This document shows, in pieces, positions 1-64,000 of a stretch of DNA of 64,000 nucleotides. Made by a program: the position numbers and the translations under genes. Origin of the DNA: Gammaproteobacteria bacterium (GTDB lineage: Bacteria; Pseudomonadota; Gammaproteobacteria; AKS1); NCBI GenBank assembly GCA_027006175.1, contig JALTKS010000110.1, positions 35,517 to 99,516 of the forward strand, read 5' to 3'. The notes beneath the pieces are model-generated. The model saw nothing but the letters and a program-made list of their open reading frames with translations, was not told where the DNA came from and did not search any database. How positions within the stretch are numbered: the stretch's first letter is position 1; every line of letters starts with the position of its first letter.

Positions 1-1
1 C

Positions 2-565
2 TTTACTACCGCCGATCTAACCGATACCGATGGCGTTTGTTATGACTCAAACAATGATGGTAATTGTGAAACCTACTCTATTTCCAATATTACTGGAACC
101 CAACTTCGCTTTGGACGACTTAATATTGCTAATGCCTTTGGATCAGAACTTGTTAACCTGCAACTTCCTGTAACCGCAGAATACTACGACAGTATCGTTA
201 ATGATTTTATTGCCTCAGCAGGTGATACCTGTACCGCTTTAACCGTCACCCCAATTGGACCGCCTAACTGGGGACACTTCAACCTGAGCAATTATCAAGG
301 CAACTTAAATGCCGGAGAAACAACACCGACTCTTTCAGCCTTTAATAATGGAACAGCCACACTCAGCATGTCTGCACCCGGTGTTGGTAACCAGGGCAGT
401 GTTCTTGTTACACCACTACTAACAAGCGGAATTGTTCTTGAACAACCATGGCTACAATTTGATTGGGACAATGACGGTAACCATGATAATGATCCCTCTG
501 CCACTGCTACCTTTGGTATCTATAAAGGCAATGATTCGACAATTTACTTACGGGAACTGTATTAA
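2..565 (+). CDS. MshQ-like protein, C-terminal part (DUF6701), 5' end outside window
   Basis: An open frame runs from the left edge to a TAA at 563-565 without a start, so only the last 187 residues are seen. The fragment contains LRFGRLNIANAFGSEL, then QLPVTAEYY, then a Cys in AGDTCTAL, and ends with ATFGIYKGNDSTIYLRELY. This order (GRL..NA.GSEL, LP..A.YY, D.CT, and a terminal ATFGIY.G.D..IY.RE.Y) matches the C-terminal domain of MSHA biogenesis protein MshQ (DUF6701) as I know the family. MshQ is a large exported protein of mannose-sensitive haemagglutinin (type IV pilus) clusters; its exact role is poorly defined. If correct, MSHA genes should lie to the left of the window. No clear terminator follows. 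The rest of 566-820 is AT-rich and shows no gene. Confidence 0.75.
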   Translation, partial: FTTADLTDTDGVCYDSNNDGNCETYSISNITGTQLRFGRLNIANAFGSELVNLQLPVTAEYYDSIVNDFIASAGDTCTALTVTPIGPPNWGHFNLSNYQGNLNAGETTPTLSAFNNGTATLSMSAPGVGNQGSVLVTPLLTSGIVLEQPWLQFDWDNDGNHDNDPSATATFGIYKGNDSTIYLRELY

Positions 566-820
566 AATGTGCAAGGAAGTATAGTTGGATCGTTTTGGAC
601 AAATCATGCTAAAAAATCACTATCGTTTGCCCGCTTATGGCTTAATCCTAAACAGCGATTGATAGTATGATTTGAGCGGACGCTGAGAATACGCCTTGTT
701 TGTCCCTGTTTAAGGATGAATAACACCAAATAAAATTTTATAATAATTCAGGAATGTTATTAAACCTAAATGATAATTTTTAAGTCATCATTTGCGCCAA
801 CTACTTATAGTTAGGGCAAA

Positions 821-1090
821 TTAAAACTGATCATAATGCCCGCCAATAGCAAAAATATAAATGTAATCTTTATCATACTTATAAATAATGCGATCTTTCT
901 GGCTTATGCGGCGAGACCACAAACCAGAGAGGTTATGTTTTAATGGCTCAGGTTTTCCAGTTCCAGTACGTGGATCATCACGAAGCATTTCTTTCAATAA
1001 ACGACAAAGCACCTTGTGTAGCTTTTTGTCTTTTACCCTAAGTTCCTCATATGCAGACCAGGTATTACCTTCAAATACCAGTGATCTCAT
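821..1090 (-). CDS. yoeB: YoeB-family mRNA interferase toxin
   Basis: An 89-residue basic protein with the YoeB/Txe layout. It has an N-terminal W in NTWSAYEEL, a central RTGTGKPEPLKHNLSGLWSR segment, RRISQKDRIIYKY, and the C-terminal GHYD motif (GGHYDQF). In this family the toxin is a RelE-fold ribosome-dependent endoribonuclease that cleaves mRNA in the A site. The catalytic candidates (the central Glu/Arg and the C-terminal His-Tyr) are all present, so it looks active. The start overlaps the end of the antitoxin gene by 20 bases, indicating translational coupling so that antitoxin is made first. It is slightly longer than the usual 84-85 residues. Confidence 0.9.
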   Translation of the reverse strand: MRSLVFEGNTWSAYEELRVKDKKLHKVLCRLLKEMLRDDPRTGTGKPEPLKHNLSGLWSRRISQKDRIIYKYDKDYIYIFAIGGHYDQF

Positions 1091-1343
1091 CTAGCTCCCC
1101 TGCTGCAGGTTTATACCCTTTGCCCTTTGCATTCGTGGTAGTCGATGCCGCAATCTGCTTCATTAAGTCATTGTTTTGTAAAACATATAATGTTTCCTGT
1201 TCTCGCTCCCAATCATCCGCACTTAAAACCACGAAATCATCGCCACTTCTGCGTGTAACTTTAAGTGGCAAGTGATCTGTAACCACCTGTTCCACAAAGG
1301 TTTTTAAGTTATCTCTAAATTTATTTACACTAATAGTGTCCAT
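1071..1343 (-). CDS. yefM: YefM/Phd-family antitoxin
   Basis: A 90-residue protein beginning MDTISVNKFRDNL, the typical Phd/YefM N-terminal DNA-binding fold, followed by LKVTRRSGDDFVVLSADDW, a family hallmark. The C-terminal half, usually unstructured until it wraps the toxin, is rich in Thr, Lys and Gly. It lies directly upstream of the yoeB toxin gene and overlaps it. The protein is expected to neutralise YoeB and, with YoeB, to repress its own promoter. A promoter and a GTAC-type operator are visible just upstream at 1362-1407. Confidence 0.9.
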   Translation of the reverse strand: MDTISVNKFRDNLKTFVEQVVTDHLPLKVTRRSGDDFVVLSADDWEREQETLYVLQNNDLMKQIAASTTTNAKGKGYKPAAGELDEITGI

Positions 1344-1361
1344 TTCTTTTACCTATAAAGC

Positions 1362-1407
1362 GTACCGTAACTCCGTACATAATAGTAATTAAGCCCTAAC
1401 AAGTCAA
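1362..1407 (-). promoter_or_regulatory. yefM-yoeB promoter with operator-like repeat
   Basis: Read on the minus strand, TTGACT (1402-1407) and TATTAT (1379-1384) are separated by exactly 17 bases, a good sigma-70 promoter. Directly downstream, over the probable start site, lies GTACGGAGTTACGGTAC (1362-1378), with a GTAC core at each end. Known YefM operators are built around TGTACA-like palindromes, so this is a plausible autorepression site. That function is inferred. Confidence 0.6.
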
Positions 1408-1503
1408 TTAACATTGACCGGGTTTATTTCTGCATCCATTATCAGGTAGTCGCTCTAAAGTATGGTCAGTACGTGTAAATGGTAATTGGCGTAGTTTCAC
1501 ACA

Positions 1504-2904
1504 TTAATTTAACTCCATTCCTAAATCCTTAATCTTCCGCGTCAAGGTATTACGCCCCCACCCTAATAACTTCGCTGCATCCTGCCGTCGACCACCTGTT
1601 CGCCGTAACGCACTACGAATCATAATACGTTCAAAGTCCGGCACAGCCGAATCTAATAAATCTTGATCACCGCTTACCAAACGATTATCAGCCCAACGCT
1701 CTAAGGCTTTTTGCCAATTGTCTGTTGTTGAATCTGAAGTAAATGATTCTCTTAATTCAGGAGGCAGATCATCCATATGCACTTCCTGACCTGGTGCCAT
1801 AACCGTTAACCAGCGACACAAATTCTCTAACTGACGAACATTACCTTGCCATTCTATGCTGGTTAAGTATTGTTCTGTTTCAGGCAATAAACGTTTTACT
1901 TCTGAATTTAATTCTTTTGCCGCTGCCGCTAAAAAGAAATTCATTAACAATGGAATATCTTCTCTTCGCTCACGTAATGGCGGAACATGAATACGAATAA
2001 CATTTAAACGGTGAAATAAATCCTCACGGAAACGACCTTCATCCACTAGCTTTTCTAAATTCTGATGCGTTGCCGCAATAATACGAACATCCACCTTCAC
2101 TGCCGTTCGACCACCAACACGATAAAATTCACCTTCTGCCAAGACGCGTAATAGGCGCGTTTGTAGCTCGGCAGGCATATCACCAATTTCATCTAAAAAT
2201 AATGTGCCGCCATCTGCCTGCTCAAACCGACCACGATGCAAACTTTGTGCGCCGGTGAAAGCACCTTTTTCATGCCCAAATAATTCTGACTCTAATAAAT
2301 CTTTTGGTATCGCTGCGGTATTAATAGCAATAAAACTTTTATCAGCCCGTGGACTATGTCGATGCAAAGCATGTGCAACCAATTCTTTGCCGGTACCAGA
2401 TTCGCCATTAATTAGCACGGTTATGTTTGAACGAGCAAGACGACCAATTGCGCGAAATACTTCCTGCATTGCAGGCGCTTCACCGATTATTTCTGTTTTA
2501 GTTTCCGCTTCATCGGGTACGAATGTTTGTTTTTCTCGACGGAGCTCTACTGCGCGGCTAACCATTTCAACGGCTTCATCAACATCAAAAGGCTTGGGTA
2601 AGTATTCAAATGCGCCACCTTGATATGCGGAAACAGCGCTGTCTAAATCGGAATGCGCTGTCATAATAATGACCGGCAAATCTGGATAATGATTATTTAA
2701 TTTATCCAGTAACTCCAAGCCATTCAGACCCGGCATACGGATGTCTGTGACGATGGCATCGGGTTGTTGTTTTTCCAGATCCGCCATAATGCGATTAGCA
2801 TTTTCATAACTGATGACGTCCATATCCGCCTTCTCAAGTGCCTTTTCAAGCACCCAACGTATTGACCGATCGTCATCAATAATCCAGATCTTATCCTTAT
2901 TCAT
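1504..2904 (-). CDS. ntrC: Nitrogen regulation response regulator NtrC (NR-I)
   Basis: A 466-residue sigma-54 activator. The receiver domain (about 1-120) has the acidic pocket IIDDD and the phosphoacceptor Asp54 in IVTDIRMPG. The AAA+ domain (about 140-370) carries Walker A GESGTGKE and the sigma-54 contact loop GAFTGA. A Fis-type helix-turn-helix ends the protein (RRQDAAKLLGWGRNTLTRKI). Phosphorylated NtrC activates nitrogen-assimilation promoters such as glnA. The frame could start further upstream at 2976, but MNKDKIWIIDDD matches the family start and its ATG overlaps the ntrB stop by 8 bases (ATGAATAA), the usual ntrBC coupling. Everything needed for activity looks intact. Confidence 0.95.
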   Translation of the reverse strand: MNKDKIWIIDDDRSIRWVLEKALEKADMDVISYENANRIMADLEKQQPDAIVTDIRMPGLNGLELLDKLNNHYPDLPVIIMTAHSDLDSAVSAYQGGAFEYLPKPFDVDEAVEMVSRAVELRREKQTFVPDEAETKTEIIGEAPAMQEVFRAIGRLARSNITVLINGESGTGKELVAHALHRHSPRADKSFIAINTAAIPKDLLESELFGHEKGAFTGAQSLHRGRFEQADGGTLFLDEIGDMPAELQTRLLRVLAEGEFYRVGGRTAVKVDVRIIAATHQNLEKLVDEGRFREDLFHRLNVIRIHVPPLRERREDIPLLMNFFLAAAAKELNSEVKRLLPETEQYLTSIEWQGNVRQLENLCRWLTVMAPGQEVHMDDLPPELRESFTSDSTTDNWQKALERWADNRLVSGDQDLLDSAVPDFERIMIRSALRRTGGRRQDAAKLLGWGRNTLTRKIKDLGMELN

Positions 2905-3982
2905 CTTGTTTCTTCTCCGTCTCAATCGGCAGTAAAATAGTAAAACACGTCTTTCCTGACTGTGTTGAACACTCAATCAAACCGCCATGTCGATTAACCA
3001 ATGATTGTGCAATAGATAAACCAACACCCGTGCCTTCCGCACGACTCGTTACCATTGGATAAAATATTCGTTGCTGCATTTCTTCCGGAATACCAACACC
3101 ATCATCGGTAATGTCTAAACGCATTACATGTCGATACCTCGTATTGCCAATTGTTAATTGTCTTTCTATGCGTGTTTTTAATTCAACTGTCCCTTGACCC
3201 TGTGTTGCCTGAATGGCGTTACGAACAATATTCAGGATGGATTGAATGAGTTGATCTTTATCCGCCATGAATTCAGGAATACTGACATCATAGTTTCTAA
3301 TAATGCGTACCCCATCCGGGACTTCTGCAAGCACTAAACTTCTAACCCGCTCTATCACTTCATGTATGTTTAGCTTTTGTACATTAGGTAAACTATTTGG
3401 TCCTAGCATTCCATCAACAAGGCTTTGTAAACGATCCGCCTCACCAATAATTATCTGGGTATATTCTTTTAAGCTCTCATCAGGTAATTCTGCTTCCAGT
3501 AATTGTGCTGCACCACGTAAACCACCCAGAGGATTTTTTACTTCGTGCGCAAACCCTCTTACTAAAGCACGTGTTGCCACATTCTGTGCCAACAAACGCT
3601 CTTCTCGTGAAATTCGTAAATGTCGATCAACCTGTTTCATTTCTATTAATAAACGTGAATCAAGCTCTCCGTCATCGATATTGACCGTGCAATCCACGGT
3701 AATTTTCTTGTCTTCTGTTAAAATGAGAGCGAGTTCATGTTGAGTAAAGCCCTGGGCATCTTTTAAAACCTACCGAATTTTCTCAATGAATGCCGGTTCG
3801 GCAGGTAACAATTCTTTAATCGATTGCCCCTGGTTCTGTCTTAAACTCGCAGCAAACAATACCTCTGCCGCCGGATTCATATATTCAATCATCAAAAATT
3901 GGTTAAGAACCAGCACAGAAGTCGATAAATTGTCTGTAATATTGGACAACGGAACTTCCTTTTTTAACAACAGACTTGCCAT
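2897..3982 (-). pseudogene. ntrB: Nitrogen sensor kinase NtrB (NR-II) interrupted by an in-frame amber codon
   Basis: The reading frame encodes a full NtrB. An N-terminal PAS domain (MASLLLKK..., NPAAEVLF) is followed by a dimerisation/H-box domain (RGFAHEVKNPLGGLRGAAQ, phosphoacceptor His) and a GHKL ATPase (NIVRNAIQAT, DDGVGIPEE, GTGVGLSIAQ). A single TAG at 3770-3772 interrupts it. The frame is unchanged on both sides: ...AFIEKIR, stop, VLKDAQGFTQHE... In homologues as I recall them this position is usually a Gln (RIRQAL..GQGF), so one C-to-T change (CAG to TAG) explains it. The kinase half might still be made from an internal start such as ATG at 3697, but I see no good ribosome site there. 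The start chosen is ATG 3982; GTG 4012 in the same frame is an alternative. Real mutation, sequencing error or suppression cannot be told apart here. Confidence 0.8.
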
Positions 3983-4136
3983 GATAGATCTACAGTGCAA
4001 AAGTCGAACCACTTTTAACGCGGTAACTTATAAATTAATTCTCATTACAATGTGATTTAACTCATTGAATAATAATAACTATAATGAATCATCTTTGAAT
4101 GTTTAATTTATCTGGCAAAAAAGACACAACAGGTTA

Positions 4137-4153
4137 TGCACCATTATAGTGCA
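4137..4153. promoter_or_regulatory. NtrC-binding site upstream of ntrBC
   Basis: TGCACCATTATAGTGCA is a near-perfect match to the NtrC consensus TGCACC-N5-GGTGCA, with only one base off in the right arm. It lies about 155 bases upstream of the ntrB start, in the gap between ntrB and the DUF4124 gene. This suggests that ntrBC is autoregulated. I found no good -24/-12 element between this site and ntrB, so it may act as a repressor site or enhancer for an unrecognised promoter. Confidence 0.7.
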
Positions 4154-4189
4154 TGCGCGCCCTATTGTAGAGAGATTATTATTTTTTAA

Positions 4190-4837
4190 TTAGAGTCGTC
4201 CACCAGGAACGTTGGCGGAACCACCGGGAATGGTACCAACCCCACCAGGAATCGTATTGCTGCTTCCTGGAATACCTCGCGTTGGATCAGGTTGACCTGG
4301 TGTAGGAGTATTTAATCGCACTCTTCCTTTCATATGAAAGGTTACTATATTAGAGCTCTTCACTACTTTATCTTCTGCATCAACAACAAACACCTGTAAG
4401 GTATGTGTTCCAGGGTTCACGCTGTCTAATCTGATCTGATTAGTGACGCCTCGGCTTTTAAGTTTCTTTCCATCCAGCGCTATCGCAAATTTATGCCCCT
4501 TAAGGCTTAGTAAAGGGCCATCAATCCTAAATGTTACGTTAACCCTACCTGTATTTGAGCTGAGTAATTTATCATTTTTAGGCTTAATTATTTCAAACAC
4601 TTTATAAGAAGCCGCCGGATCCTGTTGTTCTACATTTGCTGCAGCAGGAATAGGCACAATCGTGGGTGTATAAGTAGAATAGGGCGCAAGTTTTAATTCC
4701 TCACCTTTACCAACGTCACAGGCCTTATCGGTATATATCACTTCCCCCTGTCCATCCTTGCACTTATACAGCTTTGCAGAGGCAACACTCGGCAACACTA
4801 AACCTAGTACTGCTAACGTTAATAATAGCTTCTGCAT
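4190..4837 (-). CDS. Exported DUF4124-domain protein
   Basis: A 215-residue protein of unknown function. A signal peptide (MQKLLLTLAVLGLVLPSVASA) precedes a DUF4124 domain (KLYKCKDGQGEVIYTDKAC) with a Cys pair. A middle domain of about 100 residues looks like an immunoglobulin-type beta sandwich (NVTFRIDGPLLSLKGHKFAIALDG, GTHTLQVFVVDAEDKVVKSS). The tail has repeated PGG units (TIPGGVGTIPGGSANVPGG). The start at 4837 has a good ribosome site (GGAGA 8 bases upstream). DUF4124 genes are commonly found between ntrB and glnA in gammaproteobacteria, which hints at an unexplained link with nitrogen control. It is separated from glnA by a strong terminator, so it must have its own promoter or depend on read-through. 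Confidence 0.8.
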   Translation of the reverse strand: MQKLLLTLAVLGLVLPSVASAKLYKCKDGQGEVIYTDKACDVGKGEELKLAPYSTYTPTIVPIPAAANVEQQDPAASYKVFEIIKPKNDKLLSSNTGRVNVTFRIDGPLLSLKGHKFAIALDGKKLKSRGVTNQIRLDSVNPGTHTLQVFVVDAEDKVVKSSNIVTFHMKGRVRLNTPTPGQPDPTRGIPGSSNTIPGGVGTIPGGSANVPGGRL

Positions 4838-4945
4838 GGTATATCTCCATTTCCTTGTCATTTCAGCATAGCAAGGTTTTGATTTTACTCAACATCTATT
4901 ATGACAACTGCATCACAATTTCAGTTCAGTTTTATAACAGGCAAT

Positions 4946-4986
4946 AAAAAACGCCTCCCCCAATCTAACTCGGGGAAGGCGTTTTT
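4946..4986 (-). terminator. Rho-independent terminator of glnA
   Basis: On the minus strand, just after the glnA stop, an A-tract, ACGCCT-CCCC, a 10-base loop, GGGG-AGGCGT and a T-tract form a long GC-rich hairpin with runs of A and T on both flanks. It can stop transcription in either direction but serves glnA. Confidence 0.9.
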
Positions 4987-5005
4987 GAGTAACTTACCGT
5001 CTAAC

Positions 5006-6415
5006 TTACAGGCTGTAGTACATATCAAACTCAACCGGGTGAGTTGTCATACGCATACGTGTTACTTCTTCCATCTTCAATGCAATATAACCATCGATGA
5101 CATCATCCGTAAATACACCGCCAGCGGTCAGGAAGTCACGATCTTTATCAAGCGCATCAAGTGCCTGATCAAGTGAGTAACATACTTGTGGGATCTTGGC
5201 TTCTTCTTCTGGTGGTAAATCGTATAAATCTTTATCCATTGCATCACCAGGGTGAATCTTGTTCTGGATACCGTCAAGACCCGCCATCATCATTGCTGCG
5301 AAGCAAAGGTAAGGGTTGGCTGTTGAGTCACCGAAACGTAATTCAATACGACGTGCTTTAGGGTTAGAAACGAAAGGAATACGAATTGACGCAGAACGGT
5401 TACGTGCTGAGTAAGCCAACATAACTGGTGCCTCAAAACCAGGAACCAAACGTTTGTAAGAGTTAGTTGACGCATTTGAAAGTGCGTTCAATGCTTTCGC
5501 GTGTTTAATGATACCGCCGATGTAGTAAAGCGCGTTATCAGAAAGACCACCGTACTTGTTACCAGAAAAGATATTCTTGCCACCTTTACCGATAGACATG
5601 TGAACATGCATACCACTACCGTTATCACCCACCACTGGCTTAGGCATGAATGTCGCTGTTTTACCGTAGGCATGTGCCACGTTTTGTACACAGTATTTCA
5701 GGATTTGAACTTCATCCGCTTTAGCGACTAATGAGTTAAATCCAACACCAATTTCACACTGACCAGCTGTTGCCACTTCGTGGTGATGCACTTCGATATC
5801 CAGACCCATGTCTTCCATTGCAAGACACATCGCAGAACGCATATCTTGTAGTGAATCAACGGGTGGTACCGGGAAGTAACCGCCTTTAACACCCGGACGA
5901 TGACCCATGTTGCCGTCAGCGTATACTTTTTCTGAGTTCCATTCACCTTCTTCTGAATCAATCTTGCAGAAAGAACCGGACATGTCTGCGCCCCAACGAA
6001 CATCGTCAAAAACGAAGAATTCATTTTCAGGGCCAAAGTAAGCAACATCACCAATTTTGGTTTTCTTTAAGTAAGCTTCTGCACGCTTGGCAATAGAACG
6101 TGGATCACGTTCGTAACCTTGCATGGTGTCTGGCTCGATGATGTCACAACGAATAATCATGGTTGGTTCATCCATGAAAGGATCCATCATCGCCGTTGCA
6201 GGATCAGGCATTAAAATCATGTCTGATTCGTTAATGCTCTTCCAACCCGAGATTGAAGAACCATCGAACATTTTGCCTTCTTTGAAGAAGTCCGCATCGA
6301 CAACTTTTGCAGGAATCGTTACGTGCTGTTCCTTACCGATGGTGTCGGTGAAACGCATATCAACGAACTGAACGTCGTTGTCTTTCATTAACTTTTTAAC
6401 TTTTGCTACGGACAT
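5006..6415 (-). CDS. glnA: Glutamine synthetase type I
   Basis: A 469-residue enzyme that makes glutamine from glutamate, ammonia and ATP in the cytoplasm, as a dodecamer. Visible motifs include the N-terminal [10 protein letters not shown], the DGSSI segment, the metal-binding PENEFF and GQCEIGVGF, the ATP-binding [16 protein letters not shown] and the glutamate-binding [16 protein letters not shown]. Tyr398 in [10 protein letters not shown] is the adenylylation site, so this is the beta-type GSI controlled by GlnE. The gene has its own sigma-54-type promoter (6515-6530), an upstream NtrC site and a terminator, so it is a single-gene unit next to ntrBC. Confidence 0.98.
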
Positions 6416-6514
6416 GGTGATGTCTCCTCCGCTAATATCCTAAAAATGACTATGTTATATAGTTGTATTTAAATTGGCCGTTTACACGACAGATTAAAAT
6501 TTGTCCTCAAATAG

Positions 6515-6530
6515 TGCATTAATTATGCCA
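6515..6530 (-). promoter_or_regulatory. Sigma-54 promoter of glnA
   Basis: On the minus strand TGGCATAATTAATGCA has the invariant GG and GC with exactly ten bases between them, as in the -24/-12 consensus TGGCAC-N5-TTGCA. It lies 100 bases upstream of the glnA ATG, giving a leader of about 90 bases. The NtrC site at 6622-6640 sits about 100 bases further upstream, a usual enhancer distance. Confidence 0.75.
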
Positions 6531-6621
6531 CTAGATAAGTTGCTGTATATATTAATTTTATTATACCAATATCAATTTTTGCCTTAATATTTGCACCATA
6601 ATAAAGCACAAACAACCCCAA

Positions 6622-6640
6622 GCGCACCAATATAGTGCGC
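6622..6640. promoter_or_regulatory. NtrC-binding site upstream of glnA
   Basis: GCGCACCAATATAGTGCGC is a palindrome with the same core as the site at 4137 (GCACC-N5-AGTGC). It overlaps the last codon of the cation transporter gene. A weaker, half-matching copy (TGCACC at 6592-6597) lies between it and the promoter and may be a second, low-affinity site. Confidence 0.65.
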
Positions 6641-7785
6641 TAGTCGGCGTAAAACCCAACCTTAATGTCTTTTACTTCATCAATCTGCTCTACAGACTGT
6701 TTAAAACGTCTAACCAATGCTTCATCCGCCATGGCTAAGGGCAGCTTAACATCAACATGAATATAGCCATCCAGATAATGCAGTGTTACTGACTGAATTT
6801 GTTTCGCCGCATCAATATGCTGCCATGCCTCATTAAGGCGAACCATTATCTGCTCTCTTGGCGGTAGTTGGCAACTAATTGCGGCAAATTCATCATCTTC
6901 CGGATCAATATGCACCGTTACATCCGACACATCTTCAATATTCTTCATAAGTTGGTAACGAACGGCTTCACTGATCTGATGCCCCTCTGACACACTTAAA
7001 TAAGAATCGACTTGAATATGTACGTCAACCAGGGCATCCGAACCCATTTTTCGCGTTCGTAACATATGCATCGAACGTACACCTTCTACCCTGGTGATAA
7101 TTTTTCTTATTCGCTCAACTTCGTCACTGTCTAAACCGGTATCAATTAATTCACGAACACTGTGCCAACCTAAATCCCAACCAATCTTGATAATCATTAA
7201 TGCGACACCAATCGCGGCCATCGCATCCAGATAATCAAGACCCGCCATCGAACCCAGCACACCAACAAAAACAATTACCGATGAAATGGCATCTGTACGA
7301 CTATGCCAGGCATTGGCTCGTAACAAACCCGATCTGAATTTTCGTGCCGCTGCCATGGTGTAGTGATAAATGGCTTCTTTTGAAACAATAGAAATCCCGG
7401 CAATCACTAATACAATAAGTCCCGGGTGCAATAATAATTCCGGTTCAAATAAACGGCGTATCGCATCCCACGCTATGCCAATACCCACCAGTATTAAGGC
7501 TGCACCAAGTGCAACGGTCATTAATGTTTCAATACGACCATGACCATAAGGGTGATCTTCATCTGCACCGCGACTTGAGTGCTTAAATGCAAATAACACC
7601 ATGAAGTCAGTAACAAGATCCGACAGGGAATGAATACCATCAGCAATCAATGCCTGAGATTGACCCACATAACCAACGATAACTTTCGCAATCGCTAAAG
7701 ATAAATCTAATGCCGAACCAATTAAGGTGACTTTTCGTATCTCACGATAACGCGCATCTTTATTATTTGCCGTATCATCAGACAC
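6640..7785 (-). CDS. Cation diffusion facilitator family transporter (FieF-like)
   Basis: A 381-residue inner-membrane antiporter that exports divalent metal ions (Zn, Fe, Mn or Co; the metal cannot be told from sequence). Six transmembrane segments occupy about residues 20-215. The metal sites are visible as HSLSD in TM2 and DAISS in TM5, with HPYGHGRIET in the cytoplasmic loop. The C-terminal cytoplasmic part is longer than in FieF and seems to hold two ferredoxin-like metal-sensing units (HVDVKLPLAMADEALV as the second). The GTG start shares one base with the tusA stop (TAGTG), so the two are translationally coupled. The end of the gene overlaps the NtrC site of glnA. Confidence 0.88.
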   Translation of the reverse strand: MSDDTANNKDARYREIRKVTLIGSALDLSLAIAKVIVGYVGQSQALIADGIHSLSDLVTDFMVLFAFKHSSRGADEDHPYGHGRIETLMTVALGAALILVGIGIAWDAIRRLFEPELLLHPGLIVLVIAGISIVSKEAIYHYTMAAARKFRSGLLRANAWHSRTDAISSVIVFVGVLGSMAGLDYLDAMAAIGVALMIIKIGWDLGWHSVRELIDTGLDSDEVERIRKIITRVEGVRSMHMLRTRKMGSDALVDVHIQVDSYLSVSEGHQISEAVRYQLMKNIEDVSDVTVHIDPEDDEFAAISCQLPPREQIMVRLNEAWQHIDAAKQIQSVTLHYLDGYIHVDVKLPLAMADEALVRRFKQSVEQIDEVKDIKVGFYAD

Positions 7786-8015
7786 TATGCGTTACCCACC
7801 TTAACAGTAATAACCACTTCACCTTTATGTTCACTGCTGCTAATGACTTCATGGCTGTTTATCCGACACCACGCGGGAATATCATTAAGCGCTCCAGGAT
7901 CGGTGCAGGTTACTTCCAAAATATCACCCGGCTTTAATTCGGCGACTTTATCCTGGGTGCGAATCACCGGCATAGGACACATTAAGCGTTTAGCATCGAG
8001 TGTATAATGTGGCAT
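7785..8015 (-). CDS. tusA: TusA-family sulfur carrier protein
   Basis: A 76-residue protein with the defining CPxP motif (LMCPMPVIRTQDKV); the Cys carries persulfide sulfur. A second Cys pair appears in EVTCTDPGALNDIPAWC. TusA-type proteins pass sulfur from cysteine desulfurase or rhodanese to acceptors in tRNA thiolation, molybdenum cofactor synthesis or sulfur oxidation. Here it is followed by a coupled cation transporter and preceded, 38 bases upstream, by a PP-loop thiolation enzyme, making sulfur transfer to that enzyme a reasonable inference. No dsr, sox or tusBCD genes are in the window. Confidence 0.88.
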   Translation of the reverse strand: MPHYTLDAKRLMCPMPVIRTQDKVAELKPGDILEVTCTDPGALNDIPAWCRINSHEVISSSEHKGEVVITVKVGNA

Positions 8016-8053
8016 AGAATAAACCTGTTTAATCCTTTATTTATAGATTCAAA

Positions 8054-9100
8054 CTAAACTTGCCAGGTATCATCAAGCTGACTGACGGGCATTGGTATGA
8101 CTTCAATTAATTTACTCACACCTTCTTTATTGGTAAATTCTACCTCTACTTTTTCTGCGGTGCGTCCCTGACTATATCGCGCTGAAATTTGTGCAGCTAA
8201 TTCAATATCTTCGTCACTCACCTCACCATCAATTAAGGTTAATGGTCCGGCGTGGCTCGTTGTCTTAATACTGGCAAACATTTTACGATAGCCGGAAAGA
8301 AAATTATTCTCACCTTCTTCGCGACCAATGATCAATTTAAAATGTTTCTTCGGGCGAATATGACGACCGACTTTTAATAACATGATGTCATCGAGTTCAT
8401 AACGACGTTCACCGCGCGATGTCCACAAGTCAGCAATTTTCTTCGAGTAATGTGCATCGGTTAAGAAACAACAGCCACCGGCAGGTTGTGCGTAATCTTC
8501 AAAACCATATTGTTCTGCCAGTGCCATTTGTGGCTTACGAGTACGACCACTGAAATCAAATAATTTTTCACGATCCAGCCAACCTTTCTGCTCTGGCAGA
8601 GTCGGCGGCAAATGCTGAGCACATAAAGGGCGTACTAATAAATCACCCGCACCAGACTCTCGTGCAATCACCGGCATGGTATCTTTACGCTGCGACATCG
8701 GGCGCTGCCCAATCACTTCACCGGTAATAATAAAATCAAAACCATTTTCTTCAATCCATTGATGGGCTTTTTTAACCATGAAACCTTTACAGTCCAGACA
8801 AGGGTTCATGTGTTGCCCGTAGCCATGCGATGGATTAATCACAATGTCTTTGTACTCTTCAATAACATCAACAATGTGTAGCTTAATGCCTAATTGTTCA
8901 GCCACCCATAGTGCGTTATTACGTTTTGGCTTGGCTTTGTCTTTTTTACGAATCGCGTGGGTATGACCTTCAACACAAAAGCCGGTGTAAAAATTAATCC
9001 CTTCCACATGCACACCTTGCTCCATCACCGCTTTTGCGGCAAGAAGTGAGTCGAGGCCGCCGGAAATTAAAGCGACTGCTTTGCGTTGAGTTGTTGCCAT
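8054..9100 (-). CDS. PP-loop ATP-dependent sulfurtransferase, ThiI/MnmA-like
   Basis: A 348-residue enzyme with the PP-loop SGGLDSLL near the N terminus, shared by tRNA-thiolating enzymes that adenylate the target base. Other visible features are CVEGHTHAIRKK, a CxxC-type pair (NPCLDCKGF), ITGEVIGQRPMSQ and AGGCCFLTDAHYSKK with two adjacent cysteines. It is often annotated as a tRNA (5-methylaminomethyl-2-thiouridylate)-methyltransferase or ThiI-like protein, but it is not standard MnmA or ThiI, and the true substrate is unknown to me. The start at 9100 (MATTQRKAVALISGG) fits the family better than ATG 9133. Its neighbour TusA is the likely sulfur donor. Confidence 0.72.
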   Translation of the reverse strand: MATTQRKAVALISGGLDSLLAAKAVMEQGVHVEGINFYTGFCVEGHTHAIRKKDKAKPKRNNALWVAEQLGIKLHIVDVIEEYKDIVINPSHGYGQHMNPCLDCKGFMVKKAHQWIEENGFDFIITGEVIGQRPMSQRKDTMPVIARESGAGDLLVRPLCAQHLPPTLPEQKGWLDREKLFDFSGRTRKPQMALAEQYGFEDYAQPAGGCCFLTDAHYSKKIADLWTSRGERRYELDDIMLLKVGRHIRPKKHFKLIIGREEGENNFLSGYRKMFASIKTTSHAGPLTLIDGEVSDEDIELAAQISARYSQGRTAEKVEVEFTNKEGVSKLIEVIPMPVSQLDDTWQV

Positions 9101-9244
9101 GCTGATCAATACCGATTTTAAAGGGGGCGCCATTATAACAGAGCGTTTCTCTCAGAAACTATGTTCACCCATATAATAAGGTATAAATAAGCGCTATAAT
9201 TGCGCGCTAATTGTAAGATTTTGGGTTAAAAAACAAACATTACC

Positions 9245-10156
9245 ATGAGCAACGCCACAGATATTTCGACATTTCACGGTCTCATTGCCACTTTACAGTC
9301 ATTTTGGGCTGATCAGGGCTGTGCCATTCTGCAACCTTTCGACATGGAAATGGGTGCAGGCACCTTTCATCCAGCGACTTTTTTGCGCTCAATCGGCCCT
9401 GAACCGTGGCGAGCCGCCTATGTGCAGCCATCGCGCCGCCCAACCGATGGTCGTTATGGTGAAAACCCGAACCGTTTACAGCACTATTACCAATTTCAGG
9501 TGGCTTTGAAGCCTTCGCCAGACAATATTCAGGAACTGTATCTGGATTCACTGCATTTACTTGGTTTTGACCCACTCGAACATGATATTCGTTTTGTTGA
9601 AGATAACTGGGAATCCCCGACACTGGGTGCCTGGGGTTTAGGCTGGGAAGTCTGGCTCAATGGCATGGAAGTCACGCAATTTACCTATTTCCAACAAGTT
9701 GGTGGTATAGAGTGTCGTCCAGTTACCGGCGAAATCACCTACGGCCTTGAACGCCTTGCCATGTATATGCAGGGTGTTGATAGCGTGTTTGATCTGATTT
9801 GGTCGAAAAGTGACGCCGGCACCATTACCTATGGTGATGTATTTCACCAAAACGAAGTTGAGCAATCCACCTACAACTTTGAACATGCTGATGTCGATAC
9901 ACTTTTCGCATGGTTCGATAGCTGTGAAAAACAAAGCCAACAACTGATTGAAGCGGATCTTCCGATGCCGGCTTATGAGCAAGTGTTAAAAGCATCACAT
10001 ACCTTTAACTTACTCGATGCGCGCCATGCGATTTCTGTAACCGAACGCCAAGCTTATATATTACGGATTCGTACCTTATCACGAGCCGTTGCTCAGGCTT
10101 ATTTTGCCAAACGAGAAGCGCTTGGCTTCCCAATGGTTAAAGGAGCTAAATCATGA
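9245..10156 (+). CDS. glyQ: Glycyl-tRNA synthetase alpha subunit
   Basis: The 303-residue catalytic subunit of the bacterial alpha2beta2 glycyl-tRNA synthetase. It begins [39 protein letters not shown], the class II synthetase region that binds ATP and glycine, and carries [16 protein letters not shown]. Its length matches the family. It overlaps glyS by four bases (ATGA). A TATAAT at 9195-9200 upstream may be the -10 of the operon, but no clear -35 is seen. The gene runs towards the proposed origin, opposite to the local trend. Confidence 0.98.
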
Positions 10157-12243
10157 GCAACGTAAATGATTTACTCATTGAAATTGGCACCGAAGAATTA
10201 CCGCCAAAAGCACTGCTTACATTATCTCAGGCATTTGAAAAAAGTGTTGCCAGTGATCTAAACGATGCCGGTCTTGCTTGCACTAACATTAAAGCTTTTG
10301 CCGCACCACGCCGTCTTGCTCTGCTTATTAGCGATCTTGATGAAAAACAGGCTGACCGTGAAATTGAAAAACGCGGTCCCGCTTTAACCGCCGCCTTTGG
10401 TGAAGATGGTTGCCCAACCAAAGCGGCTGAAGGTTTTGCCCGTTCCTGTGGTGTTGAATCAGTTGATCAACTTTCAGAGTTAAAAACGGATAAGGGCGCA
10501 TGGCTTGCTTATACCTTGCATGAAAAAGGTCAAACGGCCGCTGAACTTGTTCCTGATATTATTCGCAACGCACTGGATAAACTTCCTATCCCGAAACGCA
10601 TGCGTTGGGGTGCTGGCGATGCACAATTTGTTCGTCCTGTTCATTGGGTTGTGTTACTGCTCGGTAATACGGTTATTGATACGGAAATACTCGGTATCCA
10701 GAGCGACAATAAAACCTGGGGACATCGATTTCATCACCCTGCTTCCATGACCTTATTTGATCCGGCTGGCTATGCTGATCTTTTAAAATCACAAGGGTAT
10801 GTGGTTGCAGACTTTACTGAACGTCGTGAAATAGTACGCCAGGCGGTTACCGATATTGCTACAACGCAAAAAGGCACAGCTGTTATTGATGAAGCATTAC
10901 TCGATGAAGTCACCGCCATGGTTGAATGGCCTGTAGCGGTACTGGGTAATTTTGATAAAGCCTTCCTTGATGTGCCAATGGAATGTTTAATCAGCTCAAT
11001 GAAGAGCCATCAAAAATATTTTCACCTGGTTGATACTGATGGCAAATTAATGCCTCACTTTATTACTGTGAGTAATATTGATAGCAGCAATCTCGATACT
11101 GTTCGCAAAGGGAATGAACGCGTGATTCGACCGCGCCTGTCTGATGCTGAATTTTTCTGGCAACAGGATAAAAAACACCGACTCGATACACACCTTGAAA
11201 GCCTTAAAAAAGTGGTGTTTCAGAAAAAGCTCGGTAGTGTGCACGATAAATCTGAACGCATTGCCGCTTTAGCAAAAACCATTGCTGATACGCTCGGACA
11301 AGACAGCGATGCTGCCGTTCGTGCAGCCCAGCTTTGTAAATGTGACTTAATGTCTGAAATGGTTAATGAATTTCCTGATCTACAGGGTGTCATGGGGCGC
11401 TACTATGCTAGTGCCGATGGTGAGTCTGATAGTGTTGCGCAAGCCATTGAAGACCATTATAAACCACGCTTTGCCGGTGACGACTTACCCAACGACATTA
11501 TTGGTCAAGCCGTTTCGATTGCCGACAAACTCGATACACTGGTTGGGCTTTATGCCATTGGTCAACCACCAACGGGGCAAAAAGATCCCTATGCATTACG
11601 TCGTGCCGCTCTTGGTATTTTGCGTATTTGTATGGAATGTTCTCTTAACATTAATGTGCATGATCTTATTAGCATCGCGGCTGATAATTATAAAACCTTG
11701 TCACCTAAACTGGATGTTGCCGATAAGGTCGTTGATGATGTGTTTGATTTCATTCTAGGTCGTCTTGCGGTTTATTACAGTAATCAGGATTTCTCTGCTG
11801 ATGAAATCGATGCCATTGTTAGCTTACGCCCGGGGCAATTTAATGAACTTGATCAACGCCTACGTGCTGTTTCAGCCTTCCGCAAATTACCGGAAGCTGA
11901 AAGTTTAAGTGCTGCTAATACACGCATCACCAATATTCTTAAAAAGAGCAAACAGGCGATTGCTGATTCTGTTGATACAAATTTATTTGAAAGTACTGAA
12001 GAAAAATCTTTATATGATGCGATTCAATCATCACTTACTAACGTAGAGCCGTTACTTGAAAAAGGTGATTACACCACCGCCTTAACAAATCTTGCCAGCT
12101 TACGTGAACCGGTTGACCGTTTCTTTGATAACGTCATGGTCATGGCAGACGATGATGCCATTCGCAATAATCGCCTCGCGCTATTAAATACTTTACGCCA
12201 ACTCTTTTTACGCATTGCTGATTTATCACGTTTACAAAACTAA
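10153..12243 (+). CDS. glyS: Glycyl-tRNA synthetase beta subunit
   Basis: A 696-residue subunit that recognises tRNA-Gly in the tetrameric enzyme. It begins [16 protein letters not shown], typical of GlyS, and contains the HD-like domain ([20 protein letters not shown]) and the [18 protein letters not shown] motif; the C-terminal part is the anticodon-binding domain. The start overlaps the glyQ stop (ATGA). Four housekeeping genes follow with short gaps, so glyQ to plsC is probably one operon. Confidence 0.98.
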
Positions 12244-12255
12244 CGGAGGGCATCC

Positions 12256-12603
12256 ATGAACAGTCCACAGAATCAGGATTCATACAACGAGATGCTGAGT
12301 GCTATTCAGGCCTTCCACGATAAACATGATTTCAAAGGCACTGGCGGTGAAGATCTTCCTTACCGTGTTGCCTTAATGGCAGAAGAGTTAGGTGAAATTT
12401 CTTCTGCCATTACTAAAGGCAAATCAAACCAACAACTTGCTGAAGAATGTGCTGACTTAATGATTCTGGTAATGGGAACAGCCATTGCCGCTAACTTTGA
12501 CCTTAAACAATCATTTTGGAAAAAAATGGATAAGCTGATGAAACGTGAATCCAAAATGATTAATGGTAAAATCCGTGTATCTGAATTTAGAGATGTGAAC
12601 TAA
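12256..12603 (+). CDS. MazG-like nucleotide pyrophosphohydrolase
   Basis: A 115-residue all-alpha protein with the metal-binding pattern of the MazG superfamily: EELGEISSA, followed about 25 residues later by EECADLMILV. Such enzymes hydrolyse nucleoside triphosphates to monophosphates and pyrophosphate, often non-canonical ones. The exact substrate cannot be read from sequence. A good ribosome site (ACGGAGGGC) lies between the glyS stop and its ATG, and gmhB follows two bases after the stop, so it is in the middle of the operon. Confidence 0.75.
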   Translation: MNSPQNQDSYNEMLSAIQAFHDKHDFKGTGGEDLPYRVALMAEELGEISSAITKGKSNQQLAEECADLMILVMGTAIAANFDLKQSFWKKMDKLMKRESKMINGKIRVSEFRDVN

Positions 12604-12605
12604 CC

Positions 12606-13160
12606 ATGCCACTTATTATTCTTGATCGTGATGGCGTGATTAATGAAGACTCTGATGACTTCATTAAATCACCGGATGAATGGCAACCCTTACCGGGTAG
12701 TATGGAAGCCATTGCTCAACTAAATAATGCTGGCTGGCAAGTGGTCGTTGCGACTAACCAATCTGGTATTGCACGAAAACTTTTTGATCTTGATACCTTG
12801 CATGCCATTCACGACAAAATGCATCGGCTAGCGCATGAATACGGTGGTGCTATTGATGCCATCTTCTTTTGTCCTCATGGTCCCAAAGATGATTGTGATT
12901 GTCGCAAACCCCTACCTGGTTTATTTGAACAAATTGCAAAACGCCTTAATACCAATTTAGAAGGTGTCCCCTGTATCGGTGATTCACTTCGTGATATTCA
13001 GGCAGCACAGGCGGTAGGTGGTCAACCCATCCTGGTTCGTACCGGCAAGGGAACCAAAACCCTCTATGCAGAACAGGGCATTGACGATGTCCCCGTTTAT
13101 TGTGATCTAAAACAGGCCGTGCATGCTTTACTGGCAGGCACGCTATTAAATGACTCTTAA
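12606..13160 (+). CDS. gmhB: D-glycero-beta-D-manno-heptose-1,7-bisphosphate 7-phosphatase
   Basis: A 184-residue HAD-family phosphatase of ADP-heptose (lipopolysaccharide core) synthesis. It starts ILDRDGVINEDSDDFI with the nucleophile and acid Asp pair, has the second HAD motif VVATNQSG, and carries the GmhB zinc site FFCPHGPKDDCDCRKP with its Cys/His cluster. The family length is matched. It overlaps plsC by 11 bases. The glyS-gmhB-plsC order is common in gammaproteobacteria. Confidence 0.93.
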   Translation: MPLIILDRDGVINEDSDDFIKSPDEWQPLPGSMEAIAQLNNAGWQVVVATNQSGIARKLFDLDTLHAIHDKMHRLAHEYGGAIDAIFFCPHGPKDDCDCRKPLPGLFEQIAKRLNTNLEGVPCIGDSLRDIQAAQAVGGQPILVRTGKGTKTLYAEQGIDDVPVYCDLKQAVHALLAGTLLNDS

Positions 13161-13875
13161 CATGCTTTTTTTACGATCACTTATTTTTTCTATCGGCATG
13201 ATATTAGCAACCATTATTCTTGCTACACCCTGTTTTTTAACGATTCTATTACCGCACCGCTGGCGTTATGCCTATCTGCACCTATGGCATCGCTTTGTTA
13301 TATGGTGGCTAGAAGTGACCTGTAATATTCATTATGAAGTAGAAGGGCTTGAGAATATTAACGGTATCGATTCAGCAATCGTTTTCTGTCGTCATGAATC
13401 TACCTGGGAAACGCTTGCGCTGACTAATATTTTTCCCATTCAAACCTGGCTTATTAAGCGTGAACTTCTCTGGGTGCCCTTCTTTGGTTGGGCTATCTGG
13501 GTACTTGAACCCATCGCGATTAATCGCAAAGCAGGTCGAAAAGCCCTTAATCAGGTTATTTCGCAAGGAAAACAGCGACTTGAACAAAATCGCTGGGTGA
13601 TTACCTTCCCGGAAGGCACTCGCCTTCAACCAACAGAAACGAAACCCTTTGGTGTGGGTGGCGCTATGTTAGCCGCTAAAACAGGTAAGCCGGTAATTCC
13701 TGTAACGCATAACGCAGGGGACTTTTGGCGAAAACGTGGTTTCATTAAATATCCTGGTACAGTCAAAATTGTTGTTGGTCCGGCAATACAAACCAAAGGG
13801 CGAAAAGCATCTGATATTAATAAAGAGGCTGAAAGCTGGATGAACTCAGAACGTAAAAAATTACTCACTTCATAA
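13150..13875 (+). CDS. plsC: 1-acyl-sn-glycerol-3-phosphate acyltransferase (PlsC family)
   Basis: A 241-residue membrane protein. A long hydrophobic N-terminal segment (about 5-35) is followed by the acyltransferase motif I as CRHESTWET, the H-x4-E variant of HX4D that is normal in this subfamily. Motif III is FPEGTRL and motif IV is PVIPVTHNAG. It acylates lysophosphatidate to phosphatidate in phospholipid synthesis. Two starts are possible, ATG 13150 (overlapping gmhB) and ATG 13162; the first is given. It ends the glyQ operon at a hairpin shared with the facing gene. Confidence 0.88.
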   Translation: MTLNMLFLRSLIFSIGMILATIILATPCFLTILLPHRWRYAYLHLWHRFVIWWLEVTCNIHYEVEGLENINGIDSAIVFCRHESTWETLALTNIFPIQTWLIKRELLWVPFFGWAIWVLEPIAINRKAGRKALNQVISQGKQRLEQNRWVITFPEGTRLQPTETKPFGVGGAMLAAKTGKPVIPVTHNAGDFWRKRGFIKYPGTVKIVVGPAIQTKGRKASDINKEAESWMNSERKKLLTS

Positions 13876-13885
13876 AGTAATGAAG

Positions 13886-13909
13886 TAGCCCCGTACACAG
13901 ACGGGGCTA
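13886..13909. terminator. Hairpin between convergent plsC and VPLPA-CTERM genes
   Basis: TAGCCCCGT and ACGGGGCTA form a perfect 9-bp stem with a 6-base loop, centred between two converging genes. The flanking T-runs are weak on both sides, so termination may be only partial. Confidence 0.65.
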
Positions 13910-13931
13910 GTTGTTGAACATTTAAGATGGA

Positions 13932-14600
13932 TTAAACGTTAGCTTTACGTCTTGAGAACCCAAACAGACCTAACATTGCTGAACCAAACAACCATGCTGC
14001 TGCAGGTACGGGTACAACTGATGCCGGTGCTGTTAGTGTAAATGAAACATTATCGGCATATCCGTCATTAGACGTTCCTTCGCGGCGTATTGATTCAATC
14101 ATAAACCTGATAGAACTAGTTAAATTAGGGACACTATTTGCCTTTGATTGAAAGTTTGGCAAATTACCAGAAATAAGACTTCTTTCCCATATGCCCGGGT
14201 CATTAGTAGAAGACATAAGCGAAAAGCTGCTTAGCAAACTACCCGTTGCATCAGCACCATCAAAAAATGATGCAGTGTAGATAGACTCATCACCTTGAAA
14301 GTCGAAGCCAAACAAATCAGCTGACATTTCAAAGTTCAAACCTGTTGATGATAGGCTTGCTAAATCCGATATAGTTAGGTTGTATACCTGATTAATACTG
14401 TTATATTGTCCATCGCCAGCATAGAAATAAGGTCCTGTATCAATACTCGGGAAACCACCACTCCCACCCGGTTGAGAAAAATAACTTCCAATCCAGCCGG
14501 TTGTGTTATTGTCAAATGTTCCGTTGACGATAACATTTGCCATGCTAACACCTGGCAACATTAGTAATAGTGTCAGTAATAAACGATTAATATTATTCAT
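13932..14600 (-). CDS. Exported protein with VPLPA-type CTERM sorting signal
   Basis: A 222-residue exported protein. A signal peptide (MNNINRLLLTLLLMLPGVSMA) is followed by a beta-rich domain beginning NVIVNGTFDNNTTGWIG, the usual opening of jelly-roll or carbohydrate-binding-like surface proteins. The C terminus is a tripartite signal: VPVPAAAWLFGSAMLG, a hydrophobic helix, then an Arg cluster (SRRK). This is the VPLPA-CTERM form recognised by exosortase systems of polysaccharide-producing bacteria. The start at 14600 has a strong AAGGAG ribosome site; an upstream frame extension lacks one. No exosortase lies in the window, so processing must be encoded elsewhere. Confidence 0.8.
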   Translation of the reverse strand: MNNINRLLLTLLLMLPGVSMANVIVNGTFDNNTTGWIGSYFSQPGGSGGFPSIDTGPYFYAGDGQYNSINQVYNLTISDLASLSSTGLNFEMSADLFGFDFQGDESIYTASFFDGADATGSLLSSFSLMSSTNDPGIWERSLISGNLPNFQSKANSVPNLTSSIRFMIESIRREGTSNDGYADNVSFTLTAPASVVPVPAAAWLFGSAMLGLFGFSRRKANV

Positions 14601-14721
14601 TTTTACACTCCTTGATATTTTCACTGATCCTGAATTGCAATATAACAAGAATTGTGTGGGTATTAAAAGTAAGAATTTTTATATATGAAAAAAGACTAAC
14701 AACTATAAATAAAACTAATAA

Positions 14722-15358
14722 CTAAAAAACTTCTTTATCCAATATGTTTTTAACAACAGGCAGTAATTTGTTTACCCACTGCTTATACATTATTGCCGAA
14801 GGGTGCAAACCATCAAACGCTATCAGTGAGTTATCATTTTTCGCTTTTCTTGATATAAGCGTAATATCAACATAATACACACCTGCTTTTTGACTCAGTG
14901 TTTTATTCACTTTATTAAACGCATCTAGATCGCGGCTAATTGCCTCTGGATTAAATCTCTGAGCAAAGGGGGTTACACCATAATCAGGGATGGATAGATG
15001 ACTGAAGTAGGCGTTTAAAGTTTTGTTGATAGGCATCGAGACTACCGCCACGAAATTGGTCATTAACCCCTATTAATAGTGTCACCACATCATAGGGCGT
15101 GTTTAACTGGCTTGCTGAAATTGCTTGTTCTAATTCTATTGTTGACCAGCCGGTTGCCGCTATTATTTCAACACTCGATTTTATATCTTGTTTTTCTAAG
15201 GCCTGTGCTAATTGAATGGGCCATCGGAGTTTTAGATCAACACTTTGCCCGATGGTATATGAATCACCCAGAGCGAGGATTTTGCTTGTTATTTTTTCTT
15301 GTGCAGGTAAAGATGACACGAACAATAACAACGTCCCTGTTACTAACAATCGAAACAT
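14722..15358 (-). pseudogene. SGNH/GDSL hydrolase broken by a deletion and frameshift
   Basis: Two overlapping frames together give an exported SGNH hydrolase. The first (ATG 15358 to a stop at 14984) has a signal peptide, block I GDSYTIGQS with the nucleophile Ser, and block III IGVNDQFRGG. The second (down to 14722) has SIPDYGVTPFAQRF, YVDITLISR and block V DGLHPSAIMY with the catalytic Asp and His. Comparison with intact members suggests about a dozen residues between QNFKRLLQSSI and SIPDYGV are missing, and the reading frame changes there, near 14985-15010. A small deletion not divisible by three explains both. The triad is split over two frames, so no active enzyme is expected unless this is a sequence error. 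Confidence 0.75.
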
Positions 15359-15633
15359 TATGTGTCGGCTTTTGTTAGTTCAATTCTCTTTTTTATTAAC
15401 GGAAAATAGTTCGCAAACTGCCACGTCATAATGATGATACCCAGTACCAACATGCTATAAGCAACATCCATATTATTTAAGATAGGAAGAAAAGCGTTAC
15501 CTTGTGCACCCCAAATACCATATAAGGCCAAACCGACTAGAATATTACCGATGGCGCCAATAATCTGGATTTTCATTAAACGTTTATTGACGTCTTTGAG
15601 TGCTTGTTGTTTTTCTTGCTCGTTAACGATCAT
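15358..15633 (-). CDS. Small two-helix membrane protein, unknown function
   Basis: A 91-residue protein with a charged N terminus, a first membrane helix around residues 24-45 (IIGAIGNILVGLALYGIWG), a second around 58-78 (YSMLVLGIIIMTWQFANYF) and a basic tail. I do not recognise a family. Its stop shares a base with the start of the broken hydrolase (TAATG), so the two were probably co-transcribed and coupled. It lies 19 bases after the ytoQ-like gene. Confidence 0.65.
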   Translation of the reverse strand: MIVNEQEKQQALKDVNKRLMKIQIIGAIGNILVGLALYGIWGAQGNAFLPILNNMDVAYSMLVLGIIIMTWQFANYFPLIKKRIELTKADT

Positions 15634-15652
15634 ATTAAAGACCTCGAACTTA

Positions 15653-16093
15653 TTATTGACTAGTAACGTACTTTAATAATTCGACAACCTGTTCTGGTGT
15701 TTTTGCCCAGGCCATTGCTGAGCCATCGACTTCTTTTAATGGATGAACAATATCTTCATCATGCAATGTTATATAGGGTTTTCCAAGTGCCGCACATTGG
15801 CCTGCGTCAAAAGCTGCATTCCACTGTTTATATTTATCTCCAAACCGAACAATAACCACATCGCTTTTTTCGATTAAGGTTTTTGTACGAATCGCATTTA
15901 CTTTGGCTGATTTATTGTCACGCCAAAAATTATCAACTTCTTCACCAAGCACGTCACCGGCTGCATCGCTAGCATCATGGTCAGTCACTGCAGAGGTAAA
16001 ATCGATAGGAAGTTTTGCCTGTTCGGCACCACTAATAATTTTCTCACGCCAGTCGGTGTGAATTTCACCGGATAGGTAAACAGTCCATCTCAT
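15653..16093 (-). CDS. YtoQ-family protein
   Basis: A 146-residue soluble protein that matches the YtoQ family: MRWTVYLSGEIHTDWREKI at the start, DFTSAVTDHDASDAAGD, a WRDNKSAKVNAIRTKTLI segment and FGDKYKQWNAAFDAG. The fold is probably Rossmann-like, close to nucleoside 2-deoxyribosyltransferases (EKSDVVIVRFGDKYKQWNA resembles the 'many others act here' helix). The biochemical role is not established to my knowledge. It begins two bases after the gyrB stop and may be read through from that gene. Confidence 0.75.
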   Translation of the reverse strand: MRWTVYLSGEIHTDWREKIISGAEQAKLPIDFTSAVTDHDASDAAGDVLGEEVDNFWRDNKSAKVNAIRTKTLIEKSDVVIVRFGDKYKQWNAAFDAGQCAALGKPYITLHDEDIVHPLKEVDGSAMAWAKTPEQVVELLKYVTSQ

Positions 16094-16095
16094 TA

Positions 16096-18504
<2,409 letters not shown>

Positions 18505-18528
18505 TTACTCTCCAAAACAAGTCAATTA

Positions 18529-19602
18529 TTATACCACTTCTTTTACTTCGCCGTGTTTCACGTGAAACATTGCTGGTATCTGGTCTTTTATATCCGGGAG
18601 TTGTTCGGGTGTTATCGCAGTGACGACTAATTGTGAGCCTGTAGCCAACAAAACCTTCATTAATTTACTGCAGTGCCCTGCATCAAGCTCAGCACTAATA
18701 TCATCGATTAATACGGTACCAGGTTTACCAGTGGCATTCATTAGTAATTGTGCTTGCCCTAATACCAGAGCGCTGACTAATAACTTTTGTTGCCCACGAG
18801 ACAAACGCTCTCTTGCGGCAACGCCATCTCGTTTAAATACCAGATCAGCGCGTTGTGGTCCGTACCGTGAGTAACCCAGTTCTCGATCTTTGTCTCGATT
18901 CTTCGCTAATAATTCATTTAAAGGGATATCTGCTTCCCATCCAGCCCGATATTGCATTGTAATATCGTCACAACCAAGCATTTCTCTTACTGAAGCACTA
19001 AATAGTGGTTGTAAACTCTTTACGTATTGGTTTCGGTAATCATGCAATAAAGCCGCTGAGGTCGCCATTTCTAACTCCCAGTGCTCTATTTGTTGCACTG
19101 ATTGTCTTAACGCCGCATTTCGTTGCTTCATTGAACGCATATAACGCTGCCAAACCGGATAAAAAGATTGTTCCACGTGAAACACGCCCCAATCCAGAAA
19201 TTTACGACGTTGACTGGGACCTTGATCGATTAAATCAAAGCTCTGTTGATTAATTAATTGTATTGGTAATAAATGCGCTAATTCTGCACCGCTACGAATA
19301 GGATTTCCATCTAATCGCAGTAATCGTTTACCTTGTTTATATTGAAAACCTAATTTTTGGCTTAAACCCGCTGTTGTGCGTAATTGGGCAAAGATTGTTA
19401 ATGCCTCTTGCTCTGATTGAATGACATGATTTAAACGACTGGTACGAAAAGAACGACCTGTACCTAATAAATTAAAGGCTTCTAACAGGCTTGTTTTACC
19501 GCTGGCATTCGCACCGGTAATGATATTAAGACCTGACTTAAGTGTAAGTTGTGCGGATTGAATATTCCGACAATGGCTTATTTTTATTATTTCTATGCTC
19601 AT
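18529..19602 (-). CDS. recF: DNA repair protein RecF
   Basis: A 357-residue ABC/SMC-like ATPase that helps load RecA at gaps in DNA. Walker A is GANASGKTSLLEAF near residue 30. The signature is RLSRGQQKLLVSAL and Walker B is GTVLIDDISAELD. Its C-terminal coding sequence contains an exact parS site (translated as MFHVKHGE) and an internal near-exact parS (read as VFHVEQ), so the gene doubles as a ParB landing zone. It lies between dnaN and gyrB, with short gaps suggesting one operon. Confidence 0.97.
   Translation of the reverse strand: MSIEIIKISHCRNIQSAQLTLKSGLNIITGANASGKTSLLEAFNLLGTGRSFRTSRLNHVIQSEQEALTIFAQLRTTAGLSQKLGFQYKQGKRLLRLDGNPIRSGAELAHLLPIQLINQQSFDLIDQGPSQRRKFLDWGVFHVEQSFYPVWQRYMRSMKQRNAALRQSVQQIEHWELEMATSAALLHDYRNQYVKSLQPLFSASVREMLGCDDITMQYRAGWEADIPLNELLAKNRDKDRELGYSRYGPQRADLVFKRDGVAARERLSRGQQKLLVSALVLGQAQLLMNATGKPGTVLIDDISAELDAGHCSKLMKVLLATGSQLVVTAITPEQLPDIKDQIPAMFHVKHGEVKEVV
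18554..18569. promoter_or_regulatory. parS site 1 (ParB-binding), inside recF
   Basis: TGTTTCACGTGAAACA is an exact copy of the conserved 16-bp chromosomal parS palindrome. It lies in the last codons of recF, about 2.3 kb from the proposed oriC and 12 kb from parA-parB. ParB should load here and spread to segregate the origin region. Confidence 0.93.
19169..19184. promoter_or_regulatory. parS site 2 (one mismatch), inside recF
   Basis: TGTTCCACGTGAAACA differs from the perfect parS palindrome only at the fifth base, a position that varies in functional sites of other bacteria. It is 615 bases from site 1, within the same gene. Clustering of two sites makes chance unlikely. Confidence 0.85.
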
Positions 19603-19626
19603 TTCCTGGTTTATCCAGGAAAAAAT

Positions 19627-20733
19627 CTAAAGACGCATAGGCATAACGACATAACGGCAATCTGCTGCCATTTCACCCACTGCCGTTATTAAACAACTGC
19701 TATTTGAATCACTTAATGCAATATTAATATTTTCTGTCGTAATCGCATTCAGTGCATCAAGTAAATACGTTACGTTAAACCCAATTTCCAATGCATCATA
19801 AGCATATTCAATTTCTATTTGTTCTTCTGCTTCTTCTTGTTCCGGGTTATTCGCCACAATACGCATTGTATTGCTATCCATTAAAAGACGAATACCGCGG
19901 TATTTTTCATTTGATAAAATAGATGCACGTGTTAATGCTTGACGGAAAATCTCTCTGTTAAGCACTAAGTTTTTATCACTGTTTTGTGGCAGAACTCGTT
20001 GATAATCAGGGAATTTTCCATCTATTAATTTAGAGGTGAAAATCAATGAATCAAACTTTAATCGGATATGATTATTACCAATTTCGATTTCAACGTCATT
20101 ATTTTCATCGTCTAATAAGCGGGCTAATTCAGATATACCTTTACGAGGTAAAATAATCTGTTTTGCATCAATTGAATCAACCTCTGCGGTCATTTCACAC
20201 ATCGCTAAACGGTGGCCATCGGTGGCAACACTGCGTAGTTTTTTGTCTGCCAGTTCTAACATTAATCCGTTTAAGTAATAACGAACATCTTGTTGTGCCA
20301 TTGCAAACTGAGTGTGATCAACCAATGATTTAAGCGCATTTTGAGTAATTTTAAATGATTTACCTTCTTCAGCGACATCAATATTGGGAAAATCTGCAGC
20401 AGGTAATGTTGATAATGTAAAACGACTTTTTCCTGCTTTTAAAATAGCGCGTTCACCATCTATTTTAAAATCAATATGACAGTCATCCGGTAATGTGCGG
20501 CATATATCAAGAAACTTCCTGGCGGGAACGGTTATTTCACCTGCAGTAGCACTCTCTGTTTTAGTACTGGCAATAATTTCAACTTCAAGATCAGTCGCAG
20601 TAAGATTTAATTGCTCCCCATCAGAAACTAACAATACATGTGAAAGGATTGGTAATGTCTGACGACGTTCAACAACTCCGCATATTGTCTGCAGAGGTTT
20701 AAGTAATGCTTCGCGTTGGATCTTGAAGTTCAT
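19627..20733 (-). CDS. dnaN: DNA polymerase III sliding clamp (beta subunit)
   Basis: A 368-residue protein with the three-fold repeated clamp domain. It begins MNFKIQREALLKPLQTICGVVERRQTLPILSHVLL and ends in YVVMPMRL, the conserved C terminus that forms part of the clamp's binding pocket. It tethers polymerase III and other enzymes to DNA. It is separated from dnaA by the 209-base proposed origin and may be transcribed both from dnaA and from its own promoter there. Confidence 0.98.
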   Translation of the reverse strand: MNFKIQREALLKPLQTICGVVERRQTLPILSHVLLVSDGEQLNLTATDLEVEIIASTKTESATAGEITVPARKFLDICRTLPDDCHIDFKIDGERAILKAGKSRFTLSTLPAADFPNIDVAEEGKSFKITQNALKSLVDHTQFAMAQQDVRYYLNGLMLELADKKLRSVATDGHRLAMCEMTAEVDSIDAKQIILPRKGISELARLLDDENNDVEIEIGNNHIRLKFDSLIFTSKLIDGKFPDYQRVLPQNSDKNLVLNREIFRQALTRASILSNEKYRGIRLLMDSNTMRIVANNPEQEEAEEQIEIEYAYDALEIGFNVTYLLDALNAITTENINIALSDSNSSCLITAVGEMAADCRYVVMPMRL

Positions 20734-20942
20734 ATTATTAGTTCCTAAGTATATATATACTTATTGTTATTATTAGTACCGCGATATTCTGTGTATAAGT
20801 CAATTATTACGATACAAATCAATATATTAAGCCAATCATAAGCCTGTGTATAAGTGCTGTTTACACACCGCTAACTTGTGCACTACCTGTGGATAAATAA
20901 GGGTTAATATTTGTCCACATGTTTATCCACAGCTCATCCACA
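20734..20942. other. Candidate replication origin (oriC) between dnaA and dnaN
   Basis: Six DnaA-box-like 9-mers lie within 153 bases. Perfect copies are TGTGGATAA (20888-20896) and TTATCCACA (20923-20931). One-mismatch copies are TGTGTATAA (20790-20798 and 20845-20853), TTGTCCACA (20911-20919) and TCATCCACA (20934-20942). Four are packed next to the dnaA end, and an AT-rich stretch that could unwind (20740-20840, with ATATATATA and TTATTGTTATTATTA) lies towards dnaN. Gene orientation diverges on a large scale near here. A combined autoregulatory region for dnaN is possible as well. No origin was proved. Confidence 0.75.
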
Positions 20943-22322
20943 TCATGTTGACAAAGTTCTTAACAAATTAGTGTAGTCTTCATGAATACGAGAATCAGAT
21001 TCTTTTAATTCTTTTACCTTTTTACAAGCATGAATCACGGTTGTGTGGTCCCTGCCACCAAAAGCATCACCTATTTCAGGCAAGCTATGCGTTGTTAATT
21101 CTTTTGCCAGTGCCATGGCTATTTGTCGTGGTCGCGTAATGGAACGAGTTCGACGCTTTGAGTGTAAATCAGCCACGCGAATCTTGTAATACTCTGCGAC
21201 AACTTTTTGGATATTATCTATGCTAACCAGCTTTTCTTGCAAGGCTAACAGATCTCGCAAAGATTCTTTAGCAAAGTCGAGTGTAATTGCTTTACCGGTA
21301 AAATGCGCGTTGGCGATAACACGTCGTAAAGCACCTTCTAGTTCGCGCACGTTTGAATAAATACGTTTGGCAATAAAGAAAGCGACTTCACGAGGCAGGT
21401 CAATTTGTACCAGGGAGGCCTTGTTCATTAAAATAGCAGCACGTGTTTCAAGTTCTGGTGGTTCTATTGCAACCGTAAGGCCCCAACCAAAACGAGATTT
21501 TAAACGCTCCTCTAAACCATCAACCTCTTTAGGATAACGATCACAGGTCATAATAACTTGTTGCTGGCGCTCTAATAAGGTGTTGAAAGTATGGAAAAAT
21601 TCTTCCTGTGAACGACCCTTGCCAGCAAAAAACTGGATATCATCAATTAACAAGGCATCAACTGATCGGTAATAACGCTTAAATTCGTTAATGGCATTAT
21701 GTTGCAAGGCTTTCACCATATCGGCTACAAAGCGCTCAGAATGAAGATAAACCACATGTGCTTGTGGGTTTTTAGCTAAAATAAGGTTACCAACCGCGTG
21801 CATAAGATGGGTTTTACCTAAACCAACACCACCGTAAATCAGTAATGGATTATAGGCGGCACCGGAGTTTTCACCTACTTGCATTGATGCTGCCCGTGCT
21901 AATTGGTTTGATTTACCTTCTACAAAGCTATCGAAAGTAAAAGTTTTATTCAGGGCGCTAAAATGAGCAGGTACCTGTTCCGGTGCTGTTTGAATCGAAG
22001 GACCTTGTTGTCCATTGCGACGCATTTTGGCGGAATCAAGTCCTGCTTCACTGGCTACTTCCGTGTTTGCGGTGAGTTGTCGACTGCCAATTTCAAGCTG
22101 TATGACAGGCGCAGTGCCGTTTACAAGCCGGGCGACGGTCGCGGTGATTTGCTCAATAAACTGTTCATTGACCCAATCGAGTACAAAACGGTTCGGTGCA
22201 AGCAGGCGTAAACACTCTGGTTCTTCCTCCGCGTGCAGGGGACGAATCCAGGTATTGAATTGCTCGGAAGTAAGTTCACCTTCCAGATGATTCAAACAGG
22301 CTTGCCAAAGTGGTGCTGACAC
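20943..22322 (-). CDS. dnaA: Chromosomal replication initiator DnaA
   Basis: A 459-residue initiator. Domain I begins [20 protein letters not shown], followed by a variable linker (about 90-125). The AAA+ domain has Walker [17 protein letters not shown] and Walker [15 protein letters not shown]. The C-terminal HTH carries the DnaA signature [15 protein letters not shown]. The start is GTG at 22322, preceded by GGAG 11 bases upstream. An ATG further upstream (22406) adds 28 residues that do not fit the family. Its 3' end abuts the proposed oriC. Confidence 0.97.
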
Positions 22323-22392
22323 CGTGTTTTTGTACTCCGTAGTGATTTTATGACGGGTCGTGGACGCAGAAGTGTACCGCCACAGCCAAAAG

Positions 22393-22401
22393 TTATCCAC
22401 A
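22393..22401. promoter_or_regulatory. DnaA box upstream of dnaA
   Basis: A perfect TTATCCACA lies about 70 bases before the dnaA start, in the divergent dnaA/rpmH region. It probably serves autoregulation of dnaA. It is isolated, so this gap is a weaker origin candidate than the dnaA-dnaN gap. Confidence 0.65.
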
Positions 22402-22434
22402 CCCATGTTATTGACTGATTTCTCATTAAAAATC

Positions 22435-22464
22435 TTGACTTTTGACCACGATCCAAAGTAAATT
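22435..22464 (+). promoter_or_regulatory. Probable rpmH promoter
   Basis: TTGACT (22435-22440) and TAAATT (22459-22464) are separated by 18 bases, followed by a GC-rich discriminator-like GCACCGC. The position, about 65 bases before the rpmH start and diverging from dnaA, fits the ribosomal protein promoter. Confidence 0.5.
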
Positions 22465-22534
22465 GCACCGCTTTTCCGCTCCCGCTTGAGGCGAGGGCAT
22501 TTTTATAGTTTGAATTACGAATGCAGGCATCGTC

Positions 22535-22669
22535 ATGAAGAGAACTTTTCAGCCCAGTTTATTAAAGCGTAAGCGTAACCACGGATTTCGTGCCCGTATG
22601 GCAACCAAAGCAGGTCGCAAGATCATTAACGCTCGCCGTGCAAAGGGTCGCGCTTCACTGAGCGCCTAA
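22535..22669 (+). CDS. rpmH: Ribosomal protein L34
   Basis: A 44-residue, very basic protein beginning [19 protein letters not shown] and ending GRASLSA, a near-canonical L34 of the large ribosomal subunit. It is the first gene of the rpmH-rnpA-yidD-yidC-mnmE-mnmG string that runs away from dnaA. Confidence 0.98.
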
Positions 22670-22740
22670 TAAACGATGTCGCATTTTGTAGCTATACAAA
22701 TTGCGGCAATGTTCGTAGCCTCTCAGCCCTCCTTTCGATC

Positions 22741-23103
22741 GTGAGTGATTTCGGCTTTAACCGTCGTCTCAGGATCAGCAGTCCGTCAGATTATCAGCGT
22801 GTTTTTGCAAAACCTATAAAATCCGGTAGCGCCGCGTTTACCGTTCTGGCTGCACCGAATAATTTGCAACGACCACGTTTAGGTTTGGCGATTGCTAAAA
22901 AGCATCTGCGTAGAGCGGTTGATAGAAATAGAATTAAACGTCAAATCCGCGAGAGTTTTCGTCTATATAGGGATACACTACCCTCGGTTGATGTTGTTGT
23001 CTTGGCAAAACATCTTACAAATAAAAAAACCAATACTGAGTTAGCCGGGGTTTTAAAAGATCATTGGCAAAATTTGGTAAAACAATGCGCAAAGTTCTCT
23101 TGA
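22741..23103 (+). CDS. rnpA: Ribonuclease P protein component
   Basis: A 120-residue basic protein that assists the RNase P RNA in removing 5' leaders from pre-tRNA. The start is GTG 22741 ([20 protein letters not shown]). The RNR motif appears as [18 protein letters not shown]. The 3' end overlaps yidD by 19 bases. The RNA partner (rnpB) is not in the window. Confidence 0.95.
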
Positions 23104-23321
23104 TATTTATACGCGGTTATCAAATCGTGTTAAGCCCAATAATGGGACAGAGTTGTCGGTTTTATCCGACCTGTTCCTGTTATGCACATACTGCAATAGA
23201 AAGGTATGGTGCTTTTAAGGGAACCTATATGGCAGTTCGTAGAATTTTGCGTTGTCATCCTTGGCATCCGGGGGGCATGGATCCGGTGCCCGAATTAAAG
23301 ACTGAATTAAAGAAGAAGTAA
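23085..23321 (+). CDS. yidD: Membrane protein insertion efficiency factor YidD
   Basis: A 78-residue protein with the YidD core: an amphipathic N-terminal helix ([18 protein letters not shown]), then [19 protein letters not shown] and [16 protein letters not shown] with its conserved cysteines. It aids YidC-dependent membrane insertion. The ATG at 23085 lies inside rnpA, and yidC starts one base after its stop, a tightly coupled cluster. Confidence 0.93.
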
Positions 23322-23322
23322 T

Positions 23323-24975
23323 ATGGAAACGATTCGCACAATGTTGTTTGCCGCTTTGGCACTGGTTTTGTTCATGATGTATCAGGCATGGCAAAAAGAT
23401 TATCCGCCTGTTATGCCTGCGCCGGTTGCAACGACTACCGCGCCAAGTGTTAGCAGTGCTGCAATTCCATCAGCAGATGCCCCATCAGCGCCGGTTAATT
23501 CTTCAACAGCGACATCATCGATTCCTAAAATAACCTCAGCAGTTATTCCACAAGGTCAAAGCATTCAGGTTAAAACGGATGTTTACGATATGGTTATTGA
23601 TACGCGTGGTGGCGATATCGTTAAAACAAGATTATCGAACTACCCGGATACAACCGAACCTGATTCAGAGTCTTTCCTGTTAATGGATAATGGCGGATCA
23701 CATTTATTTGTCGCGCAAAGTGGTTTGTTGGCAAAGGGTAGCCCTGATCACACCAGCGTTTATTCTGCTGAGTCAACGCAGTACACCATGCAGGAAGGTG
23801 AAGATACCTTAAAAGTAAGCCTGGTCTGGCAGGGTCAAAATGGTTTACGCGTTAATAAGATTTATACCTTTCATCGAGGCCGTTACGATTTTGAATTGGA
23901 TTACCAAATTTCAAATAATAGCAACAAGGCTTGGCAAGGTAGTGTTTATCGCCAATATAAACGCAGTGAAGGCACAGGTGTAGAACAGTCGAGTTTTATT
24001 TATACCTTTACCGGTGGTGTGGTTTCGAATGCAGAAAATCCATATGTAAAAATAAAATACGATGATATGGAAGAAGAAAACCTGAAACTGCAAATGACCG
24101 GTGGTTGGGTTGCGATGATTCAACATTATTTCCTTGCCGCATGGATTGCTGATCCAAAAGAAAATAATCATGTCTATACCAAAGTCACTAATGATAAAAG
24201 TTACGTAATGGGCATGGTGACACCGGCTAAAACCGTAGCAGCCGGTGAAACAAAAACCTTCACAACACGCGTTTTTGTAGGGCCTAAATTACAGAGTCAA
24301 CTGGAACAAGCCGCACCTAATTTGGGTTTGGTCGTTGATTACAGTTGGTTAACCATTCTTGCTGATCCTTTATTCTGGTTATTAAGCTGGTTCCATAGTC
24401 TCTTTGGTAACTGGGGTTGGGCGATTATTGCGGTAACTGCAACGATAAAATTAATCTTCTTTAAATTGAGTGAAACAAGTTATCGCTCAATGGCGAAGTT
24501 ACGTGTTGTGACACCCCGTTTAAACACCTTAAAAGAACGTTATGGTGACGATAAACAAGGCTTCCAGAAAGCCATGATGAAAATGTACAAAGAGGAAAAG
24601 ATTAATCCTCTTGGTGGTTGTTTACCTATTTTGATTCAGATTCCGGTGTTTATCGCACTGTATTGGGTATTGCTTGAAAGTGTAGAAATGCGTCAGGCAC
24701 CCTTTATTTTATGGCTTAATGATTTATCAAAAGCCGATCCGTATTTTGTATTGCCATTGTTAATGGGTGCAACGATGTTATTACAGCAACGTTTAAACCC
24801 CGCGCCATTGGATCCGATACAAAAGAAAGTGATGGGTATGTTGCCAATTGTATTTACGGTGTTCTTTGCTTTCTTCCCGTCTGGCCTGGTGTTGTACTGG
24901 GTGGTGAATAACACACTCTCAATTGCTCAACAATGGGTGATAACCAAACGTATTGAGTCTGGTGAGACTAAATAA
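23323..24975 (+). CDS. yidC: Membrane protein insertase YidC
   Basis: A 550-residue inner-membrane insertase and Oxa1 homologue. An N-terminal membrane anchor (METIRTMLFAALALVLFMMYQAW) is followed by a Ser/Ala/Pro/Thr-rich linker (about 30-80), a large periplasmic beta domain (about 80-330) and the Oxa1 core of five helices from about 345. The conserved NPLGGCLPILIQIPVFIALYWVL segment is present. It works with the Sec translocon or alone to insert proteins such as the F-type ATPase c subunit, whose gene lies downstream here. Confidence 0.97.
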   Translation: METIRTMLFAALALVLFMMYQAWQKDYPPVMPAPVATTTAPSVSSAAIPSADAPSAPVNSSTATSSIPKITSAVIPQGQSIQVKTDVYDMVIDTRGGDIVKTRLSNYPDTTEPDSESFLLMDNGGSHLFVAQSGLLAKGSPDHTSVYSAESTQYTMQEGEDTLKVSLVWQGQNGLRVNKIYTFHRGRYDFELDYQISNNSNKAWQGSVYRQYKRSEGTGVEQSSFIYTFTGGVVSNAENPYVKIKYDDMEEENLKLQMTGGWVAMIQHYFLAAWIADPKENNHVYTKVTNDKSYVMGMVTPAKTVAAGETKTFTTRVFVGPKLQSQLEQAAPNLGLVVDYSWLTILADPLFWLLSWFHSLFGNWGWAIIAVTATIKLIFFKLSETSYRSMAKLRVVTPRLNTLKERYGDDKQGFQKAMMKMYKEEKINPLGGCLPILIQIPVFIALYWVLLESVEMRQAPFILWLNDLSKADPYFVLPLLMGATMLLQQRLNPAPLDPIQKKVMGMLPIVFTVFFAFFPSGLVLYWVVNNTLSIAQQWVITKRIESGETK

Positions 24976-24992
24976 CAAGGCAGCGATAAATA

Positions 24993-26339
24993 ATGACTAA
25001 CGACACCATCGCGGCCCTGGCAACACCACCGGGTCGCGGTGGTGTCGGCGTTGTTCGTGTTTCGGGTTCTGCTGTTATTTCTATTGCTGAATCTGTTTTG
25101 GGTTCCTGTCCTGCGCCGCGACAAGCGGTATTAAAAAAATTCCTTGATAGCGATACGAACAGTATCGACAGTGGCTTGGCGCTTTATTTTCCTGGCCCCC
25201 ATTCCTTTACGGGTGAAGATGTTCTTGAACTACAGGGACATGGTGGCCGCGTGGTCATGGATATGTTGTTAACGCGCTTATTTGAACTTGGCGCACGCCC
25301 TGCTCGTCCCGGTGAATTTTCTGAACGTGCCTTTTTAAATGACAAGATAGATTTAGCTCAAGCAGAAGCGATTGCTGATTTAATTGATAGCGGTAGTAGT
25401 GAAGCCGCACGAGCAGCAATGCGTTCACTGCAAGGTGAATTTTCCCGGCGTGTGCATGAACTCGCAGAACAGATGTTATATCTGCGTATGTACATTGAAG
25501 CAGCGATTGATTTTCCAGAAGAAGAAATAGATTTTCTGGCAGATACAAAATTACAACAGCGTATTGTTGAGTGTCAGGCAACCATGCAGGCTTTACTTGC
25601 TGATACAGAACAAGGTTGTGTATTACGAGAAGGCCTGGTGTTAGTTATCGCGGGTTTACCGAATGCGGGTAAGTCGAGTTTGTTAAATGCTCTGGCAGGT
25701 CGAGAGTCAGCAATCGTGACGGATATTCCCGGTACAACGCGCGATGTTTTACGTGAGCACATTCAAATAAACGGTTTGCCATTGGAAATTATTGATACGG
25801 CTGGTTTACGTGACAGCGATGACAGTATTGAAAAAGAAGGTGTTAAGCGTGCCTGGGCAGAAATAGAAAAAGCCGATCGGCTGTTATTTGTACTGGATGA
25901 AAATATTGGAATGGATACTGATACACAAGCATTATTAGAAAAATTGCCTGTAAATATGCCGCGTACGTTAGTACACAATAAAATTGATTTAGCTGATCAT
26001 GAACCAGGTGTGGTAAATCAGGGAGAAGAAACCCATGTTTATGTATCAGCGAAGACGGGTCTTGGGCTTGAGGCCTTAAGTGAGCACTTACAAAATTGTG
26101 CAGGGTATCGTGAGGCAGGCAGTGACTCATTCAGTGCCAGACGCCGCCACCTGGAAGCACTGCGCCGCGCTGCAGAATGTGTAAACAAAGGGGTGGATGC
26201 CCTTCAACATCAGCAAGCGGGTGAATTAGTCGCGGAAGACCTACGTTGCGCGCATCAGGAATTGGGCAGTATCACCGGTGAAGTCAGTAGTGATGACTTG
26301 TTGGGTGAGATTTTCAGCAGTTTTTGTATTGGAAAATAG
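24993..26339 (+). CDS. mnmE: tRNA modification GTPase MnmE
   Basis: A 448-residue GTPase that, with MnmG, adds the carboxymethylaminomethyl group to wobble uridine 34 of certain tRNAs. The N-terminal tetrahydrofolate-binding domain includes TNDTIAALATPPGRGGVGVVRVSG. The inserted G domain has P-loop GLPNAGKSSLLNAL, DIPGTTRD, DTAGL and NKIDLAD. The protein ends in CIGK, the catalytic Cys motif. The length is normal. Confidence 0.97.
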   Translation: MTNDTIAALATPPGRGGVGVVRVSGSAVISIAESVLGSCPAPRQAVLKKFLDSDTNSIDSGLALYFPGPHSFTGEDVLELQGHGGRVVMDMLLTRLFELGARPARPGEFSERAFLNDKIDLAQAEAIADLIDSGSSEAARAAMRSLQGEFSRRVHELAEQMLYLRMYIEAAIDFPEEEIDFLADTKLQQRIVECQATMQALLADTEQGCVLREGLVLVIAGLPNAGKSSLLNALAGRESAIVTDIPGTTRDVLREHIQINGLPLEIIDTAGLRDSDDSIEKEGVKRAWAEIEKADRLLFVLDENIGMDTDTQALLEKLPVNMPRTLVHNKIDLADHEPGVVNQGEETHVYVSAKTGLGLEALSEHLQNCAGYREAGSDSFSARRRHLEALRRAAECVNKGVDALQHQQAGELVAEDLRCAHQELGSITGEVSSDDLLGEIFSSFCIGK

Positions 26340-26369
26340 TTTTTTGCAGATTCAGGTAAAATAAACCCT

Positions 26370-28241
26370 ATGTACGCAGAACATACATTTGATGTCATTG
26401 TCATCGGTGGCGGTCACGCCGGTACCGAGGCGGCGCTTGCGTCTGCGCGTACGGGAGCAAAAACTTTATTGCTGACCCACAATATCGATACCTTAGGTCA
26501 AATGAGTTGTAACCCCGCCATTGGTGGTATTGGTAAAGGTCATTTGGTGAAAGAAGTCGATGCGCTGGGCGGTATTATGGCGAAAGCCACGGATAAAGCC
26601 GGTATCCAGTTTCGTACCTTGAATGCACGCAAAGGTCCCGCGGTTCGGGCTACTCGTGCGCAAGCCGACCGGGTCTTATATAAACAAGCAATCCGCATTG
26701 TGTTAGAAAACCAGCAAAATTTGAGTATTTTCCAGCAATCAGCGGATGATCTCATTATGGATGGCGACCGTGTCGTTGGCGTTGTTACGCAGATGGGGCT
26801 CAAATTTACCGCAAAAGCGGTGGTTTTAACGGTGGGTACCTTCCTGGGTGGTCGCATTCACATCGGTGAAGCTAATTATCAAGGTGGGCGAGCGGGTGAT
26901 CCGCCATCGAATGCCTTATCAATTCGGCTACGAGAAATGCCGTTTCGGGTTGAACGCTTAAAAACCGGTACGCCTCCCCGTATCGATGGGCGCAGTATTG
27001 ATTATAGTCAGCTTGCTGAACAGCCGGGTGATACACCCTTGCCGGTTTTTTCATATATGGGCTCAGTGGAGGATCATCCTGAACAAGTCTCTTGTCATAT
27101 TACTTATACCAGTGAAAAAACCCATGATTTAATTCGCAACGGGCTGGATCGATCCCCAATGTACACCGGCGAAATCGAAGGGGTCGGTCCGCGTTACTGC
27201 CCGTCTATTGAAGATAAAGTGGTGCGTTTTGCCGATAAAGATTCACATCAGATTTTTATTGAGCCAGAAGGTTTAAATACACACGAAGTGTATCCGAACG
27301 GTATTTCGACTAGCTTGCCGTACGATGTGCAAGAAGCCTTTGTACGATCCATTGCCGGTTTTGAAAATGCGCATATCACGCGACCGGGTTATGCGATTGA
27401 ATATGATTTCTTTGATCCTCGGGATTTAAAGGCATCGCTCGAAACCAGGCATGTACCGGGATTATTTTTTGCCGGACAAATTAACGGTACAACAGGTTAT
27501 GAAGAAGCCGCGGCACAAGGTTTAATTGCCGGCTTGAATGCGGCACGTCAAACACGTGATCAGGCACCATGGACACCGCGCCGAGACGAAGCTTACATTG
27601 GCGTGCTCATTGATGACTTAATTACCAGTGGTACGAATGAGCCCTATCGTATGTTCACCAGTCGCGCGGAATATCGTTTATTGTTACGGGAAGATAACGC
27701 CGACTTACGCCTAACCGAACAAGCCAATGAGGTCGGTTTGATTGATGAGGTACGCTGGCAATATTTTAATGAATATCGACAAGGTTTTGAGGCGGAACAA
27801 CAGCGTTTACAGTCATTGGTTGTTCAACCTGATGCGATCAGTGAACAAGATGCTCAGCGTGTATTAGGACAAACGTTGTCGCGAGAAACGCGTGCCTGGG
27901 AAATTTTGCGTCGTCCAGATGTGGAGTACGATGCATTGGTTGCCCTGCCAGCGATAGGCGGAAAGGTAGCAGACCCGCGAATTGCTGAACAGGTAGATGT
28001 ACAGGCAAAATACGCAGGGTATATTGGTCGGCAGAAAGATGAAATTGCAAAACTAAAAAGTAATGAAGCCAGAGCCTTGCCTGAAAGTTTAGATTATGCC
28101 GCTGTGAAAGGCTTATCGGCAGAAGTCAGACAAAAGTTTGCTGATACGCGTCCCGAAACGATTGCACAAGCCGCTCGCATACCGGGTGTAACACCTGCCG
28201 CGATCTCTTTATTACTGGTACATTTAAAGAAACGTGCTTAA
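26370..28241 (+). CDS. mnmG: tRNA uridine 5-carboxymethylaminomethyl enzyme MnmG (GidA)
   Basis: A 623-residue FAD- and NADH-dependent partner of MnmE. The FAD-binding motif is [17 protein letters not shown], followed by the conserved [33 protein letters not shown] and the C-terminal helical domain that holds tRNA. It lies 30 bases after mnmE. It ends at a 105-base gap with no clear terminator. Confidence 0.97.
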
Positions 28242-28346
28242 AGCCACAGATTAACGCTAACATTATTGTTATTTTATGGTTGAAGATTGGACTAGATAAG
28301 AATCGACGCAAGCATTATAAAAATAGGGATGATAAGGAGCTACACC

Positions 28347-28823
28347 ATGACACGTTCAATATTATTAGCCGTTATATTTTCAATAACATCATTAACCACA
28401 TCCGTTGCTGTTGCGAGTGATGATGGTTTAATTACTAAATCAAGTAAGTTCAGCGTCAAAGAAACATTGGATCGTCTTGAAAAAGTACTGAAGAAAAAAG
28501 GCATTACGATTGTGACTCGCTGGAGCCATTCTGATGGTGCAAACAAAAATAATATTCCGCTTCGTCCTACAGAATTACTATTGTTCGGTAATCCTAAATT
28601 AGGTTCACACATGTTTACCAGCCATCAGACGGCGGGTATTGATTTACCAATGAAAGCGCTGGCCTGGGAAGATGAAAAAGGCAAAGTCTGGTTGACCTAC
28701 AATGATCCTGCTTATATTGCGGCACGTCATCACATTACCAATCGCCCTAAAATTGTGAAGAAAATGACCGGTGCCTTAAATAAATTAACCGGTATTGCAA
28801 CAGGGGCTATTACACCTAAGTAA
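28347..28823 (+). CDS. Exported DUF302-domain protein
   Basis: A 158-residue protein. A signal peptide (MTRSILLAVIFSITSLTTSVAVA) precedes a DUF302 domain: VKETLDRLEKVLKKKGITIV, the central ELLLFGNPKLGSHMF and a conserved P in DLPMKALAWED. DUF302 proteins are small alpha/beta domains whose function is not established. The start at 28347 has a strong AAGGAG ribosome site; an in-frame ATG at 28329 does not. It is inserted between mnmG and rsmG, which are usually adjacent. Confidence 0.85.
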   Translation: MTRSILLAVIFSITSLTTSVAVASDDGLITKSSKFSVKETLDRLEKVLKKKGITIVTRWSHSDGANKNNIPLRPTELLLFGNPKLGSHMFTSHQTAGIDLPMKALAWEDEKGKVWLTYNDPAYIAARHHITNRPKIVKKMTGALNKLTGIATGAITPK

Positions 28824-28847
28824 GTACTTACTCGGTTTTAGAACGAT

Positions 28848-29489
28848 ATGTCATCGACGACTCAGTTAGATAATTTGGCCGTATCGCTGGCTGAAGGCTT
28901 GCAGCCACTTGATTGCAAGCTGGACGATGATATTCAGGCAAAGCTTATTAGCTACATATGCCTGCTCGATAAATGGAACAATACCTATAATCTTACTGCT
29001 GTGCGTGACATTCAAAAGATGGTCCCACAGCATTTATTAGATTCACTTAGTGTGAATACTTACTTACAGGGTAAGCGAGTGCTAGATGTAGGGACAGGGG
29101 CAGGTTTACCAGGCATCCCTTTAGCATTGGCAAACCCGGATAAAGAGTTTGTTTTACTTGATAGTGCCATGAAGCGAACCCGTTTTGTGGTTCAGGCGGT
29201 GGGTGAACTGGGGCTAAAAAATGTGCAGGTAGTGCAAAATCGCATTGAAGATTATCAAACAGAAAATTTATTCGACACAATTATTTCGCGAGCCTTTACC
29301 GCAATGGATGATTTTGTCAGTGTAACGGAACATCTTTGCGCGGCATCCGGTCAGTTGCTGGCAATGAAAGGTCGCTTTCCTGCTCAGGAAATCAATAGCT
29401 TGCCAGATCAATGGCAAATAAAATCGGATTCACTTGAAGTTCCAGATGTAAATGCGGAACGTCATGTTGTGATAATAACCCGCAAATAA
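28848..29489 (+). CDS. rsmG: 16S rRNA (guanine-527-N7)-methyltransferase RsmG (GidB)
   Basis: A 213-residue SAM-dependent methyltransferase acting on G527 of 16S rRNA. The SAM-binding motif is VLDVGTGAGLPGIPLAL, preceded by KWNNTYNLTAVRD and followed by DTIISRAFTAMDDFV, all typical. Loss of this gene gives low-level streptomycin resistance in other bacteria. parA follows after 139 bases. Confidence 0.96.
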   Translation: MSSTTQLDNLAVSLAEGLQPLDCKLDDDIQAKLISYICLLDKWNNTYNLTAVRDIQKMVPQHLLDSLSVNTYLQGKRVLDVGTGAGLPGIPLALANPDKEFVLLDSAMKRTRFVVQAVGELGLKNVQVVQNRIEDYQTENLFDTIISRAFTAMDDFVSVTEHLCAASGQLLAMKGRFPAQEINSLPDQWQIKSDSLEVPDVNAERHVVIITRK

Positions 29490-29628
29490 AGCAAAGATCA
29501 TCTTGCAAGTTTGGCGCAGACGGTAGAGACTAGTCGGCCCGTTTAAGGATATTGTTGATTAAAAAAACAACAAGCCTGGTACGGTGAATATTTCAGACAA
29601 ACAATGAATAGAGTGTTAAAAAAACACC

Positions 29629-30426
29629 ATGGCTCGAATTTTCGCAATTACTAATCAGAAAGGCGGCGTTGGCAAGACCACTACGTGTGTCAACTTGGCT
29701 GCGTCACTGGCAATCACCAAACGTCGTGTTTTGCTGATTGATCTTGATCCGCAGGGTAATGCCACCATGGGTTGTGGCGTCGATAAGCATGATGTTGCCC
29801 TTTCCGCTTGTGATGTTTTGTTAGGTGAAGCATCGATTGCCGAGAGTTTGGTCAAAACCGAAACAGATAATCTCGCCGTTATACCCAGTAACAGTGATTT
29901 AACCGCCGCTGAAGTGGCCTTAATGAATGCGGAAGGTCGTGAACATCGTTTACGGGACGCGCTAAATCAGGTTGCTGCAGATTATGATTACATCTTAATA
30001 GACTGCCCTCCTTCGCTTAACATGCTGACCTTGAACGCTTTAACGGCTGCGCAGGGCGTTATTATTCCAATGCAATGTGAATATTATGCACTGGAAGGTT
30101 TGTCGGCATTGGTTGAAACCATTGAATCATTGCGCGCATCGGTAAATCCTCAGTTAGAAATAGAGGGCCTGCTTAGAACCATGTTTGATCCACGTAACCG
30201 GTTGGCGAATGATGTATCAAATCAACTGGATAGGCATTTTGGTGACAAGGTTTATCGCACTTTAATACCGAGAAACATCCGACTCGCAGAGGCGCCAAGC
30301 CATGGACTGCCGGTCATTATGTATGACAAATCTTCACGAGGTGCGGTGGCGTATTTGGCGTTAGCCGGAGAAATATTGCGTCGAGAAGAACAGCAACAAC
30401 AAGTCGCCGTAGAAGCGGCTGGATAG
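29629..30426 (+). CDS. parA: Chromosome partitioning ATPase ParA (Soj)
   Basis: A 265-residue Walker-type ATPase. The deviant Walker A is KGGVGKTTTCVNLAASLA, with signature Lys early in the motif. Walker A' is LLIDLDPQGNATMG and Walker B is YILIDCPPSLN. It forms ATP-dependent dimers on the nucleoid that move ParB-parS complexes. parB follows after 33 bases, and two parS sites are in recF. Confidence 0.97.
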   Translation: MARIFAITNQKGGVGKTTTCVNLAASLAITKRRVLLIDLDPQGNATMGCGVDKHDVALSACDVLLGEASIAESLVKTETDNLAVIPSNSDLTAAEVALMNAEGREHRLRDALNQVAADYDYILIDCPPSLNMLTLNALTAAQGVIIPMQCEYYALEGLSALVETIESLRASVNPQLEIEGLLRTMFDPRNRLANDVSNQLDRHFGDKVYRTLIPRNIRLAEAPSHGLPVIMYDKSSRGAVAYLALAGEILRREEQQQQVAVEAAG

Positions 30427-30459
30427 AAATAGATTTATTTAGGGATTTTGAAGAACATC

Positions 30460-31329
30460 ATGGCAGCAAAAAAACGAGGATTAGGTCGCGGTTTAGATGC
30501 GTTATTAGGCAGCGCAGCTGTTGCAGCAACCAATAATGAGCCGGTCGCAGAAAGTGAGTTACGTCACCTGGCAGTAGATTTAATGCAACGTGGTAAATAT
30601 CAGCCACGTGTTGATATGCACAATGACAGTTTGCAAGAGCTTGCCGACTCAATTCGTGCACAAGGTGTCGTACAACCGATAGTGGTTCGCCCGATTGGCG
30701 AAGGCCGCTACGAAATTATTGCCGGTGAGCGCCGTTGGCGTGCCAGTCAAATTGCCGGATTGCACGAAATTCCGGCTGTTGTTCGAGATGTGCCTGATTC
30801 CGCTGCGGTTGCCATCGCCCTGATTGAAAATATTCAGCGTGAAAACCTGAACCCGATTGAAGAAGCCCGCGCTTTACAACGCTTATTGAATGAATTTGAA
30901 ATGACACACCAGCAAGCAGCAGAAGCCGTTGGGCGTTCGCGTGCTGCAGTATCTAATTTATTGCGTTTGCAGGAATTGAATGACCAGGTTCAGCAAATGT
31001 TGATAAAAGGTGAGCTGGAAATGGGTCATGGTCGGGCATTATTGGGTTTACGTGGTGCTGCACAGCTTGCCGCGGCCGTAAAAGTGGCTCAAAAAGGTCT
31101 TTCTGTACGTGAAACAGAGCAAATGGTGCGCCGTGAAACAGAAGGTGAAAAACGTGCTCGACCGAAAACAACCCATTTAGATCCCGATATTCGCCGTTTT
31201 CAGGAACAATTGTCTGACAAACTGGGTGCCAAGGTGCAGATTCAACATACTGCGCGGGGTAAAGGCAAGCTGGTTATTGATTATAATAGTCTTGATGAGT
31301 TGGATGGGATCCTTGGACATATCAAGTAG
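30460..31329 (+). CDS. parB: Chromosome partitioning protein ParB (Spo0J), CTPase clamp
   Basis: A 289-residue protein beginning AAKKRGLGRGLDALLG, the usual N-terminal ParA-contact region. The CTP-binding fold shows IIAGERRWRASQIAG and ENIQRENLNPIEEA. The HTH (HQQAAEAVGRSRAAVSNLLRL) reads parS, and a C-terminal dimerisation domain ends the protein. ATG 30460 is preferred over an in-frame TTG at 30448. Its targets at 18554 and 19169 are visible. Confidence 0.97.
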   Translation: MAAKKRGLGRGLDALLGSAAVAATNNEPVAESELRHLAVDLMQRGKYQPRVDMHNDSLQELADSIRAQGVVQPIVVRPIGEGRYEIIAGERRWRASQIAGLHEIPAVVRDVPDSAAVAIALIENIQRENLNPIEEARALQRLLNEFEMTHQQAAEAVGRSRAAVSNLLRLQELNDQVQQMLIKGELEMGHGRALLGLRGAAQLAAAVKVAQKGLSVRETEQMVRRETEGEKRARPKTTHLDPDIRRFQEQLSDKLGAKVQIQHTARGKGKLVIDYNSLDELDGILGHIK

Positions 31330-31398
31330 TTGCGCGATAGTCTGAAAAGCTTATTAGATTTATAAACGCCTAAATAAGCAGGGTTTATAGTGGCATCG

Positions 31399-31427
31399 TT
31401 GACCCTGTGTAGAGGAGTCTATATACT
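31399..31427 (+). promoter_or_regulatory. Promoter of the atp operon
   Basis: TTGACC (31399-31404) and TATACT (31422-31427) are separated by exactly 17 bases, a strong sigma-70 promoter, about 64 bases before the first atpI start. A weak imperfect stem (TATAAAC 31361 / GTTTATA 31383) just upstream could mark the end of the parAB transcript. Confidence 0.75.
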
Positions 31428-31490
31428 TCGCGCCCGTGCCCAGTCTCTGCACCATCATAGGTCAGAAATGAATATTGATTTAAAGTCAAT

Positions 31491-32769
<1,279 letters not shown>

Positions 32770-32784
32770 TTTGGCAACATAATT

Positions 32785-33062
<278 letters not shown>

Positions 33063-33114
33063 GCAGGCACCGAAAACATAGAACAACGTAACCTCAACTA
33101 ATCGAGATACCGGT

Positions 33115-33585
33115 ATGAATATTAATCTTACTTTGATTGCAGAAATGATCGTGTTCGTTGCGTTCGTATGGTTCTGCAAGAAATTTGTATGGGCACCGAT
33201 TATCAATGCATTGCATGAACGTAAAACGCAAATAGCAGATGGTCTTGCAGCGGCAGAGCGTGGTCAGCTTGAACATGAGCTTGCTGAAAAACGTGCGGTT
33301 GAAGCATTGAAAGAAGCGAAACAGCAGGCATCTGAAATTATTGCCAAAGCTGAAAAACGCGCATCGGATATTGTAGATGAGTCAAAGACAGATGCTCGCA
33401 CCGAAGGCGATCGCTTACTGGCCGCGGCTAAAGCTGAGATTGATCAGGAGCTGCAACGTGCAAAAGAAACTTTGCGCGCTGACCTGGGTGCTATTGTTAT
33501 CAGTGGCGCAGAAAAAATTCTTGAACGTGAAGTCGATGCTTCGGCACATGACGACATGATTAAGAAATTAGCAGCGCAGATCTGA
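33115..33585 (+). CDS. atpF: F-type ATP synthase subunit b
   Basis: A 156-residue peripheral stalk subunit. One N-terminal membrane helix ([21 protein letters not shown]) is followed by a long charged coiled-coil rich in Ala, Glu and Lys (residues about 35-130). It dimerises and links subunit a to delta and alpha. Confidence 0.97.
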
Positions 33586-33595
33586 GGCCAGATAA

Positions 33596-34129
33596 ATGTC
33601 TGAACTCAACACCATCGCACGTCCCTACGCACAAGCTGCTTTTGATCTGGCTAAAGAAGCAGATTCACTAGCAAAATGGTCTGACATGCTTGGCTTTGCG
33701 GCGATTGTTTCTGCGGATGAGGCAATGCGAGAAGCCATTGATAGTCCTAACTTATTGGTCGCTGAACAAGCGGATCTGTTTATTCAAGTGTGTGATGACA
33801 AACTTGACGATCAAGGTCGCAACTTTGTGAAGTTGCTCGCTGAAAATCGTCGCCTGACATTAATTCCTGAAATTGCCGAACTCTTTGATGAGCTACGCGC
33901 AGAGGCAGAAGGCACATTAGAAGCAAACGTTATCAGCGCCAAACCAATGTCAGATGCACAGCAACAGGAAATGGCCGATGCATTAAAAGCACGTTTTAAC
34001 CGCGAGGTTGTTTTAGAGGTTGAAGTGGACGAAAGCATTGTAGGTGGCGCGATTATTCGTGCAGGCGATACCGTTATTGACGGTAGTGTGCGTGGAAAAT
34101 TGGAAAAATTCGCACACGCACTAATATAG
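33596..34129 (+). CDS. atpH: F-type ATP synthase subunit delta
   Basis: A 177-residue soluble stalk subunit. The family start ELNTIARPYAQAAFDLAKE and the C-terminal IVGGAIIRAGDTVIDGSVRGKLEKF signature are clear. It joins the b stalk to the alpha3beta3 head. It begins ten bases after the atpF stop. Confidence 0.97.
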   Translation: MSELNTIARPYAQAAFDLAKEADSLAKWSDMLGFAAIVSADEAMREAIDSPNLLVAEQADLFIQVCDDKLDDQGRNFVKLLAENRRLTLIPEIAELFDELRAEAEGTLEANVISAKPMSDAQQQEMADALKARFNREVVLEVEVDESIVGGAIIRAGDTVIDGSVRGKLEKFAHALI

Positions 34130-34179
34130 AATTTTAAAACTTTAGGTGAGCGGCAACACCGCCACAAAGAGGAAAAGTT

Positions 34180-35724
34180 ATGCAACAACTTAATCCATCT
34201 GAAATCAGCGAGCTGATTAAGCAACGCATCAAGAACTTTGAAGCAACTGCTGAAGCGCGTAACGAAGGTACTGTCGTCAGTTTGACGGATGGTATTGCAC
34301 GTATTCATGGACTGGCCGATGCGATGCAGGGTGAAATGATTGAATTCCCTGGCAACATCTACGGTATGGCTCTTAATCTGGAGCGCGATTCTGTTGGCGC
34401 AGTTATCCTGGGTAACTACAAAAATATTTCTGAAGGCGACAAGGTTAAATGTACCGGACGTATTCTTGAAGTACCGGTAGGTCGTGGTCTGCTAGGACGT
34501 GTTGTTGATTCACTAGGTAATCCTATTGATGGTAAAGGCGACATTGATTCAGATATGTTGTCACCGATTGAAAAAGTAGCGCCTGGCGTTATTGAACGTA
34601 AATCAGTCGACCAACCGGTTCAAACAGGTTTGAAAGCGATTGATGCCATGGTGCCAATTGGTCGTGGTCAACGTGAATTAATTATTGGTGACCGCCAGAC
34701 AGGTAAAACAGCGGTTGCGATTGATGCCATCATCAATCAGAAAGGCACTGGTGTTACCTGTGTCTACGTTGCGATTGGTCAAAAGGCGTCTTCTATTGCC
34801 GGCGTAGTTCGCAAGCTTGAAGAGCACGGCGCATTAGAACACACCATTATTGTTGCTGCGGCAGCCTCTGATTCGGCAGCGATGCAATACATTGCACCTT
34901 ATTCCGGTTGTACCATGGGCGAATATTTCCGTGACCGTGGTGAAGATGCACTGATTATTTATGATGATTTAACCAAACAAGCATGGGCTTACCGTCAGGT
35001 ATCATTATTGTTAAAACGTCCACCCGGTCGTGAAGCTTACCCGGGTGATGTTTTCTACTTGCACTCACGTTTGTTAGAACGTTCTTCACGTATCAACGCA
35101 GAAGAAGTTGAAAGACTGACCAACGGCGAAGTAAAAGGCAAAACAGGTTCATTAACGGCATTGCCAATTATTGAAACACAAGCCGGTGACGTATCAGCCT
35201 TCGTACCAACGAATGTAATTTCAATTACTGATGGTCAGATCTTCCTTGAATCTGATTTATTCAATGCTGGTATTCGTCCTGCGATTAATGCGGGGCTTTC
35301 TGTATCACGTGTAGGTGGTGCGGCACAAACGACCATTATCAAGAAACTCGGTGGTGGTATTCGTTTAGCCCTTGCCCAGTATCGTGAATTAGCGGCGTTC
35401 GCTCAGTTTGCATCGGATCTTGATGAAGCAACACGTAACCAGATTGAACGAGGTCAACGTGTTACCGAGCTAATGAAGCAGAAACAATACAGTCCTTTAT
35501 CTGTCGCAGAAATGGCAACGTCATTGTATGCAGCAAATGAAGGATTCATTGATGATGTTGATGTCAACAAGGTCGTTGATTTTGAAGCTGCGTTATTAAG
35601 CTACATGAACAGCAGCCAGTCAGCACTGATTGAGAAAATCAATGCCAGTGGCGATTGGAACGATGAAGTCGAAGCTGAATTAAAAGCAGCGATTGAAGAC
35701 TTTAAAGCAAATAACTCTTACTAA
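34180..35724 (+). CDS. atpA: F-type ATP synthase subunit alpha
   Basis: The 514-residue non-catalytic nucleotide-binding head subunit. The P-loop is [15 protein letters not shown], and the signature [17 protein letters not shown] near residue 370 is present. It begins [17 protein letters not shown], typical of gammaproteobacteria, with ribosome site GAGGAAAAG. Confidence 0.98.
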
Positions 35725-35752
35725 ACTGATTTAGTTTAAACGGATATAAGTA

Positions 35753-36613
35753 ATGGCTGGCGGAAAAGAAATTCGTACCAAGATCGAGAGTGTTAAAAAT
35801 ACTCAGAAGATCACCAGTGCAATGGAAATGGTTGCGGCAAGTAAAATGCGCAAAGCCAAAGATCGTATGGACGCAGCACGTCCTTACGCTGAAAAAATGC
35901 GCAGTGTTGTTGGCCACCTTGCTAATGCACATCCTGAGTATAAACATCCGTTCATGATTGAACGTGAGGTTAAACGCGTTGGTTATATTGTCGTGTCATC
36001 GGATCGTGGTTTATGTGGTGGTTTGAATATTAATGTATTTAAAGCCGTTATCGCATCCATGAAAGAGTGGGACGACAAAGGTGTTGATGTTGATGTGTGT
36101 ACGATTGGTAAAAAAGCGGCGAGCTTTTTTGCACGTTTGAACAGCAATATCATTGGTAAGCTGGATGATTATGGTGATGCCCCTCGTGCGCATGAGTTAA
36201 TCGGCTCAGTTAAAGTCATGCTGGATGCTTACTATGAAGGTAAAATTGACCGTTTGTACCTGGTATTTAATGATTTTGTAAACACCATGACACAGCAAGC
36301 ACATATTGAGCAAATATTGCCCTTACCTGCTGAAGATGATGAGAGCCTAAAGCATCACTGGGATTATATTTACGAGCCTGATGCGAAGAATGTACTTGAT
36401 GAGCTATTAATGCGTTACGTAGAGTCATTGGTTTATCAGAGTGTAGTGGAAAATATTGCATGTGAAATGTCAGCAAGAATGATCGCGATGAAGAGCGCGA
36501 CTGATAATGCTGGTGACATAATTGATGAATTGCAGCTGATTTATAACAAAGCGCGTCAGGCTGCAATTACACAGGAAATTTCTGAAATTGTTAGTGGCGC
36601 AGCCGCGGTTTAA
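35753..36613 (+). CDS. atpG: F-type ATP synthase subunit gamma
   Basis: The 286-residue central rotor shaft. The N-terminal helix [35 protein letters not shown] and the C-terminal signature [18 protein letters not shown]-like segment ([18 protein letters not shown]) form the coiled shaft inside the alpha3beta3 head. Confidence 0.98.
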
Positions 36614-36635
36614 CAATCAGATTCAAAGAATTTAG

Positions 36636-38030
<1,395 letters not shown>

Positions 38031-38053
38031 CGATAATTTTGAGGCTTTAGGAA

Positions 38054-38476
38054 ATGGGTATGACAACACACGTCAACATCGTTAGTGCAGAAGAAGAAAT
38101 TTTTTCTGGTACCGCTGAAATGGTGTTTGCTCCTGCAATAATGGGTGAAGTGGGTATTGCACCACGTCATACTCCAATGCTCACACCACTTAAGGCCGGC
38201 GAAGTACGTTTACAAACAGCAGGTAAAGAAGAGCAGTTTTTCTACGTCTCGGGCGGTATGCTTGAAGTGCAACCACATGTTGTCACTGTGCTGGCTGATA
38301 CAGCGATACGTGCACATGATCTTGATGAAGCTGCTGCGCTTGAAGCTCAAAAGCAGGCAGAATCAGCATTGAAAGACAGTGCAGGTAAGGTTGATTATGC
38401 TAAAGCGCAAGCTGAGCTGGCAGAAGCAATGGCACAGCTAAAAGCCATTGAGCACCTTCGTAAAACTAAACGCTAG
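38054..38476 (+). CDS. atpC: F-type ATP synthase subunit epsilon
   Basis: A 140-residue rotor subunit with an N-terminal beta sandwich ([43 protein letters not shown]) and a C-terminal two-helix tail rich in Ala and Glu that can inhibit ATP hydrolysis. It closes the atp gene set. No terminator follows before the next gene. Confidence 0.96.
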
Positions 38477-38488
38477 TTATTACTTATC

Positions 38489-39001
38489 GTGTCTGAGACC
38501 GTTACAAAAAACAAGCTTGTTACGATTACTTACACCATTAAAGACGGTGTAGGGGAAGTAATTGAACAAAATGATGTACCGCTTGGTTATGTTCATGGTG
38601 TTGAAGGTGAGTTATTAACAGCATTAGAAAGTGCATTGGCCGATCACAAGGTGGGCGATGTTGTGACGGTCACTATTCCTCCACAAGAAGCATTTGGCCA
38701 ATATGATCCAGAGCTAATGTTCTCAGATAAAATCGACAATGTGCCAGAAGAATTTCGCTATGTGGGTGCGCAAGCGCAATTTAAAAATGATAAAGGTGAA
38801 GAAAAGACTTTTATTGTAAGTAAAATTGAAGGTGACATGCTGACATTGGATGGCAACCACCCTTTTGCTGGTAAAACAGTCAATTTTGAAGCGACTATTC
38901 AAGATATTCGTGATGCCAGTGAAGAAGAAATTGCTAATAAGGCGCCTAGTCAACCGCATAATGTTGATGTAATGGATCCGACTACCGGCGCACCTCACTA
39001 A
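38489..39001 (+). CDS. FKBP-type peptidyl-prolyl isomerase, SlyD-like
   Basis: A 170-residue isomerase with a split FKBP domain and an inserted IF domain. Family marks are [36 protein letters not shown] and [23 protein letters not shown]. The C-terminal tail is short and lacks the His- and Cys-rich metal-binding tail of E. coli SlyD, so a metal-delivery role is less likely. The start is GTG 38489, 12 bases after atpC. Confidence 0.9.
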
Positions 39002-39050
39002 TTGGCTATCCTCGTTTGTACCTCGCGGCATTTTCCGCAACAATAGTCTT

Positions 39051-40415
39051 ATGAGTTTCTCTGTTATTATTTTAGCTGCCGGTCAAGGATCACGAATGTG
39101 TTCGTCCCTGCCTAAAGTCTTGCATAAGCTGGCACATCGCAGCTTACTTGAGCATGTTTGGGCAGCAGCGGAACGATTAAAACCTCAAAATACCTGCATT
39201 GTTTATGGTCACGGTGGTGAAAAAGTGCGCCATCATATGCAGGGTCAACCCGTTTCCTGGGCAGAACAGACTGAACAACTGGGTACGGGTCATGCCGTTG
39301 CACAGGCGATTCCACAGATTCCGGATTCAGGTAAGGTATTGATTTTATATGGAGATGTCCCTTTAATAACATCAAACACACTTGAAGCGATGCTGGAAAG
39401 TTGCGCTGAATCAGCCATGAGCCTGTTGACCATAGAACTTGATGATCCTCATGGTTATGGGCGAATTGTGCGTAATAATGAACAAGAAGTGGTGAGTATT
39501 GTTGAGCATAAAGATGCCAATGAAGAGCAATTACACATCCATGAGATCAATACTGGCATTATGTGTGTGCCCGCCGAGAAATTAAGTATCTGGCTAGAGA
39601 ATTTAAGTAATGATAATGCCCAGGGTGAATATTATCTGACTGATATCATCGCCATGGCAGTCGGTGATAGAATAGCAATTAACACCGTTTCAGCGTCAAA
39701 TTCCCACGAAGTGGAAGGCGTAAATGACCGGGCACAATTAGCTCATCTCGAAAGGTATTATCAGGCGATGCAAGCAGAAAAGCTCATGCAACAAGGCGTT
39801 ACCCTTCGTGACCCAGCACGAATTGATGTACGTGGTGAGATTACTTGTGGTCAGGATGTGATCATCGATATTAATGTCATTATCGAAGGCAGCGTTGAGA
39901 TTGGCGATAATGTTCAAATTGGTCCCAATGTTATTTTGAAAGACTGCCGTATCGGTGCCGGCTCGGTGATTGAAGCCAATTGCGTTATCGAACAAGCCAC
40001 GGTAGGCGAAGAATGCAGTATTGGTCCTTTTGCTCGACTACGCCCTGGCGCGAAGCTAGCGAATAAAGCCAAAGCCGGTAATTTTGTTGAAATAAAAAAT
40101 GCAGATATTGGTGAAGGCAGTAAAGTGAATCACCTTAGTTACATTGGTGACACCAGCATGGGTACAGGTGTGAATGTCGGTGCCGGCACTATCACCTGTA
40201 ATTACGATGGTGCAAATAAACACCGAACCATTATTGGTGACAATGCTTTTATTGGATCAAACACAGCCATGGTGGCACCGATTGAAATTGGTGAAGGTGC
40301 AACGATTGGTGCTGGTAGCACGTTAACAACAGATGCAGAAAATGCTGCGCTGACATTAACGCGCAGTAAACAAAAAACAATTAAAAGCTGGAAACGGCCA
40401 ACGAAGAATAAATAA
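39051..40415 (+). CDS. glmU: Bifunctional UDP-GlcNAc pyrophosphorylase / GlcN-1-P acetyltransferase
   Basis: A 454-residue enzyme that makes UDP-N-acetylglucosamine for peptidoglycan and LPS. The N-terminal pyrophosphorylase has [18 protein letters not shown] and ILYGDVPLI. The C-terminal left-handed beta helix of hexapeptide repeats (about 255-430) carries the acetyltransferase, including NLSYIGD-like [11 protein letters not shown] and [11 protein letters not shown]. glmS starts three bases after it. Confidence 0.97.
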
Positions 40416-40417
40416 TT

Positions 40418-42250
40418 ATGTGCGGTATTGTAGGAGCGATAGCAAATAGAGATGTCCTTCCAATTTTATTAGAGGGATTACGGCGTCTGGAATATCGTGG
40501 TTATGATTCAGCTGGCATTGCCCTGGTTGATGCTGGCGAATGTATTGCTCGAGTACGTAGTATAGGCAAAGTAAAAAGCCTTGAAGAAAAACTGCAAGAA
40601 ATGCCGGTGAGTGGGCAATTAGGTATTGCGCATACCCGTTGGGCAACACATGGTGTCCCGAGTGATAAGAATGCGCATCCACATGTATGCAAAAAAAGTG
40701 TTGCCGTAGTACACAATGGTATTATTGAAAACCATCAGATATTACGCGAAGAACAAATCAAGCAAGGTCACCATTTTACGTCGCAGACAGATACCGAAGT
40801 CATTGTGCATGCAGTACATGATTTTATTGAACAAGGAAAAGATTTATTTGATGCTGTACGTGCAACAACCGAGTTATTAGATGGTGCATATGCCCTGGGT
40901 GTTATCAGTAACACCGAAAAAAATCGCATGATTGTGGCACGACGCGGAAGCCCTTTAGTGATAGGTGTTGGCGAAGGTGAAAATTATATTGCCTCCGATG
41001 TTGCTGCCCTGCTTCCTGTTACACAAACATTCATTATTCTTGAAGAAGGCGATATTGCTGAAATTACCAAAGACAGTATTAAGATATTTGATACAGAGGG
41101 GCATCATGTTGAACGTGAAGCACATCTTAGTAAATTAAATGCTGAGTTGTCGGAGCGTGGAAAATATCGTCACTACATGCTCAAGGAAATTTACGAACAA
41201 CCGGAAGCTATTCACGCAACATTGGAAGGGCGCATTAGTGGTGGACGTTTATTAGAAGAATGTTTTGGTACCGGTGCCAGTGACATATTGGATAATATTG
41301 ATTCCATAAAGATTGTGGCGTGCGGAACAAGTTACCATGCGGGGTTAATTGCAAAATATGGTTTTGGTGATTTATCCAATGTCCCCTGTAGTGTCGAGGT
41401 GGCGAGTGAATTTCGCTATCGAAAACACGTGGTTTCGGAAAATACGTTATTTCTTACCCTATCACAATCTGGTGAAACAGCAGATACCTTAGCGGCATTA
41501 CGCATAGCCAAACGCTTAGGTTACAAGCATACCTTTGCAATTTGTAATGTGCCTGAAAGCTCACTGGTACGTGAATCAGATTTAGTGCTCATGACTCAGG
41601 CTGGGCCAGAAATTGGTGTGGCATCAACCAAGGCATTTACTACGCAATTAGTCGCATTGCTATTACTCATTATTGCCGTTGGGCGTCGTCATGGTATGTC
41701 TGAAGAGACTGAAAAGGCAATTGTGGAACAGCTGGATAGTTTGCCAGAACGTATTGAACAAGTTTTGTTACTGGATGAGCCAATTGCAGAGCTCGCAAAG
41801 CAATTTGCTGATAAACACCACGCTTTATTCCTGGGGCGTGGTCCGCAATATCCAGTTGCTAAAGAAGGTGCGTTAAAGCTGAAAGAAATATCGTATATTC
41901 ATGCAGAGGCTTACCCTGCGGGTGAACTGAAACATGGCCCACTTGCCCTGGTCGATGCCAAGATGCCAGTGGTCGCTGTTGCACCTAACGACCAATTGCT
42001 GGAAAAATTGAAAGCAAATCTTGAGGAAGTCAGTGCACGTGGTGGGCATTTAATTGTTTTCTCACATATAGATGCCGGTTTTATCGAAGATGAACATTGT
42101 CAGGTCATTCATGTTGCGCCTACAGAGCAGGCAATATCACCGATTATCTATTCAGTACCATTACAACTCCTTGCCTACCATGTCGCGATTATTAAAGGCA
42201 CTGATATTGACCAGCCACGCAATCTTGCAAAGTCTGTAACAGTGGAATAA
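40418..42250 (+). CDS. glmS: Glutamine-fructose-6-phosphate aminotransferase
   Basis: A 610-residue enzyme that makes glucosamine-6-phosphate from fructose-6-phosphate and glutamine. After removal of Met, Cys1 of CGIVGAIANRDVLP is the glutaminase nucleophile. Two SIS domains follow (ACGTSYHAGLIAKY, SQSGETADTLAALR), and the C terminus ends DQPRNLAKSVTVE. The GlmS step feeds GlmU in the same operon. No glmS ribozyme is seen or expected in this group. Confidence 0.97.
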   Translation: MCGIVGAIANRDVLPILLEGLRRLEYRGYDSAGIALVDAGECIARVRSIGKVKSLEEKLQEMPVSGQLGIAHTRWATHGVPSDKNAHPHVCKKSVAVVHNGIIENHQILREEQIKQGHHFTSQTDTEVIVHAVHDFIEQGKDLFDAVRATTELLDGAYALGVISNTEKNRMIVARRGSPLVIGVGEGENYIASDVAALLPVTQTFIILEEGDIAEITKDSIKIFDTEGHHVEREAHLSKLNAELSERGKYRHYMLKEIYEQPEAIHATLEGRISGGRLLEECFGTGASDILDNIDSIKIVACGTSYHAGLIAKYGFGDLSNVPCSVEVASEFRYRKHVVSENTLFLTLSQSGETADTLAALRIAKRLGYKHTFAICNVPESSLVRESDLVLMTQAGPEIGVASTKAFTTQLVALLLLIIAVGRRHGMSEETEKAIVEQLDSLPERIEQVLLLDEPIAELAKQFADKHHALFLGRGPQYPVAKEGALKLKEISYIHAEAYPAGELKHGPLALVDAKMPVVAVAPNDQLLEKLKANLEEVSARGGHLIVFSHIDAGFIEDEHCQVIHVAPTEQAISPIIYSVPLQLLAYHVAIIKGTDIDQPRNLAKSVTVE

Positions 42251-42263
42251 TCTCCCAGCTCTG

Positions 42264-43163
42264 ATGTCACACACTATTGATCAGCATGCTCGCCCTGTTA
42301 TTTTTGGTGAGTTATTATTCGATCATTATCCCGATGGAAATAAAGTACTTGCCGGTGCACCACTCGCCGTAGCGTGGCATTGTCAGGGTTTTGGTTTACG
42401 ACCGCTTTTGATTACACGCATTGGACAGGATACAGAGGGTGAGCTGGCACTAGCCGCTATGCGTGAATGGGGTATTGATACCTGTGGCGTACAAATAGAT
42501 CCAATACACGCTACAGGTAAAGTACAAGTAACAAATAAAAACGACGATAACCATTTTGAGATAGAACCAGATCAGGCATGGGACCATATAAGTAGTTATT
42601 TAGCATTGGAGTGGGTAAAAACGCTACCTTGCTCAATACTCTATGCAGGAACCTTGGCGCAGAGAAGTCATCATTCTCATAAGACCTTGCAAAGATTAAT
42701 GCTTGAAGTATCGTTACCGGTATTTGTAGATATAAATATAAGAGAACCCTGGAATGATCCTGAAATTGTTGAGCAGAGTCTAAATGAAGCACATTGGTTA
42801 AAATTGAGTGATACGGATTTAACAAGTCTGGTTGCTTCGACACAGATCCTAACGGAGAAAGCAAAACAACTTAGATCAGATTATGGTATAGAAGTAGTTT
42901 ATTTAACCCACGGTGAAACGGGCGCAGACGTTATTACTGAAGATGAACAAATAAGTGAGAAGAATAAAAAAATAAAGGTATTAGATACAGTTGGCGCAGG
43001 TGATGCGTTTACTGCAGTGTGTATATTAGGTTTACATAAGCAATGGACTCAACAACAGATATTATCAAGAGCCAATGAGTTTGCAGCAAGAATTTGCCAA
43101 CAACAGGGCGCTACCACACTAACTAAACAGGATTATACTGACTATCTTAAAAAGTGGATTTGA
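42264..43163 (+). CDS. PfkB-family carbohydrate kinase
   Basis: A 299-residue ribokinase-fold sugar kinase. It starts VIFGELLFDHYPDGNKVLAGAPLAVAWH, with the family glycine-rich region. The C-terminal motif DTVGAGDAFTAVCILG holds the catalytic Asp and the anion hole. Fructokinase-type members start in this way, but the substrate is not certain. The codon use is more AT-rich than in the glm genes. It may be part of the same transcript (13-base gap). Confidence 0.85.
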   Translation: MSHTIDQHARPVIFGELLFDHYPDGNKVLAGAPLAVAWHCQGFGLRPLLITRIGQDTEGELALAAMREWGIDTCGVQIDPIHATGKVQVTNKNDDNHFEIEPDQAWDHISSYLALEWVKTLPCSILYAGTLAQRSHHSHKTLQRLMLEVSLPVFVDINIREPWNDPEIVEQSLNEAHWLKLSDTDLTSLVASTQILTEKAKQLRSDYGIEVVYLTHGETGADVITEDEQISEKNKKIKVLDTVGAGDAFTAVCILGLHKQWTQQQILSRANEFAARICQQQGATTLTKQDYTDYLKKWI

Positions 43164-43191
43164 ATGGAATACGATTGTTTAAGGATAAATA

Positions 43192-43788
43192 ATGATAAGG
43201 ATAATAAAGACTCTTCTGTTAAGTTTAATATTAAGCACTGCTCTAATAGCGTGGGCTGAAACATTTGTTCGCGATGATGTTAATACCGACCCAACACCTT
43301 CGGCATTTACAGTATGTCATGGCGGCACGTGTGAAAACCTTGAAAAAGTAAGCCTTACCGATACACAATGGTTACAAATAAGAAAAATATTTAAAATTAA
43401 TCGCACTCCGCAGCAAGAAAGAAAAAATATAAAATTGGCGATTGCCAAATTAGAAAAAATTGTTGGGCGTTTAACAGATACCTATAATGATAAGGCAGAA
43501 AATAAATCAGATGATGATTCAAATCATTATATGGATTGTATAGATGAATCAACCAATACAACAATCTACTTAATGATGATACAGCGCGATGGTTTACTGC
43601 GCTGGCATACCTATCAGGACAGGGGAAATCGCGGTTATTTTTTTAATGGCTGGCCGCATACAACCGCAGTAATAAAAGAAACAAGATCAGGTCAGCAATA
43701 TGCGGTGGATTCCTGGTTTAGAGATAATGGTTTACCACCGTATATTGTGCCGTTTGATGTATGGCGCAACGGTTGGCGTCCAGAATAA
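43192..43788 (+). CDS. Exported protein of unknown function with Cys/His/Asp pattern
   Basis: A 198-residue protein with a signal peptide (IRIIKTLLLSLILSTALIAWA) and a conserved-looking C-terminal half. C116 opens a helix (HYMDCIDESTNTTIYL), H156 starts a strand (WPHTTAVIKETRSG) and D173 ends another (YAVDSWFRDNG). Cys, then His, then Asp in this setting is the order of papain-fold and transglutaminase-like hydrolases, so an enzymatic role is possible. No family was recognised with certainty. Two further cysteines (C42 and C47) lie near the N terminus (VCHGGTC). It is 28 bases after the kinase gene and 33 before a DUF3592 gene. Confidence 0.65.
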   Translation: MIRIIKTLLLSLILSTALIAWAETFVRDDVNTDPTPSAFTVCHGGTCENLEKVSLTDTQWLQIRKIFKINRTPQQERKNIKLAIAKLEKIVGRLTDTYNDKAENKSDDDSNHYMDCIDESTNTTIYLMMIQRDGLLRWHTYQDRGNRGYFFNGWPHTTAVIKETRSGQQYAVDSWFRDNGLPPYIVPFDVWRNGWRPE

Positions 43789-43821
43789 AAATATAAATGA
43801 TAATAAAGTTGAGTAGCTAAC

Positions 43822-44388
43822 ATGGATACAATAATGTTTACGGGTGGCGGATTATTCTTTATTTTTTTAGGATTATTTTTAAGAAAGAAACATCAACAGT
43901 TTATGGCGAGCAGTATAATCGTTAATGGAAAAATTGTTGATATTGTGGAGAAGGTGAATATAAGTCGAAACACATTTGGCGGGATAGAAGATAAACGAAT
44001 TATTTGGACACCCATCGTTCAGTATAAATATAATAAATTGTACGAGTTTCAAAGTGAAGTTGATGCGAATAGCCATGGATTAAAAAAACAATCAAACGTG
44101 GATGTTTTAATTGACCCACTGAAACCAAAGGTTGCAAAGTTAACGGTGGGCGCAAAAGATAGCAGTATGCTGATGTTAATTATGATAGGACTCGGGAGTT
44201 TCTTAAGTATTATTGGCTTAATATTATTTAACCCGAATGACTTTGATATAGGATCTTTAACTGAACCCTTCCCGCTGTTGGTGACTGTTTTTGCGGGCAC
44301 TTTTTTCTATGTAAAAATATGGCCAATTCTAAGTATGTTTGCGGTTGCTGATATTTATACGGAAAATGCAAAAGAAGTGGAAGAATAA
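43822..44388 (+). CDS. DUF3592-type membrane protein
   Basis: A 188-residue protein with an N-terminal helix (IMFTGGGLFFIFLGLFL), a soluble domain (about 30-115) with GKIVDIVEK and TPIVQYKYNKLYEFQSE, and two more hydrophobic segments (LMLIMIGLGSFLSIIGLILF and PFPLLVTVFAGTFFYVKIWP). The order is that of DUF3592 proteins, whose function is unknown. It follows the exported Cys/His/Asp protein and may be co-transcribed. Confidence 0.72.
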   Translation: MDTIMFTGGGLFFIFLGLFLRKKHQQFMASSIIVNGKIVDIVEKVNISRNTFGGIEDKRIIWTPIVQYKYNKLYEFQSEVDANSHGLKKQSNVDVLIDPLKPKVAKLTVGAKDSSMLMLIMIGLGSFLSIIGLILFNPNDFDIGSLTEPFPLLVTVFAGTFFYVKIWPILSMFAVADIYTENAKEVEE

Positions 44389-44553
44389 AACAATAACTTA
44401 CAAGATTAATATAGAGTAGAAATTGAAAATTAGTTAATTACTGACTACTTATTTACAAAAAATAAATTGAATTATTACTAATACATAGTTTTTGTCATGG
44501 TATTATATTTCTGAACATGAGGTGGGGACCTTATTTATCAGGGGGAAATAACG

Positions 44554-44874
44554 ATGAACATAACGGTAAATAATAAAAAGACGTTATCTGCATTTACTAT
44601 CGCATTAACAGTGTTGTTGAATAGTTATAGTGCAACAGCCGAGCAATATGAATTCAAAAAGATTAAACCAACGCCGGAAATAGTGGCACAAGCCAGGAAT
44701 AATCCAAATACCTGGGTGTATATTATTGACGGCGATTATCAGGGTAAACAAGAAGTGCCACAACATGCTATTGTCGGTAGTTGGCAGGTAGATGAGAAGG
44801 GTGAGATTATTAAAGACAGCTTTCTGGCCAACCCAAATTACAAGAAAATAACTGAGCCACTCAATAGTATTTAA
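44554..44874 (+). CDS. Small exported protein, unknown function
   Basis: A 106-residue protein with a signal peptide (about 1-29, ending SATAEQ) and a soluble part with WVYIIDGDYQGKQEVPQHAIVGSWQVDEKGEI. Ala-Arg-Asn-Asn-Pro patterns suggest a compact beta domain. No family was recognised. It has a strong purine-rich ribosome site (AGGGGGAAATAACG). A 165-base AT-rich gap precedes it, so it probably has its own promoter. Confidence 0.55.
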   Translation: MNITVNNKKTLSAFTIALTVLLNSYSATAEQYEFKKIKPTPEIVAQARNNPNTWVYIIDGDYQGKQEVPQHAIVGSWQVDEKGEIIKDSFLANPNYKKITEPLNSI

Positions 44875-44895
44875 TCAACAATAAAAGGTTATGTT

Positions 44896-45723
44896 GTGGA
44901 AGAAGAACTTCAACAAGCGCAAGCAGTCTATAAACTTATCACTGAATTTTTTATTAACTATAGCTTCCAGATCCTTGGTGCCATTATTATTCTGGTACTG
45001 GGTTTTCTGGTTGCGAGAAAAGTTAGTGATATCGTTTTTAAAATATGTGAGCGTAAAGAACTCGATATAACCTTAAGCCTTTTTATTGCCAGTACATCAA
45101 AGATTTTCATTATTGCTATGGTGGCAATTATTGCATTAGGCAAGGTAGGCATCAGTGTCACCCCTTTTGTTGCTGCAATAGGTGCCTTGTCATTAGGTGC
45201 CGGTTTAGCCATGCAAGGCTTGTTATCTAATTATGGTGCCGGTTTAAATATTATTCTTGCGCGTCCTTTTGTAGTGGGAGATACGATACGCATACAGGGA
45301 GTGATTGGTCAGGTAAAAGAAGTGCATCTCGCATACACTCTGCTCACTGATGAAGATGATGTAGAGATCACCATTCCAAACAAGCACATAGTAGGAGAGA
45401 TAATCAGTAATTCACATGCTGATACGCTTGCTGAAGAGAGCGTTGGTATTTCTTATGACTGTGATCCTATGCAGGCAATTAAAGTTATAACGGATGCTTT
45501 AGATAATATTGAAAACATCAGTCGTGAACGAAAACCATTAGTGGGGATTGAAGATTTCGGGGATAGCAGTATTAATATCGGTATTCGTTTCTGGGCACCG
45601 ACTAATTGCTACTTTGAAACGCGATACAAGGCTAATGCAGAAATTCATTCTGCATTAGCCGCAGCCAATATATCTATGCCCTTCCCGCAACGAGAAATAC
45701 GTATTTTGGGTGATAAGGCTTAG
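44896..45723 (+). CDS. Small-conductance mechanosensitive channel (MscS family)
   Basis: A 275-residue inner-membrane channel. Three helices lie at about 20-42, 60-82 and 88-118. The pore-lining TM3 is GALSLGAGLAMQGLLSNYGAG, with the Ala/Gly packing motif. The cytoplasmic vestibule follows (LARPFVVGDTIRIQGVIGQVKEVHL, TIPNKHIVGEIISN). It opens under membrane tension to release solutes. GTG start at 44896. It ends face to face with the next gene, overlapping it by four bases. Confidence 0.9.
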   Translation: MEEELQQAQAVYKLITEFFINYSFQILGAIIILVLGFLVARKVSDIVFKICERKELDITLSLFIASTSKIFIIAMVAIIALGKVGISVTPFVAAIGALSLGAGLAMQGLLSNYGAGLNIILARPFVVGDTIRIQGVIGQVKEVHLAYTLLTDEDDVEITIPNKHIVGEIISNSHADTLAEESVGISYDCDPMQAIKVITDALDNIENISRERKPLVGIEDFGDSSINIGIRFWAPTNCYFETRYKANAEIHSALAAANISMPFPQREIRILGDKA

Positions 45724-46196
45724 CCATCCAGTTCTAAATCCTCTCGAACAGCTTCAAGACCAGCTGTGGCGCCGCTAACACCGATGCCACCCATGATATT
45801 GCCTCCGATATTAATAGGCACGCCGCCAGCGGCAATAATCAGCCCATCCAGTTTTGCGACTTGAAAAGGTTTTGTAAAGCGATCTTCAAGTTGAGATAAA
45901 GGCGCGTTAAACGACATGGCCGTATGTGCTTTTTGTTTGCTAATGGCTAGAGTAATATCCATCGCTAATGTGTCGCGCAGAGTCACTTGAGCATGCCCAC
46001 CACGATCGACAACAGTCACCGCAATTTGAACGCCTTCTTTACGGCATTGTTTAATAGCAGCTTGTGCAATACGTAATGCAGTATCCATCTTTAAGCGTTT
46101 AATCGATACAGTCATGGATTCATCGGCTAGTACGAAAGGAGATGAGATAAAGAAGAATAAAAGCAGAGAGCTAAGATTTTTAATATGTCGTTGCAT
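45720..46196 (-). CDS. Exported GlcG/HbpS-family heme-binding-like protein
   Basis: A 158-residue protein with a signal peptide (about 1-24) and a GlcG/HbpS/PduO C-terminal-like domain: LRIAQAAIKQCRKEGVQIAVTVVDRGGHAQVTLRD, KAHTAMSFN and AAGGVPINIGGNIMGGIGVSGATAGLE. Members bind heme, cobalamin or are of unknown function. An exported version suggests a periplasmic heme- or small-ligand-binding role. Gene direction is opposite to both neighbours, so it is a single transcript. Confidence 0.8.
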   Translation of the reverse strand: MQRHIKNLSSLLLFFFISSPFVLADESMTVSIKRLKMDTALRIAQAAIKQCRKEGVQIAVTVVDRGGHAQVTLRDTLAMDITLAISKQKAHTAMSFNAPLSQLEDRFTKPFQVAKLDGLIIAAGGVPINIGGNIMGGIGVSGATAGLEAVREDLELDG

Positions 46197-46260
46197 AATG
46201 GCACCTTTTAGAATGGGTTAATATTATGACTATTTAGCGATAATAACGTATTCTTTCTTT

Positions 46261-46830
46261 ATGCATAATACGCTTTTACCGATTATTTTGTCATTATTAC
46301 GCGAGCACGCTGCTGGAGTGAGTGAATATGACTTAATGCAAATGTTAGCAGAATATGATGTATTTAATGATTTTTCAGATGCAAGCCAGTTAGCCTTGTT
46401 TCAAAAGCATTTTATGATTATGAATGCGCTTTATGAATTACAGCAGCAATTATGGGAAGACGAGCAGCTATACCTTGAGGTCTCGCCGTTAAATATCGAA
46501 ATAAAAGCAGCGAATCAGTCAACATCAGAAGAACATTCACTTATCCTCTCTGAGTCAGAAGAATTAAGTTGTTATTATCGGGACTGGCAAAATTTTGAAG
46601 ATACCGATGAAGCAGCGGTGATTGGATTGCTCAATAATTTCTGGCAGAGATACATCTCAATAGATAAAAAAGAATCAGCGCTAGAGATATTGGAATTAAA
46701 GCCTGATGCAGAGCATGAAGAAATTGTCGCAAGCTACCGCCGTTTAGCCGCAAAGCACCATCCTGATAAAGGGGGTGAAAAAGAAATATTTATCAAGGTT
46801 CGTCAGGCTTACGAAGTACTCAAAATTTAA
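46261..46830 (+). CDS. DnaJ-related protein with C-terminal J domain
   Basis: A 189-residue cytoplasmic protein. The N-terminal part (about 1-110) fits the DnaJ-related domain (LPIILSLLREHAAGVSEYDLMQML). A J domain ends the protein, with the HPD motif in KHHPDKGGEKEIFIKVRQAYEVL. The HPD Asp and His are intact, so it should stimulate a DnaK ATPase. The zinc-finger and substrate domains of true DnaJ are absent, so it is a specialised co-chaperone. Confidence 0.85.
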   Translation: MHNTLLPIILSLLREHAAGVSEYDLMQMLAEYDVFNDFSDASQLALFQKHFMIMNALYELQQQLWEDEQLYLEVSPLNIEIKAANQSTSEEHSLILSESEELSCYYRDWQNFEDTDEAAVIGLLNNFWQRYISIDKKESALEILELKPDAEHEEIVASYRRLAAKHHPDKGGEKEIFIKVRQAYEVLKI

Positions 46831-46839
46831 AATAAGTGC

Positions 46840-46869
46840 TTGACAGTTATCGAAGCAAAGGCGCAGAAT
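46840..46869 (+). promoter_or_regulatory. Strong promoter of the EamA leader
   Basis: Perfect TTGACA (46840-46845) and CAGAAT (46864-46869) are separated by 18 bases. A GC-only discriminator (GCGCGC, 46870-46875) follows, as in stringently controlled stable-RNA promoters. The predicted start is at or next to 46876. Confidence 0.8.
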
Positions 46870-46875
46870 GCGCGC

Positions 46876-46959
46876 ATGTTAAATATCAAACAACACATTT
46901 GTGTGATTAAGTTGCATCGAGCACCCTGCTGGATGCAGTTTTTTCCGTGTGTTTTGTAG
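46876..46959 (+). CDS. Possible 27-residue leader peptide (leaderless)
   Basis: An ATG lies exactly where transcription is expected to start, followed by 27 codons and TAG (46957-46959). The peptide contains three cysteines (codons 9, 18 and 25) and a Cys-Trp pair in HRAPCWMQ. There is no room for a ribosome site, so it would be a leaderless message. It ends inside the antiterminator segment (46942-46957), the position needed for ribosome-controlled attenuation. It may instead be a chance frame within a structured RNA. Confidence 0.35.
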   Translation: MLNIKQHICVIKLHRAPCWMQFFPCVL

Positions 46960-47002
46960 GTTAAGATGATAAAAAGTTAAAGTGACACAAAACAATATCC
47001 TG

Positions 47003-47040
47003 AAAAGGCCACGGAAACTAAACAGTCCGTGGCCTTTTTT
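47003..47040 (+). terminator. Intrinsic terminator just before the EamA ribosome site
   Basis: GGCCACGGA (47007-47015) and TCCGTGGCC (47026-47034) form a perfect 9-bp stem extended by AAAA/TTTT, followed by TTTTTT. The ribosome site (AGAGGAG) of the EamA gene starts 16 bases later. It is a strong terminator and the OFF state of the proposed switch, or the end of a separate small RNA. Confidence 0.92.
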
Positions 47041-47070
47041 ATTACGACCGTAAACAGAGGAGTAAAAATC

Positions 47071-47958
47071 ATGTCGGTCCCTGCAGCGTATCTTGCAGTC
47101 ATTGTTATTTGGTCAACTACACCGCTTGCAATTAAGTGGAGCAGTGAAGGCCCGAGTTTTATTGCGGGTGTGACAAGTCGAATGATTATTGGAACGGTTA
47201 TCTGTCTGGTATTAGTAAAGCTACTTCGCGTTGCGATGCCATGGCATCGTCAGGCGGTGTACGCTTATATAGCAGGATCATTGGCTGTCTTTGCAGGAAT
47301 GCTAAGTGTGTATTGGGGTGCTCAGTTTATTGAGTCAGGTTTAGTCGCATTGCTATTTGGTTTAACGCCACTAGCGATAACCGTTATCTCTGTGTCAATG
47401 GGTACCGAGTCACGACCAGGACTATTTAAGCTAATGGGTATTCTGATTGCTTTGAGTGGTTTATTTTGTATCGTGCTATTAGGCGGCGAAGCAGGCCATA
47501 TAACCGAACAGAGTCTATACGGTATGTTGGCAGTCTTTATGGGTATGTTAATGCACTCAGTGAGTACCGTATGGGTAAAACAGCTTGGTCAACAGATGTC
47601 TGCATTGGCAATGACGACAGGTAGTTTATTATTTTCGATGCCATTGTATTTAATCGTCTGGTATTTTGCAGATGGCACAATACCTGATCATGTACCGATG
47701 CACGCTATTGGTTCGATAATTTATCTCGGTATTTTTGGTTCAGTACTTGGGTATGTATTTTATTTTTATACATTAAGACATGTTAGTGCGACCAATGTTG
47801 GCTTGATTACTTTGATAACACCGGTAACGGCATTATTAATCGGGCAAGCTATGAACGGTGAGAATGTCACGGGTATTGTCTGGTTTGGGACAAGTCTGAT
47901 TATTTTAGGTTTGAGCATGCATCAATGGGAACAGCGGCGAAGACTGAAAGCAGCCTGA
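47071..47958 (+). CDS. EamA-family (DMT superfamily) transporter
   Basis: A 295-residue inner-membrane protein with ten predicted helices in two repeated EamA halves (LAVIVIWSTTPLAIKWSSEGP, IGSIIYLGIFGSVLGYVFYFYTL). Family members move amino acids, other metabolites or drug-like molecules; the E. coli namesake exports cysteine and O-acetylserine. The substrate cannot be told here. An in-frame upstream start inside the terminator (47029) is rejected, because ATG 47071 has a good ribosome site. Expression is probably governed by the leader at 46876-47040. Confidence 0.88.
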   Translation: MSVPAAYLAVIVIWSTTPLAIKWSSEGPSFIAGVTSRMIIGTVICLVLVKLLRVAMPWHRQAVYAYIAGSLAVFAGMLSVYWGAQFIESGLVALLFGLTPLAITVISVSMGTESRPGLFKLMGILIALSGLFCIVLLGGEAGHITEQSLYGMLAVFMGMLMHSVSTVWVKQLGQQMSALAMTTGSLLFSMPLYLIVWYFADGTIPDHVPMHAIGSIIYLGIFGSVLGYVFYFYTLRHVSATNVGLITLITPVTALLIGQAMNGENVTGIVWFGTSLIILGLSMHQWEQRRRLKAA

Positions 47959-47989
47959 TGTGGCGGCGTGAATAAGGTAGAATGCTTGA

Positions 47990-50137
47990 ATGGATATAAG
48001 CGATTTACTTGATAATTTGAATGAGCCACAGCGTGAAGCCGTGGCGGCCCCGCCAGTACATCAATTAGTGGTAGCGGGTGCGGGAAGCGGTAAGACGAGG
48101 GTGTTGGCGCACCGTATTGCTTACCTGGTGCGTACCGGTGAAGTGTCACCGCAGGGTATTCTTGCGGTGACCTTTACGAATAAAGCGGCACGTTCGATGC
48201 GTGACCGGATTGAAAAAATGCTCGATATGCCCGTCAGGCAAATGTGGGTAGGTACCTTTCATGGTATTGCGCATCGCTTGCTGCGAGCTCATTGGCAAGA
48301 GGCGGGTTTGCCACAGACATTTCAAATTCTCGATTCAGATGATCAGCACCGTACTATTAAGCGTCTACTAAAACAGATGGAGTTGGATGAGACTCGTTGG
48401 CCGCCAAAACAGATTCAGTGGTTTATTAATGGTCAAAAAGATGAAGGTCGACGTCCTGAGCATGTTGACCATCATAATGCCCCCTTTGAAGAGCAAATGG
48501 TGCGGATATATGCCGCCTATGAAGAGGTGTGCAAACGCAGTGGTCTGGTTGATTTTGCTGAATTATTACTCCGTGCACATGAAATTCTATTGCATAACAA
48601 GAACTTACTAGACCACTATCAACGCCGTTTTCAGCATATTCTGGTGGATGAGTTTCAGGATACCAATACGATTCAATATGCATGGCTGCGCTTACTAGCC
48701 GGTGATAATAATCCGCTATTTGCCGTGGGTGATGATGATCAGTCTATTTATGGGTGGCGTGGTGCGAAAATTGAAAATATTCAACGCTTTACCAAGGATT
48801 TCCCTAATACACGCACCGTTCGGCTTGAGCAAAACTATCGTTCAACCGGCACTATCTTATCTGCCGCGAATGCCTTAATTGAAAATAACAGCGATCGACT
48901 TGGCAAAAATCTCTGGACCGATGGCAGTGATGGCGAGCTAATTTTACTCTACGAAGCCTTTAATGATTTAGAAGAAGCACGTTATATCGTTAACAGTATT
49001 AAAAATTGCATCGACAAAGGTATTCCACGAAATGAAATTGCCGTGCTGTATCGCTCTAATGCACAGTCACGGGTAATTGAAGAAGGTCTGCTACGCAGCG
49101 CAATACCTTATAAAGTATATGGAGGCATGCGTTTCTTCGAGCGTCAGGAAGTCAAACACGCCCTCGCCTACTTACGTTTGATCAGCAATCGTAATGATGA
49201 TGCTTCATTTGAACGCGTGGTGAATACCCCAACACGTGGCATTGGCGAAAAAACCGTACAGATGATTCGCGAACAGGCACGTGCATATAATATTACCCTT
49301 TGGCAAGCCGCCCAGCAGTTACTGGATGATAAACAGTTTACCGCGCGTGCCGGTAATGCAATTCAATCGTTTATGTATTTAATTGAAGAAATGGCAGTGG
49401 AAACACAAGACATGCCATTACACGACATTACAGAGACAATGCTGAAAACCAGTACTTTGATCGATAGCTACAAGAAAGATAAAAGCGAAAAGGCACAGAT
49501 GCGGGTAGAGAACCTTGCTGAATTAGTCACGGCTGCCAGACAATTTGAACATGAAGAAGATGAACTGTCTGAGCTTGATTCCTTTTTAGCGCATGCGGCA
49601 TTAGAAGCCGGTGAAGGACAGGCATCTGAATATGAAGATCCGGTTCAATTAATGACCTTGCATACTGCGAAAGGCCTGGAGTTTGAACATGTTTATCTCA
49701 GTGGTTTAGAAGAAGGCTTGTTTCCACATCGTATGTCGATGGATGAACCGGGCAGGCTCGATGAAGAACGTCGACTCTGTTATGTCGGCATTACACGTGC
49801 CAAGCAACAACTCACCATCAGTTATGCCAATGTTCGACGCTTGCATGGAAATGAGGTTTATACACAGCCATCTCGTTTTATAAGTGAATTGCCAAAAGAA
49901 TATTTGCAGGAAGTACGTATTAAAAGGCAAGCGGCGACAGCGTCAACAATGCAAATAGAAACGGCATCAAGTAATGGTTTTCAATTAGGCGCCAGAGTAC
50001 AGCATGCAAAATTTGGTGAAGGCACCGTTACCAGTAGTGAAGGTGATGGAGCCCATGCACGAGTTCAAGTGAATTTTGATAAAATAGGCAGTAAGTGGCT
50101 AGTGATTGCTTATGCTAATTTACAGACTTTAAGCTAG
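47990..50137 (+). CDS. uvrD: DNA helicase II (UvrD)
   Basis: A 715-residue SF1A helicase used in nucleotide excision and mismatch repair. Motifs: Walker A VVAGAGSGKTRVLAHRIAYLV, Ia FTNKAARSM, II ILVDEFQDTN, III VGDDDQSIYGWRGA, IV VRLEQNYRST, and V/VI LMTLHTAKGLEFEHV and CYVGITRAK. The C terminus has a Tudor-like fold (GARVQHAKFGEGTVTSSEGDGAHARVQV). It ends overlapping the facing gene by four bases. Confidence 0.97.
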   Translation: MDISDLLDNLNEPQREAVAAPPVHQLVVAGAGSGKTRVLAHRIAYLVRTGEVSPQGILAVTFTNKAARSMRDRIEKMLDMPVRQMWVGTFHGIAHRLLRAHWQEAGLPQTFQILDSDDQHRTIKRLLKQMELDETRWPPKQIQWFINGQKDEGRRPEHVDHHNAPFEEQMVRIYAAYEEVCKRSGLVDFAELLLRAHEILLHNKNLLDHYQRRFQHILVDEFQDTNTIQYAWLRLLAGDNNPLFAVGDDDQSIYGWRGAKIENIQRFTKDFPNTRTVRLEQNYRSTGTILSAANALIENNSDRLGKNLWTDGSDGELILLYEAFNDLEEARYIVNSIKNCIDKGIPRNEIAVLYRSNAQSRVIEEGLLRSAIPYKVYGGMRFFERQEVKHALAYLRLISNRNDDASFERVVNTPTRGIGEKTVQMIREQARAYNITLWQAAQQLLDDKQFTARAGNAIQSFMYLIEEMAVETQDMPLHDITETMLKTSTLIDSYKKDKSEKAQMRVENLAELVTAARQFEHEEDELSELDSFLAHAALEAGEGQASEYEDPVQLMTLHTAKGLEFEHVYLSGLEEGLFPHRMSMDEPGRLDEERRLCYVGITRAKQQLTISYANVRRLHGNEVYTQPSRFISELPKEYLQEVRIKRQAATASTMQIETASSNGFQLGARVQHAKFGEGTVTSSEGDGAHARVQVNFDKIGSKWLVIAYANLQTLS

Positions 50138-53052
50138 GCAATGTTAGAACTGGGTCGTCCTAAATAATGCCCCTGTGCATAATCAACACCAAGCTCTTTG
50201 AGTAATTCCAGTGTTTCTACATTCTCAACTGACTCGGCAATGGTCTTCTTGCCCAGGGCATGCGCAACCTGATTCATTGATTTAACCATGGCTTGATCAA
50301 CCGGTGCATTCGGCAGACTTTGTACAAAAGAGCCATCAATTTTTAATGTATCAACAGGTAAATGCTTCAGGTAGGTAAAAGAACAGAAGCCCGAGCCAAA
50401 ATCATCCAGGGCGAAACGACAACCTATATTTCGTAATGCTTCAATAAAACGAATCGCTGCATTAAGATTAGCAATGGCGGCTGTTTCTGTAATTTCAAAG
50501 GTTAGCCAGGATGGGTCAAGACCTGTTTCATCAAGCACCGCTTTAATTAAAGGGAGTAAGGTAGCATCTTCAAAAGCACGACCCGAAAGATTAATACCAA
50601 AGTGCAGTGTATGACCTTCATCGCGTAGCCTTGCCAGGGTACGAATCGTTTTAGCAACCATCCATCTATCGATACTATGAATAAGGCCAAAACGTTCAGC
50701 TGCTGGCATGAAACCACCAGGTAGAATGGTTTGACCATCATCATACGGCATACGAATAAGTACTTCGTAAGAATGTATCTTACCGTCGTTAATACCAACA
50801 ATGGGTTGATAGACTATCTGAAAACGATCGTTGTCGAGCACTTCACGTACCCTCGTAGCCCAGCCCATATCTTCTGCCATGCCTAATTTATCGCGATCCT
50901 CGGGGTTATAGATATAGATGCGATTGCGACCATGGCTTTTAGCCAGATTGCATGCAAGATCGGCCTGGGCAAGACACTCATCAGCTGATGAGGAATGATT
51001 GTCAATGATTGTAATGCCAATACTACAAGTAATATTGAAGCTGTTTGAAGCGCGATTATAGCGATAGTTTTCAAAAATTAAGCGTAATTTTTCAGCGATA
51101 GGTTCAGCATCATTAAGATCGATATTATAAAGTAATAAGGTGAATTCATCGCCACCAAAACGCGCCAATAAATCTCCATCTCTTGAGTGTGATTTTAAAA
51201 TATCGGTTGTTTCGAGTAATAGTTCATCACCTAAAGCATGGCCAAGCGTATCGTTAACATATTTAAATTGATCGAGATCGATATAAAACAAGGCAGAGTT
51301 AGCACCACTACGCGCAGTACGGGCGATTAAACGTTCAAGCTCTTGCTGGAAATAATGACGGTTATATAAACCGGTAAGCGAATCATGTTCAGCCTGATAG
51401 CTGAGTTGTTTTTCATAGATTTTTTGTTCAGTAATATCTCGCGCAGTCCCGCGGATACGCATTATCTTTCCATCTTTAATCAGCGCTGTTGCATTAAAAC
51501 TAAGTTGTTTAGGAGTCCCATTGCGATCAAGGTGAACCGTTTCGTACTGTAGCATTTCAGTATTAATAAGCAGGTTTTCAAAAGCATCTTGATCACGTTG
51601 TTTAAATTCAGGACTGACAAATTCAGAAATATGTCTATGCAACATTTCCTCAGGTTCATAACCATAAATATGTTTACAAGCCTGATTCAGGTAGATCCAG
51701 TGGCCTTTTGAATCAATACTCCAGACTAAATCATGCGCTGTTTCGACTAAATCACGGTAACGAGATTCAGCTTCGCGTAATTTTCTTTCTGCATTTTTTC
51801 GCTCTGAAATATCAACCATGATACAAGCATACATTTGTAAATTACTTTGCTGCATTTCGCTAACGCGTAGCTCAATGGATAGATGGCTACTATCAGGACG
51901 TGTAATTTCAATTTCACGTTCAGGATGAGCAGATTGGGCTAAATTAATAATGTTTACGTCAGGACATAAACGAGAAATGGGTTGACCAATTATTTCAGCC
52001 GCGCGAAGCTCAAATAGCCGTTCGGCAGCAGGATTAAATGAAATGATCAGTGTTTGTTGATTGGTAACAATAATCCCTTCTGAGGTAGTATCGAAAATAG
52101 CGCGCATATGAGAGCGTTGATCGCCAAGGTGCTGGAATAAGGTAGAAAGCGTTTGCGTTAAATAACCGATCTCATCGGTTGATTGTGGGCGCAATTTTGC
52201 TAATTCATCGTGGCTACTTGCACCGCGGCCATAGAGAACATTTTGTACGGGTCGCAAAGCACGTGCGGTCGTTGAAATACTAATAATTGTAATGGCGATG
52301 CTAATAACAGCGAGTGAGCCAAATACAGGTAATGAGCTTATTGCTTCGTAGCCCTGCTCATTCCAGAAATAGAGCATTAAAATAGAGTTAGTGAGTAAAG
52401 GCATAAAACCACCCACTAACATTAGATTTGTTTTAATACTAAATAGCGGTGCGCTAATACCAACAAACTTAACAAGCCGCCCGAGTGTTGACATGGAGAG
52501 CATATAAATAGGTAAGCCAACCAAAATAGCAACAACGAGCTGTAGTAAAATAATTTTACTAAATAAATTTAAATCAAGCGTTTCAGTCGAAGCGGTTGTC
52601 CAGAAATAGATTTGCGGCACAATTAATACATAACTTAAGTAGAAACCCCAATAGTCACTACTAAATCGTTTTAAGCGGTGATGAATGTCCGGTGAGGCAT
52701 AATGAGAATTAGGATTATTAATTTTCCATTTTTGTATGGGAGCTAATAATCGCCACGCATAGGCAGTACTCCAGAGAAACATAAAGCCAATGTAGATAGG
52801 TAAAAAAGGTTGTTCCAGTGCAAGCGCTAAATCGTGCCATGTTACTAATTGAAAAGAAACGGCTGCCATATGCCCAAGTAAGGGCATAAGAATAAAGCTA
52901 CTACCAACAATCGCTGCAAAGCGATAGCGAGTCGATCGAATAAAGGCGGTTTCTGATGACACAATAATGAGTCTTATAATAATTATTATGAGGCTAATAC
53001 TATCAGGATTAGCCGCGATTAGCATGTGACGGTTTGCTCGCTTGGTACGCAT
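50134..53052 (-). CDS. Membrane PAS-PAS-GGDEF-EAL c-di-GMP signalling protein
   Basis: A 972-residue protein. About six N-terminal membrane helices (FAAIVGSSFILMPLLGHMAAVSF to SISTTARALRP) form a sensor domain I do not recognise. A HAMP-like linker, two PAS domains (one with YRDLVETAHDLVWS) and a GGDEF domain (RFGGDEFTLLLYN, intact) follow. The EAL domain has EVL in place of EAL and DDFGSGFCSFTYLKHLPVDTLKIDGSFV. Both catalytic centres look usable, so it could make and break cyclic di-GMP. The start is uncertain: ATG 53052, or an internal GTG a few dozen codons later at MSSETAFIRSTRYR. Confidence 0.9.
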   Translation of the reverse strand: MRTKRANRHMLIAANPDSISLIIIIIRLIIVSSETAFIRSTRYRFAAIVGSSFILMPLLGHMAAVSFQLVTWHDLALALEQPFLPIYIGFMFLWSTAYAWRLLAPIQKWKINNPNSHYASPDIHHRLKRFSSDYWGFYLSYVLIVPQIYFWTTASTETLDLNLFSKIILLQLVVAILVGLPIYMLSMSTLGRLVKFVGISAPLFSIKTNLMLVGGFMPLLTNSILMLYFWNEQGYEAISSLPVFGSLAVISIAITIISISTTARALRPVQNVLYGRGASSHDELAKLRPQSTDEIGYLTQTLSTLFQHLGDQRSHMRAIFDTTSEGIIVTNQQTLIISFNPAAERLFELRAAEIIGQPISRLCPDVNIINLAQSAHPEREIEITRPDSSHLSIELRVSEMQQSNLQMYACIMVDISERKNAERKLREAESRYRDLVETAHDLVWSIDSKGHWIYLNQACKHIYGYEPEEMLHRHISEFVSPEFKQRDQDAFENLLINTEMLQYETVHLDRNGTPKQLSFNATALIKDGKIMRIRGTARDITEQKIYEKQLSYQAEHDSLTGLYNRHYFQQELERLIARTARSGANSALFYIDLDQFKYVNDTLGHALGDELLLETTDILKSHSRDGDLLARFGGDEFTLLLYNIDLNDAEPIAEKLRLIFENYRYNRASNSFNITCSIGITIIDNHSSSADECLAQADLACNLAKSHGRNRIYIYNPEDRDKLGMAEDMGWATRVREVLDNDRFQIVYQPIVGINDGKIHSYEVLIRMPYDDGQTILPGGFMPAAERFGLIHSIDRWMVAKTIRTLARLRDEGHTLHFGINLSGRAFEDATLLPLIKAVLDETGLDPSWLTFEITETAAIANLNAAIRFIEALRNIGCRFALDDFGSGFCSFTYLKHLPVDTLKIDGSFVQSLPNAPVDQAMVKSMNQVAHALGKKTIAESVENVETLELLKELGVDYAQGHYLGRPSSNIA

Positions 53053-53102
53053 CAGATAAACTGAGTTTATTAAAAAAACCAGTTCAATGAGGGAGTTAGA
53101 AG

Positions 53103-54188
53103 ATGAAGCGGCGTGAGTTTATTAAAAAATTAGGTGGAAGCGGGCTTGTAGCGGGTTCTACCCTTGTTGCTCCAGGATTGGCTCAGGCTAAGGTGACGCC
53201 TGAATATAAATGGAAAATGGTGACAACCTGGCCAAAGAATTTCCCGGGTCTGGGGACCGGTGCCAATTATCTCGCTAATCTCATTAATGAAATGAGTGGT
53301 GGACGTATTCAGGTTAAAGTTTATGGTGCCAAAGAGCTTGTGCCTGCATTTGAGATTTTTGATGCGGTTTCCCGTGGCGTCGCAGAGCTGGGTCACGGTG
53401 CTGCCTATTATTGGAAAGGAAAAAGTGAGGCGGCACAATTTTTCGCAGCTGTACCGTTTGGTTTAACCGCGCAAGAGATGAATGCATGGTTGTATCATGG
53501 TGGTGGCATGGAGTTATGGCATGAAGTTTATGAACCGTTTGGTTTAGTGCCTATGGCGGCAGGTAATACCGGTGTTCAAATGGGTGGCTGGTTTAATAAA
53601 GAAATTAATTCTGTCGCAGATTTAAAAGGACTGAAAATGCGCATTCCCGGGCTAGGTGGGGAAGTGTTAAGACGTGCAGGTGGCACACCGGTTAGTTTAC
53701 CCGGAGGAGAGATATTTACTTCGTTACAATCTGGCGCAATCGATGCCAGTGAATTTGTCGGCCCTTATAATGACCTCGCATTTGGTTTGTATAAGGCGGC
53801 TAAACATTATTATTACCCCGGTTGGCATGAGCCAGGAACAACTCTGGAATGTTTTGTAAACAAGAAGGTGCTGGAATCCTTACCCAAAGATTTACAGTCT
53901 ATTGTGATCAATGCATCACGAGTGGCAAATCTGGATATGTTATCTGAATACACCGCACAGAATAATCAGGCATTGGATACTTTGGTGAATAAACATAAAG
54001 TCGATTTACGACGTTATCCTGATGATGTTTTAAAGAAATTAAAAGCCTTGTCAGATGAAGTGGTCGCTGAAGTAGGAGCAAAAGACAAGACATCGAAAAA
54101 AGTCTTTGAATCGTTTAGAAATTTCCGCGATCAAGCGACTAAATGGCACAATGTTTCAGAACGAGCTTATTTAAATGCGAGAGTTTAA
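53103..54188 (+). CDS. TRAP transporter substrate-binding protein (DctP/TakP type)
   Basis: A 361-residue periplasmic binding protein. It starts with a twin-arginine signal (KRREFIKKLGGSGLVAG) cut after GLAQA. The mature start WKMVTTWPKNFPGLGTG, TGANYLANLINEMSGGRI, GEIFTSLQSGAIDASEFVGPYNDLAFGLYKAAKHYY and the tail typical of keto-acid-binding TakP proteins are visible. It captures an organic acid and hands it to DctQM. Unusually, the dctMQ genes are on the other strand; three bases separate the two facing stops. Confidence 0.9.
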   Translation: MKRREFIKKLGGSGLVAGSTLVAPGLAQAKVTPEYKWKMVTTWPKNFPGLGTGANYLANLINEMSGGRIQVKVYGAKELVPAFEIFDAVSRGVAELGHGAAYYWKGKSEAAQFFAAVPFGLTAQEMNAWLYHGGGMELWHEVYEPFGLVPMAAGNTGVQMGGWFNKEINSVADLKGLKMRIPGLGGEVLRRAGGTPVSLPGGEIFTSLQSGAIDASEFVGPYNDLAFGLYKAAKHYYYPGWHEPGTTLECFVNKKVLESLPKDLQSIVINASRVANLDMLSEYTAQNNQALDTLVNKHKVDLRRYPDDVLKKLKALSDEVVAEVGAKDKTSKKVFESFRNFRDQATKWHNVSERAYLNARV

Positions 54189-54191
54189 AAT

Positions 54192-55574
54192 TTAACCGTA
54201 TATTTGATTTGGTAACCAGGTTGCAATGCCAGGCCAATAAGCAATTAAACATAAACCAATTAGTTGAATACCGATAAACGGCATTACGCCTTTATAGATA
54301 TGCATTGTTGTCACTTCTTTAGGTGCAACACCACGTAAGTAAAACAAAGCAAAGCCAAAGGGTGGTGTCAGGAAAGAAGTTTGTAAATTGATAGCAATCA
54401 TTACGCCCAACCAAACCGGATCTAATCCCATTGCTAAAAGAATGGGTCCCACAATGGGTACAACGACAAAGGTGATTTCAATAAAGTCGAGTATAAAGCC
54501 AAGTAAAAACATTAACAGCATGACCGCAAACATGGCTGTAAAGACACCACCCGGTAAATTGTTAAGCAGCTCGGCAACAATATCATCACCACCGAATCCC
54601 CTGAAAACAAGTGAAAAGATAGATGCACCGATAAATATTAAAAACACCATACTGGTGACGCGAGTGGTGTTACGCATGACTTCAAGTAAACGAGAATAAG
54701 AAAATTCACCGCTTATAATCGCTAACAAAATGGCACCCATTGCACCAACAGAGGCGGCTTCAGTGGGCGTTGCCAAGCCAGCCATAATTGAACCGAGCAC
54801 GGAGACAATTAATAGTAGTGGTGGTAATAAAACCTTCAATACACGTAGTGCCAGGCCCTTTTTTATTTCATGGTGCTCTGATTCAGAGGGACTGGGCATA
54901 CAATCTGGTTTTATCCATGCCATGCCAAGAATATAAAGTAGATAAAGCCCAACAAGCATCAAGCCGGGTAATAAAGCACCGGCAAAAAGATCACCAACAG
55001 AGACTGTTTCAGGTGAGAAAATACCCATATCCAATTGTGCTTGTTGGTAAGCAGAAGAAAGCACATCACCGAGTAAAACCAACACGATAGAAGGCGGAAT
55101 AATTTGCCCAAGTGTACCAGAGGCACAAATCGTCCCGGCAGAAAGCGCAGGATCGTAACCGCGGCGTAACATGGTTGGAAGTGCTAATAGCCCCATCGTT
55201 ACGACGGTTGCACCGATGATACCGGTACTTGCCGCCAACAACATGCCAACTAAAGTAACAGAGATGCCTAAACCGCCACGCATGGAACCAAATAGCGATG
55301 ACATGGTTTCAAGCAAGCCTTCAGCGACTTTAGAGCGCTCAAGCATAATACCCATAAAAACAAATAACGGTACGGCAATCAGTGTTTCATTTTCCATGAT
55401 GCCATACAAACGATTCGGTAGTGCTTCAAGAAAAGCGCTATCAAAATAACCTGTTGAGGAACCAATAAAGGCAAATAACAAGGCAGTGCCAGCAAGGCTG
55501 AATGCAACAGGGTAACCTGATAAAAGCACCAGACAAACAGACAAAAACATGAACAATGCCAGGTATTCAGACAT
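54192..55574 (-). CDS. TRAP transporter large membrane subunit DctM
   Basis: A 460-residue permease with about 12 hydrophobic segments. Family marks are GVMIAINLQTSFLTPPFGFALFYLRG and LGQIIPPSIVLVLLGDVL. It moves substrate with Na+ ions. The start overlaps the dctQ stop by eight bases. It serves the DctP gene on the opposite strand. Confidence 0.93.
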   Translation of the reverse strand: MSEYLALFMFLSVCLVLLSGYPVAFSLAGTALLFAFIGSSTGYFDSAFLEALPNRLYGIMENETLIAVPLFVFMGIMLERSKVAEGLLETMSSLFGSMRGGLGISVTLVGMLLAASTGIIGATVVTMGLLALPTMLRRGYDPALSAGTICASGTLGQIIPPSIVLVLLGDVLSSAYQQAQLDMGIFSPETVSVGDLFAGALLPGLMLVGLYLLYILGMAWIKPDCMPSPSESEHHEIKKGLALRVLKVLLPPLLLIVSVLGSIMAGLATPTEAASVGAMGAILLAIISGEFSYSRLLEVMRNTTRVTSMVFLIFIGASIFSLVFRGFGGDDIVAELLNNLPGGVFTAMFAVMLLMFLLGFILDFIEITFVVVPIVGPILLAMGLDPVWLGVMIAINLQTSFLTPPFGFALFYLRGVAPKEVTTMHIYKGVMPFIGIQLIGLCLIAYWPGIATWLPNQIYG

Positions 55575-56100
55575 GGCGGTTATTATCGTTATAAGTGAAA
55601 ATCGTCAACAGGTTTGTTAACAGTAATGATACTCCTTGCAGAATAAGCAGTGCCGGCAGCAATACGATACTGGTTTTGAGGATGAATAAACCGGCAAGTC
55701 CGCCTGCTTCACGTGAACCTTCATTTAACGACCAGGAACTTGCAACGTATTCCCAACTATAGCTGATGATAAAAATACAAACAGGTAGAAGTAATAGCGT
55801 GGTTCCAAGTACATCTACCCAAGCTTTGCCACGAGTGCTCAGTTTTTGGTAAAAAATATCAACACGAACGTGTGCATCATGTTTCAGGGTGTAGGCAGCA
55901 CCCAACATGAATACCATGGCATGCATGAATAGAATGGATTCCTGCATCGCTATCCAGCCGATATTGAAGAGATAACGTAGGATAACAACGCTAAATTGAG
56001 TCACCACCATAAAAACGGTTAACCAGGCAATGGTTCTGCCGGTATTTTCTGACAAGCTATCGAGAAATGAAATAAGGCGATTTAGGATAGGTAATTTCAT
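55567..56100 (-). CDS. TRAP transporter small membrane subunit DctQ
   Basis: A 177-residue protein with four helices: IAWLTVFMVVTQFSVVILRYLFNIGWIAMQ, the family motif, then LFMHAMVFMLGAAYTLKHDAHVRVDIFYQ and two more (VLGTTLLLLPVCIFIISYSWEY and FILKTSIVLLPALLILQGVSLLL). It pairs with DctM. Promoter region is in the 215-base gap facing the Slam-like gene. Confidence 0.92.
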   Translation of the reverse strand: MKLPILNRLISFLDSLSENTGRTIAWLTVFMVVTQFSVVILRYLFNIGWIAMQESILFMHAMVFMLGAAYTLKHDAHVRVDIFYQKLSTRGKAWVDVLGTTLLLLPVCIFIISYSWEYVASSWSLNEGSREAGGLAGLFILKTSIVLLPALLILQGVSLLLTNLLTIFTYNDNNRHV

Positions 56101-56259
56101 TTATCTGGTTGTTTTTATGGAATTTTTTGCTTATTTGTGGTGATAGAAATTAGTTAAGGATGAATAATGATGGTGCTATTGTCGCATATGAGATAAAAAT
56201 CTGCATTAATGAAAGTACTTACAATAATTGTCTTGTTAAATAAGCGCTTACACGTCATG

Positions 56260-56291
56260 ATATAGAATAGAGGATGTCTATATATAGAATA
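56260..56291 (+). promoter_or_regulatory. Direct repeat ATATAGAATA before the Slam-like gene
   Basis: Two exact copies of ATATAGAATA (56260-56269 and 56282-56291) start 22 bases apart, two helical turns, within 60 bases of the Slam-like start. They may be tandem sites for a regulator or overlapping -10 elements. This is a suggestion from pattern only. Confidence 0.35.
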
Positions 56292-56315
56292 AGCATGGGG
56301 AATAGGTAGAGAAGT

Positions 56316-57650
56316 ATGAATCCTGGAATAAAAATGAATAGCGCGGTGTTAGGTTTATGTATGGTGTTAGCTGTACCGGCAATCGCTGCAGATGGATTTA
56401 ATTCTGCTCAGGTCGACGAATTACGTAAACAAGGAAAGGCTAAACAAGCTTATGAGCTAGCACTTAAGTTTCGAGATGATTTTGAGGGCGATGCAAAATT
56501 CGATTTTGCCTATGGTATGGCAGCCGTTGATGCCGGCAAATTAAGTGAAGGTGTTTTAGCACTTGAACGAGTTGTATTAACAACGCCAAAAAATACCCTT
56601 GCTCATCTTGAGTTAGCGCGCGCTTACTTTCTATTGAAAGAAGACACACGTGCAAGACAGGAATTTGACATTGTATTGGCAAAAAATCCGCCCGCTGCAG
56701 TTGTTGCTAACATAAAGAAATTTCTTCGTATTATTCGTTTACGAGAATCTGAATATCGCTCAACCGGATCGGCTTATGTTGATGTGGCGCTTGGCTATGA
56801 CACCAATATTAATAGCGCACCAGCCGATGCAACATTTTTTAGTCCGATTTTAGGGACATTGTCACTGAGTGGGACAGGTTTAGCATCATCGGATGAATTT
56901 TTGAAAGTAACCACTGGCGGTAAATTACTGCATCCTTTTGAACCCGGTAAGCAGTTGCTACTAGGCGCAGATGTGTCGGCACGTTTTAATGCAGACGATG
57001 ATGCCTTTGAAACTGAAACCTGGAATATTTATGCCGGTGTTAAGTGGCGTCAGGGTAAAGATAAATTTGGTATAACGGCGCAAGTACAGGAATTTGAATT
57101 ATCCGATGTTGATAATCGTAGCCTGGTGAGTTTATCAGGTAGCTGGGAGCGTCGTTTAAGTAAACAAACATCATGGTCAACACAATTTCAAGCAGCGCAA
57201 ATTGGTTACCCTGATCAAAGTATTCGTGATGCAACTTTATTTATTGTTGGTACAGGATTAACACATCAATATGCCATGAAGTGGAGACCCACTGTTTCAG
57301 CAAGTACCTACGTTGGGAAACAGTTTGCAAATACTGATACGGAGGCAGCACGTTCATCTGCGCAACGTAAATTCCTGGGCGTCAGGGTGGCAGCACAGGT
57401 TATTCCTACTTCAAGAATGAGCGTCTCAGCTTCCGTTTCTGCAGAAACAAATCATTATCAGGGTGAAAGTATTTTAACAGGTAAAACCAGAAATGAGCAG
57501 TTGTATCAGGTATCTGTTACAGGACGCTATATTATTGATGATAACTGGAGTTTAGGGGCGGGTATATATTACACGCGTAATGATTCTAACCAGGTTATCA
57601 CTGACTACGACAAAACGTTAACTCAGGTGAGTGCACGTTACACGTTTTAA
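56316..57650 (+). CDS. Slam-like TPR/beta-barrel outer-membrane protein (DUF560-type)
   Basis: A 444-residue protein with a signal peptide (about 1-25, ending AIAA). A periplasmic TPR-type domain (about 26-150) carries the Slam-like run FDFAYGMAAVDAGKLSEG, ALERVVLTTPKNTLAHLELARAYF and LAKNPPAAVVANIKKFL. A beta-barrel of about 290 residues follows and ends in the outer-membrane signal ARYTF. This is the architecture of surface lipoprotein assembly modifiers (Slam, type XI secretion). Slam proteins move cargo with TbpB-like barrels across the outer membrane. Two such candidate cargos follow downstream, 47 bases away. I infer a secretion module. Confidence 0.75.
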   Translation: MNPGIKMNSAVLGLCMVLAVPAIAADGFNSAQVDELRKQGKAKQAYELALKFRDDFEGDAKFDFAYGMAAVDAGKLSEGVLALERVVLTTPKNTLAHLELARAYFLLKEDTRARQEFDIVLAKNPPAAVVANIKKFLRIIRLRESEYRSTGSAYVDVALGYDTNINSAPADATFFSPILGTLSLSGTGLASSDEFLKVTTGGKLLHPFEPGKQLLLGADVSARFNADDDAFETETWNIYAGVKWRQGKDKFGITAQVQEFELSDVDNRSLVSLSGSWERRLSKQTSWSTQFQAAQIGYPDQSIRDATLFIVGTGLTHQYAMKWRPTVSASTYVGKQFANTDTEAARSSAQRKFLGVRVAAQVIPTSRMSVSASVSAETNHYQGESILTGKTRNEQLYQVSVTGRYIIDDNWSLGAGIYYTRNDSNQVITDYDKTLTQVSARYTF

Positions 57651-57697
57651 AAGATGTTGCTTATGCTTTAACTATGGCATGAGTGGGAGTTTGAAGT

Positions 57698-59368
57698 ATG
57701 AAACAAAGTAATTTAAAAACAGGGCTAATTGTTTCCCTGTTATGCATATCGTCATTTTCAGTTTCAGCGCAAGCCGCAACAGGCGTTGGCAAAGCCATTA
57801 TCAGTATTGGCAAAGTATTTACAACAAGTAAAGACGGAAAAGAAAAGAAACTCAAACGCCGCGGTAAAGTGTTTGAGGGTGATACAATTAATGTCGGCAA
57901 AAAATCACGTCTGCAACTTCGTTTTATAGATAACCAATTAGTTGTATTAAAAGAAAACACCGTTTTCCGAATTGATGAATACAAATTCAAAGACAAGAAT
58001 GATAATAATAAAAGCGCAGCTTTAAGTCTGTTAAAGGGTGGCATGCGTAGTGTTACCGGTTTAATTGGTAAATCAGCACGTGATAAATACAAAGTAAAAA
58101 CACCGGTAGCAACCATGGGCGTGCGCGGTACGCATTACCTGTTGCAAGTTTGTAGTGGTGATTGTGGTGATGGTGTTAAAGGCCTGGTCGGTACAGTGCT
58201 TGAAGGTGAAATTGAAATGAAGAACGAGGGAGGTACATCTACTTTTGGTACCGATCAATTCTTCAACGTTCCTTCTTCTAATGAAGCCCCACGTACGATG
58301 ACTAACCCGCCGTCCACATTAGTAAGCAAGGCAGAAATAGAATCTGATGATGAGGATTCAGAAGAGAGTAATGATGAAGGCGGTGATGAGGGAGAAGAAA
58401 CCGTGGCATCAGATGATAGTGGTGATGCTCCTGCAGATGATACAACTAGTGATACAGGCACCACAGATGATGGTTCAACAACAACGGATACAACCTTTAC
58501 TAGTGGTGAGCAGACAACGGTAGAAACAACAACAGGTACGGTTGCTACAACAACTGATTTTTATACTGGAACACTGGCACCAACCGGTGCACTAATGGCT
58601 TTTAGCGGAATCATGGACGAGATTGAAGGTGCTGGTGGTATAGCTGGTGTTCAAGGTACTAATGCGGACGCAAATCTTGAGACAGTTAATGGTGTCGGGA
58701 ATCAATTGGTTAATACGTCGATAACCGATGCATTTGGAACAGCAAGTTTTCAGGTGAAAACAGGAGCTGTAGCATCAGATCAAGGCGGTGACCCTGCACT
58801 AGGTATCAATTGGGGGCGTTGGAACGCTGCCGATGTTGAAGTAATTGATCAAACAGGTGCTAGCAAAACCTTATTAACAGGATTGAATTTTATTTATAGT
58901 GATAATCCAACACCCGATTCATTTATTACAAGTTTGATAACGTCACAGGCAGGACTTTATACATTCGGTTTGGTCAATGGACCCGCGATTCTAGATGAGT
59001 CGGGTGGTATAGCGAGTGCATCGTTGTTTATTGACATTGATTTTGGTGTAACGACTACAGGAGTTGGTCAGGTAGTCGACTTTTATGGCGCAATTAATGG
59101 GGCGGATGGACGCGTTTACGATACGTTCATGTTGACATCGTTTGTTGATTTAGTTGATCTGAAAGCAGGATCAGAATTACAGATTACGGGTGTTTGTAGT
59201 GGCGCGGGTGCCTGTGCAACAGCGGTGCCATTAACAGGTTCAGCCGGTGGTGGATTTGTTGGCTCTAATGCGGAAGCATTAATTGGTTACTTTGGCTTGA
59301 ATGATGCATCTGGCACAATCGGTGTTTCAGGTGTTGGTGAGTTTGCTAATCTAGGACCGGGTGGTTAG
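57698..59368 (+). CDS. FecR-domain protein with TbpB-like C-terminal barrel (copy 1)
   Basis: A 556-residue exported protein. A signal peptide ends SAQA (residues 1-25). A FecR-type domain (about 35-175) contains KVFEGDTINVGKKSRLQLRF, LLKGGMRSVTGLIG and TPVATMGVRGTHYLLQVCSGDCG. A very acidic, Thr-rich linker (about 205-300) separates it from a C-terminal domain with GINWGRW, GLNFIYSDNPT and GGGFVGSNAEALIGYFGLND. The closing pattern G.FVG..AE...G.FG resembles the end of TbpB-type barrels handled by Slam proteins. Residues about 26-201 are encoded by DNA almost identical to copy 2. A terminator follows at 59406-59440. Confidence 0.72.
   Translation: MKQSNLKTGLIVSLLCISSFSVSAQAATGVGKAIISIGKVFTTSKDGKEKKLKRRGKVFEGDTINVGKKSRLQLRFIDNQLVVLKENTVFRIDEYKFKDKNDNNKSAALSLLKGGMRSVTGLIGKSARDKYKVKTPVATMGVRGTHYLLQVCSGDCGDGVKGLVGTVLEGEIEMKNEGGTSTFGTDQFFNVPSSNEAPRTMTNPPSTLVSKAEIESDDEDSEESNDEGGDEGEETVASDDSGDAPADDTTSDTGTTDDGSTTTDTTFTSGEQTTVETTTGTVATTTDFYTGTLAPTGALMAFSGIMDEIEGAGGIAGVQGTNADANLETVNGVGNQLVNTSITDAFGTASFQVKTGAVASDQGGDPALGINWGRWNAADVEVIDQTGASKTLLTGLNFIYSDNPTPDSFITSLITSQAGLYTFGLVNGPAILDESGGIASASLFIDIDFGVTTTGVGQVVDFYGAINGADGRVYDTFMLTSFVDLVDLKAGSELQITGVCSGAGACATAVPLTGSAGGGFVGSNAEALIGYFGLNDASGTIGVSGVGEFANLGPGG
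57773..58302 (+). repeat. 530-bp near-identical direct repeat, copy A
   Basis: This block matches 59583-60112 (offset 1810 bases) with two mismatches by my reading: A/G at 58237/60047 and A/G at 58295/60105. It begins just after the signal-peptide codons and ends where the two coding sequences diverge abruptly. It covers the FecR domain of both proteins. Confidence 0.93.
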
Positions 59369-59405
59369 AGTTTTGCTTGTTTAATTTTTAATATTTCAAT
59401 GATAT

Positions 59406-59440
59406 AGCCCGGATAGTGACTTAATTATCCGGGCTTTTTT
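59406..59440 (+). terminator. Rho-independent terminator after FecR copy 1
   Basis: AGCCCGGATA (59406-59415) and TATCCGGGCT (59426-59435) form a perfect 10-bp stem with a 10-base loop, followed by TTTTT. It ends the Slam-FecR1 transcript, so copy 2 likely needs its own promoter or read-through. Confidence 0.92.
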
Positions 59441-59507
59441 ATGGGAAATTTGAATAATAAAAAATAACTACTAGACTTGTAAGGATAAATGCGCCTTAGA
59501 GTACAAA

Positions 59508-61130
59508 ATGAGACAAGACCGGATTAAATCAATTCTAATATTAACGGTATTCATAATGAGTACCATTACATTGCATGCTCACGCCGCAACAGGCGTTGGC
59601 AAAGCCATTATCAGTATTGGCAAAGTATTTACAACAAGTAAAGACGGAAAAGAAAAGAAACTCAAACGCCGCGGTAAAGTGTTTGAGGGTGATACAATTA
59701 ATGTCGGCAAAAAATCACGTCTGCAACTTCGTTTTATAGATAACCAATTAGTTGTATTAAAAGAAAACACCGTTTTCCGAATTGATGAATACAAATTCAA
59801 AGACAAGAATGATAATAATAAAAGCGCAGCTTTAAGTCTGTTAAAGGGTGGCATGCGTAGTGTTACCGGTTTAATTGGTAAATCAGCACGTGATAAATAC
59901 AAAGTAAAAACACCGGTAGCAACCATGGGCGTGCGCGGTACGCATTACCTGTTGCAAGTTTGTAGTGGTGATTGTGGTGATGGTGTTAAAGGCCTGGTCG
60001 GTACAGTGCTTGAAGGTGAAATTGAAATGAAGAACGAGGGAGGTACGTCTACTTTTGGTACCGATCAATTCTTCAACGTTCCTTCTTCTAATGAAGCCCC
60101 ACGTGCGATGACGAATCCTCCTTCTAGTCTTATTAGTCGTGCAGATGTCAAGCAAGATAAAGAAGATGGAGATGATAATGGAAATAAAAAAGGCAAAAAA
60201 GGTAAAAGAACAATAGTTAGAATAGCTAAGTTAGCACCACCAAAAAGGATTGATTCGCTACGCCGGAAAATCACCACTGGTCCCGGTTCACGACTTCCAC
60301 CACCACGAATAAACCCTAGCTTAGATCCTAATGCGACTCCCATTGGATTTATAACGCCGACAACGGCGCCAGCTAATGCTGCACTTGTTATTTCAGGCAT
60401 AAATGCGTCAACAGGGAGTCCGGAGGGGAGTGGTGGGATACAAGATGTAAATTCAACATCAATAGGTATTGCTACAGTGGCAGGCGTTAGTAAGCAGCCT
60501 GTGGCTGCAAATATCGTTGATCCTACTAAGACAGTTACATATGGAGTGCTAAGTAGTGGTATAGCAGTTGGGCAAGGAGGCGACCCATTGGGTGTCAATT
60601 GGGGGCGTTGGCTTAGCACGGATGTGGTCGCTCAAATAGATGGCAATGACCTGAAATTATTAACCGGTATTGCGTTTATATATAGTGAAAATTTAACGTC
60701 CTTAACCGCTATTAGCAATTTGACTAGTTCAACAACATACAACACAGTTGCAGGACCGAGTGTCAGGGATGAAACAGGTGCATTAGTTACAGGTACTTTG
60801 GGGCTTAATATTGATTTTGCTGCGTCAACGATTAGTGGTCTGAGTGGAACATTGACCGGTAATGGTCGTACATATAATGTCGATTTAGATACACCCGGCT
60901 CCTTCCCGCTTTCAGTGTTTTTAGCTGGCGATAAAGTACCAATAATAGCCGGTTGTTCGGGTTGCCCTGATATGATTACTGCTCTACTTGGCGAAGCAGG
61001 TGGCTTGTTTGTAGGATCTGGAGCAGAAGGGTTTATTGGTAGTTTTGGTTTAGGTGGAATTGGTATAACGGGTCAGACAATTGGTATTTCAGGATCAAGA
61101 TTCTTTAAGGCGACGACGCCACCGATGTAA
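59508..61130 (+). CDS. FecR-domain protein with TbpB-like C-terminal barrel (copy 2)
   Basis: A 540-residue paralogue of the gene upstream. The signal peptide differs (IKSILILTVFIMSTITLHAHA). The FecR domain (about 35-175) is identical. The linker (about 205-285) is basic and Pro-rich (KKGKKGKRTIVR, GSRLPPPRI), the opposite charge of copy 1. The C-terminal domain shares only the frame: GVNWGRW, GIAFIYSENLT and GGLFVGSGAEGFIGSFGLGG, with its own Cys pair (CSGC). The nearly identical front and diverged back suggest domain-specific selection after duplication or gene conversion. It faces the CHASE2 cyclase gene nine bases away. Confidence 0.72.
   Translation: MRQDRIKSILILTVFIMSTITLHAHAATGVGKAIISIGKVFTTSKDGKEKKLKRRGKVFEGDTINVGKKSRLQLRFIDNQLVVLKENTVFRIDEYKFKDKNDNNKSAALSLLKGGMRSVTGLIGKSARDKYKVKTPVATMGVRGTHYLLQVCSGDCGDGVKGLVGTVLEGEIEMKNEGGTSTFGTDQFFNVPSSNEAPRAMTNPPSSLISRADVKQDKEDGDDNGNKKGKKGKRTIVRIAKLAPPKRIDSLRRKITTGPGSRLPPPRINPSLDPNATPIGFITPTTAPANAALVISGINASTGSPEGSGGIQDVNSTSIGIATVAGVSKQPVAANIVDPTKTVTYGVLSSGIAVGQGGDPLGVNWGRWLSTDVVAQIDGNDLKLLTGIAFIYSENLTSLTAISNLTSSTTYNTVAGPSVRDETGALVTGTLGLNIDFAASTISGLSGTLTGNGRTYNVDLDTPGSFPLSVFLAGDKVPIIAGCSGCPDMITALLGEAGGLFVGSGAEGFIGSFGLGGIGITGQTIGISGSRFFKATTPPM
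59583..60112 (+). repeat. 530-bp near-identical direct repeat, copy B
   Basis: Second copy of the block at 57773-58302. Two differences in 530 bases include a synonymous Thr codon change. The remaining coding sequence beyond 60112 has no comparable DNA identity. Confidence 0.93.
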
Positions 61131-61139
61131 CGATATAAT

Positions 61140-63410
61140 TTACTTAGTTGTGTGCTCGAAAGTACCATCCCATTCGTCAGTGAGCAGTAATAGATTCATG
61201 CTTGACATACGATCAAGATAAATACTGTAAATCATTCTGTCTGGATCGCTTTCTTTTAGATGTTTGAATAATTTTTTAGCCTCGTCCCATTCTCTTGCAT
61301 AATAGTGATCTAAAGCAGCTTCATGTTGTTCAAGTGATGTTAAAAGAGCATCATCTGCATCACTAACCAAACAGATAGGTTCATAAATAATAACAGGTTC
61401 AGTTTTTCCTTTAACTTGCACTTTATCCAGGCGACGGAATATATAATCATCTTGTCCTTCACGAGTATTCTCACCGACAATAAGTTTAACACCGTACTGT
61501 TTGGTAAGCCCTTCCAGACGAGAAGATAAGTTTACTGCATCACCAAGCACAGTATAGGCACGCCTGAATTCAGATCCCATGTTACCAACGTTCATCATCC
61601 CGGTATTTAAACCAACACCGAGGTTGATAGGAGGATAACCTAAAGCATCCAATTCGGGTTTCATGGCTTCTACTTTAGCAAGCATGGAAAGCGCGCCATC
61701 GATGGCATGTTTGGCATGGTGTTCATCATGCAAAGGTGCACCCCAAAATGCCATAATCATATCACCAACATATTTATCAATCGTGCCATGTTTATTAAAG
61801 ATAATTTCAGTCATTGGTGTGAAGAACCGGTTTAACATATCTTTAAGTTCGGTAGGAGAAAGAGATTCACTAATAGTTGTGAAGCTACGTATATCTGCAA
61901 ATAACACTGTCATTTCACGCCGGTCACCTTCAAAGCCAAGGTCCTCATCAGATTCCAGCATTTGATCAACGAGTGCGGGAGGGATATATTGTCCAAACTG
62001 GTCGCGTAAATGTTTTTTACCTTTAGATTCAAAGATAAAACCATAAGCAAGGTTAGACATGGATAAGATGACAATCATCATTAACGGACTGGCAACAGCA
62101 ACGACGAAATTATATTCATTCCATAGCCAGATATTAAAACTTAACAAGCTTCCAGCACTGCTAACAAAAAATAAAATAGAATATAGCGGGCTTAAAAATG
62201 GCAATGTAATAGCAAGGATAAGCCCTAACACAAGGGTGATAACAAAATTAAGGCCTTGTGCCCAATCAGGTTCAGCAGGAAAAGTCAGTTGAGTGAAAGT
62301 TTCATCTTGGGTAACACCAGAGACTTCGCTTGAATCGATAATACCTGCTGCGATGCTGGCATGAATTTCAACCCCCGGATAAATTTGATTTACGGGTGTT
62401 GCTTTAAGATCATTTAAGCCGGTTGCGGTTGCACCAATAAAAGCGATAGTACTTTCAAGTTTGGCCAATTTTTCAGGTGCAACTTTATCATTAAGGATGT
62501 CGGAGGCTGAAAAATAGTTAAAACTAAAGGCAGGGCCTCTAAAGGGTACTAAAACGGCACCGATGCCATCAGTAGGCACCTCAACCACATCAAGCGATAA
62601 ATATTCCATGGCGTTAATATTACCAATAGGTGCTGTTTTAATCGTGACCTCTTCACTGGCATAAAATAAGCGCACTGCCTCTAATGCCAAAGAAGGATAA
62701 AAATTACCTTTATATTCATAAATAAGGCTGGCACGTCGTATAACGCCATCAGCGTCTGGGTCGACTGAAAGAAAGCCGCCAAAATTAGCAACACTTTGCA
62801 AAATATCGAGATTGGATAGAAAGCCATCTTGATTAAGAATACTGGTGTTGCCTAGTTCGGGAAGGTTAGTAACATTAAGTGGTGTGCCTATTACACCATA
62901 TTCTTCGTTATCATTGAGAAATGCATAGCCAAGTACAATATCTTTATCGAGCATGCTTGTGGCGAGAGCAACATCACCATCAATTTGATCGGCAATATTG
63001 ATCAGCGTTTCAGTAACAAGTTCATCAACTTTTACACCCTCAAGAAGATCCAGAATAGTGATAGCCGGATTTGCCTCAGGTTCAGAAAAAATAATATCGA
63101 AGACGGTAACGATGACACCGGCTTCAGTCAGCTTTTGTGTTAGCCGGGCAATTTTTTCGCGGGGCCAGGGCCAGCGACCTTCTTCAGATAAGGATTTGTC
63201 ATCAATATCAATAATAACGATATTTTCATGAGGAGTAGGGTTATCCGGAAGCGTAAACTGGAGGCGGAGATCATAGGCAATCCATTCCATACGATCACGT
63301 AGCTTAGAGATAAAGCTATTATCAGTAAGCTGAAAAACAAGAGAAAAGGCGACAAGACCAATACCAATGGTGATCGGTAGTACATGCCTTCGCAATTGAG
63401 TGTTAGTCAT
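61140..63410 (-). CDS. CHASE2-domain class III adenylate cyclase
   Basis: A 756-residue membrane cyclase. An N-terminal helix (LPITIGIGLVAFSLVFQL) leads to a periplasmic CHASE2 sensor (about 40-380; IVIIDIDDKSLSEEGRWPWPR, GATATGLNDLKATPVNQIYPGVEIHA). Three helices (about 395-470) precede the catalytic domain: VLFADIRSFTTISE (metal Asp), GTIDKYVGDMIMAFWGAP (second metal Asp; Lys for adenine) and VGNMGSEFRRAYTVLGDAVNLSSRLEG. The residues fit an active adenylate rather than guanylate cyclase. The signal sensed is unknown. FecR-domain proteins often neighbour CHASE2 cyclases, which supports a functional link. Confidence 0.9.
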   Translation of the reverse strand: MTNTQLRRHVLPITIGIGLVAFSLVFQLTDNSFISKLRDRMEWIAYDLRLQFTLPDNPTPHENIVIIDIDDKSLSEEGRWPWPREKIARLTQKLTEAGVIVTVFDIIFSEPEANPAITILDLLEGVKVDELVTETLINIADQIDGDVALATSMLDKDIVLGYAFLNDNEEYGVIGTPLNVTNLPELGNTSILNQDGFLSNLDILQSVANFGGFLSVDPDADGVIRRASLIYEYKGNFYPSLALEAVRLFYASEEVTIKTAPIGNINAMEYLSLDVVEVPTDGIGAVLVPFRGPAFSFNYFSASDILNDKVAPEKLAKLESTIAFIGATATGLNDLKATPVNQIYPGVEIHASIAAGIIDSSEVSGVTQDETFTQLTFPAEPDWAQGLNFVITLVLGLILAITLPFLSPLYSILFFVSSAGSLLSFNIWLWNEYNFVVAVASPLMMIVILSMSNLAYGFIFESKGKKHLRDQFGQYIPPALVDQMLESDEDLGFEGDRREMTVLFADIRSFTTISESLSPTELKDMLNRFFTPMTEIIFNKHGTIDKYVGDMIMAFWGAPLHDEHHAKHAIDGALSMLAKVEAMKPELDALGYPPINLGVGLNTGMMNVGNMGSEFRRAYTVLGDAVNLSSRLEGLTKQYGVKLIVGENTREGQDDYIFRRLDKVQVKGKTEPVIIYEPICLVSDADDALLTSLEQHEAALDHYYAREWDEAKKLFKHLKESDPDRMIYSIYLDRMSSMNLLLLTDEWDGTFEHTTK

Positions 63411-63479
63411 AGGTTTATGATTATAATAGATATATTGATGCTTACTCTAACAGCAGAGCAGTGATTTGCAAAGTAACTA

Positions 63480-64000
63480 TCAGGATAAAGTATTTACGCG
63501 TAGTTCAAATAGCTTGTTAAGGGCAGAATTCAGTTGTTGTTCAAATTTAATTTTATATCGAAGATAATTAATTGTTTGAGGTGTTTGTCGTGCATCATCA
63601 TTATCACTTTCCAGTGGTAAATCGATATCACTGATATAAAGAGGATAATTTACTTTGCCAATTCGAAGGGACAAGATATGTTCAGCAAGTTGTGAGAAAA
63701 CATTATCACCGTAATGTAATGAGGTAAATTCGCGGTTATTGCAGAAAATATTATATTCGGTTTGATCATTGATAACCTCAATGATGACAGTGACATCAAC
63801 AGGATTTATGGGTATTTGCATATGATCAATATAGTAGGGTTTGATGTCCCAATGCCGAAGTACCTGCCTTAATGTATAAAAACGAACCTTTAAGCGTCGA
63901 GACTGACCATTTTCAAGGCAAAAGCTGTTGATTCTTTGTGTAACTGCATAAAAGAAAGAATCATAATGTGCCATAATTGTATCGAGATTATAAAATTCCT
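63480..64000 (-). CDS. cyaA: Probable class I adenylate cyclase, C-terminal part (CyaA-like), 5' end outside window
   Basis: The frame stays open to the right edge (residues EFYNLDTI precede an internal Met at 63974), so at least 172 C-terminal residues of a longer protein are seen. Features recalled from gammaproteobacterial CyaA are HYDSFFYAV, YNIFCNNREFTSLHYGDNVFSQLAEHILSLR, NYPLYISDIDLP and INYLRYKIKFEQQLNSALNKL. The catalytic N-terminal domain of this enzyme lies outside the window. If correct, two unrelated cAMP-making enzymes stand side by side. The assignment is from pattern memory and could be wrong. Confidence 0.6.
   Translation of the reverse strand, partial: EFYNLDTIMAHYDSFFYAVTQRINSFCLENGQSRRLKVRFYTLRQVLRHWDIKPYYIDHMQIPINPVDVTVIIEVINDQTEYNIFCNNREFTSLHYGDNVFSQLAEHILSLRIGKVNYPLYISDIDLPLESDNDDARQTPQTINYLRYKIKFEQQLNSALNKLFELRVNTLS

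Follow-up and report, generated by a model that had tools for sequence, protein, structure and literature searches.

The EamA-family transporter gene at positions 47071 to 47958 of the window (the whole 64,000-nucleotide stretch of gammaproteobacterial DNA analyzed here, to whose forward strand all window positions refer) lies behind an intrinsic transcriptional terminator. The TTGACA promoter, complementary blocks, perfect terminator and ribosome-binding site that an earlier note on this DNA had listed ahead of the gene were all confirmed in the sequence, as was the gap of 16 nt between the end of the terminator and AGAGGAG (47056-47062), the ribosome-binding site. A consensus scan placed the −35 box TTGACA, which also opens the homologous leaders, at 46840-46845, and the −10 box CAGAAT 18 nt past it at 46864-46869, 6 nt ahead of an ATG. 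The terminator (47004-47040) has arms at 47004-47015 and 47026-47037 that form a perfect 12-bp stem (−19.6 kcal/mol for 47004-47037), followed by a T run to 47040. Translation from the ATG at 47071 gives a transporter of 295 amino acids (MSVPAAYLAV...) in the DMT superfamily, matching Pfam PF00892 with 115 bits.

Two adjacent 8-base blocks, TTTCCGTG and TGTTTTGT, together form an antiterminator strand at 46942-46957 (segment 2). The first (46942-46949) is exactly complementary to CACGGAAA (47010-47017), which overlaps the left arm of the terminator (segment 3), and the second (46950-46957) to ACAAAACA (46987-46994), which lies outside the terminator. When the terminator was kept fixed and positions 46876-47003 were shuffled with dinucleotides preserved, the double block was reproduced in none of 20,000 shuffles, and even one 8-base complement of the left arm arose in just 30 of 5,000. 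The folding energy of the window leader corresponded to a z score of −6.2. The earlier note had read the two blocks as one 16-bp helix excluding the terminator. This holds for the first block, which competes with the terminator, but not for the second, which is compatible with it and occurs alongside it in a single minimum-energy fold.

Overlooked in that note were a reading frame at 46876-46959, its Trp codon and its probably leaderless start. The frame, MLNIKQHICVIKLHRAPCWMQFFPCVL, comprises 27 codons and ends with the stop codon TAG at 46957-46959; it contains a hairpin in its middle and the antiterminator strand within its last codons. Since the ATG at 46876 is only 6 nt past the −10 box, promoter geometry suggests that transcription should begin at the A of this ATG or adjacent to it and that the transcript is probably leaderless. 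Among 118 homologous leaders, this gap was 6 nt in 43, 7 nt in 61, 8 nt in 10 and 9 nt in 4, and hence 6 to 7 nt in 104. A Shine-Dalgarno-like 4-mer preceded the leader frame in 3 of 121 cases, against 129 of 161 for the EamA start. The spacing and the missing Shine-Dalgarno motif thus both fit a leaderless start, as judged from sequence alone.

To define how widely this arrangement occurs, EamA orthologs were taken from relatives, from the class and from named genomes, their upstream regions were read, and 161 distinct upstream regions were scored with a fixed score that combined the promoter, an ATG 4 to 9 nt behind it and a frame of 22 to 40 codons. The layout was found in 121 of the 161 regions, compared with 4 of the shuffled regions and none of the reverse complements. 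It commonly runs TTGACA, 17 to 18 nt, a CAGACT-like box, 6 to 7 nt, ATG, 23 to 37 codons (the range in the 121 leaders), stop codon, about 27 nt, a GGCC-type terminator and EamA. The terminator could be located by script in 118 of the 121 leaders, at a median of 27 nt past the stop codon and usually with an arm of the GGCC[A/G]CAG type. Further leaders could be recognized by eye among orthologs missed by the script (for example, L007, L025, L045, L086, L108 and L110). Cultured carriers of the leader include Thiorhodococcus mannitoliphagus DSM 18266 (L110) and Imhoffiella purpurea (L096). According to the taxonomy tables of the relatives and the class, leader-bearing genomes span at least 43 family groups. 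More than 120 proteobacterial genomes carry a predicted switch of the same layout, in different letters, ahead of this gene. In this family the −35 box is usually a perfect TTGACA, whereas the −10 box departs strongly from TATAAT and often reads CAGACT or CACACT.

A search for the promoter and ATG motif in 369 genomes returned 15 matches, 9 of them at EamA loci and one an orphan leader, and no second class of gene. The orphan (L214; G037:C1 around 401571, minus strand) is a second leader copy without an EamA gene, in which TTGACA, 17 nt, CAGACT, 6 nt and ATG are followed by the frame MNNLKPMALRMRFMLRLRGVNTVLCVLGKG, which has no Trp codon, and then by the terminator GGCCGCAGATC. The sole EamA ortholog of this family in that genome sits elsewhere and has its own leader.

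Pairing between the leader and the terminator is kept along with the layout. Against dinucleotide shuffles, excess complementarity to the left arm was seen for the part of the frame that begins 9 nt past the start of the Trp codon and ends at the stop codon (mean z, −1.6; 43% of leaders at p < 0.05), but not for the part before the Trp codon (mean z, −0.1). When the right arm was treated as not yet made, the left arm paired with the post-Trp strand in 91 of 92 leaders, and leaders matched their own terminator arms better than other leaders did. The variable A or G of the arm covaried with T or C in the antiterminator (A-T, 14; A-C, 2; G-C, 14; G-T, 5; odds, 19.6; p = 5e-4). The earlier note had proposed a transcription attenuator with an exclusive terminator and antiterminator, and had named the loss of the complementary blocks from homologous leaders as the result that would speak against it. 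The blocks are kept in those leaders with different letters, and the attenuator is strongly supported.

An in-frame Trp codon was present in 113 of the 121 frames, most often at codons 17 to 20, and TGG occurred in the other two frames of 61 and 25 leaders. At codons 17 to 21, TGG was in frame in 79 leaders, compared with 27 and 2 for the other frames. In the window the Trp codon is codon 19 (46930-46932), just past the apical loop of the hairpin formed by the frame. When the position of the antiterminator was defined without reference to Trp, 40 of 81 leaders had a Trp codon 9 to 18 nt ahead of it, whereas permutation gave an expectation of 24.5 (p = 2e-4); the median distance was 15 nt. The window leader has exactly 12 nt, matching the expected reach of a ribosome whose A site holds the Trp codon, as given by the established footprint size of the ribosome.

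Folding of the leader frame gave a hairpin (46890-46957; hairpin 1:2) in which 46890-46898 pair with 46949-46957 and 46909-46923 with 46927-46941. Across 88 leaders, 25.0 pairs crossed the apex, compared with 15.5 when codons were shuffled inside each half (Wilcoxon p = 4e-15). The center of the hairpin loop usually fell between −10 and 0 nt relative to the Trp codon. Of the antiterminator-strand bases, 71% were paired within the frame's own hairpin. The antiterminator strand as defined, taken alone against the upstream half, showed no excess pairing (z, −0.15), and the hairpin appears only when the whole frame is folded. Double changes in the 1:2 pairs of closely related leaders were in no excess over slid controls; the exact pairs therefore drift, and hairpin 1:2 rests on the energy and codon-shuffle tests. 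The earlier note had left open whether a hairpin here was controlled by a ligand or by the ribosome. As the stem at 46909-46941 is the apex of the leader frame with the Trp codon at its tip, the ribosome is favored over an aptamer.

The observed parts, their conservation, the exclusive pairings and the place of the Trp codon, as given by the sequences and statistics above, lead us to regard the leader as probably a ribosome-mediated transcription attenuator of the trp-operon type, in which EamA would be turned on when a ribosome stalls at the Trp codon. RNA polymerase would start at or beside the A of the leader ATG, and a 70S ribosome would load on the 5′ end at once. Segments 1 and 2 would be the first and second halves of the leader frame, and segments 3 and 4 the left and right arms of the terminator. 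Without translation, 1:2 would pair, the terminator 3:4 would form and EamA would be off. Unhindered translation would have the same outcome, with the ribosome covering segment 2. A ribosome that stalled while its A site held the apical Trp codon would cover segment 1 and leave segment 2 free from about 12 nt downstream; segment 2 could then pair with segment 3, block the terminator and allow EamA to be transcribed. The signal would be a shortage of Trp-tRNA-Trp. In the window, the whole antiterminator strand would lie under a ribosome halted at the stop codon; in many homologs such a ribosome would reach no more than the 3′ end of the strand. Because cover would be partial there, smooth translation may act by timing rather than by full cover in homologs whose antiterminator ends 15 to 20 nt before the stop codon.

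This arrangement resembles that of the enterobacterial trpL leader, with its three alternative hairpins 1:2, 2:3 and 3:4 and a Trp codon whose position lets a stalled ribosome release segment 2. Enterobacterial trpL has its own Shine-Dalgarno site, a 14-amino-acid peptide with two adjacent Trp codons, and a segment 2 that lies largely behind the stop codon, whereas segment 2 of the leaders described here lies inside the frame. The nearest system is the leaderless trpL of Sinorhizobium meliloti, whose transcript begins with the leader ATG and which carries a Trp codon and an exclusive terminator and antiterminator (PMC7298713); the leaders ahead of EamA share the last two features and, probably, the ATG start. 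Common to both, the peptide sequence is not conserved between species apart from Trp (PMC7298713). In S. meliloti and its relatives, trpL controls trpE(G) and encodes a peptide of 14 to 19 amino acids, with two or three Trp codons in a row (PMC7298713). The leaders studied here differ in having 23 to 37 codons, usually with a lone Trp codon at the tip of a hairpin as long as the frame; they precede a transporter gene and occur in Gammaproteobacteria in the broad sense. Thus, a short frame upstream of the gene, with translation predicted from sequence, an excluding antiterminator, a placed regulatory codon and a hairpin 1:2 competing with 2:3 were all found, as in trp-type attenuators, and the consecutive Trp run upstream of trpE that marks the S. 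meliloti type was not.

Several points count against a trp-type reading, among them the lack of excess double changes in hairpin 1:2 and the partial cover at the stop codon in many homologs noted above. Most leaders have a single Trp codon (one in 76 of the 121 leaders, two in 34), whereas known Trp attenuators have runs, and 8 leaders have none. Among EamA-family transporters whose function is known, exporters predominate, a poor match to a gene induced when Trp is scarce, and the genome's own trpE was found to have no leader of this kind. One of the 8 Trp-less leaders, L018, differs at that codon from its close relative L156, in which Trp is present. An unlikely but broader reading would make these leaders a distinct attenuator class of at least 43 families, in which one leaderless frame both carries the ribosome and folds into the regulatory hairpin, with one sensing codon at the tip. 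The real input would then not be amino-acid shortage alone but also how 70S ribosomes load onto leaderless messages, and translation capacity and Trp-tRNA would be read together.

It is similarly doubtful, though worth weighing, that the leader responds to any slowing or inhibition of translation, such as that caused by ribosome-targeting drugs or overall stress, rather than to tryptophan, and that EamA is an efflux pump. A ribosome halted anywhere near the apex would free the antiterminator, the frames are Arg-rich near the apex, and both the single Trp codon and the frequent exporters among EamA relatives would suit this explanation. However, in the same permutation test on 81 leaders, none of the other 19 amino acids, Arg included, was tied to the antiterminator position comparably to Trp, and the host genomes listed, mostly those of environmental or symbiotic proteobacteria, give no hint of a resistance setting. 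In favor of general sensing, a regulatory upstream open reading frame that senses several antibiotic classes is known (PMC12121999).

Far less probable is an arrest peptide like TnaC, in which free tryptophan bound at the nascent chain would stall the ribosome at the stop codon and alter termination. The leaders resemble TnaC and other arrest-peptide leaders in having a short frame with an important Trp, and in many the stop codon follows about 12 to 17 codons after it. Unlike those leaders, they have an intrinsic terminator and no conserved peptide, and the distance from Trp to the antiterminator is kept more tightly than that to the stop codon (scatter, 4.4 versus 8.9 nt). Comparison of the homologous frames revealed no conserved peptide positions besides Trp, and the peptide is weakly constrained (pN/pS, 0.66), as would be expected if RNA pairing and one stall codon are what is kept. 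An arrest peptide was rejected for want of conserved sequence around Trp or at the C terminus. Marginally less probable again is that an independent small RNA, or a trans-acting leader peptide, ends at the terminator and that EamA is expressed by steady read-through. The attenuator RNA and peptide of S. meliloti trpL both act in trans (PMC7298713), and the L214 genome has its second leader copy without an EamA gene; against this, the leader stands ahead of EamA in most orthologs, and conservation of the antiterminator would serve no purpose in an independent RNA. Least probable of all is a ligand-binding riboswitch with an incidental reading frame, which would account for the mutually exclusive terminator and antiterminator and for the stable hairpin at 46909-46941, but not for the conserved in-frame Trp and probably leaderless ATG. 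It was rejected, as Rfam 15 gave nothing at gathering score in the window or eight homologous loci (sub-threshold matches only, such as Thr_leader and His_leader), in agreement with the earlier note, which had matched no known class. The homologs examined also showed neither a shared loop nor a shared core sequence, and the half before the Trp codon had no structure of its own (z, +0.67).

If a ribosome-mediated attenuator of the trp type is accepted, it also bears on what the transporter carries. A NCBIfam search reached no equivalog cutoff, the nearest models being 2A78 (amino-acid/amine transporter), YedA and YddG, all below cutoff, and a search of solved structures with the EamA profile gave no match. 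In six Betaproteobacteria in which the leader is missing (L044, L061, L070, L089, L095 and L111), EamA lies directly behind an apparent type II chorismate mutase gene; two of these loci match Pfam CM_2, and the other four were read by eye. Chorismate mutase is an enzyme of the aromatic pathway, and the EamA family includes amino-acid transporters. The Trp codon and the chorismate mutase neighbor would thus point independently to aromatic amino acids. If the gene is turned on by stalling at a Trp codon, its product would most likely carry tryptophan or aromatic amino acids, and uptake seems more likely than export, since induction by Trp shortage suits uptake better.

The switch appears not to have been described before. 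A literature search, with most subscription journals outside its scope, returned no paper joining EamA (old name, DUF6) with leader-peptide attenuation, and Naville and Gautheret (2010) mention neither name. The family is probably unlabeled in Rfam because layout, codon position and complementarity are kept rather than sequence, and, as the sequence itself is not conserved, similar switches may hide before other genes. The leader would assign a regulatory signal, putatively tryptophan, to a widespread transporter family and so allow a direct test of cargo. It is also a broadly distributed example, in Gammaproteobacteria, of a leader frame that is probably leaderless, with a compact design in which the reading frame itself is the competing hairpin.

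Some individual loci depart from the common arrangement. In L011, L034, L039 and L040, the terminator hairpin is intact and the T run is short and broken (TTTG(T/C)CGTTTT), so termination in this group may be weak or lost. The EamA ortholog of L134 (G114:C20:86173-87027) contains one in-frame TGA, and its leader is intact. L093 (3001-3837 and upstream) lies on a contig labeled Pontiellaceae, which is not proteobacterial, and carries an EamA ortholog behind a leader of the same layout with no Trp codon, a case of either transfer or misbinning.

Follow-up and report, generated by a model that had tools for sequence, protein, structure and literature searches.

Type 11 secretion has been described as an exporter of nutrient binders and adhesins in host-associated bacteria, and most of its environmental branches have, to our knowledge, no known cargo. 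The FecR domain is normally a periplasmic signalling part, and the signals of CHASE2 cyclases are, so far as we are aware, mostly unknown. The exporter of type 11 secretion, Slam, consists of a TPR domain and a 14-strand DUF560 barrel (PMC5449769); purified Slam1 suffices to translocate unfolded TbpB through a membrane (PMC9090332), and the barrel of TbpB is the first part to appear at the surface (PMC9100927). In Sinorhizobium meliloti, the outer-membrane beta-barrel protein NsrA is reported to transmit a signal from a protein to CHASE2 cyclases (PMC7529298, PMC13001267). A FecR gene of that organism, smc02177, lies near the cyclase gene cyaD1 and is not required for the plant signal that was tested (PMC5498481).

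The locus described here lies in a window of 64,000 nucleotides (the whole stretch of DNA analyzed) from a gammaproteobacterial contig (C110). Three plus-strand open reading frames, at 56316-57650, 57698-59368 and 59508-61130, are real; they bear out the range of the original prediction (56316-61130) and the 47 bases that it counted between the exporter gene and the gene for cargo 1. A CHASE2 cyclase gene absent from that prediction adjoins the gene for cargo 2; the prediction likewise overlooked that the two FecR-coding blocks are nearly identical in DNA and that a hairpin lies between the cargo genes. The features are:

56316-57650, plus strand: Slam-family (type 11 secretion, PF04575/DUF560) outer-membrane protein, with signal peptide, TPR domain (residues ~30-144) and 14-strand barrel (residues ~150-443)
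57698-59368, plus strand: cargo 1, with signal peptide, FecR domain, acidic linker and putative C-terminal TbpB-like barrel domain (FecR match, barrel profile, alignments)
57767-58314, plus strand: FecR-coding block of cargo 1 (DNA identity with the cargo 2 block 98.5%)
59406-59435, plus strand: strong hairpin resembling an intrinsic terminator (12 pairs followed by a T run), located between the two cargo genes
59508-61130, plus strand: cargo 2, with signal peptide, FecR domain, basic disordered linker, strands and 8 predicted barrel strands (~residues 408-535; AlphaFold, Foldseek, slam_lipo)
59577-60124, plus strand: the corresponding FecR-coding block of cargo 2 (98.5% DNA identity with cargo 1), with diverged flanking signal peptide and barrel
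61140-63410, minus strand: CHASE2 sensor with adenylate/guanylate cyclase, transcribed toward the cargo genes; probable partner in signalling (domain scores, recurrent proximity)

Lying between the two cargo genes, the hairpin and T run may uncouple their expression.

The exporter had been called Slam-like, with a search against PF04575 proposed as the check. Scored against the whole profile, it reaches 31.2 bits with SlipAM (PF04575; cut-off 22) over profile positions 11-288, and hmmscan finds SlipAM in 52 of its 66 aligned relatives (20-38% identical to it), at best with 4.4e-19. Plain hmmscan missed SlipAM in the window exporter itself and gave BBP2_2 instead; despite this miss, the whole-profile score and the presence of SlipAM in the relatives settle its Slam identity. 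By hmmscan its N-terminus matches TPR_16 and TPR_19, and TPR_Slam is found in 22 of the 66 relatives (best 4.3e-6). The AlphaFold model, built from the alignment of 66, has a mean pLDDT of 94.3, with eight helices and 14 long strands. Its best fold match in the PDB is BcsC, a TPR-barrel channel, followed by OmpG, a 14-strand porin; no Slam structure is among the PDB fold matches listed for it. Both parts of the Slam architecture (PMC5449769) are thus present in the model. An identity as an EpsL or PEP-CTERM porin was rejected, TIGR03014 scoring 29 of 275 bits. With SlipAM above cut-off, a TPR domain and a 14-strand model, and with no sign of an unrelated family, it is well supported that the exporter belongs to the Slam (type 11 secretion) family. 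Its translation ends in ARYTF, as originally read.

The cargos had been read as FecR domains joined to a TbpB-type barrel that ends in the pattern G.FVG..AE...G.FG, and both fit this pattern, with GGGFVGSNAEALIGYFGL and GGLFVGSGAEGFIGSFGL. In the AlphaFold model of cargo 2 (55 relatives; model residue 1 is protein residue 27) a confident FecR domain (model residues 1-175) is followed by a disordered linker (185-259), by further strands, possibly a handle or pedestal, and by eight C-terminal strands (382-509). Foldseek matches this model with TbpB (9e-7), the TbpB C-lobe, NHBA, the FecR-type anti-sigma factor 4m0n and PupR 6ovk. The slam_lipo profile matches cargo 2 (E 0.003) and 10 of 55 cargos (best 2.3e-9), and TbpB_B_D matches 3 of 55. 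When a profile of the 55 cargo C-termini was compared with the PDB, TbpB (5.9e-6 and 2.7e-5) and LbpB (0.0017) were found, with marginal matches to NHBA (0.14), a TbpB-like solute binder (1.6) and hemophilin (2.4). Structure prediction, which had been proposed as the check, yields the expected eight strands and no other fold, and it is supported that the predicted C-terminal domain is a TbpB-like 8-strand domain with TbpB, LbpB and NHBA as its nearest neighbors. Tandem barrels, two to four behind one FecR domain, occur at five loci (L076, L105, L115, L116 and L125), where every barrel match sits in a FecR protein; they were detected outside the training stretches of a purpose-built barrel profile, which was trained on most cargos and whose scores are partly circular. 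By eye the signal peptides of the cargos look like type I (A-x-A site, no lipobox), and lipobox-like signal peptides occur in 2 of 65 cargos. This part of the original prediction stands as an observation but not as a novelty, since non-lipidated cargos of type 11 secretion have already been described (PMC9100927, PMC12282271).

A second Slam gene in the same genome (contig C6) is followed by a secreted protein without FecR that matches TbpB_B_D above cut-off, and the same pair occurs in a congeneric genome (L015). Such a neighbor is expected if this Slam branch exports barrels of this type. The direct profile match between the second-locus cargo and the barrels of the FecR cargos is weak (probability 7%, E 0.005), and their kinship therefore rests on the resemblance of both to TbpB and slam_lipo. 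Other FecR genes of this genome adjoin loci for two-partner secretion and for a TolC-type exporter.

Both cargos score above the PF04773 cut-off of 24 (49.3 bits for cargo 1, 48.8 for cargo 2), in agreement with the original assignment of FecR domains. In 99.5% of cargo pairs the FecR domains are more alike than the barrels (mean identities 0.417 and 0.275), and FecR is, by these sequence comparisons, the constrained, constant part of the cargos. In the window, the FecR blocks of cargos 1 and 2 are 98.5% identical in DNA over 548 bases, with one difference in a core of ~520 bases, whereas the signal peptides differ and the barrels are ~40% identical. The near-identity of the blocks looks like gene conversion. 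In a second genome (G221, L190) the trend is the same, with 71% identity for FecR and 36% for the barrel. The N-terminal half of the FecR domain also resembles a cell-surface anchoring domain, 5ix9, over 63 residues at 1.2 A (Foldseek, TM(target) 0.78), and profile comparison also pairs it with 5ix9, at 7e-4. It is similar, too, to the LapA-type retention module. The family profile of that module, NF033682, gives 27 bits against a cut-off of 50, and 52 of 55 cargos match it at E <= 0.1; free-standing FecR proteins match it as well. The score being below cut-off and the likeness being common to free-standing FecR proteins, it is not specific support for retention. No paper joining FecR with a retention module was found among the open papers searched.

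The pairing of exporter and cargo was followed across genomes, as had been proposed. A scan of 84,980 species genomes gave 363 exporter relatives, and among the best 80 of the 363 loci, which were kept and are mostly beta- and gammaproteobacterial, a FecR gene adjoins the exporter gene on the same strand in 80 of 80 (79 downstream, 1 upstream). Adjacency this regular in 80 related loci is more than chance, and the two genes thus co-occur in strict pairing, as the original prediction required. In 276 genomes of the class, a barrel is detected within 6 kb downstream of 32 of 42 strong exporters, and 31 genomes have both exporter and barrel against 6 and 5 with only one of the two (Fisher p 8e-30, a value that overstates independence since the genomes are related). 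Among the strong exporters without a detected barrel, L186 and L192 have one by eye that the profile missed, L216 has its FecR-barrel gene upstream of the exporter, and some sit at contig ends; L184, L185 and L188 are Slam-FecR loci whose FecR proteins have no detectable barrel. The exporter branch is found mainly in environmental beta- and gammaproteobacteria, and cultured carriers of the pair include Marinobacterium arenosum (L071), Azospira oryzae (L131) and Methylovorus sp. MM2 (L089). The M. arenosum locus combines a Slam gene, a FecR-barrel gene and a CHASE2 cyclase gene.

The cyclase beside cargo 2 scores 185.9 bits for CHASE2 and 79.7 bits for Guanylate_cyc. Among the matches listed, at least 15 of the 42 strong exporters have a CHASE2 gene within 10 kb, compared with 0.85 expected from gene density, and no such gene is listed for the other 27. 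CHASE2 genes are present in 37 of 37 genomes with strong exporters and in 157 of 276 overall (p 1.4e-10 among the matches listed; the genomes are related, so that the value overstates independence). When module loci with a CHASE2 neighbor were fetched, 25 of 26 encoded a full-length CHASE2 cyclase; at L063 a stop interrupts the frame. The order cyclase-Slam-FecR on one strand, with the cyclase first, is seen at five loci (L079, L105, L192, L220 and L221), and FecR followed by the cyclase on one strand at L063; the cyclase is convergent, as in the window, at L190, L193 and L217, and divergent at L189, L191 and L216. There is thus no single arrangement, convergent, divergent and same-strand cyclases all occurring. 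On a tree of 45 cyclases, adjacency to the module needs at least 6 gains or losses; the association thus recurs in several cyclase lineages, and the idea of one CHASE2 cyclase clade reserved for the module is rejected. A census of the other neighbor families tallied gave no third recurrent partner, only Glyco_transf_41 turning up, in 4 of 89 proteins.

Taken together, the Slam-FecR pair with its frequent CHASE2 neighbor suggests a trans-outer-membrane sensor or adhesin system. We propose that the module is a type 11 (Slam) secretion system with FecR-barrel fusion cargos, whose barrel would be surfaced and whose FecR domain would be periplasmic, with a relay to a CHASE2 cyclase; to this reading as a whole we give an even chance. 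Sec would take the cargos into the periplasm, where the Slam-family protein would recognize the C-terminal 8-strand barrel and deliver it to the surface ahead of the rest of the protein. The FecR domain, behind its disordered linker, would remain at the periplasmic face, turning the cargo into a surface receptor or tether that spans the outer membrane. Via FecR, the surface barrel would report its state to a CHASE2 adenylate/guanylate cyclase of the inner membrane, whose gene lies close to the module or at another place in the genome, and cAMP would change. The parts of this proposal differ in strength. Export of the cargo by Slam is likely from what is known of the Slam family (PMC9090332, PMC9100927). 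With the barrel leading and FecR coming last and folding in the periplasm, a surface barrel would be tied to a periplasmic FecR domain; that FecR stays behind in this way is a prospect that we rate just short of even. Signalling through CHASE2 may likewise occur, with slightly less than even confidence on our part, cAMP signalling being the most economical reading of the recurrent CHASE2 cyclase. Observations that run against the mechanism are the 27 strong exporters with no CHASE2 gene listed within 10 kb, the varying arrangement of the cyclase genes, the few Slam-FecR loci with barrel-less FecR proteins and the dispensability of smc02177 for the plant signal tested (PMC5498481).

In ordinary type 11 export the whole protein, soluble or surface-bound, would be exported, and FecR would be a surface effector (an adhesin or ligand binder) that takes no part in trans-envelope signalling. 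Known cargos do consist of an N-terminal effector and a C-terminal barrel, many of them non-lipidated (PMC12282271, PMC9100927); the FecR region resembles, below cut-offs, the Leptospira surface proteins Lsa33 and LipL45; and the tandem barrels recall the multi-barrel cargos of Sphingomonas and Psychrobacter (PMC12282271). However, a FecR domain that is better conserved than the barrel and homogenized between paralogs is the opposite of a variable effector, the FecR genes beside two-partner and TolC-type loci in the same genome suggest a periplasmic role, and the CHASE2 association is left unexplained, so that we regard this alternative as rather unlikely. The CHASE2 association of the exporters would be accommodated if nothing were secreted and the FecR-barrel protein were wholly periplasmic, an adaptor between an NsrA-like receptor Slam and the CHASE2 cyclase. 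Such an arrangement would recall S. meliloti, where NsrA is reported to feed CHASE2 cyclases (PMC13001267, PMC7529298) and smc02177 lies near cyaD1 (PMC5498481). It is nevertheless improbable, as exported Slam cargos carry barrels of this type, the genome's sister Slam has as its partner a barrel protein devoid of FecR, and an adaptor has no need for a TbpB-type barrel, tandem copies of which are hard to explain.

A FecIRA-type cell-surface signalling system, in which FecR releases an ECF sigma factor, is what the PF04773 match and the Foldseek likeness to PupR 6ovk and anti-sigma 4m0n would bring to mind. In the cargos, however, the cleavable-type signal peptide runs straight into FecR and leaves neither a cytoplasmic anti-sigma domain nor a membrane helix, and none was detected by inspection of the sequence and domain search. 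None of the 12 sigma70_r4_2 matches lies on the contig of the window, which upholds the original statement that the window has no fecI-type gene, and no recurrent sigma family is among the neighbor families listed near exporters. A FecI-type sigma factor is rejected on architecture and neighborhood, the architecture alone coming close to refuting it, and we hold this reading to be extremely improbable; where the original prediction named such a factor as the usual partner of FecR, the neighborhood suggests a CHASE2 adenylate/guanylate cyclase instead.

If the proposed type 11 secretion of a receptor with a periplasmic FecR domain is correct, it would constitute an outside-to-inside signalling route that uses neither a TonB-dependent receptor nor a sigma factor. 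FecR would then also serve surface-protein exporters in general as a partner in the periplasm, with type 11, two-partner and TolC-type loci as the examples from one genome. Type 11 secretion may here build receptors, with a surface barrel and a periplasmic FecR domain, that span the outer membrane and drive cAMP via CHASE2 cyclases, a tentative suggestion that we advance with well under even confidence. One environmental type 11 branch gains a definite class of cargos, strictly paired with the exporter and equipped with a domain of signalling type, and CHASE2 cyclases gain, in the FecR-barrel cargo, a candidate ligand-binding partner; the prediction is testable with few genes. FecR-barrel cargos appear to be new within type 11 secretion, judging by the main texts of type 11 cargo papers, which make no mention of them: FecR, CHASE2 and cyclase are absent from the main text of the 2025 cargo survey (PMC12282271), and the main texts of open papers yielded no FecR cargo of Slam, type 11 secretion or DUF560.

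Compared with described systems, the module shares separate features with each. Like the FecR/PupR anti-sigma regulators it has the FecR domain fold (4m0n, 6ovk), but its cargos lack their cytoplasmic anti-sigma domain, membrane helix and nearby sigma factor. The N-terminal half of FecR matches the N-terminal retention module of LapA/MpAFP (5ix9) by fold and profile, whereas the cargos stay below the NF033682 cut-off (27 of 50 bits) and the exporter is a Slam and not a type 1 system. In the Burkholderia BiofilmReg operon (response regulator, LysM-FecR, CHASE2 histidine kinase) a FecR gene likewise adjoins a CHASE2 sensor, with LysM in place of the barrel, a kinase in place of the cyclase and no Slam described (PMC5192318). 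The S. meliloti NsrA-CyaD1/D2/K system also has an outer-membrane barrel upstream of CHASE2 cyclases and a FecR gene near cyaD1 (PMC5498481, PMC13001267); in these papers NsrA is not described as a Slam, nor SMc02177 as having a barrel. Type 11 secretion itself (Slam/TXISS, with TbpB, LbpB, hemophilin and NilC-type cargos) is alike in setting a TPR and 14-strand barrel protein beside cargos with a C-terminal 8-strand barrel, and the module of the window differs from it in the FecR N-terminus of its cargos, its environmental exporter branch and its link to a CHASE2 cyclase.

The two cargo genes of the window, each coding for a FecR domain joined to a C-terminal TbpB-like barrel, share FecR-coding DNA (57767-58314 and 59577-60124) that is nearly identical and sharply bounded, while the remainder of both genes has diverged; this looks like the product of gene conversion. 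A further arrangement of cargo domains is found in a comparison locus (L190:6325-13668), where the members of a tandem pair each carry one FecR domain followed by several barrels (about four in one and about three in the other), with a convergent CHASE2 cyclase gene beyond them.

The genome of the window (G000) carries a second Slam-family gene on contig C6 (L180:6230-8755), downstream of which is encoded a secreted protein of 394 residues that has no FecR domain and scores above the cut-off of the TbpB_B_D barrel profile; such a pair is also present in a congeneric genome (L015). Further FecR genes of G000 on contigs C38 (L224:2373-12813) and C69 (L181) adjoin, respectively, a two-partner secretion locus, consisting of a ShlB-type exporter and a TPS protein of 2670 residues, and a TolC-type protein accompanied by a cadherin/Ig-domain fragment; within this single genome, FecR thus adjoins exporters of three different types.

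Glyco_transf_41 (O-GlcNAc-transferase-like) proteins, which account for 4 of the 89 neighbour proteins of modules in loci L060-L139, might modify the surface proteins. CHASE2 genes also recur in pairs a few kb apart (L195, L196, L197, L199, L208-L211 and L213), one encoding a cyclase of about 750 residues and the other a protein of 850-1020 residues. Possible cAMP outputs adjoin the Slam-FecR-CHASE2 module (L191:129-1652 and L192:10954-13437): a Ser/Thr kinase of the cyclic-nucleotide-binding type, and an oxidoreductase that also contains domains for cyclic-nucleotide binding.
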